DNA of 64,000 nucleotides from Bradyrhizobium zhanjiangense (lineage in GTDB: Bacteria; Pseudomonadota; Alphaproteobacteria; Rhizobiales; Xanthobacteraceae): the NCBI RefSeq assembly GCF_004114935.1, contig NZ_CP022221.1, forward strand, positions 3,617,001 to 3,681,000. Direction: 5' to 3'. Positions 1 through 64,000 of this stretch are shown in pieces. Below the pieces are notes generated by a model that was not told the DNA's origin, searched no databases, and was given only the letters and a program-made list of their open reading frames with translations. Made by a program: the position numbers and the translations under genes. Position 1 is the stretch's first letter. Every line of letters begins with the position of its first letter.

Positions 1-503
1 GCCTCGATCAGCTCGAACTGCTGTTCGGTATTGCCGGGACCGGCCGGGATCACGGCGCAACCGAGCGCGCGTGCCGATGCATCGAAGATGAAGCCGCCCG
101 GGGTAAGGTGGTAGCTGAAGGTGTTGAGCACGATATCATCGGGGCGGAACCCGGCTGCGAACAGCGCCCGTGCGCCGCGCCAGGGGTCGGCCTGGCGTCC
201 CTCCGGCTCGAAAATGGGCCCAGGGGAGGTGAAGAGGCGGGCGAACGACCCCGGCGCGGCCGCCACGAAGCCGCCGAAGGGCGTAGAGGCCTTGTGCAGG
301 GCCGGCAATTCCGATTTGCGCAGCACCGGCAGGCTCGCCAGCGCCTCTCTAGACCGCACTGAGGCGGGGTCGAGGCCCCTCAGCCGCTCGGCATAGGCTG
401 GAGCGGCCATCGCGCCGCGCAGGACCTCCGGCAGCCGGGAAAACAGCTCGGCCTCGCGCTCGCCCTGGTCGCGCGTCTCGAGGGCGTCGTAATGGGCGGT
501 CAT
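1..503 (-). CDS. PaaK-like phenylacetate-CoA ligase family protein (N-terminal part, runs off the window)
   Basis: About 167 N-terminal residues are visible; the rest lies before position 1. The start MTAHYDALETRD is preceded by GGAAAG at good spacing. The reading resembles PaaK-type adenylate-forming ligases, which activate aryl or acyl acids to CoA thioesters in the cytoplasm: the segment LFAAGFRPDDIVLNTFSYHL and the later GCAVIPAGPGNTEQQ match the family's order. Odd point: where PaaK has the glycine-rich phosphate loop, this protein reads FTSPGPIFEPEG, so it may bind a different substrate or be a divergent subfamily. It is divergent from the AGE-family gene (90 bp gap) and lies near a Liv operon that carries another CoA ligase. 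Substrate unknown. Confidence 0.75.
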   Translation of the reverse strand, partial: MTAHYDALETRDQGEREAELFSRLPEVLRGAMAAPAYAERLRGLDPASVRSREALASLPVLRKSELPALHKASTPFGGFVAAAPGSFARLFTSPGPIFEPEGRQADPWRGARALFAAGFRPDDIVLNTFSYHLTPGGFIFDASARALGCAVIPAGPGNTEQQFELIE

Positions 504-592
504 GGCTGATCTTTCCGGGTTGACATGGTCCGTTGCACGCCGCCGCTGGCATCGGTATCAGACGGCCATTGGCGAGGCTTGAAGAGGACCCG

Positions 593-1744
593 ATGGCGGA
601 CGAAAGAATTATTGCGGCGAACGAGGCGACGGACGTCGTCGCGCGCCTGAAGCGCCGCATGATCGAGGAGGCGCTGCCGCTGTGGTCGACCGTCGGCTGG
701 GATCACACCACGGGCGGTTTCATCGACCGGCTGCACCGCGACGGCACGGCGGACGCGGCGGCGCCGCGGCGCGTGTTCGTGCAGGCGCGCCAGATCTATT
801 GCTACGCCAAGGCCGCGCAGATGGGCTGGTACCCCGAGGGGCGCGCCATCGCGCTGAAGGGGCTGGAGCATCTGCTGGCCAGAGCGAAGGCGCCGGACGG
901 CCGGCCCGGCTATGTGCACCGGCTGACGCCGGAGGGGGCGGTGCTGGATGCCCGCCGCGATGCCTATGACCACGCCTTCATCCTGTTTGCGCTCGCGACG
1001 GTCTACGCGTTCGACCAGGATGCGCAGGTCCGCGCCGAGATCGACGCGCTGCTCGCCTTCCTCGACGGCCATCTGCGCTCGCCGCATGGTGGCGTCCACG
1101 AAGGCCTTCCGGTCTCGCTGCCGCGCCGGCAGAACCCGCACATGCATCTGTTCGAGGCGATGATCGCTTGCTTCGACGCCACCCACGATCTGTCGTTCCA
1201 GAATCGCGCCGGCGAGTTCTTTGCGCTGTTCCTCGCCAATCTCTATGACAAGCGGAAGTGCGTGCTCGGCGAGTATTTCGAGGAGGACTGGTCGAAGATC
1301 GAGCCGATCAGCGTCGAGCCGGGTCACCAGGCGGAATGGGTCTGGCTTCTGAAGGGTTTCGAACGCATCACGGGATGCCCGACCGGACAGCGGCGCGCCG
1401 AACTGCTGGCGACCTCGCTGCGCTACCGCGACGAGGCCACGGGCTGCCTGATCGACGTGGGCGATGACGCCGGCAACATCAGCCGCAGCACGCGTCGGCT
1501 GTGGCCGCAGACCGAGATCGCGAAGGCGTGGATCGCGCAAGCCGAGTCCGGCGAGGCGGGCGCGGCGGATGAGGCGCGCGCAGCGCTGGCGAGGCTCGAA
1601 CGGCATTATCTCAGCCATCCCGTGAAGGGCGGCTGGTACGATCAGTTCGACCGCGACGGCAAATCGCTGATCGACACCATTCCTGCGTCGTCGTTCTATC
1701 ATGTTCTCTGCGCAGTCACGGAAGCGGAACAGGTGCTGGGCTAG
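593..1744 (+). CDS. AGE-family (N-acylglucosamine 2-epimerase / mannose isomerase type) protein
   Basis: A 383-residue protein of the alpha/alpha-barrel AGE superfamily, whose members epimerise or isomerise free or phosphorylated sugars (GlcNAc/ManNAc, mannose/fructose, cellobiose). Family marks are the segment EPGHQAEWVWLL in the middle, which supplies the conserved His/Glu pair, LWPQTEIAKAW and the C-terminal GGWYDQFDRDG. Length is typical for the family (about 380-420). I chose the ATG at 593 because GAAGAGG stands just upstream; an in-frame start at 533 would add 20 residues of poor character. The gene is convergent with the livF-type gene (12 bp between stops). The exact sugar cannot be read from sequence. 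Confidence 0.85.
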   Translation: MADERIIAANEATDVVARLKRRMIEEALPLWSTVGWDHTTGGFIDRLHRDGTADAAAPRRVFVQARQIYCYAKAAQMGWYPEGRAIALKGLEHLLARAKAPDGRPGYVHRLTPEGAVLDARRDAYDHAFILFALATVYAFDQDAQVRAEIDALLAFLDGHLRSPHGGVHEGLPVSLPRRQNPHMHLFEAMIACFDATHDLSFQNRAGEFFALFLANLYDKRKCVLGEYFEEDWSKIEPISVEPGHQAEWVWLLKGFERITGCPTGQRRAELLATSLRYRDEATGCLIDVGDDAGNISRSTRRLWPQTEIAKAWIAQAESGEAGAADEARAALARLERHYLSHPVKGGWYDQFDRDGKSLIDTIPASSFYHVLCAVTEAEQVLG

Positions 1745-1756
1745 GCTCGTCGTGGA

Positions 1757-2596
1757 TCACAGCCAGCGCTTGCGCCGCTTGAAGCTCTTCAGGTTCTTGA
1801 AGCTCTTGCGCTGGTCGCCGGCGCCGCCGAGGTAGAATTCCTTGACGTCCTCGTTGTCGCGCAATTCGTCCGCGGTGCCGTCGAGCACGACCTTGCCTTG
1901 CTCCATGATGTAGCCGTGGCTCGCCACCGAGAGTGCGGCGCGCGCGTTCTGCTCGACCAGCAGGATGGTGACGCCGAGGTCGCGGTTGATCTTCTGGATG
2001 ATCGAGAACACCTCCTTCACCAGCAGCGGCGACAGCCCCATGGACGGCTCGTCCATCAAGATCATCTTCGGACGCGCCATCAGCGCGCGGCCGATCGCAA
2101 GCATCTGCTGCTCACCGCCCGAGAGATAACCGGCAAGGCCGGTGCGTTCCTTCAGGCGCGGGAAGTAGTTGAAGACCATGTCGAGGTCGGCATCGACCTC
2201 GCGATCCCTGCGCGTGAAGGCGCCGAGCCTGAGGTTCTCCAGCGAGGTCATGTCGGCGACGATGCGCCGGCCCTCCATCACCTGGAAGATGCCGCGGCGC
2301 ACGATCTTGTCGGGATCGATGCCGTTGATGCGGTCGCCCTCGAACAGGATCTCGCCACGCGTCACCTCGCCGTCCTCGGTCTTGAGTAGGCCCGAGATCG
2401 CCTTCAGCGTCGTCGACTTCCCGGCGCCGTTGGCGCCTAACAGCGCCACGATCGCGCCATTGGGCACATCGAGGCTGAGCCCGCGCAGCACCAGGATAAC
2501 GTCGTCATAGACGACCTCGATGTTGCGCACGCTGAGGAGGGGCGGGGCGGGCACGAGGCTGGGGTTGGGGCGCGTTGCTTCGGCGGTCTGGCTCAT
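1757..2596 (-). CDS. Branched-chain amino acid-type ABC transporter ATPase (LivF-like)
   Basis: Cytoplasmic ATP-binding subunit of a hydrophobic/branched-chain amino acid uptake (HAAT) transporter. Walker A GANGAGKST is at about residues 54-62, signature LSGGEQQ at 158-164, Walker B MILMDEP at 178-184, and the VEQN segment typical of LivF follows. At 279 residues it is longer than usual LivF (about 235) because of an 18-residue N-terminal extension and a basic C-terminal tail (KSFKNLKSFKRRKRWL). It is the last gene of the minus-strand operon livG - CoA ligase - livH - livM - binding protein - livF, separated from the binding-protein gene by a palindromic repeat. Confidence 0.93.
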   Translation of the reverse strand: MSQTAEATRPNPSLVPAPPLLSVRNIEVVYDDVILVLRGLSLDVPNGAIVALLGANGAGKSTTLKAISGLLKTEDGEVTRGEILFEGDRINGIDPDKIVRRGIFQVMEGRRIVADMTSLENLRLGAFTRRDREVDADLDMVFNYFPRLKERTGLAGYLSGGEQQMLAIGRALMARPKMILMDEPSMGLSPLLVKEVFSIIQKINRDLGVTILLVEQNARAALSVASHGYIMEQGKVVLDGTADELRDNEDVKEFYLGGAGDQRKSFKNLKSFKRRKRWL

Positions 2597-2614
2597 GCTT
2601 CATAACTCTCCACT

Positions 2615-2717
2615 GTCGTCGCCCGGCTTGACCGGGCGACCCAGTATTCCAGAGACGCCGAAGTTTCACGGATATGCCGCGGCGTACTGGATCCCCCGCC
2701 TTCGCGGGGGATGACGA
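2615..2717. repeat. Intergenic palindromic repeat (two-hairpin type)
   Basis: Two strong hairpins, TCGCCCGGCTTGACCGGGCGA (2620-2640) and ATCCCCCGCCTTCGCGGGGG (from 2691), flanked inside by the pair CCAGTA/TACTGG. I recognise this layout as a dispersed element of Bradyrhizobium-like genomes. Lying between the binding-protein and livF genes it could stabilise the upstream mRNA or attenuate livF expression. Confidence 0.7.
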
Positions 2718-2741
2718 TGGTGCGTGAGGCGAGCCGCGGGC

Positions 2742-4025
2742 TCACCACCCCAGCAATTCCGGCTTGCGCGGCAGTTCGACGGTCTTGACCTTCTCGAGCT
2801 TGATCGTGCCCTTGGCCATGAGGTCGTTGAGGTCGCCGTCGGTCGCACCTGAGACCTTGGTGCGATAGAGGTCGACCTTCAGCGTGCCGCGGTGGTCCTT
2901 GTCGGTCCAGGTCGAGGGATTGCAGACGCCGTCCATCCCGGCCGGCACCCAGTTCTTCTTCTGGTAGAAACCCTTGGCGACGTTCTCCCCGGTGGCGCCG
3001 CCGTTCTTGGCGGCCCAATCGAGCGCTTCTTTCATGTACAGCGCCGAGCAGACGGCCGCGACGTAGTGCACGGGGCGATAGACCTTGCCGGTGGGATCGG
3101 ACATCTTGGAGATCTCCATCAGGGTCTTCATGCCGGGCGCATCGCCGCCCCAGCTCACAGCGGTGCGCAGCGGGAAGATCACGCCGTTCGCAGCATCGCC
3201 CGCGGTCTTGGCGGCGTTCTCGTCCATGCCCCAAACATTGCCGAGGAACTGGACCTCGACGCCCGCGGTCTTGCAGGCCTTCATCACCGAGATGTTGGAG
3301 GCCGCGGTGTTGCCGAGATAGGCGTAGTTGGCGCCCGAAGATTTCAGGCTGAGGCACTGTGCGCTGTAGTCACCCGGCGCGAGCGCGAACACCAGCGGCG
3401 GCAGCACCTCGAAGCCGAGCTCCTGTGCCATGGCTTCGCCGGCGGCCTTCGGCGCGTTCGGATAGGGATGGTTGGCGCCCATGTGCACGAATTTCGGCTT
3501 GCCGGACTTGCCCTTGGCCTTCCAGTCCTCGGCCGCCCACATCAGCATCGCGCGCAGCGAATCCGAATAGCTCGGGCCATAGAAGAAATTGTAAGGAGCG
3601 GGCTTGGCCTTGCCGCTGACGCCTTCGGGATCGGTCAGCGCGGCGGCATAGGAGCCGGACATGTCGGGAATCTTGTCCTGCGCGAGGAAGCCGGTCAGTG
3701 CCTCGGTGTCCGCGGTGCCCCAGCCCATGATCGCAGCGACCTTCGAGTCCGGCGCCGACCACTTCTTGTAGAGCGCGATCGCCCGCGGCACCTGATAGCC
3801 ATAGTCGTTGGTGTCGACGTTGAGCTGCTTGCCACCGACGCCGCCGTTCTTGTTGACCCAGGCGAAGGTATCGGCGACGGCCTGTCCATAGGGCGTGCCG
3901 ACGTCGGAGGTGCCGCCGGAATAATCGGCAAGATGTCCGAGCGCGATCTGCGCCTGCGCGCTTGCCGAGAATACGGCGATCGCAAGCGCGAGTGATGCGG
4001 TGCTCAAAAGGGACTTCATCGTCAT
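2742..4025 (-). CDS. ABC transporter periplasmic substrate-binding protein (Liv/Peripla_BP_6 type)
   Basis: Periplasmic ligand-binding subunit of 427 residues. Residues 1-25 form a signal peptide ending SASAQA, followed by IALGHLADYSGGTSDVG, which is the usual start of the family fold. Two Rossmann-like lobes follow. The start at 4025 has GGAGG 10 nt upstream; a second ATG two codons on (4019) is also possible. It sits between livM and livF in the operon. The ligand is unknown: the CoA ligase in the same operon suggests a carboxylic or aromatic acid rather than a branched-chain amino acid. Confidence 0.92.
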   Translation of the reverse strand: MTMKSLLSTASLALAIAVFSASAQAQIALGHLADYSGGTSDVGTPYGQAVADTFAWVNKNGGVGGKQLNVDTNDYGYQVPRAIALYKKWSAPDSKVAAIMGWGTADTEALTGFLAQDKIPDMSGSYAAALTDPEGVSGKAKPAPYNFFYGPSYSDSLRAMLMWAAEDWKAKGKSGKPKFVHMGANHPYPNAPKAAGEAMAQELGFEVLPPLVFALAPGDYSAQCLSLKSSGANYAYLGNTAASNISVMKACKTAGVEVQFLGNVWGMDENAAKTAGDAANGVIFPLRTAVSWGGDAPGMKTLMEISKMSDPTGKVYRPVHYVAAVCSALYMKEALDWAAKNGGATGENVAKGFYQKKNWVPAGMDGVCNPSTWTDKDHRGTLKVDLYRTKVSGATDGDLNDLMAKGTIKLEKVKTVELPRKPELLGW

Positions 4026-4068
4026 GGGGTCGGTTCCTCCTGTTATTGTTTAAGTGAAGTTTCCGCGC

Positions 4069-5142
4069 TCAATGCGAGAACGGGTAGAGTTTCCAATAAG
4101 CCTTGATCTGCCGCCAGCGATGCGCGAGCCCATCGGGCTCGAACATCAGGAACGCGATGATGATCACCCCGATCGCGATCTCGCGCAGGAAGGTGATGTT
4201 GGTGTTGAGCGAGAGCGCCTTGTCGATCGCGCCGCCCTTCAAATGTAGGCTGAGGAATTCCATCGATTCCGGCAACAGCACCACGAAGGCGGTTCCCATC
4301 AGCGTGCCCATGATCGAGCCGGTGCCGCCGATAATGATCATGGCCAGGAACAGGATCGAGCGCTCGATGCCGAAACCTTCCTGGGAGACCACGAGCTGGT
4401 AATGCGCATAGAGCGCACCGGCGATGCCGGCGAAGAACGCGGCGAGGCCGAACGATAGCGTGCGGTACTTGGTGAGGTTGATGCCCATGATCTCCGCGGA
4501 GAGATAATGGTCGCGGATCGCCACCAGCGCGCGGCCGTCCCGCGTGCGCATCAGATTGGTGACGAGGATGTAGCTCGCCAGCACATAGGCCAGCACGACG
4601 TAGAAATACTGCCTGTCGCCGCGTAGCGTGTAGCCCAGAATCGAGAACGGCTCGGCGCTCGCCGGCACCGATCCGCCCGAGAACCATTCGGCGCGCGAGA
4701 AGAAGTCGAGCAGGATGTATTGCGCGGCCAGCGTCGCGATGACGAGATAGAGCCCCTTCAGCCGCGCCGCCGGAATGCCGAAGATCAGCCCGACCAGCGC
4801 GGTGACGATGCCGGCGAGCGGGATTGCGAAGAACACCGGAATCGGCGCGTTGTTGGAGATATAGGCCGAGGTGAAGGCGCCGAGCAGGAAGAACGCGGCG
4901 TGGCCGATCGAGATCTGGCCGGTGAAGCCGACCAGGATATTGAGGCCCAACGCCGCGATCGAGAAGATGCCGATCTGGATCAAAATGCTGAGCCAGTAGC
5001 CGCTGAAGAATTGCGGTGCGAGGCACAGCAGCAGCACGCCGGCGATCGCAAAATTGCGGCTGGTCGTGGTCGGGAAGATCGTGGTGTCCGCGGCATAAGT
5101 GGTGCGGAAATCACCAGCAGGGATGAGGGCAGGGCCGGCCAT
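4069..5142 (-). CDS. Branched-chain amino acid-type ABC transporter permease (LivM-like)
   Basis: Inner-membrane permease of 357 residues with about nine or ten hydrophobic segments. The segment LGLNILVGFTGQISIGHAAF is the LivM hallmark, and IIGGTGSIMGTLMGTAFVVL near the end is the cytoplasmic coupling region that docks on the ATPases. It pairs with the LivH-like protein encoded 3 bp upstream, so the two are almost certainly co-translated. Residues 1-30 form a polar N-terminal extension before the first membrane span. Confidence 0.93.
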   Translation of the reverse strand: MAGPALIPAGDFRTTYAADTTIFPTTTSRNFAIAGVLLLCLAPQFFSGYWLSILIQIGIFSIAALGLNILVGFTGQISIGHAAFFLLGAFTSAYISNNAPIPVFFAIPLAGIVTALVGLIFGIPAARLKGLYLVIATLAAQYILLDFFSRAEWFSGGSVPASAEPFSILGYTLRGDRQYFYVVLAYVLASYILVTNLMRTRDGRALVAIRDHYLSAEIMGINLTKYRTLSFGLAAFFAGIAGALYAHYQLVVSQEGFGIERSILFLAMIIIGGTGSIMGTLMGTAFVVLLPESMEFLSLHLKGGAIDKALSLNTNITFLREIAIGVIIIAFLMFEPDGLAHRWRQIKAYWKLYPFSH

Positions 5143-5145
5143 GGG

Positions 5146-6039
5146 TTAGATCCGCTCGATGTCGTGGGTGCCGAACAGGCCGTAGGGCTTGATCATCAGC
5201 ACGATGATGAGGACGTAGAACGGCGCGATCTCGTAGAGGTTGCCCCAGTGCAGGTACTCGCTGTCGACATATTGCGCGACGTTTTCGAGTAGCCCGATGA
5301 TGATGCCGCCGAGCACGGCGCCGCCGACGGAATCGAGCCCGCCGAGGATCGCCGCCGGAAACACTTTTATGCCGTAGGCCGCAAGGCCCGAGGATACGCC
5401 GTTCACGACTGCAACGACGACGCCGGCGACGGCCGACACCGTCGCCGAGATTGCCCAGGCCATCGCGAACACGCTTTTCACAGAAATGCCGAGCGACTGC
5501 GCGACCTGCTGGTTGAATGCGGTGGCCCGCATCGCAAGGCCATATTTGGAGGCGCGGAAGAACCATGCCATGCCGATCATCATCGCGACCGACACCACGA
5601 GGCTCATGACGTAGACGGTCTGGATTTGGAGGCCGAACAGGCTGACCGATTGGCTCTCGAACACGCGCGGGAACGGCTGCGGATTGACGCCGAACATCCA
5701 TTTCAGCGTCGCCTGGAGCACGGTGGAGAGGCCGATCGTCACCATGATGACCGAGATGATGGGCTCGCCGATCATCGGCCGCAGGATCAAGACCTGGACC
5801 GCGATACCGAACACGAACATGAACACCAGCGTGATCGGCATGCCGATCCAGAACGGCACCTGGTATTTTGCCAGCAGCGCCCAGCATACCCATGCGCCGA
5901 CCAGCAGCAGCTCGCCTTGCGCAAAATTGACGACCTGCGTCGCCTTGTAGATCAGCACGAACGACATCGCGACCACACCGTAGAGCGTACCGACTACGAG
6001 GCCGTTGACGAGGAGCTGGAAGAGGAAGGCGGTGTTCAT
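5146..6039 (-). CDS. Branched-chain amino acid-type ABC transporter permease (LivH-like)
   Basis: Inner-membrane permease of 297 residues beginning MNTAFLFQLLVNGLVVGTLYG, which is the typical LivH start. The motif NFAQGELLLVGAW follows the first spans, and AILGGLDSVGGAVLGGIIIG is the coupling segment. I use the ATG at 6039: the open frame extends to 6288 but that part only reads through a palindromic repeat. The gene is 3 bp upstream of livM. The 220 bp before it separate it from the CoA ligase gene and contain the repeat. Confidence 0.93.
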   Translation of the reverse strand: MNTAFLFQLLVNGLVVGTLYGVVAMSFVLIYKATQVVNFAQGELLLVGAWVCWALLAKYQVPFWIGMPITLVFMFVFGIAVQVLILRPMIGEPIISVIMVTIGLSTVLQATLKWMFGVNPQPFPRVFESQSVSLFGLQIQTVYVMSLVVSVAMMIGMAWFFRASKYGLAMRATAFNQQVAQSLGISVKSVFAMAWAISATVSAVAGVVVAVVNGVSSGLAAYGIKVFPAAILGGLDSVGGAVLGGIIIGLLENVAQYVDSEYLHWGNLYEIAPFYVLIIVLMIKPYGLFGTHDIERI

Positions 6040-6074
6040 GCAGATATGCTCGCTGACAAATCCGGCGCGCTCTT

Positions 6075-6232
6075 CCCCTCTCCCCTTGTGGGAGAGGGTG
6101 GCTTCGCGAAGCGAAGACGGGTGAGGGGTTGTCTCGGCAGCAACCGTGTGGAGAGAGGACCCCTCACCCGAGTGAGGGTGTGGTTGGCTGCGGAGATGCC
6201 CTCTCCCACAAGGGGAGAGGGCGCATCGGTTG
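6075..6232. repeat. Long inverted repeat of the CTCTCC..GGGAGAGG type
   Basis: Arms CCCCTCTCCCCTTGTGGGAG (from 6075) and CTCTCCCACAAGGGGAGAGG (from 6201) are near-perfect reverse complements and each arm is itself a small hairpin. Inner arms GGGTGAGGGG and CCCCTCACCC pair too. A related element lies at 19667-19790. The position between the CoA ligase and livH genes of one operon suggests a role in mRNA processing or differential expression, but it may simply be a dispersed repeat. Confidence 0.75.
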
Positions 6233-6259
6233 GCATCGCGCGCTGGGTCGGAAGCGAGC

Positions 6260-8191
6260 TCACTCCGCAGCCTCCGCCATGTGCCCATGCCCGCCCAAAT
6301 CCACCACGCGTAGTGTCGTGCGGACGCGCTGCGTGGTGCCGTCCTGGAAGCGGATCACGGTGTCGACGGGGATGTCGGCATCGCCGCGGTAGATGGCGTC
6401 GATGATCCCTGCGTATTTCTCGTTGATGACCCCGCGGCGCACCTTGCGGGTGCGGGTGAGCTCGCCGTCATCGGCATCCAGCTCCTTGTAGAGCAGCAGG
6501 AAGCGTGAGATGCGCTGCGCCGGCGGCAGCGTGGCGTTGACGGTCTCGACCTCCTTCTGAAGCAGCGCGTAGACCTCAGGCCGCGAGGCGAGGTCGCTGT
6601 AGGTCGTGAACGAGAGTCGGTTCTTCTCCGCCCATTTCGAGATGATGGAGTAGCGGATGCAGATCATGGCGGCGAGCGCGTCGCGGCCGGCGCCCAGCAC
6701 CACGGCCTCCGCGATATAGGGCGAGAACTTCAGCTTGTTCTCGATGAACTGCGGCGAGAAGCGCTCGCCGCGCGAGGTCTCGGCGAGATCCTTGATGCGG
6801 TCGATGACGACGAGCTGACCGTTGTCATTGAAATAGCCGGCATCGCCGGAACACATCCAGCCGTCCTTGATGTCGGCGACGCTGGCCTCGGGGTTCTTGT
6901 AATAGCCGAGGAACATGTTGGGGTGCCGCACCACGATCTCGCCGACGCCGTGCACGTCGGCATTGTCGATCCGGATCTCGACGCTGTCGGCCATCGGTAC
7001 GCCTGTCGTGTCAGGATCGACCTTGCCCTCGGGATGCAGCGTATAGGCCCCTAGCAGCTCAGTCTGGCCGTAGAGCGTGCGCAGCGGCACGCCCATCGCC
7101 TGGAAGAACTTGAATGTATCAGGGCCGAGCGCCGCGCCGCCGGTCGCGGCTGAGCGCAGGCGGGTGAAACCGAGCCGGTCGCGCAGCGCGCGGAACAGGA
7201 TCGCATCGGCAAAACCCGAGCGCTTACCCTGCGCGAGTGCGGCGAGACCCGATTTCATTCCGACGTCGAACAGACGCTGCTTCAACGGCGTTGCGTCCAT
7301 CACTTTGGCGCGGACATCGGCGGCGATCGATTCCCAGACGCGCGGCGCGAACAGCACGAACGTCGGCGCGATCTCGCGCAGATCGTTCATCATGGTGTCG
7401 GGCTCTTCGACAAAGTTGATTTTCATCCGGCACAACAGGCCTTTGCCAAGCACGTAAACCTGTTCCATGATCCAGGGCAGCGGCAGCACCGAGACGTACT
7501 CGTCGTCAGGTCCCTTCGGATCGAAGGCGAGATAGGTCGCGCAATGGCCGAGCACGCGGCCGGCGGCGAGCATCGCGAGCTTCGGGTGCGAGGTGGTGCC
7601 CGACGTCGTGCAGAGGATCGCGACGTCCTCACCGTTGGTCGCATCCACGAGCCGGTCGTAAAGCTCTGGCTCCCGAGCGGCGCGCGTGCGGCCGAGCTCG
7701 GCGAATTTTTCCGCCGACATCAGCCGAGGATCGTCATATTTCCGCATGCCGCGCGGATCGGAATAGATGATGTGCTTCAGCTTCGGCACGCGCTCGGCAA
7801 GCGCGAGCAGCTTGTCGACCTGCTCCTCGTCCTCGGCGAAGACGAGCTGTGCCTCGCCATAGGTCAGGAGATAGGCGGCTTCCTCGTCCAGCACGTCGCG
7901 ATAGAGCCCGAGGCTCAGCCCGCCAACGGCATGGGTCGCGATTTCAGCCGCGACCCAGTCCGGCCGGTTGTCGCCGATGATGCCGATGACGTCGCCGCGG
8001 CCGAGGCCGAGCTCGACGAGCCCGAGCGCGAAGTCGCGCACCCGCGTCTGGTAATCGTTCCAGGTGAACAGGCGCCAGAGCCCGAGATCCTTCTCGCGCA
8101 GCGCGATCTCGTTGCCATGCTCCTTCGCGTTGAGCCGGAGCATCTTGGGATAGGTGTCGGCCTGCGCGACGCGTCCTGCATAATCCATCAT
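6260..8191 (-). CDS. AMP-dependent acyl-CoA synthetase (long-chain fatty acid-CoA ligase type)
   Basis: A 643-residue adenylate-forming enzyme that should convert a carboxylic acid, ATP and CoA to the acyl-CoA. The phosphate-binding motif TTSGTTSHPK is at about residues 195-204, LYGQTE in the middle, and the hinge region GWMCSGDAGYF followed by VVIDRIKDL is intact. The family's usual TSGTTGxPK has Ser-His here instead of Gly-x. It overlaps the livG gene by 4 bp (ATGA), so it belongs to the transporter operon; import may be coupled to activation. The substrate could be a long-chain, aromatic or cyclic acid. Confidence 0.9.
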   Translation of the reverse strand: MMDYAGRVAQADTYPKMLRLNAKEHGNEIALREKDLGLWRLFTWNDYQTRVRDFALGLVELGLGRGDVIGIIGDNRPDWVAAEIATHAVGGLSLGLYRDVLDEEAAYLLTYGEAQLVFAEDEEQVDKLLALAERVPKLKHIIYSDPRGMRKYDDPRLMSAEKFAELGRTRAAREPELYDRLVDATNGEDVAILCTTSGTTSHPKLAMLAAGRVLGHCATYLAFDPKGPDDEYVSVLPLPWIMEQVYVLGKGLLCRMKINFVEEPDTMMNDLREIAPTFVLFAPRVWESIAADVRAKVMDATPLKQRLFDVGMKSGLAALAQGKRSGFADAILFRALRDRLGFTRLRSAATGGAALGPDTFKFFQAMGVPLRTLYGQTELLGAYTLHPEGKVDPDTTGVPMADSVEIRIDNADVHGVGEIVVRHPNMFLGYYKNPEASVADIKDGWMCSGDAGYFNDNGQLVVIDRIKDLAETSRGERFSPQFIENKLKFSPYIAEAVVLGAGRDALAAMICIRYSIISKWAEKNRLSFTTYSDLASRPEVYALLQKEVETVNATLPPAQRISRFLLLYKELDADDGELTRTRKVRRGVINEKYAGIIDAIYRGDADIPVDTVIRFQDGTTQRVRTTLRVVDLGGHGHMAEAAE

Positions 8192-9006
8192 GCCGCGCTC
8201 TCCTGCGCCGGCGTGGCGTCGTCCGGATCGACCAGCACCTCGTCTTCTTCGCCAAGGTAGGCGCGCTTGACGTGGGGATCGGCGAGGACCGCCGCGGGAT
8301 CGCCTTCGGCGATCTTCTTGCCGAAATCCAGCACCATGACGCGGTGGGAGATGTCCATCACCACGCCCATATCGTGCTCGATCATCACCACCGTCATCCC
8401 GAACTCCTCGTTGAGATCGACGATGTAGCGGGCCATGTCTTCCTTCTCCTCGAAGTTCATGCCGGCCATGGGCTCGTCGAGGAGGATGAGGCGCGGCTCC
8501 AGCGCCATGGCGCGGGCGAGCTCCACGCGCTTGCGCAGGCCGTAGGAGAGGGTGCCGGCGGTGGCTTTTCGCACCGATTGGAGATCGAGGAAGTCGATGA
8601 TCTCCTCGACCTTGCGCCGGTGCTCGAGCTCCTCCTTGCGCGCGCCGGTGAGCCAGTACAGCGAACCCGTGAGGAAATTGTTCTTCAGCAGGTGATGGCG
8701 GCCGACCATGATGTTGTCGAGCACGCTCATATGGTGGAACAGCGCCAGATTCTGGAAGGTGCGGCCGATGCCGAGCGAGGCGCGGGCAGTCGGCGTCAAA
8801 CCGGTAATGTCGCGGCCCTGGTAGAAGAGCTGGCCTTCAGTCGGCTTGTAGCGACCGGAAATACAATTCACGATCGAGGTCTTGCCGGCGCCGTTGGGGC
8901 CGATGATCGAGAACAGCTCGCCTTCCCTGATGGCGAAGCTGACATCGGTCAGCGCACGGACGCCACCGAATCGCAAGGACACGCCGCGCACTTCGAGACT
9001 AGCCAC
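8188..9006 (-). CDS. Branched-chain amino acid-type ABC transporter ATPase (LivG-like)
   Basis: Cytoplasmic ATPase subunit, first gene of the operon. From the chosen start, Walker A GPNGAGKTS is at residues 36-44, the LivG-type signature LSYGLRKRVELARA follows, then Walker B LILLDEPMAGM and VIEHDMGVVMD with the switch histidine. I chose the GTG at 9006 because GGGAGGG stands 8 nt upstream and the protein then begins VASLEVRGVSLRFGG as LivG proteins do. The frame stays open to 9105 with an ATG at 9051, but neither upstream ATG has a ribosome site. Overlaps the CoA ligase start by 4 bp. Confidence 0.92.
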   Translation of the reverse strand: MASLEVRGVSLRFGGVRALTDVSFAIREGELFSIIGPNGAGKTSIVNCISGRYKPTEGQLFYQGRDITGLTPTARASLGIGRTFQNLALFHHMSVLDNIMVGRHHLLKNNFLTGSLYWLTGARKEELEHRRKVEEIIDFLDLQSVRKATAGTLSYGLRKRVELARAMALEPRLILLDEPMAGMNFEEKEDMARYIVDLNEEFGMTVVMIEHDMGVVMDISHRVMVLDFGKKIAEGDPAAVLADPHVKRAYLGEEDEVLVDPDDATPAQESAA

Positions 9007-9013
9007 AAACAAA

Positions 9014-9020
9014 TCCCTCC
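9014..9020 (-). promoter_or_regulatory. Ribosome binding site deciding the GTG start of the LivG-like gene
   Basis: GGGAGGG on the minus strand, 7-8 nt before the GTG at 9004-9006. Upstream in-frame ATG codons (9051, 9105) lack any purine-rich box. Confidence 0.6.
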
Positions 9021-9343
9021 CGGTGATGGCGCATTCAGTGGCGCTCTTCATCCGTTGTTTTCGAACGATCCTAGTACGGTCGTCCCGGTGAGGCCATGCA
9101 GCCATTGGTCTCGACCGGACCCCGCGCCGCCTTCGTTCCCATCAGGGATCAAAAGCCGCATCGCCCAAGGTGGCTCTCAATACGGGAAAGCGCTATTTTG
9201 AAATGTCTTCGGCCTGACAATTCGGTGACAAAGTTTTTCGGGCGGGTGCGGCGTCCATCTTTCGTCGGATGGCCGCCGAGGTGATCATGTTGCAGTGCAA
9301 CAGAAGCGCGGAGTGACGAAACGGTGCGGCTGGCCTCTCCATC
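9021..9343. other. Divergent intergenic region between the Liv operon and a Crp/Fnr gene
   Basis: Must hold the promoters of both the operon and the regulator gene. I see no clear FixK/Fnr box (TTGAT-N4-ATCAA), no long palindrome and no coding potential of the local codon-use type. Confidence 0.4.
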
Positions 9344-10018
9344 ATGATTTCAGAGGATCATCTGAAGCGCATCGCCGCCTGGTCGCGCGAACTCACGGAG
9401 GCCGAGATCGAGGTCGCACGCGCCGGAGTCAGTGAGCGGTCCTACGGCACCGGCGAGACCGTGTTCATGCGCGGCGATACCTTCGACTATTGGGCCGGCA
9501 TGGTCTTTGGCCTCGCCCGGATGGGCGGCGTGTCGCGCGACGGCAAGGAGACCAGTCTTGCCGGGCTGACGGCAGGCGCCTGGTTCGGCGAAGGCAGCGT
9601 GCTCAAGAACGAGCCGCGACGCTATGACGTGGTCGCGCTGCGCGACAGCCGGGTCGCGCTGATGGAACGCAGCGCCTTCATGTGGCTGTTCGAGAACAGC
9701 GTCGGCTTCAACCGCTTCCTGGTCCGCCAGCTCAACGAGCGGCTTGGCCAGTTCATCGGCATGCTCGAGGTCAACCGCACGCTTGACGCCACCGCCCGCC
9801 TTGCCCGCAGCATTGCCTCGCTGTTCAACCCGATCCTCTATCCCGAATCGACCGCGCATCTGGAGATCACCCAGGAGGAGATCGGCGCGCTCTCCGGCAT
9901 GTCCCGCCAAAACGCCAACCGCGCGCTGAACCGGCTGGAGAAAGAGGGGCTGCTGCGGCTGGAATATGGCGGCGTCACCATCCTCGCTATCGAGCGGCTG
10001 CGCAGCTACGGGGATTAG
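9344..10018 (+). CDS. Crp/Fnr-family transcriptional regulator
   Basis: A 224-residue DNA-binding regulator. The N-terminal half is a cyclic-nucleotide-binding-type beta roll (GETVFMRGDTFDYWAGMVFG and AGAWFGEGSVL), linked by a long helix to a C-terminal winged helix containing ITQEEIGALSGMSRQNANRA, the recognition-helix region. No Fnr-type N-terminal cysteine cluster is present, so direct oxygen sensing through an iron-sulfur cluster is unlikely. It is divergent from the Liv/CoA ligase operon and could regulate it. Its stop overlaps the convergent MFS gene by 4 bp. Confidence 0.9.
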   Translation: MISEDHLKRIAAWSRELTEAEIEVARAGVSERSYGTGETVFMRGDTFDYWAGMVFGLARMGGVSRDGKETSLAGLTAGAWFGEGSVLKNEPRRYDVVALRDSRVALMERSAFMWLFENSVGFNRFLVRQLNERLGQFIGMLEVNRTLDATARLARSIASLFNPILYPESTAHLEITQEEIGALSGMSRQNANRALNRLEKEGLLRLEYGGVTILAIERLRSYGD

Positions 10019-11277
10019 CGCGCGTTGGCGGGGGCGTGCACCGGCCAGAGGTCGGCGCGCCAGCGGATCGCGATCGCCAGCATCGCGATGATGCCTGCGG
10101 CGGCATAAAGCGATCCCGTCGCGGAGTAGCCGATGACATCGATCAGGCTGCCGGCCGCGAGCAGTCCGAGTGGCAGGCCGTAGATCACCATCATGCGGAC
10201 GCCCATGACGCGACCGCGCAGATGTGCGCTGGCCGTCCGCATCAGGATCACGGCTGCCGAGATCATCGACATGCTCTGCGCAATACCGGCGAGGACGAGG
10301 CAGGCCATCGCCACCGGCATGGTCCTGATCTCGACGAACACCAGCAGCATGGCGTACCAGGCCAGCGTCGCGCCGATCAGGAGCCGGGCAATGCGCAATC
10401 CGCTGACGAGGCTCAGCGTGATGGAGCCGGTCAGCGAGCCGACGGCGAAGCTCGCCGAGAGATAGCCGAGGCCGGTCTGGTCGGTCTGAAATATCTCCCG
10501 CGCGATGTAGGGCAGCAATCCTCCGGTGAAAGGAAATGCGGTGAGATTGGCCAGGAAGGCGACGCACAGCGCCGCGCGCATTCCCGGGCCGTTCCAGGCG
10601 TAGACGATCCCCTCCTTGAGGTCGCCAAATAGTCGGGAAACGGCGTGACTGTTGGCCGGGAGATCGCTCGTGATGAGGGTCCTTTTCGGCCGGGTCAGGC
10701 AGAGCATGAGCAGCGCAGCCACGAGGTAGAGACAGGCGATCGCCACATATACGAGGCCAATGCCGAGGACGGCGAACAGTCCGGCGCCCGTCAATGCTCC
10801 GGCGATGCGGGCGCTGTCCTGGGTGGTGCGCGCAACGCTGATGGCGCCGACCAGTTGCTCCGCCGGCATGATCTCGGCAAGCAGCGCCCCCCGGACGCCG
10901 AGGTCGGAGGGGCGAATCAGGCCCATGATCGCGACGATGATCATGACGCTCAGCGGCGACAAATGACCGGTCAACGCCAGAACCATGATGGTCGACGATA
11001 GCGCCGTGTAGGCAAGACGCATCGCGACCAGCAGGTCGCGATGACCCATGCGGTCGCCGATCATACCGAATACCGGCGCGACCAGTGTCCCGACGAACTG
11101 GAGTGATGCAAGCACGGTGAGCAGCAGCACCGAGCCGGTCTCGACCAGGATGTACCAGCCGAGCACCAGCGTCTCGACCTCGAACGCCCAGGAGGTGAGC
11201 AGGTCGGACGGCCACTGGAAGCGATAGTTGCGGATGCGGAATGGCGCGAGCGCGGAAGGTCGTGCGGATGTGCTCAA
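10015..11277 (-). CDS. MFS transporter (EntS/DHA3-type exporter)
   Basis: A 420-residue inner-membrane protein with about 12 hydrophobic segments. The start FRIRNYRFQWPSDLLTSWAFEV is typical of the exporter group that includes EntS and macrolide exporters. The loop GMIGDRMGHRDLL between helices 2 and 3 is the MFS signature. Proton-driven efflux of a small hydrophobic compound is likely; the substrate cannot be read. Convergent with the Crp/Fnr gene (4 bp overlap) and divergent from the cyclase gene. Confidence 0.85.
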   Translation of the reverse strand: MSTSARPSALAPFRIRNYRFQWPSDLLTSWAFEVETLVLGWYILVETGSVLLLTVLASLQFVGTLVAPVFGMIGDRMGHRDLLVAMRLAYTALSSTIMVLALTGHLSPLSVMIIVAIMGLIRPSDLGVRGALLAEIMPAEQLVGAISVARTTQDSARIAGALTGAGLFAVLGIGLVYVAIACLYLVAALLMLCLTRPKRTLITSDLPANSHAVSRLFGDLKEGIVYAWNGPGMRAALCVAFLANLTAFPFTGGLLPYIAREIFQTDQTGLGYLSASFAVGSLTGSITLSLVSGLRIARLLIGATLAWYAMLLVFVEIRTMPVAMACLVLAGIAQSMSMISAAVILMRTASAHLRGRVMGVRMMVIYGLPLGLLAAGSLIDVIGYSATGSLYAAAGIIAMLAIAIRWRADLWPVHAPANAR

Positions 11278-11569
11278 GATGCGATGACGGGTTTCACGGC
11301 GATTCCCTGCCCTCTTTTATTTGTTCTTCTGTTTGGAAGGGTAGCCCCGGCGATGGCCCTGTCAATTGACGCTACCGCATGCCACCATGCTTTGCCGACG
11401 ACGTGCGGTCCGCCAGTGCGCCCGCAGCATGCTTCGTCGCCCATACAGAGAGGTAGGCTACCGCCGCTTGCTCTTCCGGTGCGCAGAGCCCATTCTGGTC
11501 TGCATCCTGGGACCCATTCGGTAGGGGCCAGCAGATCGCGCCATCGCGGCTTCCGCGAGGTCTTGAGCC

Positions 11570-14500
11570 ATGAACTGCTCGGGTTGTGGTTTCGAGGTTC
11601 AGAGCGGCTTTGCCTTCTGCCCGAAGTGCGGCACGAAGCAGCCGAACGCGTGCCCTGGCTGCGGCTTTCCATGTGCACCGGATTTTGTCTACTGCCCGAA
11701 ATGCGGCTCCCTCATCAGCAGGACCACCAACGACGGCGGACAGGCATCGGCGCAGACGAGCCCGGCGACACTCCCAATCAGATCGTCTTCGCCACCGCTC
11801 CTGCAGACGGCTCAACACGCATTTCGACCGCAGTCGGACAACGTCGATAGCGAAGCAAACCGCCGCACCATAACCGTGCTGTTTGCCGACCTTAGCGGCT
11901 TCACCGCGATGAGCGAGCGGCTCGACCCAGAGGTCATGCAGACGCTTCAGAACCAGTTGTTCGAGGAGTTGACGGCCGCGGTGCAGAGCTTTGGCGGCTT
12001 CGTGGACAAGTTCATCGGCGACGCGCTGCTCGCGCTGTTTGGTGCGCCGACTGCGCACGAGGACGACCCCGAGCGGGCGGTCTGCGCCGCCCTCGACATG
12101 ATCAGCCGGACGGCGCGCCTCAGCGAGCGCGCGAAGGCCTATGCCGGTTCACCTTTGCAGCTCCATGTCGGCATCAACACCGGCCATGTCGTCGCGGGTG
12201 GGTTAGGCGTGGGCGTTGCCAAATCCTATTCGGTGACCGGCGATACCGTGAATACGGCGCAACGATTGCAGTCGATGGCGTCTCCGGACGAGGTGCTGGT
12301 CGGGCCGTTGACCCACCGTCTGACGCGGCATGCGTTCTCCTATGACTCGCTCGGAGAGATCTCGCTCAAGGGCAAGATGGGCAGCGTTCTGGTCCATCGT
12401 CTAAAGGGACCGCTCGATACGCCCCGCGCGGCACGCGGCCTCGACACGTTGGGCCTCGATGCACCACTGATCGGGCGCGACGCCGAGCTTGCGCGCCTGA
12501 TCGGCAGCCTTGATCGCGCGTGCGGCGGCGCGGCTCAACTGGTGCGGCTGGTTGGCGAAGCGGGCATTGGGAAAACGCGGCTGGTGAACGAATTCGTCGC
12601 CCGCATCCGCGATGAGGATCGTTTCGCAGGCGTGGCGATCCGACGGGCGGTCTGCTCGCCGCTCGGCGAACAGTCCTACGGAGCACTCGCCGCCGTGCTG
12701 CGTAGCGCCTATGGCATTGCACAGAAGGCGGGCGCCGCGGAGGCAGAGACGAAAGTTGCGGAAGCGCTCTCGGAGTTCGGCCTCGCGGCCGAGGAGGCCG
12801 ACCGCCTGATGCCTCTCTACTTGCACGTTCTTGGCCTTGGCGATCCCAACGCCGTGCTGAGGCACGTCGAACCGGAACAGCTCCGGCGGCAGATCTTTTT
12901 CGCGATCCGTACCATCTTCGAACGGCGCCTCGCCTTGTCGCCGCTCCTGATCATCGTCGAGGATCTGCATTGGGCTGACGCGGTGTCGCTTGAAGCGTTG
13001 CGGTTCCTGATGGACCGGCTGGAGCGGACGCGGCTGATGCTGTTGTTTACACATCGGCCAGCGCTGGTGGATCAGTTCGGTTCGAGCAGGATCAGTCACA
13101 CGACCATTCGGCTGCCTCCGCTTGGCGATGCTGACGGACGAAGGCTGCTCGCGGCGTATTTCAGTTACGGTTGGCGGGAACCGCCGGGACATTTGTTCAC
13201 CCGAATCCTCGATCGCGCAGGCGGAAATCCGCTTTTCCTCGAGGAGATCATCCGCGGTCTCATCGAAGGCGGGGCCCTGGAGCGTGACGGCGCGCAGTGG
13301 CGGATGAAATCGGATGAAGCTGCAGCCGATATTCCAGCAAGCATTCAGGCGTTGTTGCTGGCGCGCCTCGACCGGTTGCCGCATCAGGTACGCCAGGTGG
13401 CCCAGGAGGCCGCGGTGATCGGTCCGCGCTTTGATACGGCTGTTCTCGGTGCGGCGGCAACCGAGCCGGCAAGGGTCGAAGCAGGGCTCGAACTTCTGTG
13501 CGACGCCGAGCTCATCGAGGAGGTCGCGGGCTCGAGCTCGATGTCGCTGCGGACCTATCGCTTCACGCAGACCATGCTTCAGGACGTGATCTATCAGAAC
13601 CTGCTCTTGCAGCGTCGGGTCGAGCTCCATGGACGCATTGGTGCCGCTCTGGAGCGGCTCTATGGCAGCGAGCCGGAGCGGCTCGAAGACCTCATCCAGC
13701 TCGGACACCATTTCAGCCTGAGCGCAAGCAAGCCGAAGGGCGCGCGCTATCTGCGCGCGGCCGGCGATCGCGCACGCGCGAGCTATGCCAACGACGATGC
13801 CATCCGCTTCTACCAGCAATCCCTTGCCGTGCTCCTGAGCGGCGGCGAACGGTCGCCGGAGCGCCTCGTTCTGTACGAGCGCATCGCGGACCTCAGTCGC
13901 GCGGTTGGCCGGCGAAGCACGGCCGAGGAGCACTATCAGAGCGCGCTGGAAGGGCACCGCACGGCCGGGGACCGCATCGCAGAAGCGCGAATTCTTCGCA
14001 AGCTCGGCGGATTGCTATGGGACGCCGGCAAGCGCATCAGGGCAGAGGAGCGCTATGCCGAGGCGGCAGAACGGCTCGGCGGGACCGACGCGCCGATCGA
14101 GTGGGCGCACCTCCTCCAGGAGCGCGGCCGTCTCGCGTTTCGCGTGGGCGATCACGTCGCCGCCGCGCGGTGGGCCGACGAAGCGCTCGGCTACGCGCGG
14201 TCGGTGCCGGCGAACGCGGACGAGCAAGCGGGTCTCGAGGCGGCGCGCGCCATTGCGGAGGCGCTCAACACCAAGGCGGTCGCGCTGGCGCGGCTTGGGC
14301 GAAACCAGGAGGCGGTGAACGAGGTGGAGCAAAGTGTCGCGGCAGCCGAGACCGCCGGCCTCCTCAACGTGGCGTGCCGCGGCTACACCAACCTTGGCGT
14401 GCTCTACACGATCATCGACCCGGCGCAAGCCATGGCGGTTTGCCGGCGCGGCCTCGATGTCGCGAATCGTATCGGCGATCTCGGCTTCCAGGCGCGCCTT

Positions 14501-14884
14501 CTGGCCAACCTTGCCGTCGCCTGTTGCACCTTCACGGACAGATGTACCGAGGAGGGGGTGCCGGCTGCCGAAAAGGCGATCGAGATCGACCGCGCGCTCG
14601 ATCAGCGCGAGCATCTCCCGGTACCTTTGATCGTGCTCGGGCAAATCCATCAATGCCACTTCCGCCCCGACATGGCCGCGCGCTGCTACAACGAGGCCAT
14701 CGAGGTGGCGAGCGAGACCGGCGAGCCGCAGCAGCTGTTTCCATGCTATGATGGTCTTGCGACACTGAATCTTGATCGAGGCGACATGCCCGAGGCCGAG
14801 CGGTATTTCGCGCTGGCCCATGATGTCTGCGCCCGGCACGGGCTCGATCCCGCAGGGCTGATCGTACTGCCGTTCCTTGACTAG
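11570..14884 (+). CDS. Zinc-ribbon / class III adenylate cyclase / AAA ATPase / TPR multidomain protein
   Basis: A 1104-residue signalling protein. Residues 3-45 hold two zinc ribbons (CxxC pairs at 3/6, 17/20, 28/31, 42/45). A class III cyclase domain follows: TVLFADLSGFT with metal Asp107, KFIGD with Lys147 and metal Asp151, and GDTVNTAQRL with the transition-state Asn and Arg; the set is consistent with an active cyclase and the Lys favours ATP. Near residue 330 is a Walker A, GEAGIGKTR, starting a STAND-like ATPase (IIVEDLHWAD is Walker B). The C-terminal 400 residues are alpha-helical TPR-like repeats. Overall order resembles the cyclase/LuxR-type STAND proteins common in Bradyrhizobium. 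The redoxin gene follows 15 bp downstream. Confidence 0.9.
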   Translation: MNCSGCGFEVQSGFAFCPKCGTKQPNACPGCGFPCAPDFVYCPKCGSLISRTTNDGGQASAQTSPATLPIRSSSPPLLQTAQHAFRPQSDNVDSEANRRTITVLFADLSGFTAMSERLDPEVMQTLQNQLFEELTAAVQSFGGFVDKFIGDALLALFGAPTAHEDDPERAVCAALDMISRTARLSERAKAYAGSPLQLHVGINTGHVVAGGLGVGVAKSYSVTGDTVNTAQRLQSMASPDEVLVGPLTHRLTRHAFSYDSLGEISLKGKMGSVLVHRLKGPLDTPRAARGLDTLGLDAPLIGRDAELARLIGSLDRACGGAAQLVRLVGEAGIGKTRLVNEFVARIRDEDRFAGVAIRRAVCSPLGEQSYGALAAVLRSAYGIAQKAGAAEAETKVAEALSEFGLAAEEADRLMPLYLHVLGLGDPNAVLRHVEPEQLRRQIFFAIRTIFERRLALSPLLIIVEDLHWADAVSLEALRFLMDRLERTRLMLLFTHRPALVDQFGSSRISHTTIRLPPLGDADGRRLLAAYFSYGWREPPGHLFTRILDRAGGNPLFLEEIIRGLIEGGALERDGAQWRMKSDEAAADIPASIQALLLARLDRLPHQVRQVAQEAAVIGPRFDTAVLGAAATEPARVEAGLELLCDAELIEEVAGSSSMSLRTYRFTQTMLQDVIYQNLLLQRRVELHGRIGAALERLYGSEPERLEDLIQLGHHFSLSASKPKGARYLRAAGDRARASYANDDAIRFYQQSLAVLLSGGERSPERLVLYERIADLSRAVGRRSTAEEHYQSALEGHRTAGDRIAEARILRKLGGLLWDAGKRIRAEERYAEAAERLGGTDAPIEWAHLLQERGRLAFRVGDHVAAARWADEALGYARSVPANADEQAGLEAARAIAEALNTKAVALARLGRNQEAVNEVEQSVAAAETAGLLNVACRGYTNLGVLYTIIDPAQAMAVCRRGLDVANRIGDLGFQARLLANLAVACCTFTDRCTEEGVPAAEKAIEIDRALDQREHLPVPLIVLGQIHQCHFRPDMAARCYNEAIEVASETGEPQQLFPCYDGLATLNLDRGDMPEAERYFALAHDVCARHGLDPAGLIVLPFLD

Positions 14885-14899
14885 CCAGGGAGTTCAACC

Positions 14900-15580
14900 A
14901 TGTCAGACCGTCATGTAGATGGAACACTTCAGCCGGGCGATCGCGCACCGAACATCGTGCTGGACGCCATCACACGCGAAGGAAAGATAGCGCTCGAGGA
15001 TTATCGCGGGCATAGTCCAATACTGGTGGGCCTGTTTCGTGGTCTGCACTGCCCGTTCTGCCGGCGCCATATCGCGGCGCAGGCGCAGCTTGATGGCGCG
15101 CTGCGCGGGAAGGGGATCGAAAGTCTCACGGTCGTCAACACGCCGATCGACCGGGCGCGGCTCTATTTCCGCTATCATCCATTGCCCAATCTGCTCGCCG
15201 CGTCCGACCCCGATCGGGTCTCGCACCGCGCATTTGGCCTCCCTAACATCGAGTTCACGGAGAACGAAACGGAGTGGCCACGCAAGGTGGGCATGGACGC
15301 GGTCATGAGCATGCAAGTGGATATGCCCGGCGAGCTGCCCAGCCCGATGAACCGGCCGGCAGCCGCGGAGTACCTCAACAAGAAGGACGGTTACGAGATG
15401 ACTGAAGCCGACCAGCGTATGGCGGCAACAGGCACGGGGCAGCTGTTTGGCCAGTTCCTGCTCGACCGGGAGGGGATCGTGCGCTGGACGTTCACCGAGG
15501 TTCCCGGTGGCGGCCAGCGCATGTTCGGAGCGCCGAGCCCACAGGAGCTGATGTCGGCCGCCTCGCAGGTGGCAGGCTAA
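14900..15580 (+). CDS. Peroxiredoxin-like / AhpC-TSA redoxin
   Basis: A 226-residue thioredoxin-fold protein. The segment GLFRGLHCPFCRRHI near residues 46-60 gives a CxxC active site in the position of the peroxidatic cysteine of AhpC/TSA proteins. The N-terminal LQPGDRAPNIVLDAI is the usual redoxin start, and FLLDREGIVRW is the conserved second beta strand. It probably reduces peroxide or a thiol substrate in the cytoplasm; no signal peptide. The start has AGGGAG upstream. Only 15 bp separate it from the cyclase gene, so the two are likely co-transcribed. Confidence 0.82.
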   Translation: MSDRHVDGTLQPGDRAPNIVLDAITREGKIALEDYRGHSPILVGLFRGLHCPFCRRHIAAQAQLDGALRGKGIESLTVVNTPIDRARLYFRYHPLPNLLAASDPDRVSHRAFGLPNIEFTENETEWPRKVGMDAVMSMQVDMPGELPSPMNRPAAAEYLNKKDGYEMTEADQRMAATGTGQLFGQFLLDREGIVRWTFTEVPGGGQRMFGAPSPQELMSAASQVAG

Positions 15581-15682
15581 AGCATGATCCGGAAAAGTGC
15601 GCAGCGGTTTTCCGAAAAGATCATGCTCAAACAATAACCTAAAGCGCGATGACGATTCATCCTAATCTCATCGCGCTTTAGG
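15581..15682. repeat. Dispersed palindromic element with perfect 14-bp terminal hairpin
   Basis: Begins AGCATGATCCGGAAAAGTG, an element I recognise as widespread in Bradyrhizobium and relatives. Inner arms GCATGATC and GATCATGC pair. It ends with perfect arms CTAAAGCGCGATGA (15639-15652) and TCATCGCGCTTTAG (15669-15682). Between convergent genes it may also end transcription, though no T-tract follows. Confidence 0.8.
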
Positions 15683-15693
15683 CATCTTGGCGA

Positions 15694-16533
15694 TTAACCC
15701 GCCACCCTCGCTCGTTTCTCGGCGAGCGCCGCAGCCATCGCCGAGATCAGTGGGCGCATGAAATAATGATCTTCCACCGGCGAGACATCAGTGCGCAATC
15801 CGTGCGCGGCGAGCTCGCCCGAGACCGCCGGGCCGACTGAAGCAATCAGCGTCCGTTCGAGCCCAGCGCGAAGGCGCGCCTCGCTGCTGTGCGCCTTCGC
15901 GGCCTCGAACAGTCGGCGGACCTGGCCGAGATTGGTCAGCGCGATGGAATCGATCCGCCCCTCGGCCATTTCGTCGATCGCGGCGATGATATTGGCATCT
16001 GCCGCCTTGGAATCGTAGACATAGGGCAGCACGGTATCGACCTCGGCGCCTTGCGCGGCGAGCGCGCCGGTCAGCGCGCTGTGGTCCTTGTCCGGATAGA
16101 GCTGCAGACCGAGACGGTGGCCCTTCAGGTCGAGCCCGCCCAGCATCTCGATCACGCCATCGGTGGTCGGCTTCTCCGTGGTCTGCTGCGCATCGAGGCC
16201 AACCTCGCGCAGCGCCCGGCCGGGCTTCGGGCCGCGGGTGAATTTTCGTGATTTGGCAAGCGCTGCCACGAGAGCCTGATCGAGCCCACGAGCGACGGCG
16301 AGCTTCATGATCCGCCGCAGGCCTTCGCCGGTCATCAACACGAGGTCGTCGAACGGCTTGTCGATGGCGCGGCGGATCCAGGCCTCGACCGCCGCCGGGT
16401 CCGGCACGTCGCGGATGGTGAACATCGGGCACTGCACGACCTCGGCGCCTTGCTCGGCCAGAAGCTTCGCAAACTGCGCCTCCTCACGCGTTTCCAGGAT
16501 CAGGATGCGGGTGCCGTTCAAGCGGTCGGCCAT
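15694..16533 (-). CDS. Uroporphyrinogen-III synthase family protein (HemD-like)
   Basis: A 279-residue two-domain protein. HemD cyclises hydroxymethylbilane to uroporphyrinogen III in tetrapyrrole synthesis. Family features: N-terminal ILILETREEAQFAKLLAEQGAEVVQCP, the middle LMTGEGLRRIM, then YVYDSKAADANI and IALTNLGQVRRLFEAA and IASVGPAVSGEL in the second domain. HemD is poorly conserved, so the family is clearer than the activity; a second hemD linked to other heme genes is usual in this group, so this copy may have a different role. Divergent from purU. Confidence 0.78.
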   Translation of the reverse strand: MADRLNGTRILILETREEAQFAKLLAEQGAEVVQCPMFTIRDVPDPAAVEAWIRRAIDKPFDDLVLMTGEGLRRIMKLAVARGLDQALVAALAKSRKFTRGPKPGRALREVGLDAQQTTEKPTTDGVIEMLGGLDLKGHRLGLQLYPDKDHSALTGALAAQGAEVDTVLPYVYDSKAADANIIAAIDEMAEGRIDSIALTNLGQVRRLFEAAKAHSSEARLRAGLERTLIASVGPAVSGELAAHGLRTDVSPVEDHYFMRPLISAMAAALAEKRARVAG

Positions 16534-16674
16534 GGGCGTGCTCCGGTCAAAATCGCAATGGTACGTTCATCCTGACTCTGCGCCCGGGATTGGCGCAAGA
16601 GTGGGTCAGTGCTAGAGCGGGGCGCAAATCGCGGGTCGTTCCGCCTCGTTTGCCCAAAACCTTCATCAAGAGCC

Positions 16675-17538
16675 ATGCCTTATCATCAATACGTCCTGAC
16701 CCTGTCCTGTCCGGATCGCCCCGGCATCGTCTCGGCGGTGTCGACGTTCCTGGCCCACAACGGGCAGAACATTCTCGACGCCCAGCAGTTCGACGACGTC
16801 GAGACCAAGAAGTTCTTCATGCGCGTGGTGTTCACCGCGGCTGATCTCGCCGTGGAACTGTCGCCGCTCCAGACCGGCTTTGCCGCGATTGCCGAACGTT
16901 TCGGCATGGAATGGCAGATGCGCGACCGCGCCGCGCATCGCAAGGTGATGCTGCTGGTGTCGAAGTCCGACCACTGCCTGGTCGACATCCTCTATCGCTG
17001 GCGCACCGGCGAATTGCCGATGATCCCCACCGCGATCGTTTCCAACCATCCGCGCGAGGTTTATGCCGGGCTCGATTTCGGCGGCATTCCGTTCCACCAC
17101 CTGCCTGTGACCAAGGAGACCAAGCGCGAGCAGGAGGCGCAGATCCTCGACCTCGTCGCCGGCACGGGCACCGATCTCGTCGTGCTCGCCCGCTACATGC
17201 AGATCCTGTCGGACGATCTGTCGGCGAAGCTTTCCGGCCGCTGCATCAACATCCACCATTCATTCCTGCCGGGCTTCAAGGGCGCAAAGCCGTATCACCA
17301 GGCCCATGAGCGCGGCGTCAAGCTGATCGGCGCCACCGCGCATTACGTCACGCGCGATCTCGACGAGGGCCCGATCATCGACCAGGACGTCGAGCGCATC
17401 AGCCATCGCGATACGCCGGAGGATCTGGTCCGCAAGGGCCGCGATATCGAGCGCCGCGTGCTCGCCCGCGCGATCCGCTACCATCTCAACGACCGCGTCA
17501 TCCTCAACGGCCGCAAGACGGTGGTGTTCGTAGACTAG
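16675..17538 (+). CDS. purU: Formyltetrahydrofolate deformylase
   Basis: A 287-residue cytoplasmic enzyme that hydrolyses 10-formyl-THF to formate and THF, balancing one-carbon pools. An N-terminal ACT domain ([20 protein letters not shown]) precedes the formyltransferase fold. The catalytic Asn-His-Asp set is present in [12 protein letters not shown] and the later [13 protein letters not shown]. Length matches the family. I chose the ATG at 16675 (MPYHQY); the open frame starts further up at 16609 but the extra 22 residues do not fit the family. Followed by a palindromic repeat. Confidence 0.95.
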
Positions 17539-17607
17539 CGAATGGTGGGTGGCGAGTAGCGAACAGAAAAGAGCGGACTTATTCGCCACTCCTTATTCGC
17601 CATTCGC
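17539..17607. repeat. Short inverted-repeat element after purU
   Basis: Outer arms GCGAATGG (17539-17546) and CCATTCGC (17600-17607), inner arms GGCGA and TCGCC. It lies exactly between two convergent stops and is of a type often seen in Bradyrhizobium. It may serve as a terminator, although no T-run is present. Confidence 0.6.
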
Positions 17608-17611
17608 GCCT

Positions 17612-17905
17612 TCAGCGCACCGCGTTCCCGGACGTCGCGCCCATTGCGCCCTTCTGCGCCTGCTCTTCCTTCTCGCGATCTGCCGCGGGCATCAGCCACT
17701 TGCGTTCACGTTCCTTCATGTAGGCTTCGTATTGCGGCGTGCCGGGGCGCGGCGGGGCATTGGCCGGCAGGCCACCGGCCCATTGCGGGATGTAATCGCC
17801 TATGCTGGGGGAGAGCTTTTCGTTGACCGTGCCGCAGCCTGCAAGATTCGAAGCCAGCAGGGCGACGACGGCAGCGATCGAAAGCGAACGGAAACGCATA
17901 TGCAT
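17612..17905 (-). CDS. Small putative lipoprotein
   Basis: A 97-residue protein with a basic start, hydrophobic stretch and lipobox LAGC around residues 21-24, so Cys24 is the likely lipidation site and the protein an envelope lipoprotein. The mature part is polar and proline-rich (GLPANAPPRPGTPQYEAYMK) without a recognised domain; similar small proteins are common next to housekeeping genes in this group. An alternative start is two codons on (17899). Convergent with purU. Confidence 0.7.
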   Translation of the reverse strand: MHMRFRSLSIAAVVALLASNLAGCGTVNEKLSPSIGDYIPQWAGGLPANAPPRPGTPQYEAYMKERERKWLMPAADREKEEQAQKGAMGATSGNAVR

Positions 17906-18014
17906 CTTCTACGTCGTGCCCGATCGGGCACGTGTGATGGAACGCCGAACGGGCGCCAGCGGCGGACTGTAATCCTCAATAAGCAAAATTAGCCTATTCG
18001 GGGATAGATTCCTT

Positions 18015-18022
18015 TGTATACA
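18015..18022. promoter_or_regulatory. TGTATACA palindrome (possible GntR-type half of a paired site)
   Basis: TGTATACA within CCTTTGTATACACGAAGG. The central GTATAC recurs at 18079-18084, exactly 63 bp further, i.e. about six helical turns, so a dimer pair could bind the same face. Confidence 0.35.
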
Positions 18023-18078
18023 CGAAGGTAATTAAGTAGTGATATTTCGTGCTTGAGAGGGCCGTCCTAATCGATATG

Positions 18079-18084
18079 GTATAC
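18079..18084. promoter_or_regulatory. Second GTATAC palindrome
   Basis: GTATAC within ATATGGTATACATA. See the first copy at 18015-18022; spacing 63 bp. Confidence 0.3.
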
Positions 18085-18276
18085 ATAGCGTATTCACTAA
18101 CCAGGGAGATCATCCCATGACCGGGAGGACCCAGCGGCAAAAAGCATCCGGGGGATGTTCAAATTCAGGCGGGATTCTCCATTCACGCTGCCGTGGCGTC
18201 TCTTCGAGTGCCGCGTCAACAAAGTCGCGGCAAACTGCTTGAGCAACGAAGGCTTTTTCGTTGACAAGACCATCTT

Positions 18277-18296
18277 ATTTGTACAATCGTACAAAT
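18277..18296. promoter_or_regulatory. Perfect 8+8 bp operator-like inverted repeat before the second Liv operon
   Basis: Arms ATTTGTAC (18277-18284) and GTACAAAT (18289-18296) with a 4-bp centre AATC. The form resembles operators of GntR-family repressors. It lies just after TTGACA (18261-18266), so a repressor bound here would block RNA polymerase. Start codon of the binding-protein gene is 164 bp downstream. Confidence 0.5.
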
Positions 18297-18459
18297 CTCC
18301 CTGCTTGCGCCGAATGGTCGCCCAACGTCCGATTGACAACGGGGTTGCAGAGGACGCCATGTGGCCGCACGGCATGGCTCGTCCGCGAGTTAAAGCGCGG
18401 CAAGGACCGGGCACTCGGTTCAGGGCACAAAAGTCAGGAATTAAGGGGAGGGAGATCTG

Positions 18460-19638
18460 ATGTTCGTACGCAAACCATTTTCTTGGGCCGCCGCGGTGGC
18501 TGCCATCTCGGGCCTCGCTGCCGTCGTGCCTGCGAAGGCGCAGGACACCGTCAAGGTCGGTCTGATCCTGCCGATGACCGGCGGCCAAGCCTCGACCGGC
18601 AAGCAGATCGAGAACGCGATCAAGCTGTACATGCAGCAGAAGGGCGACACCATCGCCGGCAAGAAGATCGAGATCATCCTCAAGGACGACGCCGCGATTC
18701 CGGACAAGACCAAGACCGCCGCGCAAGAGCTGATCGTCAACGACAAGGTCAACTTCATCGCCGGCTTCGGCGTGACGCCCGCCGCGCTCGCGGCCGCGCC
18801 GCTCGCGACTCAAGCCAAGATCCCGGAGGTGGTTATGGCCGCCGGTACCTCCATCATTACCGAGCGTTCGCCCTACATCGTGCGCACCAGCTTCACACTG
18901 GCGCAGTCCTCGACCATCATCGGCGACTGGGCAGTCAAGAACGGCATCAAGAAGGTGGCGACGCTGACCTCGGACTACGCGCCGGGCAATGACGCGCTGA
19001 ACTTCTTCAAGCAGCATTTCACCGCCGGCGGCGGCGCGGTGGTCGAAGAGGTCAAGGTGCCCTTGCAAAACCCTGATTTCGCACCGTTCCTCCAGCGCAT
19101 GAAGGACGCCAAGCCTGACGCGATCTTCGTGTTCGTGCCGGCGGGGCAGGGCGGCAACTTCATGAAGCAGTATGCCGAGCGTGGTCTCGACAAGGCCGGC
19201 ATCAAGGTGATCGGACCAGGCGACGTCACCGACGATGACCTTCTCAACAACATGGGCGATGCTGTGCTCGGCACGGTCACCGCGCATCTCTACTCCGCGG
19301 CGCATCCCTCGCAGATGAACAAGGATTTTGTCGCCGCTTACAAGAAGGCGTTCGGCAACCGTCCGGGCTTCATGGCCGTGAGCGGCTATGACGGCATGCA
19401 CCTGATCTACGAAGCGCTGAAGAAGACCGGTGGCGACACCAACGGCGACAAGCTGATCGAAGCCATGAAGGGTCAAAAGTGGGAGAGTCCGCGCGGCCCG
19501 ATCTCGATCGACCCAGAGACCCGCGACATCGTGCAGAACATCTACATCCGCAAGGTCGAGAAGGTCGACGGCGAGCTCTACAATGTCGAGTTCGCTACCT
19601 TCGAGGCGGTCAAGGATCTCGGCAAGACCAAGAAGTGA
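18460..19638 (+). CDS. ABC transporter periplasmic substrate-binding protein (Liv/Peripla_BP_6 type)
   Basis: A 392-residue periplasmic protein. Signal peptide residues 1-27 ending VPAKA, then the family start QDTVKVGLILPMTGGQASTG. The ribosome site AGGGGAGGGAG is excellent. The ligand pocket region VVMAAGTSIITERSPYIVRT is of the Peripla_BP_6 kind. First gene of an operon followed by permease and ATPase genes. Ligand not determinable; the MetE-like gene at the end of the cluster makes a methylated or sulfur compound worth testing. Confidence 0.93.
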   Translation: MFVRKPFSWAAAVAAISGLAAVVPAKAQDTVKVGLILPMTGGQASTGKQIENAIKLYMQQKGDTIAGKKIEIILKDDAAIPDKTKTAAQELIVNDKVNFIAGFGVTPAALAAAPLATQAKIPEVVMAAGTSIITERSPYIVRTSFTLAQSSTIIGDWAVKNGIKKVATLTSDYAPGNDALNFFKQHFTAGGGAVVEEVKVPLQNPDFAPFLQRMKDAKPDAIFVFVPAGQGGNFMKQYAERGLDKAGIKVIGPGDVTDDDLLNNMGDAVLGTVTAHLYSAAHPSQMNKDFVAAYKKAFGNRPGFMAVSGYDGMHLIYEALKKTGGDTNGDKLIEAMKGQKWESPRGPISIDPETRDIVQNIYIRKVEKVDGELYNVEFATFEAVKDLGKTKK

Positions 19639-19666
19639 CGCGCGAAAGCGCATCATTCTCGAGGCT

Positions 19667-19790
19667 CACCTCTCCAGCTTGCGGGAGAGGTCGGCGCAGA
19701 GCGCCGGGTGAGGGTTCTCTCCTCGTCGGCAGTCTCTCAGTGGAAAGACCCTCTCCCCAACCCTCTCCCGCAAGCAGGAGAGGGAGCGCA
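19667..19790. repeat. Inverted repeat of the CTCTCC..GGGAGAGG type between binding-protein and livH genes
   Basis: Arms CCTCTCCAGCTTGCGGGAG (from 19669) and CTCTCCCGCAAGCAGGAGAG (from 19762) pair. Same family as the element at 6075-6232. Its position after the highly expressed binding-protein gene suits a role in mRNA 3' protection. Confidence 0.7.
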
Positions 19791-19831
19791 GCACGGCCCT
19801 TGGCCACACTTGAGATGACTTTCGACCCTCG

Positions 19832-20701
19832 ATGACCACAATCCTCACCAACCTATTCGATGGCGTTGCCTACGGCATGCTGCTGTTCGTGCTCGCCTGC
19901 GGGCTCGCGGTCACGCTTGGCCTGATGAACTTCGTCAACCTCGCCCATGGCGCCTTCGCCATGGCCGGCGGCTATGTCTGCACGGTGCTGGTCAACCGGA
20001 TGGGCTGGCCGTTCTTCGCCGCGCTGCCGCTCGCCTTCGCTTCCGCGGCCGCGATCGGCATTGCGCTCGAACGCACGCTCTACCGGCACCTCTATGCGCG
20101 CAGCCATCTCGACCAGGTGCTGTTCACGATCGGCCTGACCTTCATGTCGGTGGCGGCGGTCGATTACATCCAGGGCTCCTCGCGCGTCTTCATCAATTTG
20201 CCCGCCGCGCTTCAGGGTCAGTTCGACGTGTTCGGCGTCGGCATCGGCCGCTACCGGCTGATGATCATCGTGATCTGCGGCCTGCTCACCATCGGCCTGC
20301 AGATGGTGCTGGCCAAGACGCGCTTCGGCAGCCGTCTCCGCGCCGCCGTCGATGATCCCCGCGCCGCGAGCGGCCTCGGCATCAACGTGCCGCAAGTGTT
20401 CGCCTTCACGTTCGCTTTTGGCTGCGGGCTCGCCGGCCTCGGCGGCGCGCTGAGCGCCGAGATCCTCGGCCTCGATCCGTACTTTCCGCTGAAATTCATG
20501 ATCTACTTCCTGATCGTGGTCACAGTCGGCGGTTCGTCCTCGATCACCGGGCCGTTCCTGGCCTCGCTCCTGCTCGGCATCGGGGACGTCGCCGGAAAAT
20601 ACTACGTGCCGAAGATGGGCCCCTTCGTGATCTACACCATGATGATCGTGATCCTGATCTGGCGCCCGAACGGCCTGTTTGGCCGCACGGCCGCGCGTTG
20701 A
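19832..20701 (+). CDS. Branched-chain amino acid-type ABC transporter permease (LivH-like)
   Basis: A 289-residue inner-membrane permease starting MTTILTNLFDGVAYGMLLFV. The motif MNFVNLAHGAFAMAGGY is the LivH hallmark. VVTVGGSSSITGPFLASLLLG near the end is the ATPase-coupling loop. Follows the binding-protein gene after a 193-bp gap containing a repeat, and overlaps or abuts the LivM-like gene. Confidence 0.93.
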   Translation: MTTILTNLFDGVAYGMLLFVLACGLAVTLGLMNFVNLAHGAFAMAGGYVCTVLVNRMGWPFFAALPLAFASAAAIGIALERTLYRHLYARSHLDQVLFTIGLTFMSVAAVDYIQGSSRVFINLPAALQGQFDVFGVGIGRYRLMIIVICGLLTIGLQMVLAKTRFGSRLRAAVDDPRAASGLGINVPQVFAFTFAFGCGLAGLGGALSAEILGLDPYFPLKFMIYFLIVVTVGGSSSITGPFLASLLLGIGDVAGKYYVPKMGPFVIYTMMIVILIWRPNGLFGRTAAR

Positions 20702-20709
20702 GTTCGCCG

Positions 20710-21738
20710 ATGAGCGCTTCCTCCGACGTCGGTCATCACGCCCAGCGCCAGGCGCGCTGGCACTATGGCGAAGTCGCCTTCTGGCTCATCGTATTGGCCT
20801 GCGGCTTCGCCTTTCCCACGCGCTATCTGATCATGACCGACATCCTGCGGCTGGCGCTGTTCACGATGTCGCTCGATCTCATCCTCGGCTATGCCGGCAT
20901 CGTCTCGCTCGGCCATGCCGCCTTCTTCGGCGTCGGCGCCTATGCGGCGGGACTTCTCGCGCTGCACGGCATCATCAAAGAGCCCGTGCTGGCGCTGATC
21001 GTCGCCGGCCTTGCGGCGATGGTGCTCGGCTTTGCCACCAGCTTCCTGGTGATCCGCGGCGTCGACCTGACCCGGCTGATGGTGACGCTCGGCATCGCCC
21101 TGCTGCTGGAAGCGCTGGCCGAACGCTTCTCCAACATCACCGGTGGCACCGACGGCCTGCAAGGCATCGAGATGCAGCCGATCTTCGGCGAGATCCCCTT
21201 CGACATGTTCGGCAAAGCCGGCTTCTTCTACTCGCTGGCCGTGCTGTTCCTCCTGTTCCTGCTCGCCCGCCGCGTCGTGCATTCGCCGTTCGGCCTGTCG
21301 CTGCGCGCGATCAAGAACAATCCGCTGCGGGCCGCCGCCATCGGCATCCCCGTCAACCGCCGCCTGATCGCGATCTACACGCTGGCGGCGTTCTATGCCG
21401 GCATTGCGGGGGCGCTGTTCACCCAGACCACCGCGATCGCCTCGCTCGACGTGTTTGCGTTCGAGCGCTCCGCCGATCTGATGCTGGTGCTGGTCATCGG
21501 CGGCACCGGCTATCTCTATGGCGGGCTGATCGGCGCGGTGGTGTTCCGCATGCTCCAGGAATTGTTCTCGACCATCACTCCGCAATACTGGCAGTTCTGG
21601 ATCGGCCTCGTGCTGGTCGTGATCGTGCTGATCGGCCGCCAGCGCCTCCACCGCTGGGTGCTCTATGTGCCGAACCTGGTGATCAGGCAGGTGGCCGGGC
21701 GCAAGGCCGTCGTCGCGGTGCCGGAGAGCGACGCATGA
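20710..21738 (+). CDS. Branched-chain amino acid-type ABC transporter permease (LivM-like)
   Basis: A 342-residue inner-membrane permease with LIMTDILRLALFTMSLDLIL and GYAGIVSLGHAAFFGVGAYA, the LivM pattern, and VIGGTGYLYGGLIGAVVF as coupling loop. I use the ATG at 20710; a TTG at 20698 that overlaps the livH stop (TTGA) would add four residues. The stop overlaps the livG start by 4 bp (ATGA). Confidence 0.92.
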   Translation: MSASSDVGHHAQRQARWHYGEVAFWLIVLACGFAFPTRYLIMTDILRLALFTMSLDLILGYAGIVSLGHAAFFGVGAYAAGLLALHGIIKEPVLALIVAGLAAMVLGFATSFLVIRGVDLTRLMVTLGIALLLEALAERFSNITGGTDGLQGIEMQPIFGEIPFDMFGKAGFFYSLAVLFLLFLLARRVVHSPFGLSLRAIKNNPLRAAAIGIPVNRRLIAIYTLAAFYAGIAGALFTQTTAIASLDVFAFERSADLMLVLVIGGTGYLYGGLIGAVVFRMLQELFSTITPQYWQFWIGLVLVVIVLIGRQRLHRWVLYVPNLVIRQVAGRKAVVAVPESDA

Positions 21739-22490
21739 CCATCGCGCTCGAAACGAAGAATCTCGAAAAGCAGTTCGGCGGCCTGCGCGTCACGCGCGAC
21801 CTGTCCTTGAAGATCGAGCAGGGCGCCCGCCATGCCCTGATCGGCCCGAACGGTGCCGGAAAGACCACGGTCATCAACCAGCTCACCGGCGTTCTCAAGC
21901 CGAACTCGGGCCGCATCCTGCTCGAAGGCCAGGACATCACGGATCTGCCCGTGCACAAGCGCGTGCTGCGCGGCCTGTCGCGCACGTTCCAGATCAACCA
22001 GCTCTACCCGGACCTGACCCCGCTCGAGACCATCGGCCTCGCCGTGTCCGAGCGCCTCGGCCATGGCGGCGACTGGTGGCGGCGGATGGGGACGCGCGGC
22101 GACGTCAACGGTGAGGTCGCCGATCTGCTCACGCGCTTCCACCTGCTCGACGTCATGAACGAGCAGACCGTGACGCTGCCTTACGGCAAGCAGCGTCTGC
22201 TCGAGATCGCGGTGGCGATCGCGGCCAAGCCCCGCGTGCTGCTGCTCGACGAGCCCGCCGCCGGCGTGCCCGAGAGCGAGCGCCATGACATTCTCGCGGT
22301 CGTCAGCGCACTGCCGCGCGACGTCACCGTGCTGCTGATCGAGCACGACATGGACCTCGTCTTCTCCTTTGCCGACCGCATCTCGGTGCTGGTCTCGGGC
22401 GCGCTGCTCACCGAGGGGCCGCCCGAACAAGTCGCGCGCGATCCGCAGGTCAAGGCGGTCTATCTCGGCGAGGAGGCGGTCAATGACTGA
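21735..22490 (+). CDS. Branched-chain amino acid-type ABC transporter ATPase (LivG-like)
   Basis: A 251-residue ATPase. Walker A GPNGAGKTT at about residues 37-45, SRTFQINQLY as Q-loop, LPYGKQRLLEIAVAI as LivG-type signature, VLLLDEPAAGVPE as Walker B and LIEHDMDLVFS with the switch histidine. Starts inside the livM stop (ATGA) and overlaps livF by 8 bp, a tightly coupled arrangement. Confidence 0.93.
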   Translation: MTIALETKNLEKQFGGLRVTRDLSLKIEQGARHALIGPNGAGKTTVINQLTGVLKPNSGRILLEGQDITDLPVHKRVLRGLSRTFQINQLYPDLTPLETIGLAVSERLGHGGDWWRRMGTRGDVNGEVADLLTRFHLLDVMNEQTVTLPYGKQRLLEIAVAIAAKPRVLLLDEPAAGVPESERHDILAVVSALPRDVTVLLIEHDMDLVFSFADRISVLVSGALLTEGPPEQVARDPQVKAVYLGEEAVND

Positions 22491-23199
22491 CCTGCTCGCG
22501 ATCGACTCCCTTCGCGCCGGCTACGGCGAAGCGGTGGTGCTGCCCAACATGTCGCTGCGCCTCGCCGAGGGGCAGGTGCTGGCGCTGCTCGGCCGCAACG
22601 GCACCGGCAAGACCACGCTGATCAATTCCATCGTCGGTGTCACCCGCCGTTTCTCGGGTTCGGTCGCGCTTGCCGGCGCGGATGTCACCTCGCTCCGGCC
22701 TGACCAGCGCGCGCGCGCCGGCATCGGCTGGGTGCCGCAGGAGCGCAACATCTTCCGCTCGCTCACGGTGGAAGAGAACATGACCGCGGTGGCGCAGCCC
22801 GGCCCGTGGACGGTCGCGAAGGTCTACGAGATGTTCCCGCGGCTGAAGGAGCGGCGGAGCAATTTTGGCAACCAGCTCTCCGGCGGCGAGCAGCAGATGC
22901 TAGCGATCGGCCGCGCGCTGACCCTCAATCCGAAAGTCCTGCTGCTGGACGAGCCGACCGAGGGCCTCGCCCCCATCATCGTCGAGGAGCTGCTCAAGGC
23001 GATCGGCACCATCACCCGGGCGGGCGGCATCTGCTCGATCATCGTCGAGCAGAATGCCCAAAAGATTCTGGGGCTGGCCGACCGCGTTGTGATATTGGAG
23101 CGCGGAACGATCGTCCACGATGCCCCGAGCGCGGCGCTGAAGGCCGACCCATCCGTCCTGGAGCGCCACCTCGGCGTCGCCGGAGCGGCCGCCCATTGA
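22483..23199 (+). CDS. Branched-chain amino acid-type ABC transporter ATPase (LivF-like)
   Basis: A 238-residue ATPase with Walker A GRNGTGKTT, GWVPQERNIFRSLTVEENM, signature LSGGEQQMLAIGRAL, Walker B VLLLDEPTEGLAP, and IIVEQNAQ. The start ATG at 22483 overlaps the end of livG by 8 bp with GGAGGCGG just upstream; the longer open frame from 22369 is only livG read in another frame. Last transporter gene of the operon. Confidence 0.93.
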   Translation: MTDLLAIDSLRAGYGEAVVLPNMSLRLAEGQVLALLGRNGTGKTTLINSIVGVTRRFSGSVALAGADVTSLRPDQRARAGIGWVPQERNIFRSLTVEENMTAVAQPGPWTVAKVYEMFPRLKERRSNFGNQLSGGEQQMLAIGRALTLNPKVLLLDEPTEGLAPIIVEELLKAIGTITRAGGICSIIVEQNAQKILGLADRVVILERGTIVHDAPSAALKADPSVLERHLGVAGAAAH

Positions 23200-23204
23200 T
23201 CTTC

Positions 23205-23229
23205 GCCTCTCGCCGCAGGCGAGGAGAGG
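23205..23229. repeat. Short hairpin between livF and the MetE-like gene
   Basis: CCTCTCGCC-GCA-GGCGAGGAGAGG, a hairpin with one bulge. No T-run follows, so readthrough into the MetE-like gene is likely; it resembles a fragment of the CTCTCC-type repeat. Confidence 0.45.
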
Positions 23230-23269
23230 GAGTACAACTTGCGCCACTGAAATTTCGGGAGAGATAACA

Positions 23270-24388
23270 ATGCAGCGAACCAAAGCCCCCTTCCGCGCCG
23301 ACGAGGTCGGCAGCCTTCTGCGTCCCGCCAAGATCAAGGAAGCCCGCAGTCGTCTGGAGAAGGGCGAGATCTCGGCCGACGATCTGCGCAAGATCGAGGA
23401 CATGGAGATCGAGAAGGTCGTGCACAAGCAGGCCTCGATCGGGCTCAAGCTTGCGACCGACGGCGAATTCCGTCGCTCCTGGTGGCATTTCGACTTCCTG
23501 GCCAAGCTCACCGGCTGCGAGCTGTTCCACCCCGACACCGGCATCCAGTTCGCGGGCGTGCAGACCCGTCACGACGCAGTGCGCGTGATCGGCAAGCTCG
23601 ACTTCCCCGACAACCACCCGATGCTGGATCACTTCCGCTTCCTGAAGAAGTATGCCGACCAGGCCCACGTCACCGCCAAGATGACGATCCCGTCGCCGGC
23701 CGTGCTGCACTTCCGCGGCGGTCGCAAGTCGATCTCCAAGGACGTCTATCCCGATCTCGACGCCTTCTACGAGGACCTCGGCAAGACCTATCGCAAGGCC
23801 GTGAAGGCGTTCTACGATGCCGGCTGCCGCTATCTCCAGTTCGACGACACCGTCTGGGCCTATCTCTGCTCGCAGGACGAACTGCAGAAGGCGCGCGAGC
23901 GCGGCGACAATCCCGAAGGCCTGCAGCAGATCTATGTCCGCATCATCAACTACGCGCTGGCCGAGAAGCCCGCCGACATGGTGGTGACGACGCATGTCTG
24001 CCGCGGCAATTTCCGCTCGACCTGGATCTCCTCGGGCGGCTACGAGCCGGTCGCCGAGACCCTGCTCGCCGGCACCAATTACGACGGCTATTTCCTCGAA
24101 TACGACAGCGATCGCGCCGGCGGCTTCGAGCCGCTGCGCTTCCTGCCCAAGGGGAACAAGGTCGTCGTGGTCGGCGTCATCACCTCGAAGTTCGGCGAGC
24201 TCGAGAAAAAGGACGACATCAAGCGCCGCCTGGAGGAAGCCGCCAAGTTCGCCCCGCTGGAGCAGCTCGCGCTGTCGCCGCAATGCGGCTTCGCTTCGAC
24301 GGAAGAGGGCAACATCCTTTCTGAGGAAGAGCAGTGGGCCAAGCTCAGCCTCGCGGTCGAGATCGCAAAGGAGGTGTGGGGCAAGTGA
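23270..24388 (+). CDS. Short MetE-like (cobalamin-independent methionine synthase C-terminal domain) methyltransferase
   Basis: A 372-residue single-barrel protein of the UROD/MetE-like superfamily, about half the length of true MetE (about 755), lacking the N-terminal barrel that holds methyltetrahydrofolate-polyglutamate. The zinc-site residues appear in order: His and Cys in TTHVCRGNF, Glu in GYFLEYDSD, and Cys in LSPQCGFAS. The N-terminal FRADEVGSLLRP is the usual start of these short forms. Such proteins transfer methyl groups from small donors to a thiol. It lies 70 bp after the Liv operon, so its donor or acceptor may be the transported compound. Confidence 0.85.
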   Translation: MQRTKAPFRADEVGSLLRPAKIKEARSRLEKGEISADDLRKIEDMEIEKVVHKQASIGLKLATDGEFRRSWWHFDFLAKLTGCELFHPDTGIQFAGVQTRHDAVRVIGKLDFPDNHPMLDHFRFLKKYADQAHVTAKMTIPSPAVLHFRGGRKSISKDVYPDLDAFYEDLGKTYRKAVKAFYDAGCRYLQFDDTVWAYLCSQDELQKARERGDNPEGLQQIYVRIINYALAEKPADMVVTTHVCRGNFRSTWISSGGYEPVAETLLAGTNYDGYFLEYDSDRAGGFEPLRFLPKGNKVVVVGVITSKFGELEKKDDIKRRLEEAAKFAPLEQLALSPQCGFASTEEGNILSEEEQWAKLSLAVEIAKEVWGK

Positions 24389-24401
24389 CCCGTATGCGCC
24401 G

Positions 24402-25153
24402 TCATTGCTCAGCGAGATAGACCTCGCCGAGCAGCGAGGAGTTCACCACGGCACCTGCTTTCCCTTGGTCGCGGCGAAGAGCTCGGTGCGGACCCGCGTC
24501 AGCATCTGCTTCACGTCGAGGCCGGACGCGCCGACATGGCGCGACAGTGCTGCCGAAAACGCTTTCGCCGCCGAGCGCGACCTGGCCCGGCGCGGTCGCG
24601 AACGCGCTGCGTGCCGGCGCCGAGCGTCGAGCTCGATCCGAGCGAGGCGGGTGCGGCAAGGCCGGAGCCGGCCTCGAAGCCGCGGCTAGGGCCCGCGGAA
24701 GCCACCTGCGGCGCCATCGGATTGTTGCGGCAGGCATCGAGGATCAGGATATTGGTGTGGATCTGGTCGTCGAGACCGGCCATGATGGTGTCCACGTCGA
24801 CCATCGCGTCGGTCATGCGTGCGCCTGCCTTGAACTCGATATCGACAGGCACGAGCTAGTTGCGGCCATCGACCTGCACACCATGGCGGACATAGACCAC
24901 CGCGATCTGCGACCGCGCGGCCTCGCGCAGGAAACCATGATCGTCATCTGCATCGCGTCGCGCCCGAGATCGAGACCTTCGGAGACGGCGAAGCCGATGT
25001 CCCGCTGGTTTTTGGCGACGCGGCGTCGATCATTTGGTCGGCCGGCGTCTCGGTCGTACAGAGCGGGCCGAGCTGGGCGCGCGCCTGGGCGAAGCAAGGC
25101 GCCGCCCCCAGGATGGAAGCAAGCAGGCTGGGGATCACGAGCAGGCGGCGCAT
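24402..25153 (-). pseudogene. Decayed caspase-like (peptidase C14) gene
   Basis: On the minus strand the start reads as a signal peptide (MRRLLVIPSLLASILGAAPCFAQ) then CTTETPADQMIDA, after which the frame is lost. Caspase-domain pieces follow in different frames: VVYVRHGVQVDGRN with the catalytic His, an in-frame amber codon (24855-24857) where family members have Tyr, LVPVDIEFKAG, then ILILDACRNNP with the catalytic Cys, then AFATAPGQVALGG in another frame and NSSLLGEVYLAEQ at the end. At least three frameshifts and one stop are needed to join them, and the region between the signal peptide and the caspase domain looks deleted. No functional product is expected. Confidence 0.8.
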
Positions 25154-25354
25154 CGGTCATCTCGGGTGCTGGTCGTCATGGTGATCGGCGACGACGGTCC
25201 ATGCCTGTTTGGTAATCGGGCAGCAAAGCGGGTTCAATTGCCAGGAAAAATGAATGCAACGATCCGTGGTCTCGCAACCCGGAGGCGGTTGCTCCCGCCC
25301 TGGCAGCGGCAAGTCAGGGCTGGGAGGCGGCTCACGCGAGCGTTGTTAAGGATG

Positions 25355-27955
25355 TCATCGCTCGGTCGCCGGCCACGGCTCTGCCTTCGTGACATAGACC
25401 CAATACGGAACGCTAAATCCTGAATGTAACTGGCCCCATGGCTTCAAATCGAAATGCCAAGCTCGAACGTCGCGACGTTCAACGACTTCCGCCGGGACAA
25501 TATACAGAGGCTCGCCAATCACGCCCTCTTCTAGGCGTGGAGCAAACACGAAGCCAAACGGCAACGGCGGCATGATGGGGTGGATCAGATCTTGATATCG
25601 TTCCACGCCGCTTTGAGCGATCATCGCTGCGAACTCCGCAAGATGAACGGAAGGAATGTCCGCGCGAAGAGGCTGGTTGTCCTCGACGACAAGGAAACCA
25701 GACATCCGACGACCGCCGAGTACGAGAGATTCCTTCTGGCTTATCGGGTTGCTTGCGCTATCCACTTTCTCGGCCAAGACGTGGTGAACTGCCCAAGGCA
25801 CGCAAACGAAGAGCGCTGCCACCACAACCAACCCAACGAATCCGTTTCGTGACAGTCGGGAGTGTGGAGAGGAGTCGGTCGCTGCCCATGTGCGACTGCT
25901 CAGTCCCAGCGCAAAGAACAGCGCCATCATCGGCTGACTTGCGGCGAGCGCGCGTGCGCCATCATCGAAGTAAATGAATGCGGACGATGCCACGATACTC
26001 GTCCAGAGAAGGGCCCAGAATGTGAGTTCGATGGCTTTCGCTCGCCGTATGGCGCCGTACAAGAGACCGACGATGCATATCGTCGTCAGCACGTTCTGAG
26101 CCAGCCAGTCAGGCTGGACGACCCAACCGTAGCCTCTCCAAAGCACTCCAGGAAACTTCGTCGCGAATTCCCCGACGCTCTCGGCCAATCGCTGAAAGAG
26201 GACGCCAGGATTGGCACGAAAATTCGTCCAGGCGGCGGAGTAAAGTTGCCGAACCATAGCTTCTTCGGTGCCCACAACAGGCGTACTTTCCGCGGCGAGT
26301 TTCTTGAGGCAGCCGTCCCAAGTTGTCCCGATCGAAAGGCCACAGAGCACGTAGGCAAAATTGCCAGTCGTCGTCGAACCAGAGCCTGCCCCATAGGCCC
26401 GTGGCAGCACGGAATTCAATCCGAGAACGCCGAGTAGAATACAGGATGATGCAAGGCCAATCCTGAGCTTTGCTTTGGCCCCCCGTCCGAATTGCCAGAC
26501 CAGCCAGACCAGGAGAGCGGGAATCGTAAACATGCTCCCCATTCGCGTCATCAATGCCATGGTTGTCATCGCAAATGCGACCAGTGCTGCACTGACGGAG
26601 CGATCGTCGAAAGCCTTGAGGAAGAACGGGATCGACAGCAGCGCCCAGAACAATCCCAATGGCTCGGTGAGCGTTGTCGGCACGAAGTATCGGCCGTAAA
26701 TATAAGCCAGCGCAAAGAAAGCTATTCCGGCCCAGATGCCGCGCCACTTCATGATCGCATGTGTTGCGAAGCAAATCGCGCCTGCTAGCAGGCAAGCCTG
26801 CAGGATCAGCATATGCTGCAGCGAAAGGTTGCCAAAAATCAGCAGAACCGATCTGAAAGCCGCAGCCAAAGGCCGCCGAAGCGCGAACCAGCTCCAACTG
26901 CCATGCGCCACCTGACTTTGGGCAGACGCCAAGTAGCCGTTTGCGTCTGAAAACGGAAGCAGACCGCCGAGAATCGTGGGACTGGGATCGCTTGGTCTGA
27001 CGACTCCCGCCCACATGGAGCTGATGCAAAAAAATAACGCACATGCGACGATCGGGAATCCAGACCAGACGAGGAGCCTTCGCAGGAACTCTTCGTGTGA
27101 TTCTGTCTGGGACTGACGAGACGCATTCGAGCCGATCAACCACGTCGTTACCGCACCGAGCCCAGCGAGCATCAAGAACGGGTACGGGAGATACGGCTCG
27201 TTGCTGGCGGCCCATTTGGCTAACGGCGACCAACGGATCAGCGCGGTGGTTGGCAGCGCATAGCCGCTCGCCAGGGCATAGAGACTGGCGATGACGAATA
27301 CCGCCGAAGCAGCCAACGCGGCCCCGCAGAGCCCCGCCAGGATCCAATAGGGCGTAGCCAACACGACGGTCCTCGATCGCTCCCCATATCGGTTCACGAA
27401 CGATCCGAGCGGCCCGGAATACGCAAAACAGCCGAGCAGAGCGCACAGTATCGCAAGTGCAGAGGTGACCCAGGCTCTCGGTCGCACGCTGTAGCGAAGG
27501 GTTGCTACGGCCGCCCCATCGTTCCTGACGTAAGGAGGGAGCGCGAAGATCACGTAATTCCCCCAGTGGCTAAAGCCGGTCGTTGTACCTGACCGGATGA
27601 TTTCGTGCAGGGTGTGCGGGGGTCCCATCTTGCGGCCGTTGATGCGCAGGTCGAGGATGGACTGAAGGGGTTTCTCGCCGTTGTCTCCGAGCACAGGTTG
27701 GCGCCACCATGGAGCGGGCGGCTCCTGCGGAACGGCTAATATGAAGGAGGCCTGCGGCGGATTTGTTTCCACCGTGAATGGACCGGCGAATTCAAATTCC
27801 GTCTGCTTCATACCGAGCTGGAGCGCGAGAGCCACCAGCGTCAAGAGGACGACTGGCCAGAATATCAATCTTGCACCGACGGACTTCCAGTCGCTGAGAT
27901 GGCGAATAGAAGCCGGCTCGGTAGCAGCTCCGCTCCTCCTCAGCAGGTACTGCAT
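25355..27955 (-). CDS. Large polytopic membrane protein of unknown function
   Basis: An 866-residue protein with a single N-terminal span, an extracytoplasmic beta-rich segment (about residues 55-165), roughly ten to twelve further spans (170-700), and a soluble C-terminal region of about 130 residues (DIPSVHLAEFAAMI, FVFAPRLEEGVIG). The overall layout is like polyprenyl-phosphate-dependent glycosyltransferases or O-antigen polymerases, but I see no convincing catalytic motif. The gene is less G/C-biased than its neighbours. It is 1 bp from the methyltransferase gene upstream and closes a minus-strand cluster of sugar-modifying genes, so a role in surface glycan assembly is inferred only from context. 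Confidence 0.7.
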   Translation of the reverse strand: MQYLLRRSGAATEPASIRHLSDWKSVGARLIFWPVVLLTLVALALQLGMKQTEFEFAGPFTVETNPPQASFILAVPQEPPAPWWRQPVLGDNGEKPLQSILDLRINGRKMGPPHTLHEIIRSGTTTGFSHWGNYVIFALPPYVRNDGAAVATLRYSVRPRAWVTSALAILCALLGCFAYSGPLGSFVNRYGERSRTVVLATPYWILAGLCGAALAASAVFVIASLYALASGYALPTTALIRWSPLAKWAASNEPYLPYPFLMLAGLGAVTTWLIGSNASRQSQTESHEEFLRRLLVWSGFPIVACALFFCISSMWAGVVRPSDPSPTILGGLLPFSDANGYLASAQSQVAHGSWSWFALRRPLAAAFRSVLLIFGNLSLQHMLILQACLLAGAICFATHAIMKWRGIWAGIAFFALAYIYGRYFVPTTLTEPLGLFWALLSIPFFLKAFDDRSVSAALVAFAMTTMALMTRMGSMFTIPALLVWLVWQFGRGAKAKLRIGLASSCILLGVLGLNSVLPRAYGAGSGSTTTGNFAYVLCGLSIGTTWDGCLKKLAAESTPVVGTEEAMVRQLYSAAWTNFRANPGVLFQRLAESVGEFATKFPGVLWRGYGWVVQPDWLAQNVLTTICIVGLLYGAIRRAKAIELTFWALLWTSIVASSAFIYFDDGARALAASQPMMALFFALGLSSRTWAATDSSPHSRLSRNGFVGLVVVAALFVCVPWAVHHVLAEKVDSASNPISQKESLVLGGRRMSGFLVVEDNQPLRADIPSVHLAEFAAMIAQSGVERYQDLIHPIMPPLPFGFVFAPRLEEGVIGEPLYIVPAEVVERRDVRAWHFDLKPWGQLHSGFSVPYWVYVTKAEPWPATER

Positions 27956-27956
27956 C

Positions 27957-28706
27957 CTATACTCGCTCCAGCACGACGATCATTCGGAACGCGAGGTGCT
28001 TTCGAAGAGCCGCTGGTACCATCTTTTCAAGCTGCAGCGTCGGGCTTACCAGAGCCGCTGGAATCAATGACCATCTCTGCAATCCGCCGCTCATTGGGTA
28101 GGCAAACAGGCTGTGCCAGTCCACACTGCTCACGCGCAGCGATGGCACCGTCTGTTCCACGCGCCGACGGGCCGGCTCTGTGGCAAATAGCAGAGTGGGA
28201 ACGGCCTGGTTTGCATCGAACGGGTCACGATTGGGATCGATCGGCACCGGAGCGAATGGATCGGCAGTCATATCCACGGGCTCTTCGTGAAAGTGGTCGT
28301 AGAACCTGCGCGCCAGCGTCGTCATCGCTGGCTCGATCATCACCAGCCGTCCGCCTGGCTTCAGCACGCGTGACGCTTCGTTGAGGAATTCGATGGGGCG
28401 CTCCAGATGATGCAAGACGTCGAGCATCACCACGCCGCCAAATACGCTGCCTTGGAATGGCAGCCGGTGAGCGTCGGCCACGACATCGATGCCGGGAAAG
28501 CGCAGGATGTCGACGGAGACGACATCCGTGCGAGTTTGCTTGATGTGGGCGGTGCCCCCACCGATATCGAGAATTGCGCCCTCCGGACAGTTCTCAAAGA
28601 GCTGCCGATGGTAATCTTGGTAAAGAAGACGAATCGCCCGCTTCGTTTCCCACACTTCGCGGTGAACGATCTGGCGCTGGTTCAAGCCGGCTGGATTGTT
28701 TGTCAC
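27957..28706 (-). CDS. Class I SAM-dependent methyltransferase (Methyltransf_11 type)
   Basis: A 249-residue protein. Motif I ILDIGGGTAHI, the acidic VVSVDILRFPGIDVVADAHR, motif IV VVMLDVLHHLERP and EASRVLKPGGRLVMIEP give a standard Rossmann-type SAM fold. The C-terminal third (SLFAYPMSGGLQRWSLIP) is variable and probably binds the acceptor, likely a lipid-linked sugar in view of its neighbours. Downstream of the methyltransferase-glycosyltransferase fusion gene by 10 bp. Confidence 0.85.
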   Translation of the reverse strand: MTNNPAGLNQRQIVHREVWETKRAIRLLYQDYHRQLFENCPEGAILDIGGGTAHIKQTRTDVVSVDILRFPGIDVVADAHRLPFQGSVFGGVVMLDVLHHLERPIEFLNEASRVLKPGGRLVMIEPAMTTLARRFYDHFHEEPVDMTADPFAPVPIDPNRDPFDANQAVPTLLFATEPARRRVEQTVPSLRVSSVDWHSLFAYPMSGGLQRWSLIPAALVSPTLQLEKMVPAALRKHLAFRMIVVLERV

Positions 28707-28716
28707 GGCTCACCGA

Positions 28717-30204
28717 TCATATAGCTTTGAGCTTGCGATACGCGAATACAACCATCTTCAGGAGCAGCCAGCCATCGCGAAATCGCGAAATTTGGGTCTC
28801 GCCGAACGTGCGGGCTTTGTAGTGAATCGGTGTTTCGATCAGCTTCAGGTTTTGCTTTACCGCACCGAAAATCAGGTCGAAGTCACCGAACGGATCGAAG
28901 TTGCCGAAATAGGATCGCTCGCGTGCCAGCACCTCGTAGTCCTTTCTCAGCAGGACCTTGGTGCCACACAATGTGTCGGTCAATCGCGTGTTGGTCAGAT
29001 AGCTGAAGATGTACGCAAAGCATCGATTGGCAATCAGGTTGAGCGGCCGCATCGCCTCGTTTTCCATCGGATAGATGAGGCGGCTGCCATTGACGAATTC
29101 AGCCTTTCCGCTTTCAATCACGGCATGATATTTTGGTAACGCCTCTGGCGGCATGGTCAGGTCCGCATCGAGGATCATCAGCACGTCCTGCTTGGCCGCC
29201 GCAAAGCCTTTTCGTACCGCGTCGCCTTTGCCCTTGCCGTCCTGCTTGAGCACCGTGATGTCCCAAACGCCCCGATAGGCGTCGCGAACCCGTTCGCACT
29301 CCTCGAACGTGCCGTCACTCGAGTTGCCCTCGACGAAGATGATCTCCTGTGCGCTGCCGAACCTGGGCATGCGCCTAATGGCGCTTTCGATGTTGCCGCG
29401 TTCGTTGCGGCAAGGAATGAGGATGCTTGCCGAAAGCTTCCGGTCGGTAAACTGCCGTATCGGGCGCCCTACAAGATATGTCCGCAAGCACAGATTGCGG
29501 ATGCCTGGCAGCGGTGCGATAAACCGATTGATGAACGGCCCCAAGCCGAACCACCTTCGCGGCAGCAATTGCCGTTGCTCGTGCCTAATGACCTCAAGGT
29601 CGGCAAGATCCATCAGGTTAAGGAAGTCCGAGGTTGCGATATAATTGATCTTCGGCTGCCGGCTCTTCAGCTTGAGCATTTCTCCAATCTTGAGGATCGG
29701 TTCCCAAAGCGGGGAATAGTAGGAGATCACCAGTCGCGTCGATGGTGAGCAGATCCTCTGGATCAGTCCCAGCGTTCCATCGATATCGTCGAACATCCCG
29801 ATCGTATCCGCGACAACGATGTAGTCAAATGGACCTTCGATCGCGTCAAACGTTTGCGGGTTCTCCACGTCGCCTTCATGAAACTGCAGATTTGGAAATC
29901 GCTCGCGCGCCCGCGTGATCGCCGCGCGGCTGAAGTCGACGCCCACTCCATAGGAGGGCTCAAGCGCAGCGAGCAGCTCGCCACGGCCGCAACCCAGTTC
30001 GAGCACACGCTTGCCAGGAGGAATCAGGAAGCGCATGTATTGAAGGTCTTCGGCATAGTAAGCCGAATTGATCTTCCGCCAGCGCTCCTGTTCCTCGAGC
30101 GTGGCTTCGATGCGCTCCAGGAATTTGCGCTTACGTTTGCTGAGCGGCTGCGGCTCATTGGGCACCGTCGTCGCTGAACTCGTCTGGGATGAATAAAGGG
30201 CCAA
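28717..30204 (-). CDS. Fusion of SAM methyltransferase and family 2 glycosyltransferase
   Basis: A 495-residue two-domain protein. Residues about 60-210 are a class I methyltransferase (RVLELGCGRGELLAAL as motif I, VADTIGMFDDID). Residues about 255-480 are a GT2 domain: ASILIPCRNERGNIESAI, EIIFVEGNSSDGT, DVLMILDADLTMPPEAL with the DxD-like metal motif, and LTDTLCGTKVLLRK. The GT2 part resembles polyprenyl-phosphate sugar synthases. No membrane span is obvious. Fusion of the two activities suggests a methylated sugar or lipid carrier made in one complex. Part of a minus-strand cluster with two more methyltransferases. Confidence 0.85.
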   Translation of the reverse strand: MALYSSQTSSATTVPNEPQPLSKRKRKFLERIEATLEEQERWRKINSAYYAEDLQYMRFLIPPGKRVLELGCGRGELLAALEPSYGVGVDFSRAAITRARERFPNLQFHEGDVENPQTFDAIEGPFDYIVVADTIGMFDDIDGTLGLIQRICSPSTRLVISYYSPLWEPILKIGEMLKLKSRQPKINYIATSDFLNLMDLADLEVIRHEQRQLLPRRWFGLGPFINRFIAPLPGIRNLCLRTYLVGRPIRQFTDRKLSASILIPCRNERGNIESAIRRMPRFGSAQEIIFVEGNSSDGTFEECERVRDAYRGVWDITVLKQDGKGKGDAVRKGFAAAKQDVLMILDADLTMPPEALPKYHAVIESGKAEFVNGSRLIYPMENEAMRPLNLIANRCFAYIFSYLTNTRLTDTLCGTKVLLRKDYEVLARERSYFGNFDPFGDFDLIFGAVKQNLKLIETPIHYKARTFGETQISRFRDGWLLLKMVVFAYRKLKAI

Positions 30205-30224
30205 TGCTATCTCCGACAGTCACA

Positions 30225-31067
30225 CTATTGCGCACGGGCAATTGCATTGATGCAGGCGCCGTCCGAAACCATTCGGCCTAGTTCAGCGGCCGAGGAAGGC
30301 AGGGCCTTGCCGCGCTTTTCATCGAAAAAACGGTATCCGTTTGGAATGAAATACGAAAAGAGCTCCTCCAGCGAGGTGCCTCGTTCCTCGAGCACGTAGG
30401 GAGCCAGTTCCATGATGAAAATCGGCTTGACGTCCTTCATGAGCTTTGGCGCTCCGCGGAGGACATCACATTCGTAACCATCCACATCCAGCTTCACGAG
30501 CTGCACCCGAAGATCGGAGTACTGGGCCAGAACATCGTCGAGCCTGCGCGCTTGCGCCGCTTCCGTGCGCATTTCACGCCCAAGGTGCTTTGCGTGCAAA
30601 TCGGATTCGTTGGTGAGAGGCCAGCTCGAATAGATGGCTGACGGAACCGGCTCGGCGTCCTGGCCGGTTAGGAAGCAGTGAAAAGGTGTCACCCGCCTCT
30701 GCAACTCGGGATTCAATTCGAGATTGCGGTTGAGCTTGCGAAAGGCAAAGTCGGTCGGCTCGAAGGCGAGAACGCGTCCTTCCGGGCCAACTAGGTGAGC
30801 CAGATGGAGAGTGTGTGCTCCTACGTTGGCCCCGATGTCGAGGACCAGCGACGCGGGCTTCACAAGTGTGCGTAGCGTAGCCCTCGTTTGGCGCTCGTAG
30901 ATGTTGCCGAGATAAATGGCGAAATCTATTCCCTGCGCTAGGTCCAGATCGTAGTTGATGCCGTTTCTGACGGCGATCTGGCGATCGGATTTTCCCAGCA
31001 GCGACCGTCCTGCGCGGACGGCGCGGTACATCAAGCGAGCAGCGCCGATCTTGTGAGTGGTTTTCAT
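30225..31067 (-). CDS. FkbM-family methyltransferase
   Basis: A 280-residue protein. Motif I LVLDIGANVGAHTLHLAHLV with GPEGRVLAFEPT and the later VQLVKLDVDGYECDVLRGA are typical of FkbM methyltransferases, which O-methylate sugars or polyketides. I start at the ATG at 31067 (MKTTHKIG); the open frame continues up to 31319 but that extension is not family-like. First gene of the minus-strand glycan cluster; 20 bp before the fusion gene. Confidence 0.87.
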   Translation of the reverse strand: MKTTHKIGAARLMYRAVRAGRSLLGKSDRQIAVRNGINYDLDLAQGIDFAIYLGNIYERQTRATLRTLVKPASLVLDIGANVGAHTLHLAHLVGPEGRVLAFEPTDFAFRKLNRNLELNPELQRRVTPFHCFLTGQDAEPVPSAIYSSWPLTNESDLHAKHLGREMRTEAAQARRLDDVLAQYSDLRVQLVKLDVDGYECDVLRGAPKLMKDVKPIFIMELAPYVLEERGTSLEELFSYFIPNGYRFFDEKRGKALPSSAAELGRMVSDGACINAIARAQ

Positions 31068-31420
31068 TGGCGGATTTAGTGTCCCTAAAGCCGGCACTCT
31101 TAACGAACGTTGGCGCGGTTGTAAAACGTGGGAATGGTCACTCGTCGCGTTCGCGCTCATCGAAGTGAAAGGCTGTGGAACTTTTGTTTGGAAATCGTTG
31201 GTTGTGACAATTTGCGCGCAGTGCGTGGCGCTAGAAGGCCCCCTTGCGCGGATCGGCCGAGGTGGCGGTCGGGTCGAGATGGTGACCTGAGTCCCCCGGC
31301 ATGGTCCTCCCGGCGACAATCGCGCGCCGGCCTTCCCCTAGTGGGCAAGCGATGATATGGATCTATTGCTCGCTGTCTCTGCCCACTCTTGTCCCACTCT
31401 GCTGTCCGCCGCGTCCCCCG
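31068..31420. other. Divergent intergenic region at the edge of the low-G+C stretch
   Basis: 353 bp between the FkbM gene and the methyltransferase-like gene. Base composition changes here from AT-richer to the G+C-rich norm. No clear gene, terminator or repeat seen. Confidence 0.4.
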
Positions 31421-32776
31421 ATGAAAAACGCCGAAATCCTGAGCCAGATCACCGAGTTCTGCCGCAAGGCGGACATGGCGGAATCGACCTTCGGTCGGCG
31501 CGCGGTCAACGACGGGAAGCTCGTGCATCGGCTGCGCGAGGGAAAGCGCATCACCATCGACACCCTGGAGCGGATCCAGGCCTATATGGCCGCATCGATG
31601 GCCGGCGGGGTGCCGCCGCCGCGAGGACTTCAGGTGCCGCCGGAAAAACGCGACCCGCGCGGCAATTTCCGCTTCTTCGAGAACCGCCAGAAATACTTGC
31701 TGTTCGTCCACACCTGCAGCGAGAAGCGGGTGATCGCAGACAGGGTTGCCTTGGAGCTAAGCTCCATCCATCCGCGTCCGCCGGCGCTGCGCCTGTTCGA
31801 CGCCGGCGTCGGCGATGGCACGGTCCTGGCGCGGGTGCTGCGCGCAACGCACCAGCGCTTTCCCCACATGCCGTTCTATGTTGCGGGCAAAGAGCTCAGC
31901 CTCGAGGATCTGCGCCTGACGCTGGAGAAGGTGCCGGACCGCATTTTCGAGCATCCGGCGTCGGTGTTTGTCTTCACCAACATGTTCTACGCGGAAGCGC
32001 CTTGGCTGACGCCGGCATCGCCTGCGGCGGCGGCGGCCACCGTCTGGCACGAGGTGCCGCTGCGCGGCGCTTCATCGGGCGAGTTCGAGCAGCAGATCGC
32101 GGAACTGCGGCCGTTCTTGGAGCAGAACTGGCGCGCCGCGATCAGCCCACGCACGGCTATGCCGCTCTACGAGCGGCCTGTCGTCCTCGTGCTCTATCGC
32201 GAGGACCACAGGTTTCTCTTGGATTCGACCATTCCGCGACCGGGCCAGACCGAGGCCAATTTCGACCTCGTCATCGCATCCCAGCCCTACCGGGCGCTGT
32301 CCTCGGTTAATTTCCGGGCCAAGCGGATCATTGCACCCTTGGCGCGGGCGCTCCGGCCCGGCGGCAGGCTGATCGGAATCCACTCCCACGGCCAGGATCC
32401 GGGCATGGAAATGATCCAGGCGATCTGGCCTGGAGAAAATCCTTTCTCAGTCAGCCGTCATGAGCTACTGCGTGCAGTTAAGTATGAACTTGGATCGGTG
32501 GGCCGCGACTTAAATTTTAATGCTTACGCGGATAACCGTTCGATCTTCAGGTATGATATGGAAGCGCTGCCCAACGAGGTCACCGGCACCATCGGCACCT
32601 CGACGGCCTTTGCAGCGTGGAATGCGGCGGTGTATGTCGCTCAGATTGAGGACGACCGGTTGACAGAAATGACTCAAAACGGCCGCACTCTGGATGCCGC
32701 CAGGGACGTGCTGCGCAAGTACAATGGGCTCTGGTTTCTCGACGAATCCTACGTCATCTCGCGTCGGCGTGATTGA
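31421..32776 (+). CDS. SAM methyltransferase-like protein with N-terminal HTH-like region
   Basis: A 451-residue protein. The first 60 residues (AEILSQITEFCRKADMAEST, then RRAVNDGKLVHRLREGKRIT) resemble the small helix-turn-helix segment found in several Bradyrhizobium proteins. The rest contains LRLFDAGVGDGTVLARVL as SAM motif I and APLARALRPGGRLIGIHSHG as a post-I motif, so a class I methyltransferase fold is likely. I start at ATG 31421; the frame is open to 31301. The metK start is only 60 bp downstream, which ties the protein to SAM metabolism, perhaps as a co-transcribed consumer or regulator. Exact substrate unknown. Confidence 0.7.
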   Translation: MKNAEILSQITEFCRKADMAESTFGRRAVNDGKLVHRLREGKRITIDTLERIQAYMAASMAGGVPPPRGLQVPPEKRDPRGNFRFFENRQKYLLFVHTCSEKRVIADRVALELSSIHPRPPALRLFDAGVGDGTVLARVLRATHQRFPHMPFYVAGKELSLEDLRLTLEKVPDRIFEHPASVFVFTNMFYAEAPWLTPASPAAAAATVWHEVPLRGASSGEFEQQIAELRPFLEQNWRAAISPRTAMPLYERPVVLVLYREDHRFLLDSTIPRPGQTEANFDLVIASQPYRALSSVNFRAKRIIAPLARALRPGGRLIGIHSHGQDPGMEMIQAIWPGENPFSVSRHELLRAVKYELGSVGRDLNFNAYADNRSIFRYDMEALPNEVTGTIGTSTAFAAWNAAVYVAQIEDDRLTEMTQNGRTLDAARDVLRKYNGLWFLDESYVISRRRD

Positions 32777-32804
32777 CATCATCAAAAGTAAACATCGCAA
32801 ACGC

Positions 32805-32830
32805 CCGCCGGCTAATGGCGGAACAAGGGG
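32805..32830 (+). promoter_or_regulatory. metK leader hairpin next to the ribosome site
   Basis: Stem CCGCC (32805-32809) with GGCGG (32817-32821), loop GGCTAAT, then AAGGGG (ribosome site, 32826-32830) 6 nt before the ATG. The GGC or GCC of the stem could compete with the ribosome site. I do not find the SAM-II or SAM/SAH consensus, so this is only a candidate control element. Confidence 0.3.
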
Positions 32831-32836
32831 TTACTG

Positions 32837-34033
<1,197 letters not shown>

Positions 34034-34040
34034 TTTTAAG

Positions 34041-34139
34041 CGTCATCCCGGGGCGCGCGCGGTACGCGAGCGAACCCGGGATCCTTATCCATCACATCGA
34101 GATTCCGGGTTCGCGTCTTTTGGGCGACCCGGAATGACG
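34041..34139. repeat. Palindromic repeat CGTCATCCCGGG..CCCGGAATGACG
   Basis: Outer arms CGTCATcCCGGG (34041-34052) and CCCGGAATGACG (34128-34139), inner arms GCGAACCCGGGATC and GATTCCGGGTTCGC. A dispersed element familiar from Bradyrhizobium-like genomes. It fills the metK-ahcY spacer, where a SAH riboswitch might have been expected; I see no such riboswitch. Confidence 0.75.
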
Positions 34140-34162
34140 AGTTCAACAACAGGATACTCGCA

Positions 34163-35584
34163 ATGAACGCGAAGCCCGGCTTCACCGATTACATCGTCAA
34201 GGACATTTCGCTCGCCGATTTCGGCCGCAAGGAGATCTCGCTCGCCGAGACCGAGATGCCCGGCCTGATGGCCACCCGCGAGGAGTACGGCCCGAAGCAG
34301 CCGCTCAAGGGCGCGCGCATCGCCGGCTCGCTGCATATGACGATCCAGACCGCGGTGCTGATCGAGACGCTGGCCGCTCTCGGCGCCGACATCCGCTGGG
34401 TCTCCTGCAACATCTATTCGACGCAGGATCACGCCGCGGCTGCGATCGCGGCCGCCGGCATTCCCGTCTTCGCCGTCAAGGGCGAGACGCTGACTGAATA
34501 TTGGGACTACACCGCAAAACTGTTCGACTGGCATGGCGGCGGCACGCCGAACATGATCCTCGATGACGGAGGCGATGCCACCATGCTGGTGCATGCCGGT
34601 GTCCGTGCCGAGAACGGCGACACAGCCTTCCTCGACAAGCCGGGCTCGGAGGAAGAGGAGATCTTCTACGCGCTGGTCAAGCGCCTGTTGAAGGAGAAGC
34701 CGAAGGGCTACTTCGGCGAGATCGCCAAGAACATCAAGGGCGTCTCGGAAGAGACGACGACAGGCGTGCATCGTCTCTACGAGATGGCCAACAAGGGCAC
34801 GCTCCTGTTCCCGGCAATCAACGTCAACGACAGCGTCACCAAGTCGAAGTTCGACAACCTCTATGGCTGCCGTGAATCGCTGGTCGACGGCATCCGCCGC
34901 GGCACCGACGTGATGCTGTCGGGCAAGGTTGCGATGGTCGCCGGCTTTGGCGACGTCGGCAAGGGCTCGGCCGCTTCGCTGCGCCAGGCCGGCTGCCGCG
35001 TCATGGTCTCCGAAGTTGATCCGATCTGCGCGCTCCAGGCCGCAATGGAAGGCTACGAGGTCGTGACCATGGAAGACGCCGCGCCTCGCGCCGACATCTT
35101 CGTCACCGCGACCGGCAACAAGGACATCATCACCATCGAGCACATGCGCGCGATGAAGGATCGCGCCATCGTCTGCAACATCGGCCACTTCGACAATGAG
35201 ATCCAGATCGCCGCTCTGCGCAATCTGAAGTGGACCAACATCAAGCCGCAGGTCGACGAGATCGAATTCCCCGACAAGCACCGCATCATCATGCTGTCGG
35301 AAGGCCGCCTCGTGAACCTCGGCAACGCGATGGGCCATCCGTCCTTCGTGATGTCGGCGTCCTTCACCAACCAGACGCTGGCGCAGATCGAGCTGTTCGC
35401 CAACAACAAGGACGGCAAGTACGAGAAGAAGGTCTACGTGCTGCCCAAGACCCTCGACGAGAAGGTCGCCCGCCTGCACCTCGCCAAGATCGGCGTCAAG
35501 CTCACCGAACTGCGCAAGGACCAGGCCGACTATATTGGCGTGAAGCAGGAAGGCCCGTACAAGTCGGATCATTATCGGTACTGA
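34163..35584 (+). CDS. ahcY: Adenosylhomocysteinase (SAH hydrolase)
   Basis: A 473-residue NAD-dependent cytoplasmic enzyme that splits S-adenosylhomocysteine into adenosine and homocysteine. Signatures: [44 protein letters not shown], the NAD loop [12 protein letters not shown], and GHFDNEI. C-terminal KSDHYRY holds the conserved Lys and Tyr that close the neighbouring NAD site. Length includes the extra internal segment (around residues 150-190) seen in proteobacterial forms. Followed by a strong terminator. Confidence 0.98.
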
Positions 35585-35612
35585 TTGTGTCAGGACATTT
35601 GTCCTACTTTTG

Positions 35613-35645
35613 CCGCGCTGGACATGCTGTCCGGCGCGGTTTTTT
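35613..35645 (+). terminator. Rho-independent terminator of ahcY
   Basis: CCGCGCTGGACA-TGC-TGTCCGGCGCGG stem with one mismatch, followed by six T. A smaller perfect hairpin AGGACA-TT-TGTCCT (35592-35605) precedes it. This isolates the radical SAM locus downstream as its own transcription unit. Confidence 0.9.
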
Positions 35646-35750
35646 GCCATCTAGTGAACTGCATCACATCCTGTTCGATAGGTGCGGTGTAATTGCAATC
35701 TTTGGGAGTGAATATTCGCATTGCGATTTCGTTCATTGCTGGAGGGTACT

Positions 35751-35996
35751 ATGGCGTATTTCAGAGACGCATGGCCTTTGGCTTTTGTTCTGGTGGCGGC
35801 CAACCCCACCAATGCTGCAACTCCAATCGACTCTGATCCTGCTGCGTTCTTCCAATCCGGCAGCCTCGCAGGTGCGCTTGAAGCGGCATCTGCCGATGTG
35901 AAGCAAGACGAAGGCGGTTCGGGTCCGCGGCGGATCCAGCTGTCGCAGTGGTTCAATTTCGCCAATTGTTTTAGCGGGGTCTGGCGAAGGTGTTGA
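35751..35996 (+). CDS. Putative RiPP precursor peptide with tandem WxN/FxN core motifs (GrrA/triceptide-like)
   Basis: An 81-residue peptide, GGAGG five nt before the ATG. Residues 1-22 look like a Sec signal (LAFVLVAANPTNA), then an acidic, Ala-rich leader (about 23-60). The C-terminus reads WFN (67-69), FAN (70-72), C73, FSG (74-76), W78-R-R, C81. Aromatic-x-Asn triplets are the sites crosslinked by three-residue cyclophane-forming radical SAM enzymes (XyeB and GrrM families), and the radical SAM/SPASM gene starts just 3 bp after the stop. The peptide is therefore best read as the substrate, secreted after modification. It lacks the long Gly-rich repeats of classic GrrA, so it would be a short-core variant. 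Too small for firm family assignment by eye. Confidence 0.72.
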   Translation: MAYFRDAWPLAFVLVAANPTNAATPIDSDPAAFFQSGSLAGALEAASADVKQDEGGSGPRRIQLSQWFNFANCFSGVWRRC

Positions 35997-35999
35997 ACG

Positions 36000-37154
36000 A
36001 TGTGGCGTCCGGCTCTCATTGTGCTTCAGCCAACGCCGTTCTGTAACATCGACTGCGACTATTGCTATCTGCGCCACCGCGACGACCGTACCGTGATGGG
36101 TGCAAAGGTCGTCTCTGCGATCCGCGACAAGATTTTTCCCAGGATCGCCCGCGACGCCGCGCCGACGATTATTTGGCATGCCGGCGAGCCGACGACAGTG
36201 CCCATTGCTTGGTATCGAAGCGCCTACACCGAGCTGCGGAAGACGGCGCCAGGGGCGACCAACTTCTCGCTGCAATCAAACGGGATTGGCCTCGGACGGG
36301 ACTGGATCGAGTTTGCCCGAGAGACCGGTACGCAGATCGGACTCTCGATCGACGGTCCGCGAGAGTTTCACGATGCGCGCAGGAAGACGCGAAACGGCAA
36401 GGGGACCTGGGCTCTGGCGATGCAAGCATTGCGAGAGCTGCAACAGGCGCGGATACATCCCAACGTCGTCACGGTCCTGCATCCACTGTCGCTTCAGGCG
36501 GTCGACGCATATTTCGAGTTCTATCGCGACAACGACATCTCTCACGTATCGTTTTCGATTGATGAGTCCGAGGGACGTCATGCGACGAGTTCGTTCGATG
36601 CCGGAGACTACACCGATGCCATCACCGGGTTCCTTTTCGGTCTGATGAAGCGCGCCTATCTCGAGGGCTTCCCGCTGCACATCAAAGAAGTCGAGCGGAT
36701 CGCCTCGATTCTAGCCGGCGGGCAATTGCGCAACGAGCAGATCGACGCCTGGGACGTCCTGGTCGTCGCTGCAAACGGCGATGTGACGACGTTCTCGCCG
36801 GAGTTCATGGAGGTGCGCTCACAGGCGCATCGCAATTTCAACTTCGGGAATATTCTGATCGACGACTTCGATCGGATCTTCACCAGTGCCCTCGTCGCCC
36901 GAACTCAGGCAGAGATTCGGCAGGGCGTGGACCTGTGTCGCGCGCGGTGCCGATACTTCGCGGTGTGCGGAGGCGGCGCCCCATCCAACAAGATGCAGGA
37001 AAACGGGGGGCTCGATTCTGCCGAGACGCAGTTTTGCAGATTCTCCGTGCAGCCCGCGGCGGAGGCTTTCCGTAAGATGATCCATTGGGCGCGGCAAATA
37101 CCCGAGGATCGTTTCATTTCCAATCCGAAATGTTTTGCAGAGCCGCTGACGTAG
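36000..37154 (+). CDS. Radical SAM/SPASM peptide maturase (GrrM/cyclophane-forming type)
   Basis: A 384-residue enzyme. The radical SAM cluster is Cys15-x3-Cys19-x2-Cys22 in LQPTPFCNIDCDYCYL, a sequence typical of GrrM/XyeB maturases. WHAGEPTTVP is the SAM-binding GGEP-like motif, and SNGIGL and SIDGPREFHDARRKT follow. A C-terminal SPASM domain has Cys313, Cys317, Cys323 and Cys346 (CRARCRYFAVCGGGAPSNK), which bind auxiliary iron-sulfur clusters. It should abstract hydrogen from the precursor and join aromatic rings to beta carbons. Starts 3 bp after the precursor gene and is followed by the membrane protein gene after 28 bp. Confidence 0.92.
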   Translation: MWRPALIVLQPTPFCNIDCDYCYLRHRDDRTVMGAKVVSAIRDKIFPRIARDAAPTIIWHAGEPTTVPIAWYRSAYTELRKTAPGATNFSLQSNGIGLGRDWIEFARETGTQIGLSIDGPREFHDARRKTRNGKGTWALAMQALRELQQARIHPNVVTVLHPLSLQAVDAYFEFYRDNDISHVSFSIDESEGRHATSSFDAGDYTDAITGFLFGLMKRAYLEGFPLHIKEVERIASILAGGQLRNEQIDAWDVLVVAANGDVTTFSPEFMEVRSQAHRNFNFGNILIDDFDRIFTSALVARTQAEIRQGVDLCRARCRYFAVCGGGAPSNKMQENGGLDSAETQFCRFSVQPAAEAFRKMIHWARQIPEDRFISNPKCFAEPLT

Positions 37155-37182
37155 TCGGAAGTTATTTCGATGGGAGGTCACG

Positions 37183-39387
37183 ATGACGGAATGCCCAGCT
37201 TCTGTTCTCTCCACCTTCTGTATGTGGACGCAGTATCTTCCTCCTATCATTCAGCAGATTACGGGTCCGCAGATTGCATCATTCCTGTTCGGCGTCCTTG
37301 TGGTCGTTGTTTTCTCGGTCGATCATTACAAGGTTCCCACCTACGCTAAAACGACAATCGGCGAATTCATCGAGCTTGCGCCGGAATCGTTGACTTCGCA
37401 TTCGAGATATATGAAGGGTTTGGCAATCTACGTTGCCTTAATGTTGGGCTTCTACTTCATTTTGCTCGCGATTGGCCCGACCGCGATTGCACCAATTCTG
37501 TCCTACATTCCTGGCGGCTCCGACGGCAAGATCGACAATTCGGTTTGGCCACTTGCGGCGACATCGATCATCACTTTGATCGGGAGCCGCGACGACGACA
37601 AATATCTCGGCCGGATGGAGGGTTGGCTCCGATCCATCGCCCATGAGGCGGCCTACATCCCTTATGCGGTGACGAACCTCGCGGTCGCGCTCGACGGTAG
37701 CTTTCCTCTGGCCGACGAAGAGCTGCGCGCCGCAGGAGAATTCTCCCCGGCGACGCAGGCTCTGATCGAAGACAATCAGGAAGGCTCCAGGCAAAATTGG
37801 CTTCGCGCCAAGTTTCTCTATTCGCGGTTGGAGCTGTTGCGAGATCGGGACGATCAGTTCAAGCCGGTGATGAGGCAACCGGAGAACGAGCGTGCATTTG
37901 GGTTCGTTCGCGATCAACGTGATGCCCTGGCCAAGGAGCTTGATCGTGGTGACCCCGGCGAAGATGCTGCGCGGAAGATCGACGCATTCAAGAATGCGCT
38001 CGCAGTGTTCCTGGCATCGATCTTGTGGCGCGCCTGTGAGAACGAAACCGCTGTCAATGCCAAGCTGAGGTCGCTTAAACTCAATGTAAGCACGCCGGCG
38101 CCACGTTCGCCTGCGACTTTCATTTTTCATCTGGCGTTCTATCTCGGTGGCGTGGCGTCTGTTTTCCTGATCGCGCTGAAAATCAGATCGATGCAGTTCC
38201 ATGACGAGTCGGCCCAGCAGAAATGGCACCTCACGTTGGCCTTTTTCGTCTTCCTGCTCACTGCATTCTTCGTTACCCGCTGGCGGGAGAAGCGGCTAGC
38301 CAGCGGCGACTGGAAGTACAGTTCGGATGTCGTCATTCGTTGCGCGATCATCAACACGATCGCCGTCACGCTCATCTCGGTGTTGGTCACATTTGCTGTT
38401 CACCAGGGCGGAAGCGGCCGGTTCTATGCGATGCTCCTGATGGCGTTCGGTATGGCGCTTCCGTCGACCCTGCTATTTCAACTGTTGATGCGCTGGGCTG
38501 CAAGTTCACCTCCGACGGGTGAGGCGGTCGCCGCTACTGTGGGATGCAGTAGAAATCCATTCGAACTGTTCAGGACAACACTTTATGCAGGTGTCAGCTA
38601 TTCGATCATCGCGTTCGTATTCGCATTCGTGCTGTACTGGCCGTCGGATTATACTGTCATCAGCAGCACGCCGCTACAATACGTCGATTCGGCGCTGATC
38701 AGCCTTAACAACATCGACAAGGTAAATCAGGACAAGAGGGACGAAGACAGCTGGTTCCGCACTTCGGTATCACAGGCATCCATCCGAAATTTGGAAGCCG
38801 AGCTGCAGAATGTGAGATCGAGTATCGCGACGGGTAACTATCAGCCTGAAGCGCTGTCTACGATCGTGGCGGAGTGCGATACCATGGGCGACCTGGGTGG
38901 AGGGCGGCGGCTCTTCAACCCAGGTTGCGAACTCGGTGGGCTGCTGTCGACCATAGAGAAGGGCGAGGTCATGTCCAATCTGTATGGGCTACAAATGCAG
39001 ATCTCGAATCTGAAGCCCGCATTCGCAGCTTTTCAGAACTATAAGACCCTTTCGAACGCAGTTCATTTGCAATGGCCAAACGCGTTGCTCGCAAGTCTGA
39101 TGTGGGCTGTGATGGCTGGCGTCTTTGCTGTCTCTGCACTGCTATATCGGCGGCGGGAGCTGTGGGACGGATTGTCCCTCAGGAAGCTGCCGGACTTTGT
39201 GCCGAAGGGGCGGCAGGAGAGGGAATCCTGGCTGCGTACCCCGCTTTACGACCTGGCGAAGCTTTCGCCGCTCGAAGCATTGCGCTATCCAACGTTCCGC
39301 GCCCGGTTGGCGGATAATATGAGCGCGCAGCCGAGCATCCAGCCGAGCATCCAGCCGAGCGTGCCGCACTTGCGAACTGTGGCTTGA
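37183..39387 (+). CDS. Large membrane protein of unknown function in the radical SAM operon
   Basis: A 734-residue protein with about eight hydrophobic segments (near residues 30-45, 65-90, 310-330, 350-370, 390-410, 415-435, 475-495 and 630-650) and two large soluble parts: residues 110-300, helical and charged, and 500-620, with a coiled-coil-like SQASIRNLEAELQNVRSSI. The C-terminal tail has QPSI repeats. Strong GGGAGG ribosome site 5-6 nt before ATG. I recognise no family. Its position 28 bp behind the maturase suggests export, immunity or a receptor for the modified peptide, but it could be independent. Codon use is less G/C-biased than the host norm. Confidence 0.8.
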   Translation: MTECPASVLSTFCMWTQYLPPIIQQITGPQIASFLFGVLVVVVFSVDHYKVPTYAKTTIGEFIELAPESLTSHSRYMKGLAIYVALMLGFYFILLAIGPTAIAPILSYIPGGSDGKIDNSVWPLAATSIITLIGSRDDDKYLGRMEGWLRSIAHEAAYIPYAVTNLAVALDGSFPLADEELRAAGEFSPATQALIEDNQEGSRQNWLRAKFLYSRLELLRDRDDQFKPVMRQPENERAFGFVRDQRDALAKELDRGDPGEDAARKIDAFKNALAVFLASILWRACENETAVNAKLRSLKLNVSTPAPRSPATFIFHLAFYLGGVASVFLIALKIRSMQFHDESAQQKWHLTLAFFVFLLTAFFVTRWREKRLASGDWKYSSDVVIRCAIINTIAVTLISVLVTFAVHQGGSGRFYAMLLMAFGMALPSTLLFQLLMRWAASSPPTGEAVAATVGCSRNPFELFRTTLYAGVSYSIIAFVFAFVLYWPSDYTVISSTPLQYVDSALISLNNIDKVNQDKRDEDSWFRTSVSQASIRNLEAELQNVRSSIATGNYQPEALSTIVAECDTMGDLGGGRRLFNPGCELGGLLSTIEKGEVMSNLYGLQMQISNLKPAFAAFQNYKTLSNAVHLQWPNALLASLMWAVMAGVFAVSALLYRRRELWDGLSLRKLPDFVPKGRQERESWLRTPLYDLAKLSPLEALRYPTFRARLADNMSAQPSIQPSIQPSVPHLRTVA
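39328..39363 (+). repeat. 12-bp tandem repeat coding QPSI units
   Basis: Three copies of CAGCCGAGCATC (the last ends GTG) in the C-terminal tail of the 734-residue membrane protein; copy number may vary by slippage. Confidence 0.85.
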
Positions 39388-39469
39388 TTCCGGTTCATGA
39401 ACGAGTGCTGGAGGTCACGTGTATCGGTTTGGTGGTTGATTTTTGCTCGGATCGAGCGCTAATCAATCT

Positions 39470-40939
39470 ATGGGAGCGCGTGACAGCGAACATTTCGACG
39501 TCCTCATCGTCGGTGCCGGCCTGTCCGGCATCGGCGCAGGCTATCATTTGCAGACGAAGTGCCCGGGCAAGAGCTACGTCATCCTGGAGGGCCGCGATTG
39601 CATCGGCGGCACCTGGGACCTGTTCCGCTATCCCGGCATCCGCTCCGACAGCGACATGTTCACGCTCGGCTATTCGTTCAAGCCGTGGACCGACCCGAAG
39701 GCGATCGCCGACGGGCCGCAGATCCTGAACTATGTGCGCGAGACCGCCGCCGAGAACGGCATCGAGCAGCACATCCGCTTCCGTCATCGGGTCAAGCGCG
39801 CATCGTGGTCGACGCCGGAGGCGCGCTGGACCGTGGAGGCCGAGCGCATCGCGGGCGAGGGCGCACCCGAGCTCGTGCGCTTCACCTGCAATTTCCTGTT
39901 CATGTGCTCGGGCTATTACAAATACGAGGCGGGCTACACGCCGGAGTTCAAGGGGACGGCGGATTTCCAGGGCCGCATCGTGCATCCGCAGAAATGGACT
40001 GAGGACATCGACTATTCGGGCAAGCGCGTCGTGGTGATCGGCTCGGGCGCGACCGCAGTGACCCTGGTGCCGGAGCTCGCCAAGAAAGCGGCGCAGGTCA
40101 CCATGCTGCAGCGCTCGCCGACCTACGTGGTGTCGCGCCCCGCTCAGGATCCCGTCGCCAACAAGCTGCGCCGCAATTTGCCGACGCGGCTTGCTTATCA
40201 CCTGATCCGCTGGCGCAATGTGATGTGGGGAATGTTCTTCTTCCAGCTCAGCCGGCGCCGGCCGGCGAAGGTGAGGGATCTCATCCTTAGGGGCGTGCAG
40301 ATGGCACTCGGCCCCGACTACGACGTCGCGACCCATTTCACGCCGCGCTACAATCCCTGGGACCAGCGGCTATGCCTCGTTCCCGACGGCGATCTCTTCA
40401 AGGCGATCCGCGAGCAGCGCGCCGCGGTCGTCACGAGCGAGATCGACACGTTTACGCGCGACGGTATTCGCCTGAAGGACGGCAGCGAGCTTGCGGCCGA
40501 CATCATCGTGACGGCGACGGGCTTGGTGCTCCAGGTCGTCGGCGGGCTCGAGATCAGCGTCGATGGCCGCGCCGTCGATTTCGCCAACACGCTGACCTAC
40601 AAGGGCATGATGTATGCCGACGTGCCGAACATGGCGTCAGCCTTCGGCTACACAAACGCGTCGTGGACGCTGAAATGCGATCTCACCTGCGAATATGTCT
40701 GCCGGCTCATCAACTACATGGACCGGCATAATTTCCGTCAGTGCATGCCGCACAATGACGATGCCACGATCACCGCGCAGCCCTCGCTCGATTTCACCTC
40801 GGGTTATGTGCAGCGCTCGATCGCCAAGATGCCGAAGCAGGGCTCGAAGCGGCCGTGGCGCCTCTATCAGAACTACGCGCTCGACATCGTCTCCTTGCGC
40901 TTCGGCCGGATCGACGACGGCGTGATGCAATATTCCTGA
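39470..40939 (+). CDS. FAD-dependent Baeyer-Villiger-type monooxygenase
   Basis: A 489-residue flavoprotein. FAD-binding VLIVGAGLSGIGAGYHL at the N-terminus, GGTWDLFRYPGIRSDSDMFT, the Baeyer-Villiger fingerprint FQGRIVHPQKWTED and the NADPH-binding VVVIGSGATAV. These enzymes insert oxygen into ketones to give esters or oxidise heteroatoms. Slightly shorter than classic cyclohexanone monooxygenases (about 540) and close to the EthA-type group. The start is uncertain: ATG at 39470 has no clear ribosome site and an in-frame TTG lies at 39443. Substrate unknown. Confidence 0.87.
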   Translation: MGARDSEHFDVLIVGAGLSGIGAGYHLQTKCPGKSYVILEGRDCIGGTWDLFRYPGIRSDSDMFTLGYSFKPWTDPKAIADGPQILNYVRETAAENGIEQHIRFRHRVKRASWSTPEARWTVEAERIAGEGAPELVRFTCNFLFMCSGYYKYEAGYTPEFKGTADFQGRIVHPQKWTEDIDYSGKRVVVIGSGATAVTLVPELAKKAAQVTMLQRSPTYVVSRPAQDPVANKLRRNLPTRLAYHLIRWRNVMWGMFFFQLSRRRPAKVRDLILRGVQMALGPDYDVATHFTPRYNPWDQRLCLVPDGDLFKAIREQRAAVVTSEIDTFTRDGIRLKDGSELAADIIVTATGLVLQVVGGLEISVDGRAVDFANTLTYKGMMYADVPNMASAFGYTNASWTLKCDLTCEYVCRLINYMDRHNFRQCMPHNDDATITAQPSLDFTSGYVQRSIAKMPKQGSKRPWRLYQNYALDIVSLRFGRIDDGVMQYS

Positions 40940-41060
40940 TCTCCGTATGTTGCCGGAGGAACCCGTCGACCGCTTGAGGCGAACCGCGACTTGAAGTAGT
41001 ATTGTTGCGTTGCATGCAATTTACTTCCGACAGCGCCTGAGTTCCGCGTCGCTGGCATTG

Positions 41061-41738
41061 ATGGGAGCGCGGGACGTGCACGTGCTTGCTCTGGTCACGC
41101 AGAAAGGCGGAAGCGGTAAGAGTACGCTGGCTGTCGGGCTTGCCGTGGCCGCGATGGAATGCGAAGAGCGCGTCGCTCTCATTGAGGCGGACGCGCAGGG
41201 CACCATCTCGAAATGGAAACAGCGTCGCGAGAATTCCTATCCTCGTGTCGAGTGCGTTGCGGATCCGGCAGAGATCGAGCCGGTGCTATCTCGGCTCCAG
41301 GCCGAAGGGATTGGGCTCGCAATCATCGACACGGCCGCAACGAACAACGCCCTGGCGCTGCGCGCCATCACCAATGCCGACCTCTGTCTCATTCCGGCGC
41401 GTCCGAGCCCGGCCGATATCGAAGCTGCCATCCCTACGCTGTTGGCCATTCGTAGGGGTAACCGCCGGTTTGCCTTCATCCTCAATCAGACGCCCACACG
41501 GGGGTGCCGGCTGAGTGAAGCTGCCACGTCGCTCAACTCGCTTGGGGTGCTTGCGCTTCCCTTTATTGGACAGCGCAACGACCATCAGGATGCGCTCGGG
41601 GTAGGCTTGGGCGTCACCGAGTTTGCGCCGGACGGAAAAGCCTCGGACGAGATCGTTGGGCTGTGGCGCTGGATTTCGGAGCACATCTTCGCGGAGTCGA
41701 ATCATCATGGGCAAGGCGCGGTCGAGACAGCCTGCTGA
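41061..41738 (+). CDS. ParA/MinD-like deviant Walker ATPase
   Basis: A 225-residue ATPase. Deviant Walker A QKGGSGKST is near residues 12-20, the switch region LIEADAQGTISKW has the ADAQG form of the ParA DxDPQ motif, and AIIDTAATN is Walker B. Such proteins position plasmids, chromosomes or protein assemblies. No ParB gene is near. The start ATG at 41061 lacks a good ribosome site; a TTG at 41010 is in frame. The last 32 bp overlap the phasin-like gene, so the two are translationally linked. Confidence 0.87.
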   Translation: MGARDVHVLALVTQKGGSGKSTLAVGLAVAAMECEERVALIEADAQGTISKWKQRRENSYPRVECVADPAEIEPVLSRLQAEGIGLAIIDTAATNNALALRAITNADLCLIPARPSPADIEAAIPTLLAIRRGNRRFAFILNQTPTRGCRLSEAATSLNSLGVLALPFIGQRNDHQDALGVGLGVTEFAPDGKASDEIVGLWRWISEHIFAESNHHGQGAVETAC

Positions 41739-42357
41739 TGGCGCACGCGCCAAACGTCGGTCGCTGGTGGATCTGACTGCGGCGGTGAGCCGCACAATCG
41801 ACGAGAGCCTCTTGGAGATGCCGCCTGATCCGGTCGCCGTCTCACGGGGCGATGGACTCCGGAGCGAGCGGACAGCCAGGACTGCTCGAAAGAAGCCTGC
41901 TCGAAAGGTGCCTGCGGAGACGACCATTCCCGCGGCAATCGACAACGTCGCGACGTGCCCGTCTACCAAGGTGGAGCTGCGTTCGACGCAATTCCAAAGT
42001 GCCAGCAACACCTCCGCTCTCGCCGTGGAGATCGCCAAAGAGATGCAGACGCATGCCCTCGAGGCAATGAAGTTGGGCGTGCATACTGCGTTAGAATATA
42101 CGAAGGATATTGCCAGTCCGGAAAGCGACGTCCTGGACGGAGCTGCCGCTGGGTGCCACGCTGTCGTGCTCGAACTGATGAAAGTGAATGCAGGCGCGAC
42201 CCTGCAGTATACGCGCGAGTTGAGCCGCGTGAGAACGCTCTCGCAATGGATCGAGTTGTCGAGCTCACATGCGCGGAAGCAGTGCGAGTTGGTGCGACAG
42301 CAGGCCGAATTGCTGAAATCATTGACACGCAATGCGAGAACGTCCGGCGCCGACTAG
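41707..42357 (+). CDS. Phasin-like protein (PHB-granule-associated type)
   Basis: A 216-residue protein in two parts. Residues 1-95 are basic and Ala/Ser-rich (RTARKKPARKVPAE), possibly DNA- or polymer-contacting. Residues 100-210 are amphipathic helices with the phasin pattern: AKEMQTHALEAMKLGV, then ATLQYTRELSRVRTLSQWIE and SSHARKQCELVRQQAELLK. Phasins coat polyhydroxybutyrate granules. It overlaps the ParA-like gene by 32 bp; the start is ATG 41707. The basic N-terminus with a phasin end and a ParA partner suggest granule positioning, which is inference. Confidence 0.75.
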   Translation: MGKARSRQPADGARAKRRSLVDLTAAVSRTIDESLLEMPPDPVAVSRGDGLRSERTARTARKKPARKVPAETTIPAAIDNVATCPSTKVELRSTQFQSASNTSALAVEIAKEMQTHALEAMKLGVHTALEYTKDIASPESDVLDGAAAGCHAVVLELMKVNAGATLQYTRELSRVRTLSQWIELSSSHARKQCELVRQQAELLKSLTRNARTSGAD

Positions 42358-42534
42358 CGCGCATCGGAATCAGGATATCGCCGAGGCCGGGGCGGGGCAG
42401 CCCGCCCGCCAATGTTGTTTGCGTATTCGGCCGCTCGTCTGAATCGGCCATCCTGCCCAACGGTTAACGCCGGATTAACGGATGGGTGCTAGCCTGTCTC
42501 GGCCGGGGTGACTCGCAAGGCCGAGGTGAGCCCA

Positions 42535-42690
42535 ATGGAAGCCCAGAGAATCGCGGTCGACGCCGTCGTCGCGCTGACCGACTGCGACCGCGACGCCGTC
42601 ATCGCCTTCATCCGCCGTCTCTACCTCGCCGGCGTCACCGATCCCAAGCGGCTGACGTTCAAGGGCCTCCAGGCGCTGTCGCGGGCCTGA
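42535..42690 (+). CDS. Small conserved-looking protein of unknown function
   Basis: A 51-residue soluble protein starting MEAQRIAVDAVVALTDC with GAGGTGA five nt before the ATG. It looks alpha-helical throughout (DAVIAFIRRLYLAGV) and has normal host codon bias. No known domain recognised. A GTG at 42508 would add nine residues but has no better site. Confidence 0.55.
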   Translation: MEAQRIAVDAVVALTDCDRDAVIAFIRRLYLAGVTDPKRLTFKGLQALSRA

Positions 42691-42823
42691 TTTGGGCGGT
42701 TTCGGCCCCAAGTTCCGCTCGAGGGCTCTCCCCAGCGTGATTGCAACCCGGCGGTGAATATCTTGCCGCTCGGGCCCCGTCGGGCTACACGACACACCGG
42801 CTGGGTCACTTGGGATTGGGGAA

Positions 42824-43753
42824 ATGCTGAAACAGCTTTTTGCGCCGCAACTTGTCATTCTGTATGTGCTTGCGGCATCGACGATTTACGTTCACTTCCG
42901 CGGCAAGCAGCGGCTGCGCTTCGCGCGCCAGCTCGGCGATCACTCGACCTACCTCGCACCCTACAACGTGCTGATGTATGCCGGCTCGGCCGTGCCCAAC
43001 AAGCCGGTGATCTCGGTCGATCAGTTTCCCGAGCTGAAGCCGCTGAGCGAGAACTGGGAGACCATCCGCGACGAAGCGGTGCGCCTGTTCGACGAAGGTT
43101 TTATCCGCGCCGCAGCCAAGAACAACGACTGGGGCTTCTATTCCTTCTTCAAGAGCGGCTGGAAGCGGTTTTACCTGAAATGGTACGATGACTTCCTGCC
43201 TTCGGCGCGCACGCTCTGCCCGAAGACGGTGGAGCTGCTGAACTCGATCCCGAGCGTGCACGGCGCGATGTTCGCGATGCTGCCGCCGGGCGGCAAGCTA
43301 GGCGCCCATCGCGATCCCTTCGCGGGTTCGCTGCGCTATCACCTCGGCCTCGTTACGCCGAACTCGAACAAATGCCGGATTCTCGTCGACGGCGTCGAAT
43401 GCGTCTGGCGCGACGGCGAAGCCTTCATGTTCGACGAGACCTTCATCCACAGCGCCGAGAATGCGACCGACGTCAACCGCATCATCCTGTTCTGCGACGT
43501 CGAGCGCCCGATGAAGTTCGGCTTCATGACCGCGATCAACCGCTGGGTCAGCCATCACATCGTCAAGGCGTCGGCGACCCAGAACGTCGACGGCGAGAAT
43601 GTCGGCGTGCTCAACAAGGTGTTCGGCAAGCTCTACGAGATCCATCTCGGCAGCCGCAAGGTCAAGGAGTGGAACCGCAACGTCTACTACACGCTGAAAT
43701 ATTCGCTGACGGCGCTCGTCCTCGGCCTCATCGTGCTGTCGGCGTTGCGGTGA
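42824..43753 (+). CDS. lpxO: LpxO-like lipid A aspartyl/asparaginyl beta-hydroxylase
   Basis: A 309-residue membrane-bound Fe(II)/2-oxoglutarate dioxygenase. A hydrophobic N-terminal helix and a C-terminal helix (LTALVLGLIVLSAL) anchor it to the inner membrane. The iron facial triad is His and Asp in GAHRDPFAGSLRYHLGL and the distal His in FIHSAENAT. LpxO hydroxylates the secondary acyl chain of lipid A at C2. The length and both anchors match. The NTF2-like gene follows almost immediately. Confidence 0.9.
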   Translation: MLKQLFAPQLVILYVLAASTIYVHFRGKQRLRFARQLGDHSTYLAPYNVLMYAGSAVPNKPVISVDQFPELKPLSENWETIRDEAVRLFDEGFIRAAAKNNDWGFYSFFKSGWKRFYLKWYDDFLPSARTLCPKTVELLNSIPSVHGAMFAMLPPGGKLGAHRDPFAGSLRYHLGLVTPNSNKCRILVDGVECVWRDGEAFMFDETFIHSAENATDVNRIILFCDVERPMKFGFMTAINRWVSHHIVKASATQNVDGENVGVLNKVFGKLYEIHLGSRKVKEWNRNVYYTLKYSLTALVLGLIVLSALR

Positions 43754-43767
43754 ATCGACGCCTCGCG

Positions 43768-44226
43768 ATGAGCCCCTTGCCGGTCGCGAATACGGAGATC
43801 GTGCGGTTCTTCCGCCAGTGGCTGGACACCTTCGCGGGCTATGTCCGCGAGGTCGACTATGCCTCGGCGCGGCCGCTCTTCCATCCGGATGTGCTCGCCT
43901 TCGGCACGCATAACGATGTCATCCCCGGCCTCGATCAATGGGTCGCGACGCAATGGGACAACGTCTGGCCGAAGACGACCGATTTTCGTTTCGTGCTCGA
44001 TCAGACCTCGATCCTGGCATCGTCCGACGGCACGATGGTGACCGTGATCGCGCCGTGGACGAGCACGGGCTATCATTCCGATGGCAGCGCGTTTCCACGC
44101 CCCGGGCGGGCGACGATGGTGTTCTCCAAGACCGCCGACGGCTGGCTGTGTGTGCATTCCCATATGTCGCTCAACCGCGGAGTGCCTCAGGCGAGCCACG
44201 CCAATCGGCCGGTAAAGGCCTGGTAG
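43768..44226 (+). CDS. SnoaL/NTF2-like protein
   Basis: A 152-residue small alpha+beta barrel protein. Features: IVRFFRQWLDTFAGYVREVD, LFHPDVLAFGTHNDVIPGL and the end TADGWLCVHSHMSLNRGVP, matching ketosteroid-isomerase-like (SnoaL_3) domains that bind small ligands or catalyse isomerisation. I use ATG 43768; a GTG at 43750 overlapping the lpxO stop (GTGA) is an equally possible start. Co-transcribed with lpxO. Function not readable from sequence. Confidence 0.8.
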   Translation: MSPLPVANTEIVRFFRQWLDTFAGYVREVDYASARPLFHPDVLAFGTHNDVIPGLDQWVATQWDNVWPKTTDFRFVLDQTSILASSDGTMVTVIAPWTSTGYHSDGSAFPRPGRATMVFSKTADGWLCVHSHMSLNRGVPQASHANRPVKAW

Positions 44227-44390
44227 AGCCAACCCATCCGGCAGCGTGCGCCGCCGGCTTTATTGGCCGACTAAAGTTTTACACTCTCGTTCCAGTTCGG
44301 CCGGAACCCTTGGAACCTGATCTCGTTTTTTCTCAACGAATAATCGGTGAAAAATGCGCAACCGGGGGGCTGTCCGAGGGAAACGCTCCC

Positions 44391-45731
44391 ATGGCAACAC
44401 TCGACCTTGATGCCACCCGACTTACTGAATCCGAGCATCAGCGCCAGCTTCGTCGCGCGGTGATCGCGTCCACGGTAGGGACCGCGATCGAATGGTATGA
44501 TTTCTTCCTCTACAGCACCGTCACCGGTCTGGTTTTCGCAAAGCTGTTCTTTCCGCAGTCCGATCCCTGGGTTGGCACGCTGGAGGCGTTTGCGATCTAC
44601 GCAGTCGGCTTCGTCGCGCGCCCGATCGGCGCGGCAATCTTTGGACACTATGGCGACCGCATCGGACGTAAATCGACGCTGATCGCGACGCTGCTTTTGA
44701 TGGGACTGGCGACCGCCGCAGTGGCCGTGGTGCCGACCTATGCGAGCATCGGCATCTGGGGCGCCGTGATCCTGACCGTGCTGCGATTCATTCAGGGCGT
44801 CGGCGTTGGCGGCGAGTGGGGCGGCTCGGTGCTGATGTCGATGGAATGGGCCCGCAGCGACCGATCCCGAGGATTGATCGCGTCATGGCCGCAATTCGGC
44901 GTGCCCTGCGGCCTGTTCCTCGCAAATCTCGCCGTGCTGGCGTTCAGCCAGATGGCGGGCGATCAGTTCCTGGCGTGGGGCTGGCGCATTCCGTTCGCGC
45001 TCAGCATCATCCTGGTCGGCGTCGGGCTTTATATCCGGCTCGGCATTCTCGAAACGCCGGTGTTCTCAAAGCTCGTGGCCGAACGTCAGGTCGACCGCAC
45101 GCCAATGCTGACGGTGATCCGGGAATACCCGAAGGAGATCCTGCTGTCGGCCTTCGCGCGCATGTCGGAGCAGGCGCCGTTCTACATCTTCACCGCCTTC
45201 GTCTTCTCCTATGGCATCGGCACCCTGCACGTTTCGCGCGACTTCCTGCTGACCGCGGTGCTCTCGGCCTCGGTGCTGTCGTTTGTCTCGATCCCGCTGT
45301 GCGGACATATCTCCGATCAGATCGGCCGCAAGAACATGTACATGATCGGCGCTGCCGTGACGGGCATCTTCGGCTTCGTCTATTTCGCGCTGCTCAACAC
45401 CGGATCACCAACCATCATCTTCCTTGCGATCATCCTGTCGCTGATTCCGCACGACATGCAGTACGGGCCGCAAGCCGCCTTGATCGCCGAGAGTTTTACT
45501 GGACGCCTGCGCTACAGCGGATCCTCGCTCGGCTATCAACTCGCATCCGTGATCGCCGGCGGCCCGGCGCCGCTGATCGCAACCTGGCTGTTCGGCACGT
45601 TCCATTCGGCGACCGCGATCGCGATCTACATCGCGATTTGCGCTGTCATGACGCTGGCCGCAACCGCGATGATGACCGATTACACCGGGAAGGATATCAA
45701 CGCGGTGGGCGCGCATGAGCGGCGAACTTGA
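44391..45731 (+). CDS. MFS metabolite:proton symporter (MHS family, ShiA/ProP-like)
   Basis: A 446-residue inner-membrane transporter with 12 spans. The start IASTVGTAIEWYDFFLYSTV and GHYGDRIGRKSTL are MHS-family marks, and GVGVGGEWGGSVLMSMEWA follows. MHS members import organic acids, osmolytes or shikimate with protons. The ATG at 44391 is used. A terminator follows in the convergent spacer. Substrate unknown. Confidence 0.92.
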   Translation: MATLDLDATRLTESEHQRQLRRAVIASTVGTAIEWYDFFLYSTVTGLVFAKLFFPQSDPWVGTLEAFAIYAVGFVARPIGAAIFGHYGDRIGRKSTLIATLLLMGLATAAVAVVPTYASIGIWGAVILTVLRFIQGVGVGGEWGGSVLMSMEWARSDRSRGLIASWPQFGVPCGLFLANLAVLAFSQMAGDQFLAWGWRIPFALSIILVGVGLYIRLGILETPVFSKLVAERQVDRTPMLTVIREYPKEILLSAFARMSEQAPFYIFTAFVFSYGIGTLHVSRDFLLTAVLSASVLSFVSIPLCGHISDQIGRKNMYMIGAAVTGIFGFVYFALLNTGSPTIIFLAIILSLIPHDMQYGPQAALIAESFTGRLRYSGSSLGYQLASVIAGGPAPLIATWLFGTFHSATAIAIYIAICAVMTLAATAMMTDYTGKDINAVGAHERRT

Positions 45732-45740
45732 GGCCGCAAA

Positions 45741-45769
45741 AAAGCCCCGGACGTGACGTCCGCGGCTTT
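45741..45769. terminator. Bidirectional terminator between convergent genes
   Basis: Arms AAAGCCCCGGAC (45741-45752) and GTCCGCGGCTTT (45758-45769) pair with one C-C mismatch; A-run before and short T-run after allow use on both strands. Confidence 0.8.
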
Positions 45770-45794
45770 GCCTGTCTGTGATCTCGAGCTCAGC

Positions 45795-46496
45795 CTATTC
45801 CGGCTGGCAGATGCTCACCTTCAGCGTGCCGACGCCGTCGACGCCGCATTCGAGCTTGTCGCCCACCTGGAGCTGCGAGACGCCGGCCGGAGTGCCCGTC
45901 ATGATGATGTCGCCGGCGGCGAGCTTCACCTGCTGCGAGAGCTGCCAGATGATCTCCGGCACGTTCCAGATCAGCTCGGTGAGGTCGCCCTGCTGCGCTT
46001 CCTTGCCGTTGACGGTGAGCCAGATCTTGCCCTTCGAGGGATGGCCGATCTTCGAGGCCGGCTGCACCGCGGAGCAGGGGGCGGAGCCGTCGAACGACTT
46101 GCCGATCTCCCAGGGACGCTCCTTCTTGCGCGAGGCGATCTGGAGATCGCGGCGGGTGAGGTCGATGCCGACGGCGTAACCGTAGACGTGGTCGAGCGCC
46201 TTGTCGGCGGGGATGTTCAGCCCGCCGCTCTTCATCGCGACGACCAGCTCGACCTCGTGATGCAGATCCTTGGTCAGCGGCGGATAGGGAATGGTGGCGC
46301 CATCCGGCACCAGCATGTCGGCGTGCTTGGCGAAGAAGAACGGCGGGGCGCGCTCGTCATTGCCCATCTCGCGGATGTGCTCGAGATAATTGCGGCCGAC
46401 GCACCAGATGCGGCGCACCGGATAGCGGCCGCTTTCCCCGACGACGGGAAGCGATGCCTGGGGCGGAAGCGGAATGACGTAGGAGGCGGCGTTCAT
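45795..46496 (-). CDS. Fumarylacetoacetate hydrolase family protein
   Basis: A 233-residue cytoplasmic enzyme of the FAH superfamily. Key segments are RIWCVGRNYLEHIREMG, the metal-binding HHEVELVVAMK and GIDLTRRDLQ, and MTGTPAGVSQLQVGD near the end. Members are acylpyruvases, hydratases/isomerases of aromatic degradation, or oxaloacetate decarboxylases. The start is the ATG at 46496; the open frame reaches 46631 but that part overlaps the end of the exporter gene. 37 bp downstream of the MsbA-like gene. Confidence 0.9.
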   Translation of the reverse strand: MNAASYVIPLPPQASLPVVGESGRYPVRRIWCVGRNYLEHIREMGNDERAPPFFFAKHADMLVPDGATIPYPPLTKDLHHEVELVVAMKSGGLNIPADKALDHVYGYAVGIDLTRRDLQIASRKKERPWEIGKSFDGSAPCSAVQPASKIGHPSKGKIWLTVNGKEAQQGDLTELIWNVPEIIWQLSQQVKLAAGDIIMTGTPAGVSQLQVGDKLECGVDGVGTLKVSICQPE

Positions 46497-46533
46497 GAAG
46501 CGGTCTCGCGGCTCTTGAGGTTGATAAGGAACT

Positions 46534-48336
46534 CTATGCGGTTGCGCTGATCGGCGCCAGTGCACCGACATCGTGATGTTGCAGGCGGAAGAACGAGGCG
46601 TAACGGCCGGAGCGGCGCAAGAGCTCGTCATGCCGGCCCTGCTCGACGATCTCGCCGCCCTCGACCACCAGGATGCTATCTGCGTGCATGATGGTGTGCA
46701 GGCGGTGCGCGATCACGATGGTGGTGCGGTTCTGGCAGAGATGCTCGATCGCCTCCTGCACCTGACGCTCGGACTCCGAATCGAGCGCGGCGGTGGCTTC
46801 GTCCAGGAGGATGATCGGCGCGTTCTTGATCAGCGCGCGCGCCACCGCGATGCGCTGGCGCTGGCCGCCAGAGAGCTGCGTGCCGTGCTCGCCGACCGGC
46901 GTGTCGTAGCCGAGCGGGAAGCCCATGATGAAATCATGCGCGCAGGCCGCCTTCGCCGCCTCGATGATTTCCTGTTCGGTCGCGCCCGGCCGGCCGAAGG
47001 CGATGTTGTTGCGGATGGTGTCGCGGAACAGATAGACGTCCTGGCCGACATAGGCGGTCTGCGCCCGCAGCGATTTGCGCGAGACCGAGTTGATCGACTG
47101 GCCGTCGATCACGATCTCGCCTTGCGTCACCTCGTAGAAGCGCAGGAGCAGCGCCAGCACGGTGGACTTGCCGCCGCCGGACGGGCCGACCAGGGCGGTG
47201 ACCTTGCCGGGCTCGGCAACGAAACTCATGCGGTTGAGCACGGTCTCGCCTGAGCGATAGGAGAAGCTGACATCGCGCAGCTCGATGCGGGCATCTGACA
47301 GCTTCAGCGCCGGCTTGTCGTCGTCGGACTGCTCGCTCGCGGGGCTGTCGACGACCTCGAGCAGCATGCGCGCGCCGACCAGCTGGCTGTTGAGGTCGAT
47401 GTTGAGCCGCGCCAGCCGCTTGGCTGGCTCGGTCGCCATCAGGAACGCAGTCATGAAGGAGAAGAACGCGCCGGGCGTCGCATTGAGCGCGACCACGGCG
47501 TAGCCGCCGTACATCAGGCAGCCGGCGACCGCGAAGCCCCCCAGCATCTCCATCAGCGGATTGGAGCGGTTGGCGACGCGGGCCATCTTGTTGGCGTTGC
47601 GCTCGACGACCGCGATGTTCTCGTCGATGCGGTTCTGCATGGTATCTTCGAGCGTGAACGCCTTGACGGTGCGGATGCCTTGCAGCGATTCCTGCATCGT
47701 CTCCAGGATGTCGGCGGTGCCGGTGAACTGGTTATGCGCAAGGCCCTTGATGCGCTTGACCAGCTTGCGCAGCACCAGCATCGCCGGTGGCACCGCGACG
47801 AGGCCGATGAACGACATCAGCGGGTCCTGCCACACCATCACACCGATCATCGCGAGCAGCATCAACAGGTCGCGCCCGATCGCGTTGACCAGCATGTTGA
47901 GCACGTCGGTGATGGACTTGGCGCCGGCGGTCAGCCGCGCCAAAAATTCCGACGAATGCCGCTCGGAGAAGAAGCCGACGCTCTCGCGCATCAGCTTGGC
48001 GAACAGCTGGCGCTGGTTGGTCGCGAGGATCGCGTTACTGATCTTGGTCAGGATCACCATGTGGCCGTAGGTCGCCACACCCTTGATGAACAGCAGCACC
48101 ACCGTGATGCCCGAGAACATCGCGATGCCCGGGATGTTCTTGTCGACATAGGCCTGGTTGATGACCTGGCCGAGCACATAGGTCGCGCATGCGGTTGAGC
48201 CTGCGGCGAGCGCCATCAGCGCAAAGGCGACGAGGTAGCGCCGCCAGTAGACGACCCCTTGTTCCATGACGAGGCGGCGAATCAGGACCGCTGCCGCATA
48301 GGGATCGTCGGTGATTTTCTTTGGAAACTGGGCCAT
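46534..48336 (-). CDS. MsbA-like ABC exporter (fused membrane and ATPase domains)
   Basis: A 600-residue half-transporter. The first 330 residues are a six-span type I exporter domain (YLVAFALMALAAGSTACATY onward). The ATPase domain has Walker A GPSGGGKST, Q-loop YVGQDVYLFRDTIRNNIAFG, signature LSGGQRQRIAVARAL, Walker B IILLDEATAALD and switch His in IVIAHRL. It resembles MsbA, the lipid A-core flippase; given the LPS genes beside it that role is plausible. I use ATG 48336 with GGA upstream; an ATG at 48363 is also in frame. Confidence 0.9.
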   Translation of the reverse strand: MAQFPKKITDDPYAAAVLIRRLVMEQGVVYWRRYLVAFALMALAAGSTACATYVLGQVINQAYVDKNIPGIAMFSGITVVLLFIKGVATYGHMVILTKISNAILATNQRQLFAKLMRESVGFFSERHSSEFLARLTAGAKSITDVLNMLVNAIGRDLLMLLAMIGVMVWQDPLMSFIGLVAVPPAMLVLRKLVKRIKGLAHNQFTGTADILETMQESLQGIRTVKAFTLEDTMQNRIDENIAVVERNANKMARVANRSNPLMEMLGGFAVAGCLMYGGYAVVALNATPGAFFSFMTAFLMATEPAKRLARLNIDLNSQLVGARMLLEVVDSPASEQSDDDKPALKLSDARIELRDVSFSYRSGETVLNRMSFVAEPGKVTALVGPSGGGKSTVLALLLRFYEVTQGEIVIDGQSINSVSRKSLRAQTAYVGQDVYLFRDTIRNNIAFGRPGATEQEIIEAAKAACAHDFIMGFPLGYDTPVGEHGTQLSGGQRQRIAVARALIKNAPIILLDEATAALDSESERQVQEAIEHLCQNRTTIVIAHRLHTIMHADSILVVEGGEIVEQGRHDELLRRSGRYASFFRLQHHDVGALAPISATA

Positions 48337-48388
48337 CCGGTGTCCATTGACGGCGCAGGACAAAGCCTGCCCGCACGTCAGGGATCGA

Positions 48389-48437
48389 TGGGCCTCTGTG
48401 CCCGCTCAAGCGGGGTTTTTCAAGCCCAATTAAGGGC
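48389..48437. repeat. Two small hairpins between galE and the exporter gene
   Basis: CCCGCTCAAGCGGG followed by TTTTT on the plus strand, and CAAGCCCAATTAAGGGCTTG. On the minus strand, where both neighbouring genes lie, no T-run follows either hairpin, so termination of galE is uncertain. Confidence 0.4.
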
Positions 48438-48454
48438 TTGCGCTCGGGATGATT

Positions 48455-49468
48455 CTAGGCCGAGACGGCGTGGCGAAGCTCGCCATGGCGCTCGCGGAAC
48501 AGCTTGTCCTCCCAGGCCAGCGCATGCGCGGCGATGGTCTCGAGGTCCTCGTATTGCGGCTTCCAGTCGAGCAAGCCGCGGATGCGGCTGGTGTCGGCGA
48601 CCATGGTCATGATGTCGCCGGGCCGGCGCGGGGCGTATTGCACGGCGAAGCTGCGGCCCGAAACCCGGCGCACCGCATCGATTGTCTCCAGCACCGAATA
48701 GCCGCGGCCATAGCCGCAATTGAGCGTCGTCGAGGCGCCGCCATTGCGCAAATACGCCAGCGCGGAGCGATGCGCCTGCGAGAGGTCCGTGACGTGGATG
48801 AAGTCGCGGATGCAGCTGCCGTCCGGGGTCGGATAGTCCGTGCCGAACACGTCGATCTTGGCGCGCTGACCAGTGGCAGCTTCCACCGCGATCTTGATCA
48901 GATGCGTGGCGCCGACGGTGGCAAGGCCGATGCGCGCCTGCGGATCGGCGCCGGCGACGTTGAAGTAGCGCAAGGTCACATATTGCATGCCGTAGGCGGC
49001 GGCGACGTCGTGCAGCATGATCTCCGTCATCAGCTTCGACGAGCCGTAAGGCGACAGCGGCCGCGTCGGCGCGTGCTCGGGCACCGGCACCTGGTCCGGA
49101 TTGCCGTAGACGGCGGCGGTCGAGGAGAAGATGAAGCGGCCGATGCCGCGCTTGACCGCGACGTTGAGCAGATTGCGCGCGGTCGTGAAGTTGTTGCGGT
49201 AGTAGCCGAGCGGATCGCGCATCGAATCCGGCACGACGACCGAGCCCGCGAAATGGATGATGCTCTCGATGTCGTGTTGCGCGATCACGCCTTCGAGCAA
49301 GTTCTCGTCGCCGGCATCGCCAATGAACAGCGGCACGCCTTCCGGCAGATAGGTGGAGAAACCTGTGGAGAGATCGTCGATCACGACGACGTCCTCGCCG
49401 GCTTCGGCCAGCGCCAGGACCGTGTGACTTCCGATATAGCCGGCGCCGCCGGTGACAAGCACAGTCAT
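48455..49468 (-). CDS. galE: UDP-glucose 4-epimerase
   Basis: A 337-residue short-chain dehydrogenase-type enzyme interconverting UDP-glucose and UDP-galactose with tightly bound NAD. The Rossmann motif GGAGYIGSH is at residues 7-15, FSSTAAVYG holds the catalytic Ser, and SPYGSSKLMTE holds the Tyr-x3-Lys pair. GTDYPTPDGSCIRDFIHVTD is the GalE hallmark. Length is standard. Divergent from the lpcC-like gene; supplies galactose for LPS and exopolysaccharide. Confidence 0.95.
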   Translation of the reverse strand: MTVLVTGGAGYIGSHTVLALAEAGEDVVVIDDLSTGFSTYLPEGVPLFIGDAGDENLLEGVIAQHDIESIIHFAGSVVVPDSMRDPLGYYRNNFTTARNLLNVAVKRGIGRFIFSSTAAVYGNPDQVPVPEHAPTRPLSPYGSSKLMTEIMLHDVAAAYGMQYVTLRYFNVAGADPQARIGLATVGATHLIKIAVEAATGQRAKIDVFGTDYPTPDGSCIRDFIHVTDLSQAHRSALAYLRNGGASTTLNCGYGRGYSVLETIDAVRRVSGRSFAVQYAPRRPGDIMTMVADTSRIRGLLDWKPQYEDLETIAAHALAWEDKLFRERHGELRHAVSA

Positions 49469-49595
49469 GATCTCATCCGTCTTCGATCAACGCGCAAAAC
49501 TAGCGCTGGCGTGGTGAAGAGGGGGTATCGGCGCGGCTGAACTGGTCACTATGCTTAATGTTGCGTATAGGGGACCTGCTAAAACGGAGCATGAC

Positions 49596-50633
49596 GTGGC
49601 GAATTTCCCGGGCGATCTCGAAGTGATCGTGCCAAATCTGCACAGGCGTTATTCCGGGGTCACCGCGACCAATCGGATGGTCGCGCCGCGGCTGGCGAAA
49701 CTGTATCGCGCGGCGTGGTTCGCCTCCGATGCGCCGGACGGGATTGCGCGCCTGAGTGCTGCGGATTTCCTGAAACTATGGCGTCGCAAGACGCCGCTGA
49801 TCTGGCATGCGCGCCGCAACAACGAGATGATCACCGGCGTCGCGTTGCGCGCGCTGGGCTGGCCCTTGAAGCTCGTGTTCACCTCGGCGGCGCAGCGGCA
49901 TCACAGCTGGATCACGCGCTGGCTGATCCGGCGCATGGACGCGATCATCGCAACGAGCGAGATTTCGGCATCGTTCCTGAAAGTGAAGGCAACCGTGATC
50001 CCGCATGGCGTCGACACCGACGTCTACGCACCGCCGACAGATCGCGCCGCTGCCTTCGCGGAAGCCGCGCTGCCGGGCCGCTACGCGATCGGCTGCTTCG
50101 GCCGCGTGCGCGCGCAGAAGGGCACCGACGTGTTCGTCGATGCGATGTGCCGGTTGTTGCCGCGCTATCCCGATTTCACCGCGGTCATCGTCGGCCAGGT
50201 CACGCCCGAGCAGACGGCCTTTGCCAATGACCTGAAACAGCGCATCGCGGCCGCCGGCCTGCAATCGCGCATCGTCATCACCGGCGAATTGCCGATCGGC
50301 GAGGTGCAGCGCTGGTATCAGCGATTGACGATCTACGCTTTCACCTCGCGCAACGAAGGTTTTGGCCTGACGCTGATCGAGGCGATGGCGGCCGGCAGCG
50401 CCCTCGTCGCCGCACGCGCCGGTGCGGCCGAACTCGTGGTCGAAGATGGCGTGACCGGCGTGCTGATGCCGCCGGGCGATGTGGATGCGCTGGTCGCCGG
50501 GCTGGAGCCGCTGATGCGTGATGTGGACGCCGCGACCGCGATGGGCGCGCGCGGGCGGGCAAGGGTGCTCGAACGCTTCAGCCTGGATGCGGAGGCGGCG
50601 CGGATCGGCGAGGTCTATCGCCCGCTGCTCTGA
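49596..50633 (+). CDS. LpcC-like LPS core mannosyltransferase (GT4)
   Basis: A 345-residue glycosyltransferase. The N-terminal LEVIVPNLHRRYSGVTATNR is characteristic of rhizobial LpcC, which adds mannose from GDP-mannose to inner-core Kdo. GCFGRVRAQKGTDVFVDAM begins the nucleotide-sugar domain, and SRNEGFGLTLIEAMAAGS is the E-x7-E motif. I prefer the GTG at 49596, six nt after GGAG, giving the short N-terminus of LpcC; an ATG at 49551 without ribosome site would add 15 residues. Divergent from galE. Confidence 0.8.
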   Translation: MANFPGDLEVIVPNLHRRYSGVTATNRMVAPRLAKLYRAAWFASDAPDGIARLSAADFLKLWRRKTPLIWHARRNNEMITGVALRALGWPLKLVFTSAAQRHHSWITRWLIRRMDAIIATSEISASFLKVKATVIPHGVDTDVYAPPTDRAAAFAEAALPGRYAIGCFGRVRAQKGTDVFVDAMCRLLPRYPDFTAVIVGQVTPEQTAFANDLKQRIAAAGLQSRIVITGELPIGEVQRWYQRLTIYAFTSRNEGFGLTLIEAMAAGSALVAARAGAAELVVEDGVTGVLMPPGDVDALVAGLEPLMRDVDAATAMGARGRARVLERFSLDAEAARIGEVYRPLL

Positions 50634-50807
50634 GCGTTGCTTTCGTGGGTGCAAACAAAAAGTGCGAAAACAACCCCATGCACCGTAGCCGGGGACAATG
50701 AAATCAACGGTTTGGCGGTGAGCTTGTTTTTCTTGCGGATTTTTCGAATCGCCGTTGACTTGTCGGGCAAAACACTGGCAGGATGTCATCATCGGCGCCC
50801 GCGCCAC
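50634..50807. other. Intergenic region with AT-rich, repeat-like segment
   Basis: 174 bp between convergent genes. The part AAATCAACGG..CCGTTGA (from 50702 to 50759) contains an imperfect inverted repeat. No T-run terminator is evident; it may be a fragment of a dispersed element. Confidence 0.3.
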
Positions 50808-51878
50808 TCACGTCGTCGCCCTTGCCCCCGTCTCACCCAGCACCCGCTGCGCAATCGCCACCACCTCGCTCGCCGCGATGTCGCGCATGCAGCGGTGATC
50901 GTTCATCTTGCAGATCGTGCTTTGGCAGGGCTGACATGACAGCACGCTCCTGTCCTGCACGACGGTCGCGGCGAGGCCGTTGAGGGGGGCCCAGAGGTAG
51001 GGGCTGGTCGGGCCGAAGATGCCCATGGTGGGCGTGCCCAGGGCGGCTGCGATATGCATCAGGCCGGAATCGTTAGAGATCGCGACGCCGGCGGCGGCTA
51101 TGGCCAGCACGCCGTTGCGCAAATCGCTGCCGGTGAGGTCCTGCACCCCCGCGCCGCCGGCAGCGACGATCTCCTGGGCGAGGCCCTTTTCCGCGGGGCC
51201 GCCGACCACCCAGACCTCCAGGCCGCGCTCGACCAGCAATCGGGCGGCCTCGGGATAGTAGGTCCAGCGCTTTGACACGCCGACCGAGCCGGGGGCCAGC
51301 GCCACGGCCGCGCCGGCGCTGAGGCCATTGGCTTGCCGCCAGCGGACGATCTCCTCGGCGGGGACGCGCAATTGCGGCACCGGCCATTCCGGAGGCAGCG
51401 GCGCGCCGTCGGGTTGGGCGAGGGCGGCGTTCTTGTCGATGAAGCGGGGCAATTTTTTCTCGCCCCAGCGCCAGTGGTTGATCAGGCCGAACCGGAACTC
51501 GCCGACGAAGCCGACCCGTTCAGGAATGCCCGCCAGCGCGGGCGCGATGGCCGCCTTCCAGGTCCGGGGCAGCACCAGGGCGGTGCCGTAGTTCCGCTCG
51601 CGCAGGAGTTTTGCCAGGCTGAGCTGGCGGCCAACTGCGAGCCGGCCACGCGGCAGGTCCCAGACGACGCCAGCGCGCACGCCGGGCATGTAATCGACCA
51701 GCGGGGCGCACAGGGAGGTGGTCAGGAGATCGACCGGCCGGTTGGGCCAGCGCTGCTTCAGGACCCTCACGACAGTGTGATTCCGGACGAAATCGCCGAT
51801 CCACATGTAGGGAATGATCAGGATCGGACTTGTGTCGTCCCGGTCTGCATGTCCACTAAGTTGCGAATCTATATTCAT
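50808..51878 (-). CDS. LPS heptosyltransferase (GT9, WaaF-like)
   Basis: A 356-residue cytoplasmic, membrane-associated transferase that would add heptose from ADP-heptose to the inner core. PYMWIGDFVRNHTVVRVLK is the usual start, LAPGSVGVSKRWTYYPEAA and ISNDSGLMHIAAALGTPTMG are the GT9 donor-site motifs, and SCQPCQSTICKMNDHRCM is the cysteine-rich end of WaaF. Convergent with the lpcC-like gene. Its substrate supply is encoded next door by hldD and hldE. Confidence 0.9.
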   Translation of the reverse strand: MNIDSQLSGHADRDDTSPILIIPYMWIGDFVRNHTVVRVLKQRWPNRPVDLLTTSLCAPLVDYMPGVRAGVVWDLPRGRLAVGRQLSLAKLLRERNYGTALVLPRTWKAAIAPALAGIPERVGFVGEFRFGLINHWRWGEKKLPRFIDKNAALAQPDGAPLPPEWPVPQLRVPAEEIVRWRQANGLSAGAAVALAPGSVGVSKRWTYYPEAARLLVERGLEVWVVGGPAEKGLAQEIVAAGGAGVQDLTGSDLRNGVLAIAAAGVAISNDSGLMHIAAALGTPTMGIFGPTSPYLWAPLNGLAATVVQDRSVLSCQPCQSTICKMNDHRCMRDIAASEVVAIAQRVLGETGARATT

Positions 51879-52036
51879 TTGTTAATAGGGCCGAAGGCGA
51901 GCTATGGGCCGTTCGGTTAGCCGCTCCGGGCCGGCAGGTAAAGCCGGCTGAGGACCGATCCCAAAACCGCTTACACTTTGGCGGATCATGCGCTACGGCA
52001 GGACCGGGCCTTCAGAAAATCGGGCAGGTAGGTGGA

Positions 52037-53017
52037 ATGTTGCTGGTGACCGGCGGGGCCGGTTTTATCGGATCGAATGTCGTCGCCGCGCTCAACGAGG
52101 CTGGCCGCAGCGACGTCGTGGTCTGCGATCTCCTCGGCACTGACGGCAAATGGCGCAACCTCGCCAAGCGGCAGCTTGTGGATATCGTCCCGCCGGCCGA
52201 ACTGATCGACTGGCTGGAGGGCCGCAAGCTCGACGCCATGATCCATCTCGGGGCGATTTCCGAGACCACCGCCACCGACGGCGATCTCGTGATCGAGACC
52301 AATTTCCGCCTGTCGATGCGCCTCTTGGACTGGTGCACGGCGAATGTGGTGCCGTTCATCTATGCCTCGTCGGCGGCGACCTATGGCGATGGTGCGGACG
52401 GCTTTGACGACGACGCCTCGCTGCCGGCGCTGAAAAAACTACGGCCGATGAATCTGTACGGCTGGAGCAAGCACCTGTTCGACCTCACTGTTGCCCAGCG
52501 CGTCGCGAACGGCGATCGGCTGCCGCCGCAATGGGCGGGCCTGAAATTCTTCAACGTGTTCGGCCCCAACGAATACCACAAGGGCTCGATGATGAGCGTG
52601 CTGGCGCGCCGCTTCGACGACGTGAAAGCGGGCCGCGTCGTGCAGCTGTTCAAGTCGCATCGCGAGGGCATCGAAGACGGCGACCAGCGCCGCGATTTCA
52701 TCTATGTCGACGACGTCGTGCGCGTCGTCATGTGGCTGCTGGCGACGCCGTCGGTCTCCGGCCTCTTCAACGTCGGGACCGGCAAGGCGCGCAGCTTCAA
52801 GGACCTGATACTGGCAGCCTATGCTGCGCTCGGCAAAAGGCCCAATATCGAATACATCGACATGCCCGAGGCGATCCGGGGCAGCTATCAATACTTCACC
52901 CAGAGCAAGGTCGATCGTCTCCACCGCGCCGGCTATAACGGCGGCTTCACGACGCTCGAGGATGCGGTGAAGGCCTATGTCGGGGATTATCTCGACCGGC
53001 TCGACCGCTTCCGCTGA
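52037..53017 (+). CDS. hldD: ADP-L-glycero-D-manno-heptose 6-epimerase
   Basis: A 326-residue NADP-dependent epimerase, last step of ADP-heptose synthesis. MLLVTGGAGFIGSNVVAAL is the cofactor site; IYASSAATYGDG has the catalytic Ser, MNLYGWSKHLFD the Tyr-x3-Lys. The region KFFNVFGPNEYHKGSMMSV is the HldD hallmark. Length is typical (308-330). Followed by hldE 12 bp later. Confidence 0.95.
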   Translation: MLLVTGGAGFIGSNVVAALNEAGRSDVVVCDLLGTDGKWRNLAKRQLVDIVPPAELIDWLEGRKLDAMIHLGAISETTATDGDLVIETNFRLSMRLLDWCTANVVPFIYASSAATYGDGADGFDDDASLPALKKLRPMNLYGWSKHLFDLTVAQRVANGDRLPPQWAGLKFFNVFGPNEYHKGSMMSVLARRFDDVKAGRVVQLFKSHREGIEDGDQRRDFIYVDDVVRVVMWLLATPSVSGLFNVGTGKARSFKDLILAAYAALGKRPNIEYIDMPEAIRGSYQYFTQSKVDRLHRAGYNGGFTTLEDAVKAYVGDYLDRLDRFR

Positions 53018-53029
53018 GGCCCCGCGATC

Positions 53030-54514
53030 ATGCCGACACCCATTCTCGATTTCGATGCCCTCGCACAAGCCATCAGCGGCCGTACGGTGCTGTGCATCGG
53101 CGATATCATGCTGGACGAGTTCGTCTATGGCGAAGTGTCGCGGATCTCGCCGGAAGCGCCCGCGCCGGTGATCTCGGCACAGCGCAGCGAGATCCATATC
53201 GGCGGCGCCGGCAACGTCGCGCGCAACGTCGCCTCCCTCGGCGCGCGCTGCATCTTCGTCGGCCTCGTCGGCGAGGACGACGCCGGAAGGCGGCTCGCCT
53301 CCGCGCTGGCGGAGTACGCCGGCATCGACAGCGTTCTGGTGAGCGACTCCTCGCGCCCGACCACGCGAAAAGTCCGCTTCGTCTCCGAGCATTTTTCCAC
53401 ACACATGCTGCGTGCGGATTGGGAGCAGGCGGGGCCTGCCCCCGATGCCACCGAGACGAAACTGATCGAGGCGATCCTGCCGCAGATCGCGCGCGCCGAC
53501 ATCGTGCTGCTGTCCGACTACGCCAAGGGCGTGCTGACCGCACGCGTGATCCGCCACACCATCGACGCCGCGCGAAAGCTCGGCAAGCCCGTCATCGTCG
53601 ATCCCAAGAGCCTGAACTGGGCGATCTATCGCGGAGCGACACTGCTCACGCCCAACCGCAAGGAGTTTTCGGAAGCGACGCGGAGGCGCGCCGACACCAC
53701 GCAGAGCATCGTCGATGCCAGCGAGGACGTGATGCGGCTCGCCGATTGCGAGGCGATCCTGGTCACACTGGGCGAGCACGGCATGACGCTGGTGCCGCGC
53801 AGCGGCGAGGCCGTCCATGTTCCGGCTTTCCCGGTGAAGGTGCGCGACGTCTCCGGCGCCGGCGACACCGTCGCCGCCGCGCTTGCGGTGTCGCTCGCGG
53901 CGGGCGCGGACTGGGACGCGGCGCTGCGCATGGCCAATGCCGCCGCCGCCGTCGCCGTCGGCAAGCAGGGCACCGCCACCGTGAGCGCGGCCGAGCTGCG
54001 GCGAAAGATCCTGCCGCACGCCTACCTCGCCGCCGAGGAGAAGATCGTGCTCGAGCCGGGCGTGCTGGACGCGCAACTCGCCGAATGGAAGCGACAGGGC
54101 CAGCGCGTCGGCTTCACCAATGGCTGTTTCGACATCCTCCATCCCGGCCACGTCAAGGTGCTGACCGCGGCGCGTGCCGCCTGTGACCGCCTGATCGTGG
54201 GTCTCAACAGCGACGCCTCGGTGCGGCGGCTGAAGGGCGCCGATCGCCCGGTCCAGGACGAGCGCGCGCGTGCCGAGGTGCTAGCCGCGTTGGAGGCCGT
54301 CGATCTCGTCGTCATCTTCGAGGAGGACACGCCGATCGAGCTGATCACCAAGATCAAGCCCGGCGTGCTGGTGAAGGGCGGCGACTACACCCGCGAGCAG
54401 GTCGTCGGCCACGAGGTCGTCGAGGCCGCGGGCGGGACGGTCGTGCTGGTCGAAATCCTCCAGGGCTTCAGCACCACCGCACTGGTGCATCGTGCCCGGG
54501 GAGCGGGCAAGTGA
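53030..54514 (+). CDS. hldE: Bifunctional heptose 7-phosphate kinase / heptose 1-phosphate adenylyltransferase
   Basis: A 494-residue fusion. The N-terminal 320 residues are a PfkB-type kinase ([13 protein letters not shown], later [19 protein letters not shown] with catalytic Asp) that phosphorylates D-glycero-D-manno-heptose 7-phosphate. Residues 350-490 are a nucleotidyltransferase with [13 protein letters not shown], containing the HxGH motif, that forms ADP-heptose. Length matches HldE. GmhA and GmhB are not in this window. The stop overlaps the GTG start of the ligase gene by 4 bp. Confidence 0.96.
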
Positions 54515-55788
54515 CGGCGCTCGCCCGCGAGACGGCCGGCCAGATGCTTGGGCGGCGCCTGCGCAGCCCGGCGGCCTGGCGCGAGACGGTCGACATTTTC
54601 GCGGTGCTGACCGCGGCTTCGCTGCCATGGTCGACGTCGCTTGCGGGCATCTTCAACGCCCTGATGCTGCTCTGCATGGTGCCGTTTCTCGACGTCCGCG
54701 TGTTCCTGCAATCGCTGAAGCGTCCGATCTGCGTTGCTCCGATCGCGCTGGTCGTTCTCGCGCTACTCGGGACGCTGTGGTCCGATGCGCCCTGGGGCGC
54801 GCGCCTGTATGCGGTCAATCCGACCGTCAAGCTGCTCGTGCTGCCCGTCCTGCTCTACCATTTCGAGCGCTCGCAGCGCGGCCATTGGGTGCTCGTCGCC
54901 TTCCTGGTGTCCTGCGCGCTGTTGTCGGTGATGTCGTGGCTGGTCGCCTTCTATCCCAACCTCGCGCTCAAGACCGATGCGCCCGAACGCGGCATCTTCG
55001 TCAAGAACTACATCGACCAGAGCCAGGAATTCACGCTTTGCGCGGTCGCGCTCGCCTATCCGATCGTGATGCTGCTGCGTGAGAAGCGTTACTGGTTTGC
55101 CGGGCTGCTCACAGCGCTGGCGCTCAGCTTCTTCGTCAACATGGCCTTCGTGGTGGTATCGCGCACGGCGCTCGTCACCATTCCGATCATGTTCGGCGTG
55201 TTCGCGCTGCTCCACCTGAGGTGGCGCAGCATAGCGATCATCGCAACAGGCCTGCTCGCCAGCGCCGCGATTGGCTGGCAGGCCTCGCCGCAATTACGCA
55301 AGACTGCGGACACCTTTGCCAGCGACTACACGCGCTACGTGGAGAAGGGCGAGCCGACCTCACTGGGCCTGCGGCTCGAATTCTGGCGGAAATCCCTCGG
55401 GTTCTTCGCGGAGGCGCCGTTCAAGGGCCACGGCACCGGCTCGACGCGCAGATTGTTCGAGCAGGTCGCGACGGGCAGCGGCTACAAGGCCTCGGCCGAG
55501 GTGATCGGCAACCCGCATAACCAGACGCTGAATGTCGCTGTGCAATGGGGCCTCATCGGTATCGTCGTCCTCTACGCGATCTGGATCCTGCATCTGCTCG
55601 TGTTCCGCGGTGACGGGCTCGCCAACTGGGTCGGGCTCCTGGTCGTGATCCAGAACGTCTTCACCTCGCTGTTCAATTCTCATCTGTTCGACTTCCATGA
55701 GGGCTGGATGTACGTCATCGGCGTCGGCGTTGCCGGCGGCATGGTGATCCGGGCACAACGGGCGAAGATGGGGGATGCCGGTTCCTGA
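54511..55788 (+). CDS. O-antigen ligase family membrane protein (WaaL-like)
   Basis: A 425-residue inner-membrane protein with about ten spans and one large periplasmic loop (about residues 265-345) holding [19 protein letters not shown] and the [11 protein letters not shown] and [16 protein letters not shown] segments; the His in the latter is the conserved ligase residue. WaaL joins O-chain from undecaprenyl diphosphate to lipid A-core. Starts with GTG inside the hldE stop (GTGA), so it is translationally coupled. It could alternatively be a polymerase of the same superfamily. Confidence 0.85.
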
Positions 55789-55873
55789 ACGGCCCGCGCG
55801 GCTGGCAACCCTAGCCGAGATGGGCTATCAGCGCGGGCAGGTTGCATCTAACTGGGATTTCATCGGTCGGCGG

Positions 55874-57787
55874 ATGACGCGTCTCTCGCATCTTACCTTG
55901 CGCAATTTCCTGATCGCGCTCCACGATCTGCTGGCAACCACGGCCGCGCTTTTTGCTGCCTTCTATCTGCGATTCGAGGGTGGCGAAAGCTTCTTCGATC
56001 GCTTGCCGCTGCTGTTCCAGATTCTGCCCTACTTTCTCGCCTTCAGCGTGATCGTGTTCTTCGTCTTAAACCTGACCACGACCAAATGGCGCTTCACCTC
56101 GCTGCCGGATGCGCTGAACATCATTCGCGCCGCGACCGTGCTCACGGTTGCCCTGCTCGTGCTGGACTATATCTTCGTTGCGCCCAACGTCCGTGGCAGC
56201 TTCTTCGTGGGCAAGGTGACCATCGTCCTCTACTGGTTCCTGGAGATCGCCTTCCTCAGCGCGCTGCGGATGACTTACCGCTACTTCCGCTACACGCGGG
56301 TGCGGCGTCATGCCCGCTCCGATGACGCAGCCCCGACGCTGCTGATCGGGCGGACTGCGGATGCCGACGTGCTGCTCCGCGGCATCGAGAGCGGAGCGAT
56401 CAAGCGGATTTGGCCACTCGGCATATTGTCGCCCTCGCGCGCCGATCTGGGCCAGCTCATCCGCAACGTGCCGGTGCTGGGTGGCATCGATGATGTGGAG
56501 GACGTCATTACTGATTTTGCCAAGCGCAACAATGCGATCGCCCGTCTCGTGATGATGCCTTCGGCGTTCGAGCCGGAAGCCCATCCAGAATCGGTCCTGA
56601 TGCGGGCACGCAAGTTGGGCGTGATCGTGAGCCGCATGCCGTCGCTGGAGAGCGGCGAGGCGCCGCGGCTCACCGCGATTGCGGTCGAGGACCTACTGTT
56701 GCGGCCGAGCGAGAAGATCGACTATGCGCGCCTGGAAGCGCTGATCAAGGGCAAGGCGGTGATCGTCACCGGCGGCGGCGGCTCGATAGGATCCGAGATA
56801 TGCGAGCGCGTGGTGGCCTTTGGTGCGGCGCGCCTGCTGATTTTGGAGAATTCTGAGCCGGCGCTCTACGCTGTCACAGAGACGCTCGCTGGGCACGGCT
56901 CCGGCGCTGCGATCGAAGGGCGAATTGCCGACATCCGCGATCGCGAGCGCATCATGCGCCTGATGGCGGAGTTCAAGCCGGACATCGTGTTCCATGCCGC
57001 AGCGCTCAAGCACGTGCCAATCCTCGAGCGCGACTGGAGCGAGGGGGTCAAGACCAACATCTTCGGCTCGATCAACGTCGCCGACGCGGCACTTACCGCT
57101 GGCGCCGAAGCGATGGTGATGATCTCGACCGACAAGGCGATCGAGCCGGTATCGATGCTCGGTCTGACCAAGCGCTTCGCCGAGATGTATTGCCAAGCGC
57201 TCGACCATGATCTTGCTGCAATGAGCGGCGCGGCCAGGCCGCCGATGCGGCTGATTTCGGTGCGGTTCGGCAATGTGCTGGCCTCGAACGGTTCGGTGGT
57301 GCCGAAGTTCAAGGCCCAGATCGAGGCCGGCGGCCCTGTCACCGTCACCCATCCCGAAATGGTCCGTTACTTCATGACCATCCGCGAGGCTTGTGATCTC
57401 GTCATCACGGCTGCGACGCACGCGCTCGGACCGGCGCGGCCGGATGTCTCGGTCTACGTGCTCAACATGGGGCAGCCGGTGAAGATCGTCGATCTCGCTG
57501 AGCGCATGATTCGGCTCTCCGGACTTCAGCCAGGCTACGACATCGAAATCGTGTTTACTGGCATGCGGCCAGGTGAACGCCTGCACGAAATCCTGTTTGC
57601 CTCGGAGGAGCCGACCCGCGAAATCGGCGTTGCCGGTATCATGGCGGCGCAGCCGAACGAGCCGCCGATGCAGATCCTGCGTAAATGGATCGCGGCACTG
57701 GAGCAGGCGATCGCGCGCGACGAAAGCGCCACCATCCGCACAATCCTTAAGGATGCAGTTCCCGAATTCGGGTCGACCGCGGCCTGA
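55874..57787 (+). CDS. CapD/FlaA1-type nucleotide-sugar dehydratase (WbpM-like)
   Basis: A 637-residue inner-membrane protein from the chosen start. Four or five N-terminal spans precede a CoA-binding-like domain and the catalytic Rossmann domain (ITDFAKRNN..., then TGGGGSIGSEICERVVAF). The catalytic region VMISTDKAIEPVSMLGLTKR has Met in place of the usual Tyr, as in WbpM/CapD/FlaA1 UDP-GlcNAc 4,6-dehydratases. It makes deoxy-keto sugars for O-chains. The ATG at 55874 (MTRLSHLT) fits the family; ATGs at 55820 and 55775, the latter overlapping the ligase gene by 14 bp, are also in frame. Confidence 0.9.
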   Translation: MTRLSHLTLRNFLIALHDLLATTAALFAAFYLRFEGGESFFDRLPLLFQILPYFLAFSVIVFFVLNLTTTKWRFTSLPDALNIIRAATVLTVALLVLDYIFVAPNVRGSFFVGKVTIVLYWFLEIAFLSALRMTYRYFRYTRVRRHARSDDAAPTLLIGRTADADVLLRGIESGAIKRIWPLGILSPSRADLGQLIRNVPVLGGIDDVEDVITDFAKRNNAIARLVMMPSAFEPEAHPESVLMRARKLGVIVSRMPSLESGEAPRLTAIAVEDLLLRPSEKIDYARLEALIKGKAVIVTGGGGSIGSEICERVVAFGAARLLILENSEPALYAVTETLAGHGSGAAIEGRIADIRDRERIMRLMAEFKPDIVFHAAALKHVPILERDWSEGVKTNIFGSINVADAALTAGAEAMVMISTDKAIEPVSMLGLTKRFAEMYCQALDHDLAAMSGAARPPMRLISVRFGNVLASNGSVVPKFKAQIEAGGPVTVTHPEMVRYFMTIREACDLVITAATHALGPARPDVSVYVLNMGQPVKIVDLAERMIRLSGLQPGYDIEIVFTGMRPGERLHEILFASEEPTREIGVAGIMAAQPNEPPMQILRKWIAALEQAIARDESATIRTILKDAVPEFGSTAA

Positions 57788-57789
57788 CC

Positions 57790-59004
57790 ATGCAGCCTCG
57801 AGCAAAGATAGTCGTCGCGAGCCAGCATTACCCGCCTGATCCGAGCACGACAGCGGCGATCATGGCCGAGATCGCCTGCCGTCTCGCCGCCGAGCACGAA
57901 GTCGTCGTGCTGTCGGGCTCGCAGGGCGCATTGCCAGCCGCGCAGACTGGCCCGGGCAAGCTGCGCGTCGTCGTGATCAGGAACCGCATGGCGGACAAGG
58001 CAGCGCTGGTGCGGCGTGGCGTCTCTGAGCTCTTGTTCGCGACGCGCACGTTCTTCGCATTGGTGCGGGAACTGGGGCGAGGGGACGTCGTGCTCACGGT
58101 CACTGCGCCGTTCATGCTGCCCTATGCGGTGGCAGCGGCAGCCAGATTGAGGGGCGCGCGCTCGGCGCTGATCATGCACGACCTCTTTCCCGACGTGCTG
58201 GTAATGGCGGGCTTGCTGAAGCCTGGCTCGTTGGTGACGCGGACGATGCGCGCCGCCAACAGCCTGATGTTCCGCGCGCTCAATGCCGTCATCACCATCG
58301 GCCGCGACGCGGAGCGGCCGCTGCTGAGCTATCCCGGAATGACGCGGAGCAAGATCCGCTTCATCCCGAACTGGGCAACGCTCGAGCCCGCTCCGCGGCC
58401 GCTCATGCCGGACAACCCATTCCGCAAAGCGCTCTCCGCGCGCTTCATCGTCGGTCTGTCGGGCAATCTCGGCTTCACTCATGATCCGGAGATCGTGTTC
58501 GAGGCGGCGCGGCTTCTGGAGAACGAGGCGGACATTCACTTCCTGCTGTCCGGCTGGGGCATCGGCTTCGAACGGCTGAAGCAGTTGCAGGCGGCCGCGA
58601 ACCTGTCCAATGTCTCCTTCGTGGGGCGTGTTGAGGATGCCGAGCTCGAGGCATTTCTGGCGTCCGCCAATCTCTGGATCATTCCGTACCGGAAGGACGT
58701 TGCGGGGGTGTCGGTGCCAAGCCGGTTCTACAATCTGCTTGCGGTCGGCCGTCCCGTGGTGCTGGTCTCCGAGCCGGAGGCCGAGGCCGCATTGACGGTA
58801 GTGGAGAACGGACTCGGCTGGGTCGTGACGCCGGGCCGCGCCGATCGGCTGATTGAAGCGATCCGTGCGGCGTCCCGCTCCGATACGTCGGCAATCGCGG
58901 AGCGCGCGGTGAACGTGGCATCGCGATTCGACCGGACCATCGCGATGAACGCATATGCCAATCTGATCGACGAACTGTTGTACAATCCGGAGCTGGCGGA
59001 ATAA
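57790..59004 (+). CDS. Family 4 glycosyltransferase (WbuB/WbpH type)
   Basis: A 404-residue glycosyltransferase. The N-terminal IVVASQHYPPDPSTTAAIM binds acceptor; LSGNLGFTHDPEIVFEAARL starts the donor domain; WIIPYRKDVAGVSVPSRFYN holds the family's conserved pocket (replacing the E-x7-E motif). Resembles WbuB, which adds a FucNAc-type sugar in O-antigen synthesis. Two bp after the dehydratase gene, so it may use the sugar made by that enzyme. Confidence 0.86.
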   Translation: MQPRAKIVVASQHYPPDPSTTAAIMAEIACRLAAEHEVVVLSGSQGALPAAQTGPGKLRVVVIRNRMADKAALVRRGVSELLFATRTFFALVRELGRGDVVLTVTAPFMLPYAVAAAARLRGARSALIMHDLFPDVLVMAGLLKPGSLVTRTMRAANSLMFRALNAVITIGRDAERPLLSYPGMTRSKIRFIPNWATLEPAPRPLMPDNPFRKALSARFIVGLSGNLGFTHDPEIVFEAARLLENEADIHFLLSGWGIGFERLKQLQAAANLSNVSFVGRVEDAELEAFLASANLWIIPYRKDVAGVSVPSRFYNLLAVGRPVVLVSEPEAEAALTVVENGLGWVVTPGRADRLIEAIRAASRSDTSAIAERAVNVASRFDRTIAMNAYANLIDELLYNPELAE

Positions 59005-59006
59005 CG

Positions 59007-59954
59007 ATGAGCGAGCGCAAACCGGTCGTGCTGGTGACGGGAGCGAGCGGCTTCGTCGGCCGTCATGTGGCCCCCGCGCTGGCGAGCGAGGGATGGTCGG
59101 TCCGACGGGCGGTCCGCAGCCCGGAGGGCATCGGCAACGAAGTCATCATCGAATCGATCGGTCCGGATACCAATTGGCAGGCTGCGCTCGAAGGAGTAGA
59201 CGCCGTCGTCCATCTCGCCGCCCGGGTTCATCACAAGCGCGAGGAGCACGCAGCCGAGCTGTATCGCAACGTCAACATCGCCGGCACACTGCGCTTGGCT
59301 CGAAGTGCGTCGAAGGCCGGCGCGCGCCAGTTCATCTTCGTCAGCACCGTTCTCGTCCATGGTCGCAGCAACGAAGGACGTGCTCCATTCTGCGAGGACG
59401 ATATCCTTACGCCGCGCGGCATCTACGGTATGTCCAAGGTCGAGGCCGAGGCGGGGTTGAGGGTGTTGGCGTCCGATGGCGACATGAAGATCTCGGCGAT
59501 CAGACCGCCGTTGGTCTACGGCGCGGGGGCCAAGGGTAATTTCGCGCTGCTGACTCGTGCGGTGAATCTAGGGCTTCCGCTGCCTTTTGCCGCGATCCGC
59601 AATCAGCGTGCCTTTCTTGCCGTGCAGAATCTTACCTCATTCATTCTGCATCGGCTCGCTCATCCCGATCGTGCGAGCAATTTCGAGGTATTTCTCGTGG
59701 CTGACAGGGAGCAAGTCTCAACACCCGAATTTATTGAGCGTCTCGCCAGGGCATCCGGCAAACGCCCGCGGCTCTTCCGCATGTCGCCTGCGCTGCTCAG
59801 CACGCTTCTCGGCGTGATCGGCGGGCGGGACATGCATGATAGCCTGCTCGGCTCGCTCGAACTCAACGTCTCCAAGGCGATCGCAACAGGTTGGCAGCCG
59901 CGGGTCTCCCTCGATGAGGGTCTGCGGCTCGCGCTGTCAGCTCAGGACATCTGA
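59007..59954 (+). CDS. NAD-dependent epimerase/dehydratase (WbpV/GalE-like)
   Basis: A 315-residue SDR protein. VTGASGFVGRHVAPAL is the cofactor loop; FVSTVLVHG and TPRGIYGMSKVEAEAGL give the Ser, Tyr-x3-Lys set. It resembles WbpV-type enzymes that reduce or epimerise the keto sugar from WbpM-like dehydratases, in line with its place after the dehydratase and transferase genes. Starts 2 bp after the glycosyltransferase gene. Its stop overlaps the convergent WecA-like gene by 13 bp. Confidence 0.87.
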   Translation: MSERKPVVLVTGASGFVGRHVAPALASEGWSVRRAVRSPEGIGNEVIIESIGPDTNWQAALEGVDAVVHLAARVHHKREEHAAELYRNVNIAGTLRLARSASKAGARQFIFVSTVLVHGRSNEGRAPFCEDDILTPRGIYGMSKVEAEAGLRVLASDGDMKISAIRPPLVYGAGAKGNFALLTRAVNLGLPLPFAAIRNQRAFLAVQNLTSFILHRLAHPDRASNFEVFLVADREQVSTPEFIERLARASGKRPRLFRMSPALLSTLLGVIGGRDMHDSLLGSLELNVSKAIATGWQPRVSLDEGLRLALSAQDI

Positions 59955-60961
59955 GGGCGGGAGAAGCGCCGCAGGACCAATCCGATCGCGATCGCGCCAG
60001 TGACAAGCGCAAATGACGTGATCGCCATTGATTCGGCGCGAACGGTGGCAATGGCGAGCAATGATAGCAGGAAATTGAGCGCGAATGCCTCGCCGACCAC
60101 CCGCTTCACCGTGAACCCATTGTCGATTGCACGCTGATAAAAATGCGTGCGGTGCGCCGACCAGAACGGCTCGCGCCGCGCGATCCGTCGAAACAGCGTG
60201 ATGGTGGAATCGGCGAGATAGTAGGCGGGCAACAGCAGCGCCGCGGCCGGCTGCCCGCGAAAGGCGAGCTCCAGCAAGCACCAGCCGAGCAATAGACCGA
60301 TCGGCAGACTGCCGACATCGCCCAGGAAGACTTTTGCGACCGGGCGGTTGAACGGCGCGAAGCCGAGCATGGCGCCGCACAGCGCCGTCGCGATCAGCGC
60401 GGCCGGCCACGGCAGCTCGCCGAGCCATCCCAGCAGCAGCAGCGCCGCGGTCACCGGCACCACTTCCGCTGCCGTCATCAGGTCGAGCCCGTCCATGAAG
60501 TTGACGAGGTTCACGAACCAGACTCCTGCGAGCAGGATGAGACCGCGCTCCAGCGCAAGCGGCAGCACCGGAACGATGCGCGCAGTCTCGGGCGCAGTGA
60601 ATACCACGGCGCCGACGGCTGCCGCTTGCAGCACCAGCCGCAACAGCACCGGCAGCGACACGATGTCGTCGGCGAATCCGACCAGCGCGATCAAGACCGT
60701 CGCACCAACCAGCGCCGGCGGGATCGCGACGTTTACGACAATCGCAAAGAGCGAGGCGACGATCAGCGTCGCGGCGATCACGGCGATGCCCGCACCCTGC
60801 GGGGTCGGGATGCGATGCGAGGACCGCGCGTTCGGCCGCGCCAGTGCGTAGCGCTGGAGCAGGGGACGGCTGGTCCAGGTTATGAGCGCCGACATCAGCG
60901 CGGCGATTGCGACGGCAAGCAGCGATGGCATGGCGGCGAGGGCGTCGGCGGACGGGCTCAC
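59942..60961 (-). CDS. WecA/WbpL-like undecaprenyl-phosphate sugar-1-phosphate transferase
   Basis: A 339-residue polytopic enzyme that attaches a HexNAc-1-phosphate to undecaprenyl phosphate to begin O-chain synthesis. SHRIPTPQGAG is the conserved loop after helix 2, NLVNFMDGLDLMTAAEVV carries the catalytic Asp, and FLGDVGSLPIGLLLGWCLLE the second Asp. YQRAIDNG near the end is the substrate-selecting loop. About ten spans. Overlaps the flippase-like gene upstream by 4 bp and its neighbour on the opposite strand by 13 bp. Confidence 0.9.
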   Translation of the reverse strand: MSPSADALAAMPSLLAVAIAALMSALITWTSRPLLQRYALARPNARSSHRIPTPQGAGIAVIAATLIVASLFAIVVNVAIPPALVGATVLIALVGFADDIVSLPVLLRLVLQAAAVGAVVFTAPETARIVPVLPLALERGLILLAGVWFVNLVNFMDGLDLMTAAEVVPVTAALLLLGWLGELPWPAALIATALCGAMLGFAPFNRPVAKVFLGDVGSLPIGLLLGWCLLELAFRGQPAAALLLPAYYLADSTITLFRRIARREPFWSAHRTHFYQRAIDNGFTVKRVVGEAFALNFLLSLLAIATVRAESMAITSFALVTGAIAIGLVLRRFSRPQMS

Positions 60962-61917
60962 TCGGGCACCCCGATCGGCGCCGATCCTTGCGCGGCCTTC
61001 TCCGCGCTTAGGATCCAGACCAGGCCGCCGATCGCCCCGACGATGAAGAACACCGCGCCGAACAGCAGCGAGACGTTGACGCCCTCGTTTGCGGCGAGTC
61101 CGGCGAAGCCGAACGCGAGGCCCATCGTGGCTTCACGCACGCCCCAGCCTGCGATCGAGATCGGCATCATGGTGATCAGCATCACCGGCGGGACGAGCAG
61201 GAAGATCTGGCCGAAGCTGATCGGTGCCGCGATCGACTGTACCACGCACCAGGCGATGACGACGGCGAGCACGTGAACGAGGATCGACAGGATCGCGACG
61301 ATCGGTCCGCGGCTGCGGTTGAAGATCACGCGATTGGCGACCACGGCACAGGCGTGAATGTGATGCGTGGCCCACCAGGTCTTCAGCCAGCGCCATTTCA
61401 ACGCGCCGAAGACCAGAAAGCCGAGGCCGCCCGCCAGCGCCGCGAAGTCGACGAGCAGCAGCGCCGAGCGCCCGTTCGGATCGGTGATGAGGGTGTAGCT
61501 CCAGGGCAGGCTCGCGACGATGAGAACCGCGAGCGCGATCAAGCCGATCGCGCGATCGACGAAGATCGAGTAGGTCGCCGCGCGCCAGCCGGCGCCGGCG
61601 CGCGCGACCAGCCACAGCCGGACCGCATCGCCGCCGATCGCCGACGGCAGGGTCTGGTTGAAGAAGGCGCCGATCACGTTGTAGCGCATGGCCCGGCCGA
61701 GCTCGAGCGGCGCGCCGCATTCGGCACTGATCTCGCGCCAGCGCAGCACGCCGACGAAGATTTGCAGGAACGTGACCGCGATCGCCACGCCGATCCAGAC
61801 CAGGCTGGTCACCGTGAAGCGCGAGAACAGTTCGGATAGGTCCACCTTGCGCAGCGCCAGATAGAGCAGCGCCGCGGAAATCAAGATCTTGGACGCAGAA
61901 AGCAGGATTCGGCGCAT
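60958..61917 (-). CDS. Flippase-like membrane protein (LPG synthase TM / UPF0104 family)
   Basis: A 319-residue inner-membrane protein with seven or eight spans. Marks: LYLALRKVDLSELF at the start, LRWREISAECGAPLELGRAM, YNVIGAFFNQTLPSAIGGDA (the family signature around the Gly-Gly-Asp), and VREATMGLAFGFAGL near the end. The family includes aminoacyl-phosphatidylglycerol synthase membrane domains and AglD-like proteins; a role in lipid-linked glycan handling fits the context. I use ATG 61917 after GGGCGAG; an ATG at 61956 is in frame. Confidence 0.85.
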   Translation of the reverse strand: MRRILLSASKILISAALLYLALRKVDLSELFSRFTVTSLVWIGVAIAVTFLQIFVGVLRWREISAECGAPLELGRAMRYNVIGAFFNQTLPSAIGGDAVRLWLVARAGAGWRAATYSIFVDRAIGLIALAVLIVASLPWSYTLITDPNGRSALLLVDFAALAGGLGFLVFGALKWRWLKTWWATHHIHACAVVANRVIFNRSRGPIVAILSILVHVLAVVIAWCVVQSIAAPISFGQIFLLVPPVMLITMMPISIAGWGVREATMGLAFGFAGLAANEGVNVSLLFGAVFFIVGAIGGLVWILSAEKAAQGSAPIGVPE

Positions 61918-62155
61918 CTCGCCCGCTTGAACAGGGTTTGCGAAGATTAGAGGCAACCCGACGCGAGGCGCCGAATTCAGCCGCTTTGGTATGGTTTTGG
62001 CGTCAATCTTGCAATAGCCCTGTGTAGTCAGCCGTGTGTAAGCCGTGGTGCAGCGGCGTCTTGAGGGGTCCTCATGAGGAGCGGCAGGCCTATTGCGACC
62101 TCCACGATGCGGCGGCTAAACAGGTTCTGCGGGCAAGGGATCTCTGGGGAACAGA

Positions 62156-63139
62156 ATGACGGATCAGGCGATTTTGGTCACGGGCACTGCCGGCTTCATC
62201 GGCTTTCATGTCGCCCGGCAGCTCCTGGCCGAGGGCCGGTCTGTCGTCGGGCTCGACAATCTCAACAGCTATTACGATCCCGCGCTGAAGCGAGCACGCC
62301 TTGCATGGCTCAAGAAGGAGTCCGGCTTCTCCTTCGTCGAGGCCGACCTCGCCGACCGCGGGACGATCGCGGCGCTGTTTGCGCGACATCAATTTGCCAA
62401 GGTCGTGCATCTCGCGGCCCAGGCCGGCGTGCGCTACTCGATCGAGCAGCCGCACGCCTACGCCGATTCCAATCTCCAGGGCTTTCTCAACGTGCTCGAA
62501 GGCTGCCGCAACAATGGCTGCCGCCATCTCGTCTATGCATCCTCCGTTTATGGCGCCAACACAAAAATGCCATTTGCCGTGCAGGATCGCACCGACCATC
62601 CCGTGAGCTTCTACGCCGCGACCAAGAAGGCGAATGAATTGATGGCGTAGTCCTACAGCCATCTCTACCGGCTGCCGGTCACGGGCCTGCGCTTCTTTAC
62701 CATTTACGGCCCGTAGGGACGGCCTGATATAGCCATGTTTCTCTTTGTAGATGCCATCATGGCGGGCAGGCCGATCCGGCTCTTTAACCATGGCAGGATG
62801 CGGCGTGACTTCACCTATATTGATGACGTGACGCGTGTAGTATCCAAGCTCATCGATCTTGTACCTGCGGACGATCCGGCTGTCGCAAATGCGCCGTCAA
62901 AGCTCTACAATGTCGGCAACCACCATCCGGAGGAACTGATGCACGTCGTCGGTCTTCTGGAGCGGGAGCTGGTCCGGACGGCGATCAAAGAATTGCTGCC
63001 GATGCAGCCGGGAGATGTGCTGGAAACGTTCGCGGATGTCGAGGATCTGATGCGCGACACCGGCTTTGCACCGTCAACGCCGATCGAGCATGGGGTCCGC
63101 AACTTTGTCACCTGGTATCGGGACTACTTCAAGGTTTGA
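62156..63139 (+). pseudogene. UDP-glucuronate 4-epimerase-like gene broken by two amber codons
   Basis: One frame of 327 codons encodes a full-length SDR epimerase: LVTGTAGFIGFHVARQLLAE, the NLNSYYDPALKRARL typical of UDP-glucuronate epimerases, ASSVYGANTKMP (Ser), SFYAATKKANELM (Tyr-x3-Lys), then RLPVTGLRFFTIYGP, and a normal C-terminus. It is cut by TAG at 62648-62650 (after ELMA, where relatives have Gln) and TAG at 62714-62716 (after IYGP, where relatives have Trp). Both fit single C:G to T:A changes from CAG and TGG. No frameshift has occurred, so the loss is recent or suppressed. manC follows after 1 bp. Confidence 0.85.
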
Positions 63140-63140
63140 G

Positions 63141-64000
63141 ATGGCGATGGACAAACGCATAATCCCCCTGATCATGTGCGGCGGTGCCGGCACGCGGCTG
63201 TGGCCAGCTTCGCGTGAGGTGCGCCCCAAGCAGTTCCTGCCGCTGTTCGGCACGCGCTCGACCTTCCAGGACACGCTGCTGCGCGTCTGCGATCCCTCGC
63301 TGTTCGACCGGCCGATCGTCATCACCAATGCGGCCTATCGCTTCATGGTGTTGGAGCAGCTCGCCGAGATCGGGATAGAGGCCGATGTGATCCTCGAGCC
63401 GATGCGGCGCGATTCAGGACCTGCGATCGCCGCTGGCGCGGTGTTCGCGCAGAACCGCGCCAATGAGGCGATTGTGCTCGCGCTCGCTGCCGACCACGTG
63501 GTGCGGGACAATGCCGCTTTCGTCGCCGCGTGCCGCGAAGGCCTTGCGGCCGCGAATGCCGGGCGCATCGTCACCTTCGGCGTCAAGCCGGAGCGGCCAG
63601 CGACCGAATACGGCTATATCAACCCGGGCGAGGTGATCACCGGCGAGGTGCACGCGGTCGAGCGCTTCGTCGAGAAGCCGGATGCGGTGAAGGCATCGGA
63701 CTACGTCAATTCCGGCTATCTCTGGAACAGCGGCAACTTCATGTTCCCGGCCGCCGTGCTGCTCGATGAATATCGCAAGGTGGATGCGGCAAGCATCGAG
63801 GCGGTCACGAGCGCCGTCACCAATGCCGGCCGCGATCTCGGCTTCGTCACGCTGGAGCCCCAGGCCTTCGGCTCGGCGAAGGCGATCTCGATCGACTATG
63901 CGGTGATGGAAAAGACTGCGCGCGCAGCCGTCGTGCCGGTGTCGTGCGGCTGGTCCGACGTCGGCTCCTGGCTCGCGGTGTGGGAGTTGTCGGAGAAGGA
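63141..64000 (+). CDS. manC: Mannose-1-phosphate guanylyltransferase / mannose-6-phosphate isomerase (N-terminal part)
   Basis: About 286 residues are visible before the window ends. MCGGAGTRLWPASREVRPKQ is the nucleotidyltransferase signature; LALAADHVVRD, PATEYGYINPG, VERFVEKPD and GYLWNSGNFMF follow in the right order, and SIDYAVMEKT and WSDVGSW are near the edge. Makes GDP-mannose for LPS and polysaccharide. The start ATG at 63141 lies 1 bp after the broken epimerase frame; an ATG two codons on is possible. The isomerase half, if present, is outside. Confidence 0.93.
   Translation, partial: MAMDKRIIPLIMCGGAGTRLWPASREVRPKQFLPLFGTRSTFQDTLLRVCDPSLFDRPIVITNAAYRFMVLEQLAEIGIEADVILEPMRRDSGPAIAAGAVFAQNRANEAIVLALAADHVVRDNAAFVAACREGLAAANAGRIVTFGVKPERPATEYGYINPGEVITGEVHAVERFVEKPDAVKASDYVNSGYLWNSGNFMFPAAVLLDEYRKVDAASIEAVTSAVTNAGRDLGFVTLEPQAFGSAKAISIDYAVMEKTARAAVVPVSCGWSDVGSWLAVWELSEK

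Follow-up and report, generated by a model that had tools for sequence, protein, structure and literature searches.

We analysed a stretch of 64,000 nucleotides of Bradyrhizobium zhanjiangense DNA (hereafter the window), which carries, between ahcY and a flavin monooxygenase gene, a cassette of three plus-strand genes encoding a small precursor peptide, a radical SAM maturase and a large membrane protein (Table 1). The last of these was overlooked in an earlier note on this DNA, whose finding ended at 37154; the residues and coordinates that it gave for the precursor are correct, as is the spacing of 3 nt between the precursor stop codon and the maturase start. The precursor ORF of 81 codons begins with ATG and has GGAGGG shortly upstream. 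Six terminator-like sites were found in the region versus 4.0 expected, so the hairpin between ahcY and the cassette, taken alone, says little.

Table 1. Features of the cassette and its flanks in the window
Feature	Positions	Strand	Remarks
ahcY	34163-35584		upstream neighbour of the cassette
Terminator-like hairpin with T-run	35612..35640	+	13 pairs, 9 of them G-C; between ahcY and the cassette
Precursor peptide gene, 81 aa	35751..35996	+	kept in L040, L041, L042, L043 and L020
Core triplet 1, W67-F68-N69 (putative W-N cyclophane)	35949..35957	+	aromatic-x-Asn in 9/9 Cys-cored membrane-linked loci
Core triplet 2, F70-A71-N72 (putative F-N cyclophane)	35958..35966	+	F-x-N in 9/9 Cys-cored membrane-linked loci
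C73, first tail cysteine	35967..35969	+	6/6 closest loci; 9/12 membrane-linked GrrM loci
Candidate triplet 3, W78-R79-R80	35982..35990	+	W-R-[RN] in 8/9 Cys-cored membrane-linked loci
C81, C-terminal cysteine	35991..35993	+	6/6 closest loci; 9/12 membrane-linked GrrM loci
Radical SAM maturase gene, GrrM/OscB family, 384 aa	36000..37154	+	TIGR04261; Pfam Radical_SAM, 6.5e-16
CxxxCxxC motif, Cys15/19/22	36042..36065	+	39/39 aligned GrrM-type sequences
Auxiliary-cluster cysteines 313, 317, 323, 346 (partial SPASM)	36936..37037	+	39/39 aligned GrrM-type sequences
Membrane protein gene, 734 aa, eight hydrophobic stretches	37183..39387	+	family unassigned by Pfam/NCBIfam
Membrane protein tail (aa 679-701), weakly like Xre/MbcA/ParS C-terminal domain PF09722	39217..39285	+	E 0.27 in the window
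Flavin monooxygenase gene	39443-40939		downstream neighbour of the cassette

The ahcY-monooxygenase junction holds the cassette in the window and in three related loci (L040, L041 and L042), and neither flank was seen around the cassette of L043. None of the three cassette genes was found at this site in 22 other Bradyrhizobium ahcY loci. The distance from ahcY to the monooxygenase gene was 138-1171 bp in 16 of the 22 (176 bp or less in six of these), and no monooxygenase gene was found within 1.5 kb of ahcY in the other six; one of the 22 genomes (G065) carries a cassette of its own at a different place. The cassette is sporadic and occupies a variable junction. About 5.7 kb downstream of the maturase gene, at 42824-43753, the window also encodes an aspartyl/asparaginyl beta-hydroxylase-family protein (PF05118, 1.1e-46), which showed no sign of belonging to the cassette.

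The maturase exceeds the curated cut-off of the GrrM/OscB model TIGR04261 (316.8 versus 310 bits). It had been described as a GrrM/XyeB-type enzyme, of which the first half is retained and the second is not, as the XyeB model gave 47.5 bits against a cut-off of 450. Identity with FxsB (100.1 versus 370 bits), the cyclophane maturase AmcB (231.6 versus 425), DarE (73.2 versus 650) and DynA (122.6 versus 450) was likewise rejected, and the PapB model gave 72.9 bits (cut-off 340). The solved structures related to it at E<=1e-10 comprise anaerobic sulfatase-maturating enzymes and the radical SAM domain of ChlB. Cys15/19/22 are present as previously claimed; these and the four auxiliary-cluster cysteines are kept in all 39 aligned GrrM-type sequences, 32 of which were picked by a filter that itself demanded CxxxCxxC, GEP and TF[SC]PE and seven of which were added without it. 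The "SPASM cysteine set" of the earlier note thus stands for these four residues but is only partial, as S266 lies where a further SPASM cysteine could sit (Cys in 5 of the 39 sequences). The Pfam SPASM model gave 15.3 bits, below its gathering score of 21.5.

The precursor and its compact core

The precursor consists of a weak Sec-like N-terminus (a short and, judged by eye, atypical signal sequence), a spacer, a conserved Gln and a core that ends W67-F-N69, F70-A-N72, C73-F-S-G76-V-W78-R-R-C81. The combination by which triceptides are recognised, i.e. aromatic-x-Asn/Arg/Asp triplets in a precursor encoded next to an enzyme of the type that forms three-residue cyclophanes, is present here. 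Neither a Gly-rich repeat nor multiple tandem aromatic-x-Asn repeats occur in the window precursor, which has two such triplets only. No NCBIfam or Pfam model matched it; the repeat-bearing precursors of L024, L025 and L032 were likewise without a match, therefore this result tells little.

Homologous precursors lie just before the maturase in L040, L041, L042 and L043 (gaps of 3, 3, 3 and 9 nt), which answers a check proposed by the earlier note, namely whether small ORFs adjoin homologous maturases. They are 89, 54, 58 and 37% identical to the window precursor and share 16, 14, 15 and 11 of its last 16 residues, respectively. L020 likewise encodes a homologous precursor immediately ahead of its maturase. 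The leader of L042, for instance, is 49% identical to that of the window and its last 16 residues match at 15 of 16 positions: precursor leaders diverge and cores stay. In three close pairs, those with estimable dS, dN and dS were 0.05 and 0.46, 0.37 and 2.3, and 0.31 and 4.0, i.e. dN/dS of 0.08-0.16, with dS saturated in the last two. The precursor is under purifying selection, and its position and core are conserved in the closest loci. As homologous precursors precede the maturases and dN is well below dS, the small ORF is more than a chance frame.

Twelve loci were found in which a GrrM gene adjoins a relative of the membrane gene, and nine of them have a Cys-tailed precursor: the window, L040 (G252), L041 (G234), L042 (G135), L043 (G235), L020 (an alphaproteobacterial MAG), L118 (G065), L119 (G091) and L151 (G041). 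The window core is SQWFNFANCFSGVWRRC, to which that of L040 is identical; the others are SQWANFFNCFSGVWRRC (L041), AQWFNFFNCFSGVWRRC (L042), VQYFPNFPNFRNCFSGYWRNC (L043), AQFFPNFPNFPNFFNCFNGYWRNC (L020), VQFFNFNNCMRGRC (L118), VQFFNFNNCMRGSWRNC (L119) and VQFFNFHNCMRPNWRNC (L151). In each of the nine, two aromatic-x-Asn triplets stand side by side ahead of the first Cys, and the last residue is Cys. W-R-[RN]-C and C-x7-C occur in eight, the exception being L118, which lacks W-R-N and has the shorter loop CMRGRC, and Gly follows the first Cys by three residues in all except L151. The cysteine count over the nine loci is a product of choice; the fair count is the tail in six of six loci whose maturase is at least 51% identical to that of the window (window included; L040 90, L041 79, L042 75, L043 51 and L020 56%). 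In these six the aromatic-x-Asn pair, N-C and the terminal Cys are all kept, as the earlier note had expected of a genuine core. Two-cysteine tails also occur beside maturases only 33-34% identical to that of the window (L118 33, L119 34 and L151 34%).

The precursors of the other three loci (L047, L048 and L049) end ...KKIAQWRN, with WRN as the sole triplet, and WRN alone thus appears to be a GrrM substrate core. Since WRN or WRR precedes the last Cys in eight of nine cores and WRN-only precursors exist, W78-R79-R80 is a likely substrate; we hold with moderate confidence, from these comparisons, that it is a third ring site, which the earlier note missed. In the portion of PMC11002830 consulted, a Trp-Arg linkage is reported for XncB and not for OscB. 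The cyclophanes had been foreseen as "fused or neighbouring". Neighbouring they would be but not fused, as W67-N69 and F70-N72 have no residue in common, and F74-S-G76 is unable to form a ring of this type, since Gly lacks a beta carbon. The core is, as was also claimed, unlike known GrrA peptides in the window itself, but it grades into (FPN)n repeats through L020 and L043, which form a bridge to precursors such as that of L022 (AQWFNFPNFPNFPNFPNFPNFPNYWRNF).

Gln opens the core in all 18 membrane-linked peptides compared. Among 14 other GrrM tails, [AS]Q opens the core in ten (L006, L010, L013, L014, L022, L024, L025, L026, L031 and L032), lies only near the core start in L029 and L033, and does not occur there in L016 and L034; L018 was discarded as a false match of the pattern. 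For enzymology, the window core is a compact substrate of 16 residues with three candidate rings and one candidate disulfide. In a Rhodospirillales GrrM locus, a W-x-N repeat peptide (L034:7211-7690) seems to lie downstream of the maturase.

The membrane protein and the neighbours of GrrM

No significant Pfam or NCBIfam match was obtained for the 734-aa membrane protein of the window; the predicted structure of a relative (pLDDT 74.8) gave 0 Foldseek matches at E<=0.001 and no clear fold match. The resemblance of the protein tail to PF09722 appears at E<=1 in 9 of 15 membrane-protein sequences, window included (best 6.8e-5), and is treated here as a weak lead.

Profile A1, built from seven membrane-protein sequences, found 19 relatives in 265 Bradyrhizobium genomes (E<=1e-8), and a twentieth (G041) was seen adjoining its GrrM. 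GrrM exceeded the cut-off in 21 of the 265 genomes. It lies alongside the membrane gene in 11 of the 20 membrane-protein genomes, which equals 11 of the 21 with GrrM. Precursors in the 21 genomes are Cys-tailed in ten (the eight membrane-linked ones of the genus plus G101 and G187), carry only WRN in three, and have repeats or an aromatic-rich tail without the Cys pair in five (G153, G210, G026, G150 and G179); none was identified in G134, G151 and G248, the contig of the last ending there. The membrane gene of L042 is cut to 177 aa (L042:8761-9294) next to an intact precursor and maturase, which means either that the cassette can do without a full third gene or that this operon is decaying. 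The membrane protein of L020 is cut by the contig end.

In a maturase tree of 32 rows the membrane-linked enzymes fall into three clades, i.e. the window group of six, L047-L049, and L118, L119 and L151. Forcing all 12 together was disfavoured (p-AU 0.027), and forcing the nine Cys-cored ones together was not rejected (p-AU 0.19). GrrM-linked and maturase-less members are mixed in the membrane-protein tree, in which the deep forks have moderate support (80-90) and L149 and L150 are long branches. These topologies would fit a maturase that was gained or lost more than once.

The Cys tail is not confined to loci with the membrane partner, as G101 (L056) and G187 (L053) have two-cysteine tails (TQFAQNFSNSFQKARCSASNTC and AQFDKAFGNCFRNASSGSGNKC, respectively) and a TPR protein downstream. 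The TPR protein of G101 weakly resembles that of FxSxx-COOH systems (53.3 bits versus a cut-off of 300). Elsewhere, the third-place protein of L029 is weakly TIR_2/FxsC-like, below the cut-off (20.1 versus 130 bits), the third-place module of L027 is an nSTAND1 protein well over the cut-off (1.1e-55), and tetrapyrrole-methylase-family proteins (PF00590) follow GrrM at L026:7179-7964 and L054:3826-4617 (2.6e-17 and 1e-16). The proteins encoded beside GrrM peptides are therefore of several kinds.

Judged by its protein start, a tetrapyrrole-methylase-family protein also follows GrrM in L025; such a protein might add borosin-type backbone methylation to a triceptide. In betaproteobacterial GrrM loci, SYA-type N-termini (L027, L029 and L033) and large PYPGLRPF-type proteins (L027, L031 and L033) occur downstream of the maturase, the SYA-type protein of L029 being the weakly TIR_2/FxsC-like one and the PYPGLRPF-type protein of L027 the nSTAND1 one. 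Triceptide genes thus lie beside a conflict-type module in L027, L029, L031 and L033, of which the first protein of L029 and the second of L027 were scanned.

Peptide-membrane protein pairs without a maturase

Nine of the 20 Bradyrhizobium membrane-protein genomes have no GrrM beside the membrane gene. In four of them a small peptide with a signal-like start (judged by eye) is encoded directly upstream of that gene, ending LAQTGCSSRSGCR (G223), VAQGRCFNGRCY (G194), LAQTGCSSRGGCR (G085) and VAQGRCFNGKCY (G185). No two-cysteine peptide was found beside the membrane gene in G128, G181, G217, G077 and G110, the search in G077, where the ORF is cut, covering fewer passes than in the other four. The wider profile A2, applied to 362 genomes of the class, returned the window and three others: G732, with an upstream peptide ending ...VVAQGRCFNGRCY; G740, whose 41-aa peptide resembles a signal sequence joined to SVAQSTCSGSQRC; and G724, where the peptide is Cys-rich, 127 aa long and of another type. 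Six genomes, of which G732 and G740 lie outside the genus, thus combine a two-cysteine peptide with the membrane gene and no GrrM, and all six peptides carry Val/Leu-Ala-Gln and a two-cysteine tail. GrrM was not found at E<=1e-10 anywhere in these six assemblies, that of G724 holds one weak partial match, and no relatives of 32 GrrM queries occur within the 9.5-11 kb around the twelve maturase-less membrane genes.

Among the ORFs of 35-130 aa (4008 in all) in 558,638 bases, drawn from loci that share some homology, 21 end in the pattern [LVIST][ASV]Q, at most 30 residues, C-x4-7-C and at most two further residues. Fourteen of these are peptides adjoining GrrM or the membrane gene and seven lie elsewhere. 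Against a background of about 7 in 4000, chance is a very improbable explanation for such peptides just upstream of six of the twelve maturase-less membrane genes; as the pattern was written after the peptides were seen, it serves as a consistency check rather than a test.

Near two of the maturase-less membrane genes lies a gene for a PAP2-phosphatase-like protein whose N-terminus carries GGF or GGY repeats (L111:9257-10372 and L116:8402-9358), next to a subtilase-like protein in L111 and a BTAD/TPR protein in L116.

Proposed function of the cassette and rival readings

Based on our observations, namely the gene order, the enzyme family, the conservation of triplets and cysteines and the linkage to the membrane protein, we suggest with good confidence that the cassette is a triceptide-type RiPP operon with a GrrM-family maturase. 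The maturase family is known; the two-cysteine tail and the membrane partner are new as a triceptide variant. The GrrM-family enzyme would bind the 81-aa precursor in the cytoplasm and link a carbon of an aromatic ring with the beta carbon at position i+2, connecting W67 with N69, F70 with N72 and, probably, W78 with R80. By analogy, stapling of WFN and FAN is likely: PMC11002830 describes i, i+2 linkages made by XncB (Trp-Arg and Trp-Asn) and by OscB (Trp-Asn and Trp-Asp), and a Phe-Asn linkage made by XncB or OscB. After export, C73 and C81 would form a disulfide, a step we regard as likely, which would close a nine-residue loop round the third ring. Cleavage would take place at the conserved Gln. 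The peptide would then act with, act on or be handled by the membrane protein of the third gene, and a functional pairing of the two seems reasonably probable.

The closest described systems are OscA/OscB and GrrA/GrrM, with which the cassette shares a maturase over the family cut-off, aromatic-x-Asn at the C-terminus and a Gln that opens the core; the window differs in having only two tandem triplets, followed by a tail that includes WRR and two cysteines, one of them C-terminal. GrrA is a Gly-rich repeat precursor and GrrP its cyanobacterial partner, whereas the window precursor is free of such repeats and the third gene encodes a large membrane protein. FxsA/FxsB/FxsC is approached through other GrrM loci that are weakly FxsC-like (L029) or FxSxx TPR-like (L056), but the window has no FxsC or TPR partner and its maturase falls short of the FxsB model. 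Darobactin and dynobactin (DarE, DynA) share radical SAM/SPASM crosslinking of Trp, which is a prediction for the window, yet the window maturase is far below both model cut-offs. XncA/XncB (XyeA/XyeB) is similar in the Trp-x-Arg, Trp-x-Asn and Phe-x-Asn linkages reported for XncB in PMC11002830, but the maturase does not reach the XyeB cut-off.

To our knowledge, triceptides are known mainly as chemistry, with the functions of most still open. A possible function of this one, put forward tentatively, is that the peptide binds the membrane protein as a ligand, or belongs to it as an accessory subunit, in a signalling or conflict system. The layout resembles that of clusters in which GrrM or FxsB has TIR, STAND or TPR neighbours, the third-place proteins of L029 (weakly TIR_2/FxsC-like), L027 (nSTAND1) and L053 and L056 (TPR) being examples; the membrane-protein tail is weakly similar to a toxin-binding domain of antitoxins; and two-cysteine peptides adjoin the same membrane family where no maturase is present. 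However, the membrane protein has no confident Foldseek fold, and a peptide of this kind was not found in six of the 12 maturase-less loci, of which five belong to the genus and the sixth is G724 with its different one.

It has also to be considered that the peptide is a bacteriocin-like toxin, with the membrane protein providing immunity or shielding the target. Darobactin and dynobactin, products of other radical SAM enzymes, have antibacterial activity according to PMC11002830. A sporadic cassette at a variable site, with a small exported-type peptide beside a membrane protein, would suit such a role. On the other hand, no exporter or protease was recognised among the three cassette genes, multi-pass proteins as large as 530-800 aa are unusual as immunity proteins, and in L042 the precursor and maturase are intact beside the cut membrane gene. 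We regard a toxin as somewhat unlikely.

A different reading of the chemistry, in which the cysteines form no disulfide and are instead linked by the radical SAM enzyme through thioethers to alpha or beta carbons, as known from sactipeptides and ranthipeptides, would make the product a thioether-cyclophane hybrid. Cys73 and Cys81 are kept in all six closest loci, and GrrM and ranthipeptide maturases fall into one broad radical SAM/SPASM group, as the PapB score indicates; that score is, however, far from its cut-off, and the occurrence of a like tail in six genomes without GrrM means that cysteines can serve without the enzyme, which makes this hybrid improbable. A spurious small ORF, with the maturase serving another substrate, would agree with the missing family model, but can practically be dismissed given the position, the purifying selection and the core conserved in the closest loci.

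Returning to the triceptide operon and its membrane partner, it may be that the membrane protein and its peptide form the basic unit, to which cyclophane chemistry is an addition. We propose, with reserve, an unrecognised system made up of a multi-pass membrane protein of 530-800 aa and a small secreted-type peptide that carries a Gln followed by a two-cysteine tail; GrrM chemistry would have been gained or lost repeatedly in it, and the window triceptide would be a stapled version of a ligand or subunit used unstapled elsewhere. No description of the maturase-less peptide-membrane protein unit was found among the matches listed by literature searches on triceptides, GrrM and conflict systems. 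Within a single genus, one membrane-protein family accompanies peptides that are probably stapled in some species and unstapled in others, and through this pairing, what the cyclophane adds becomes directly testable.
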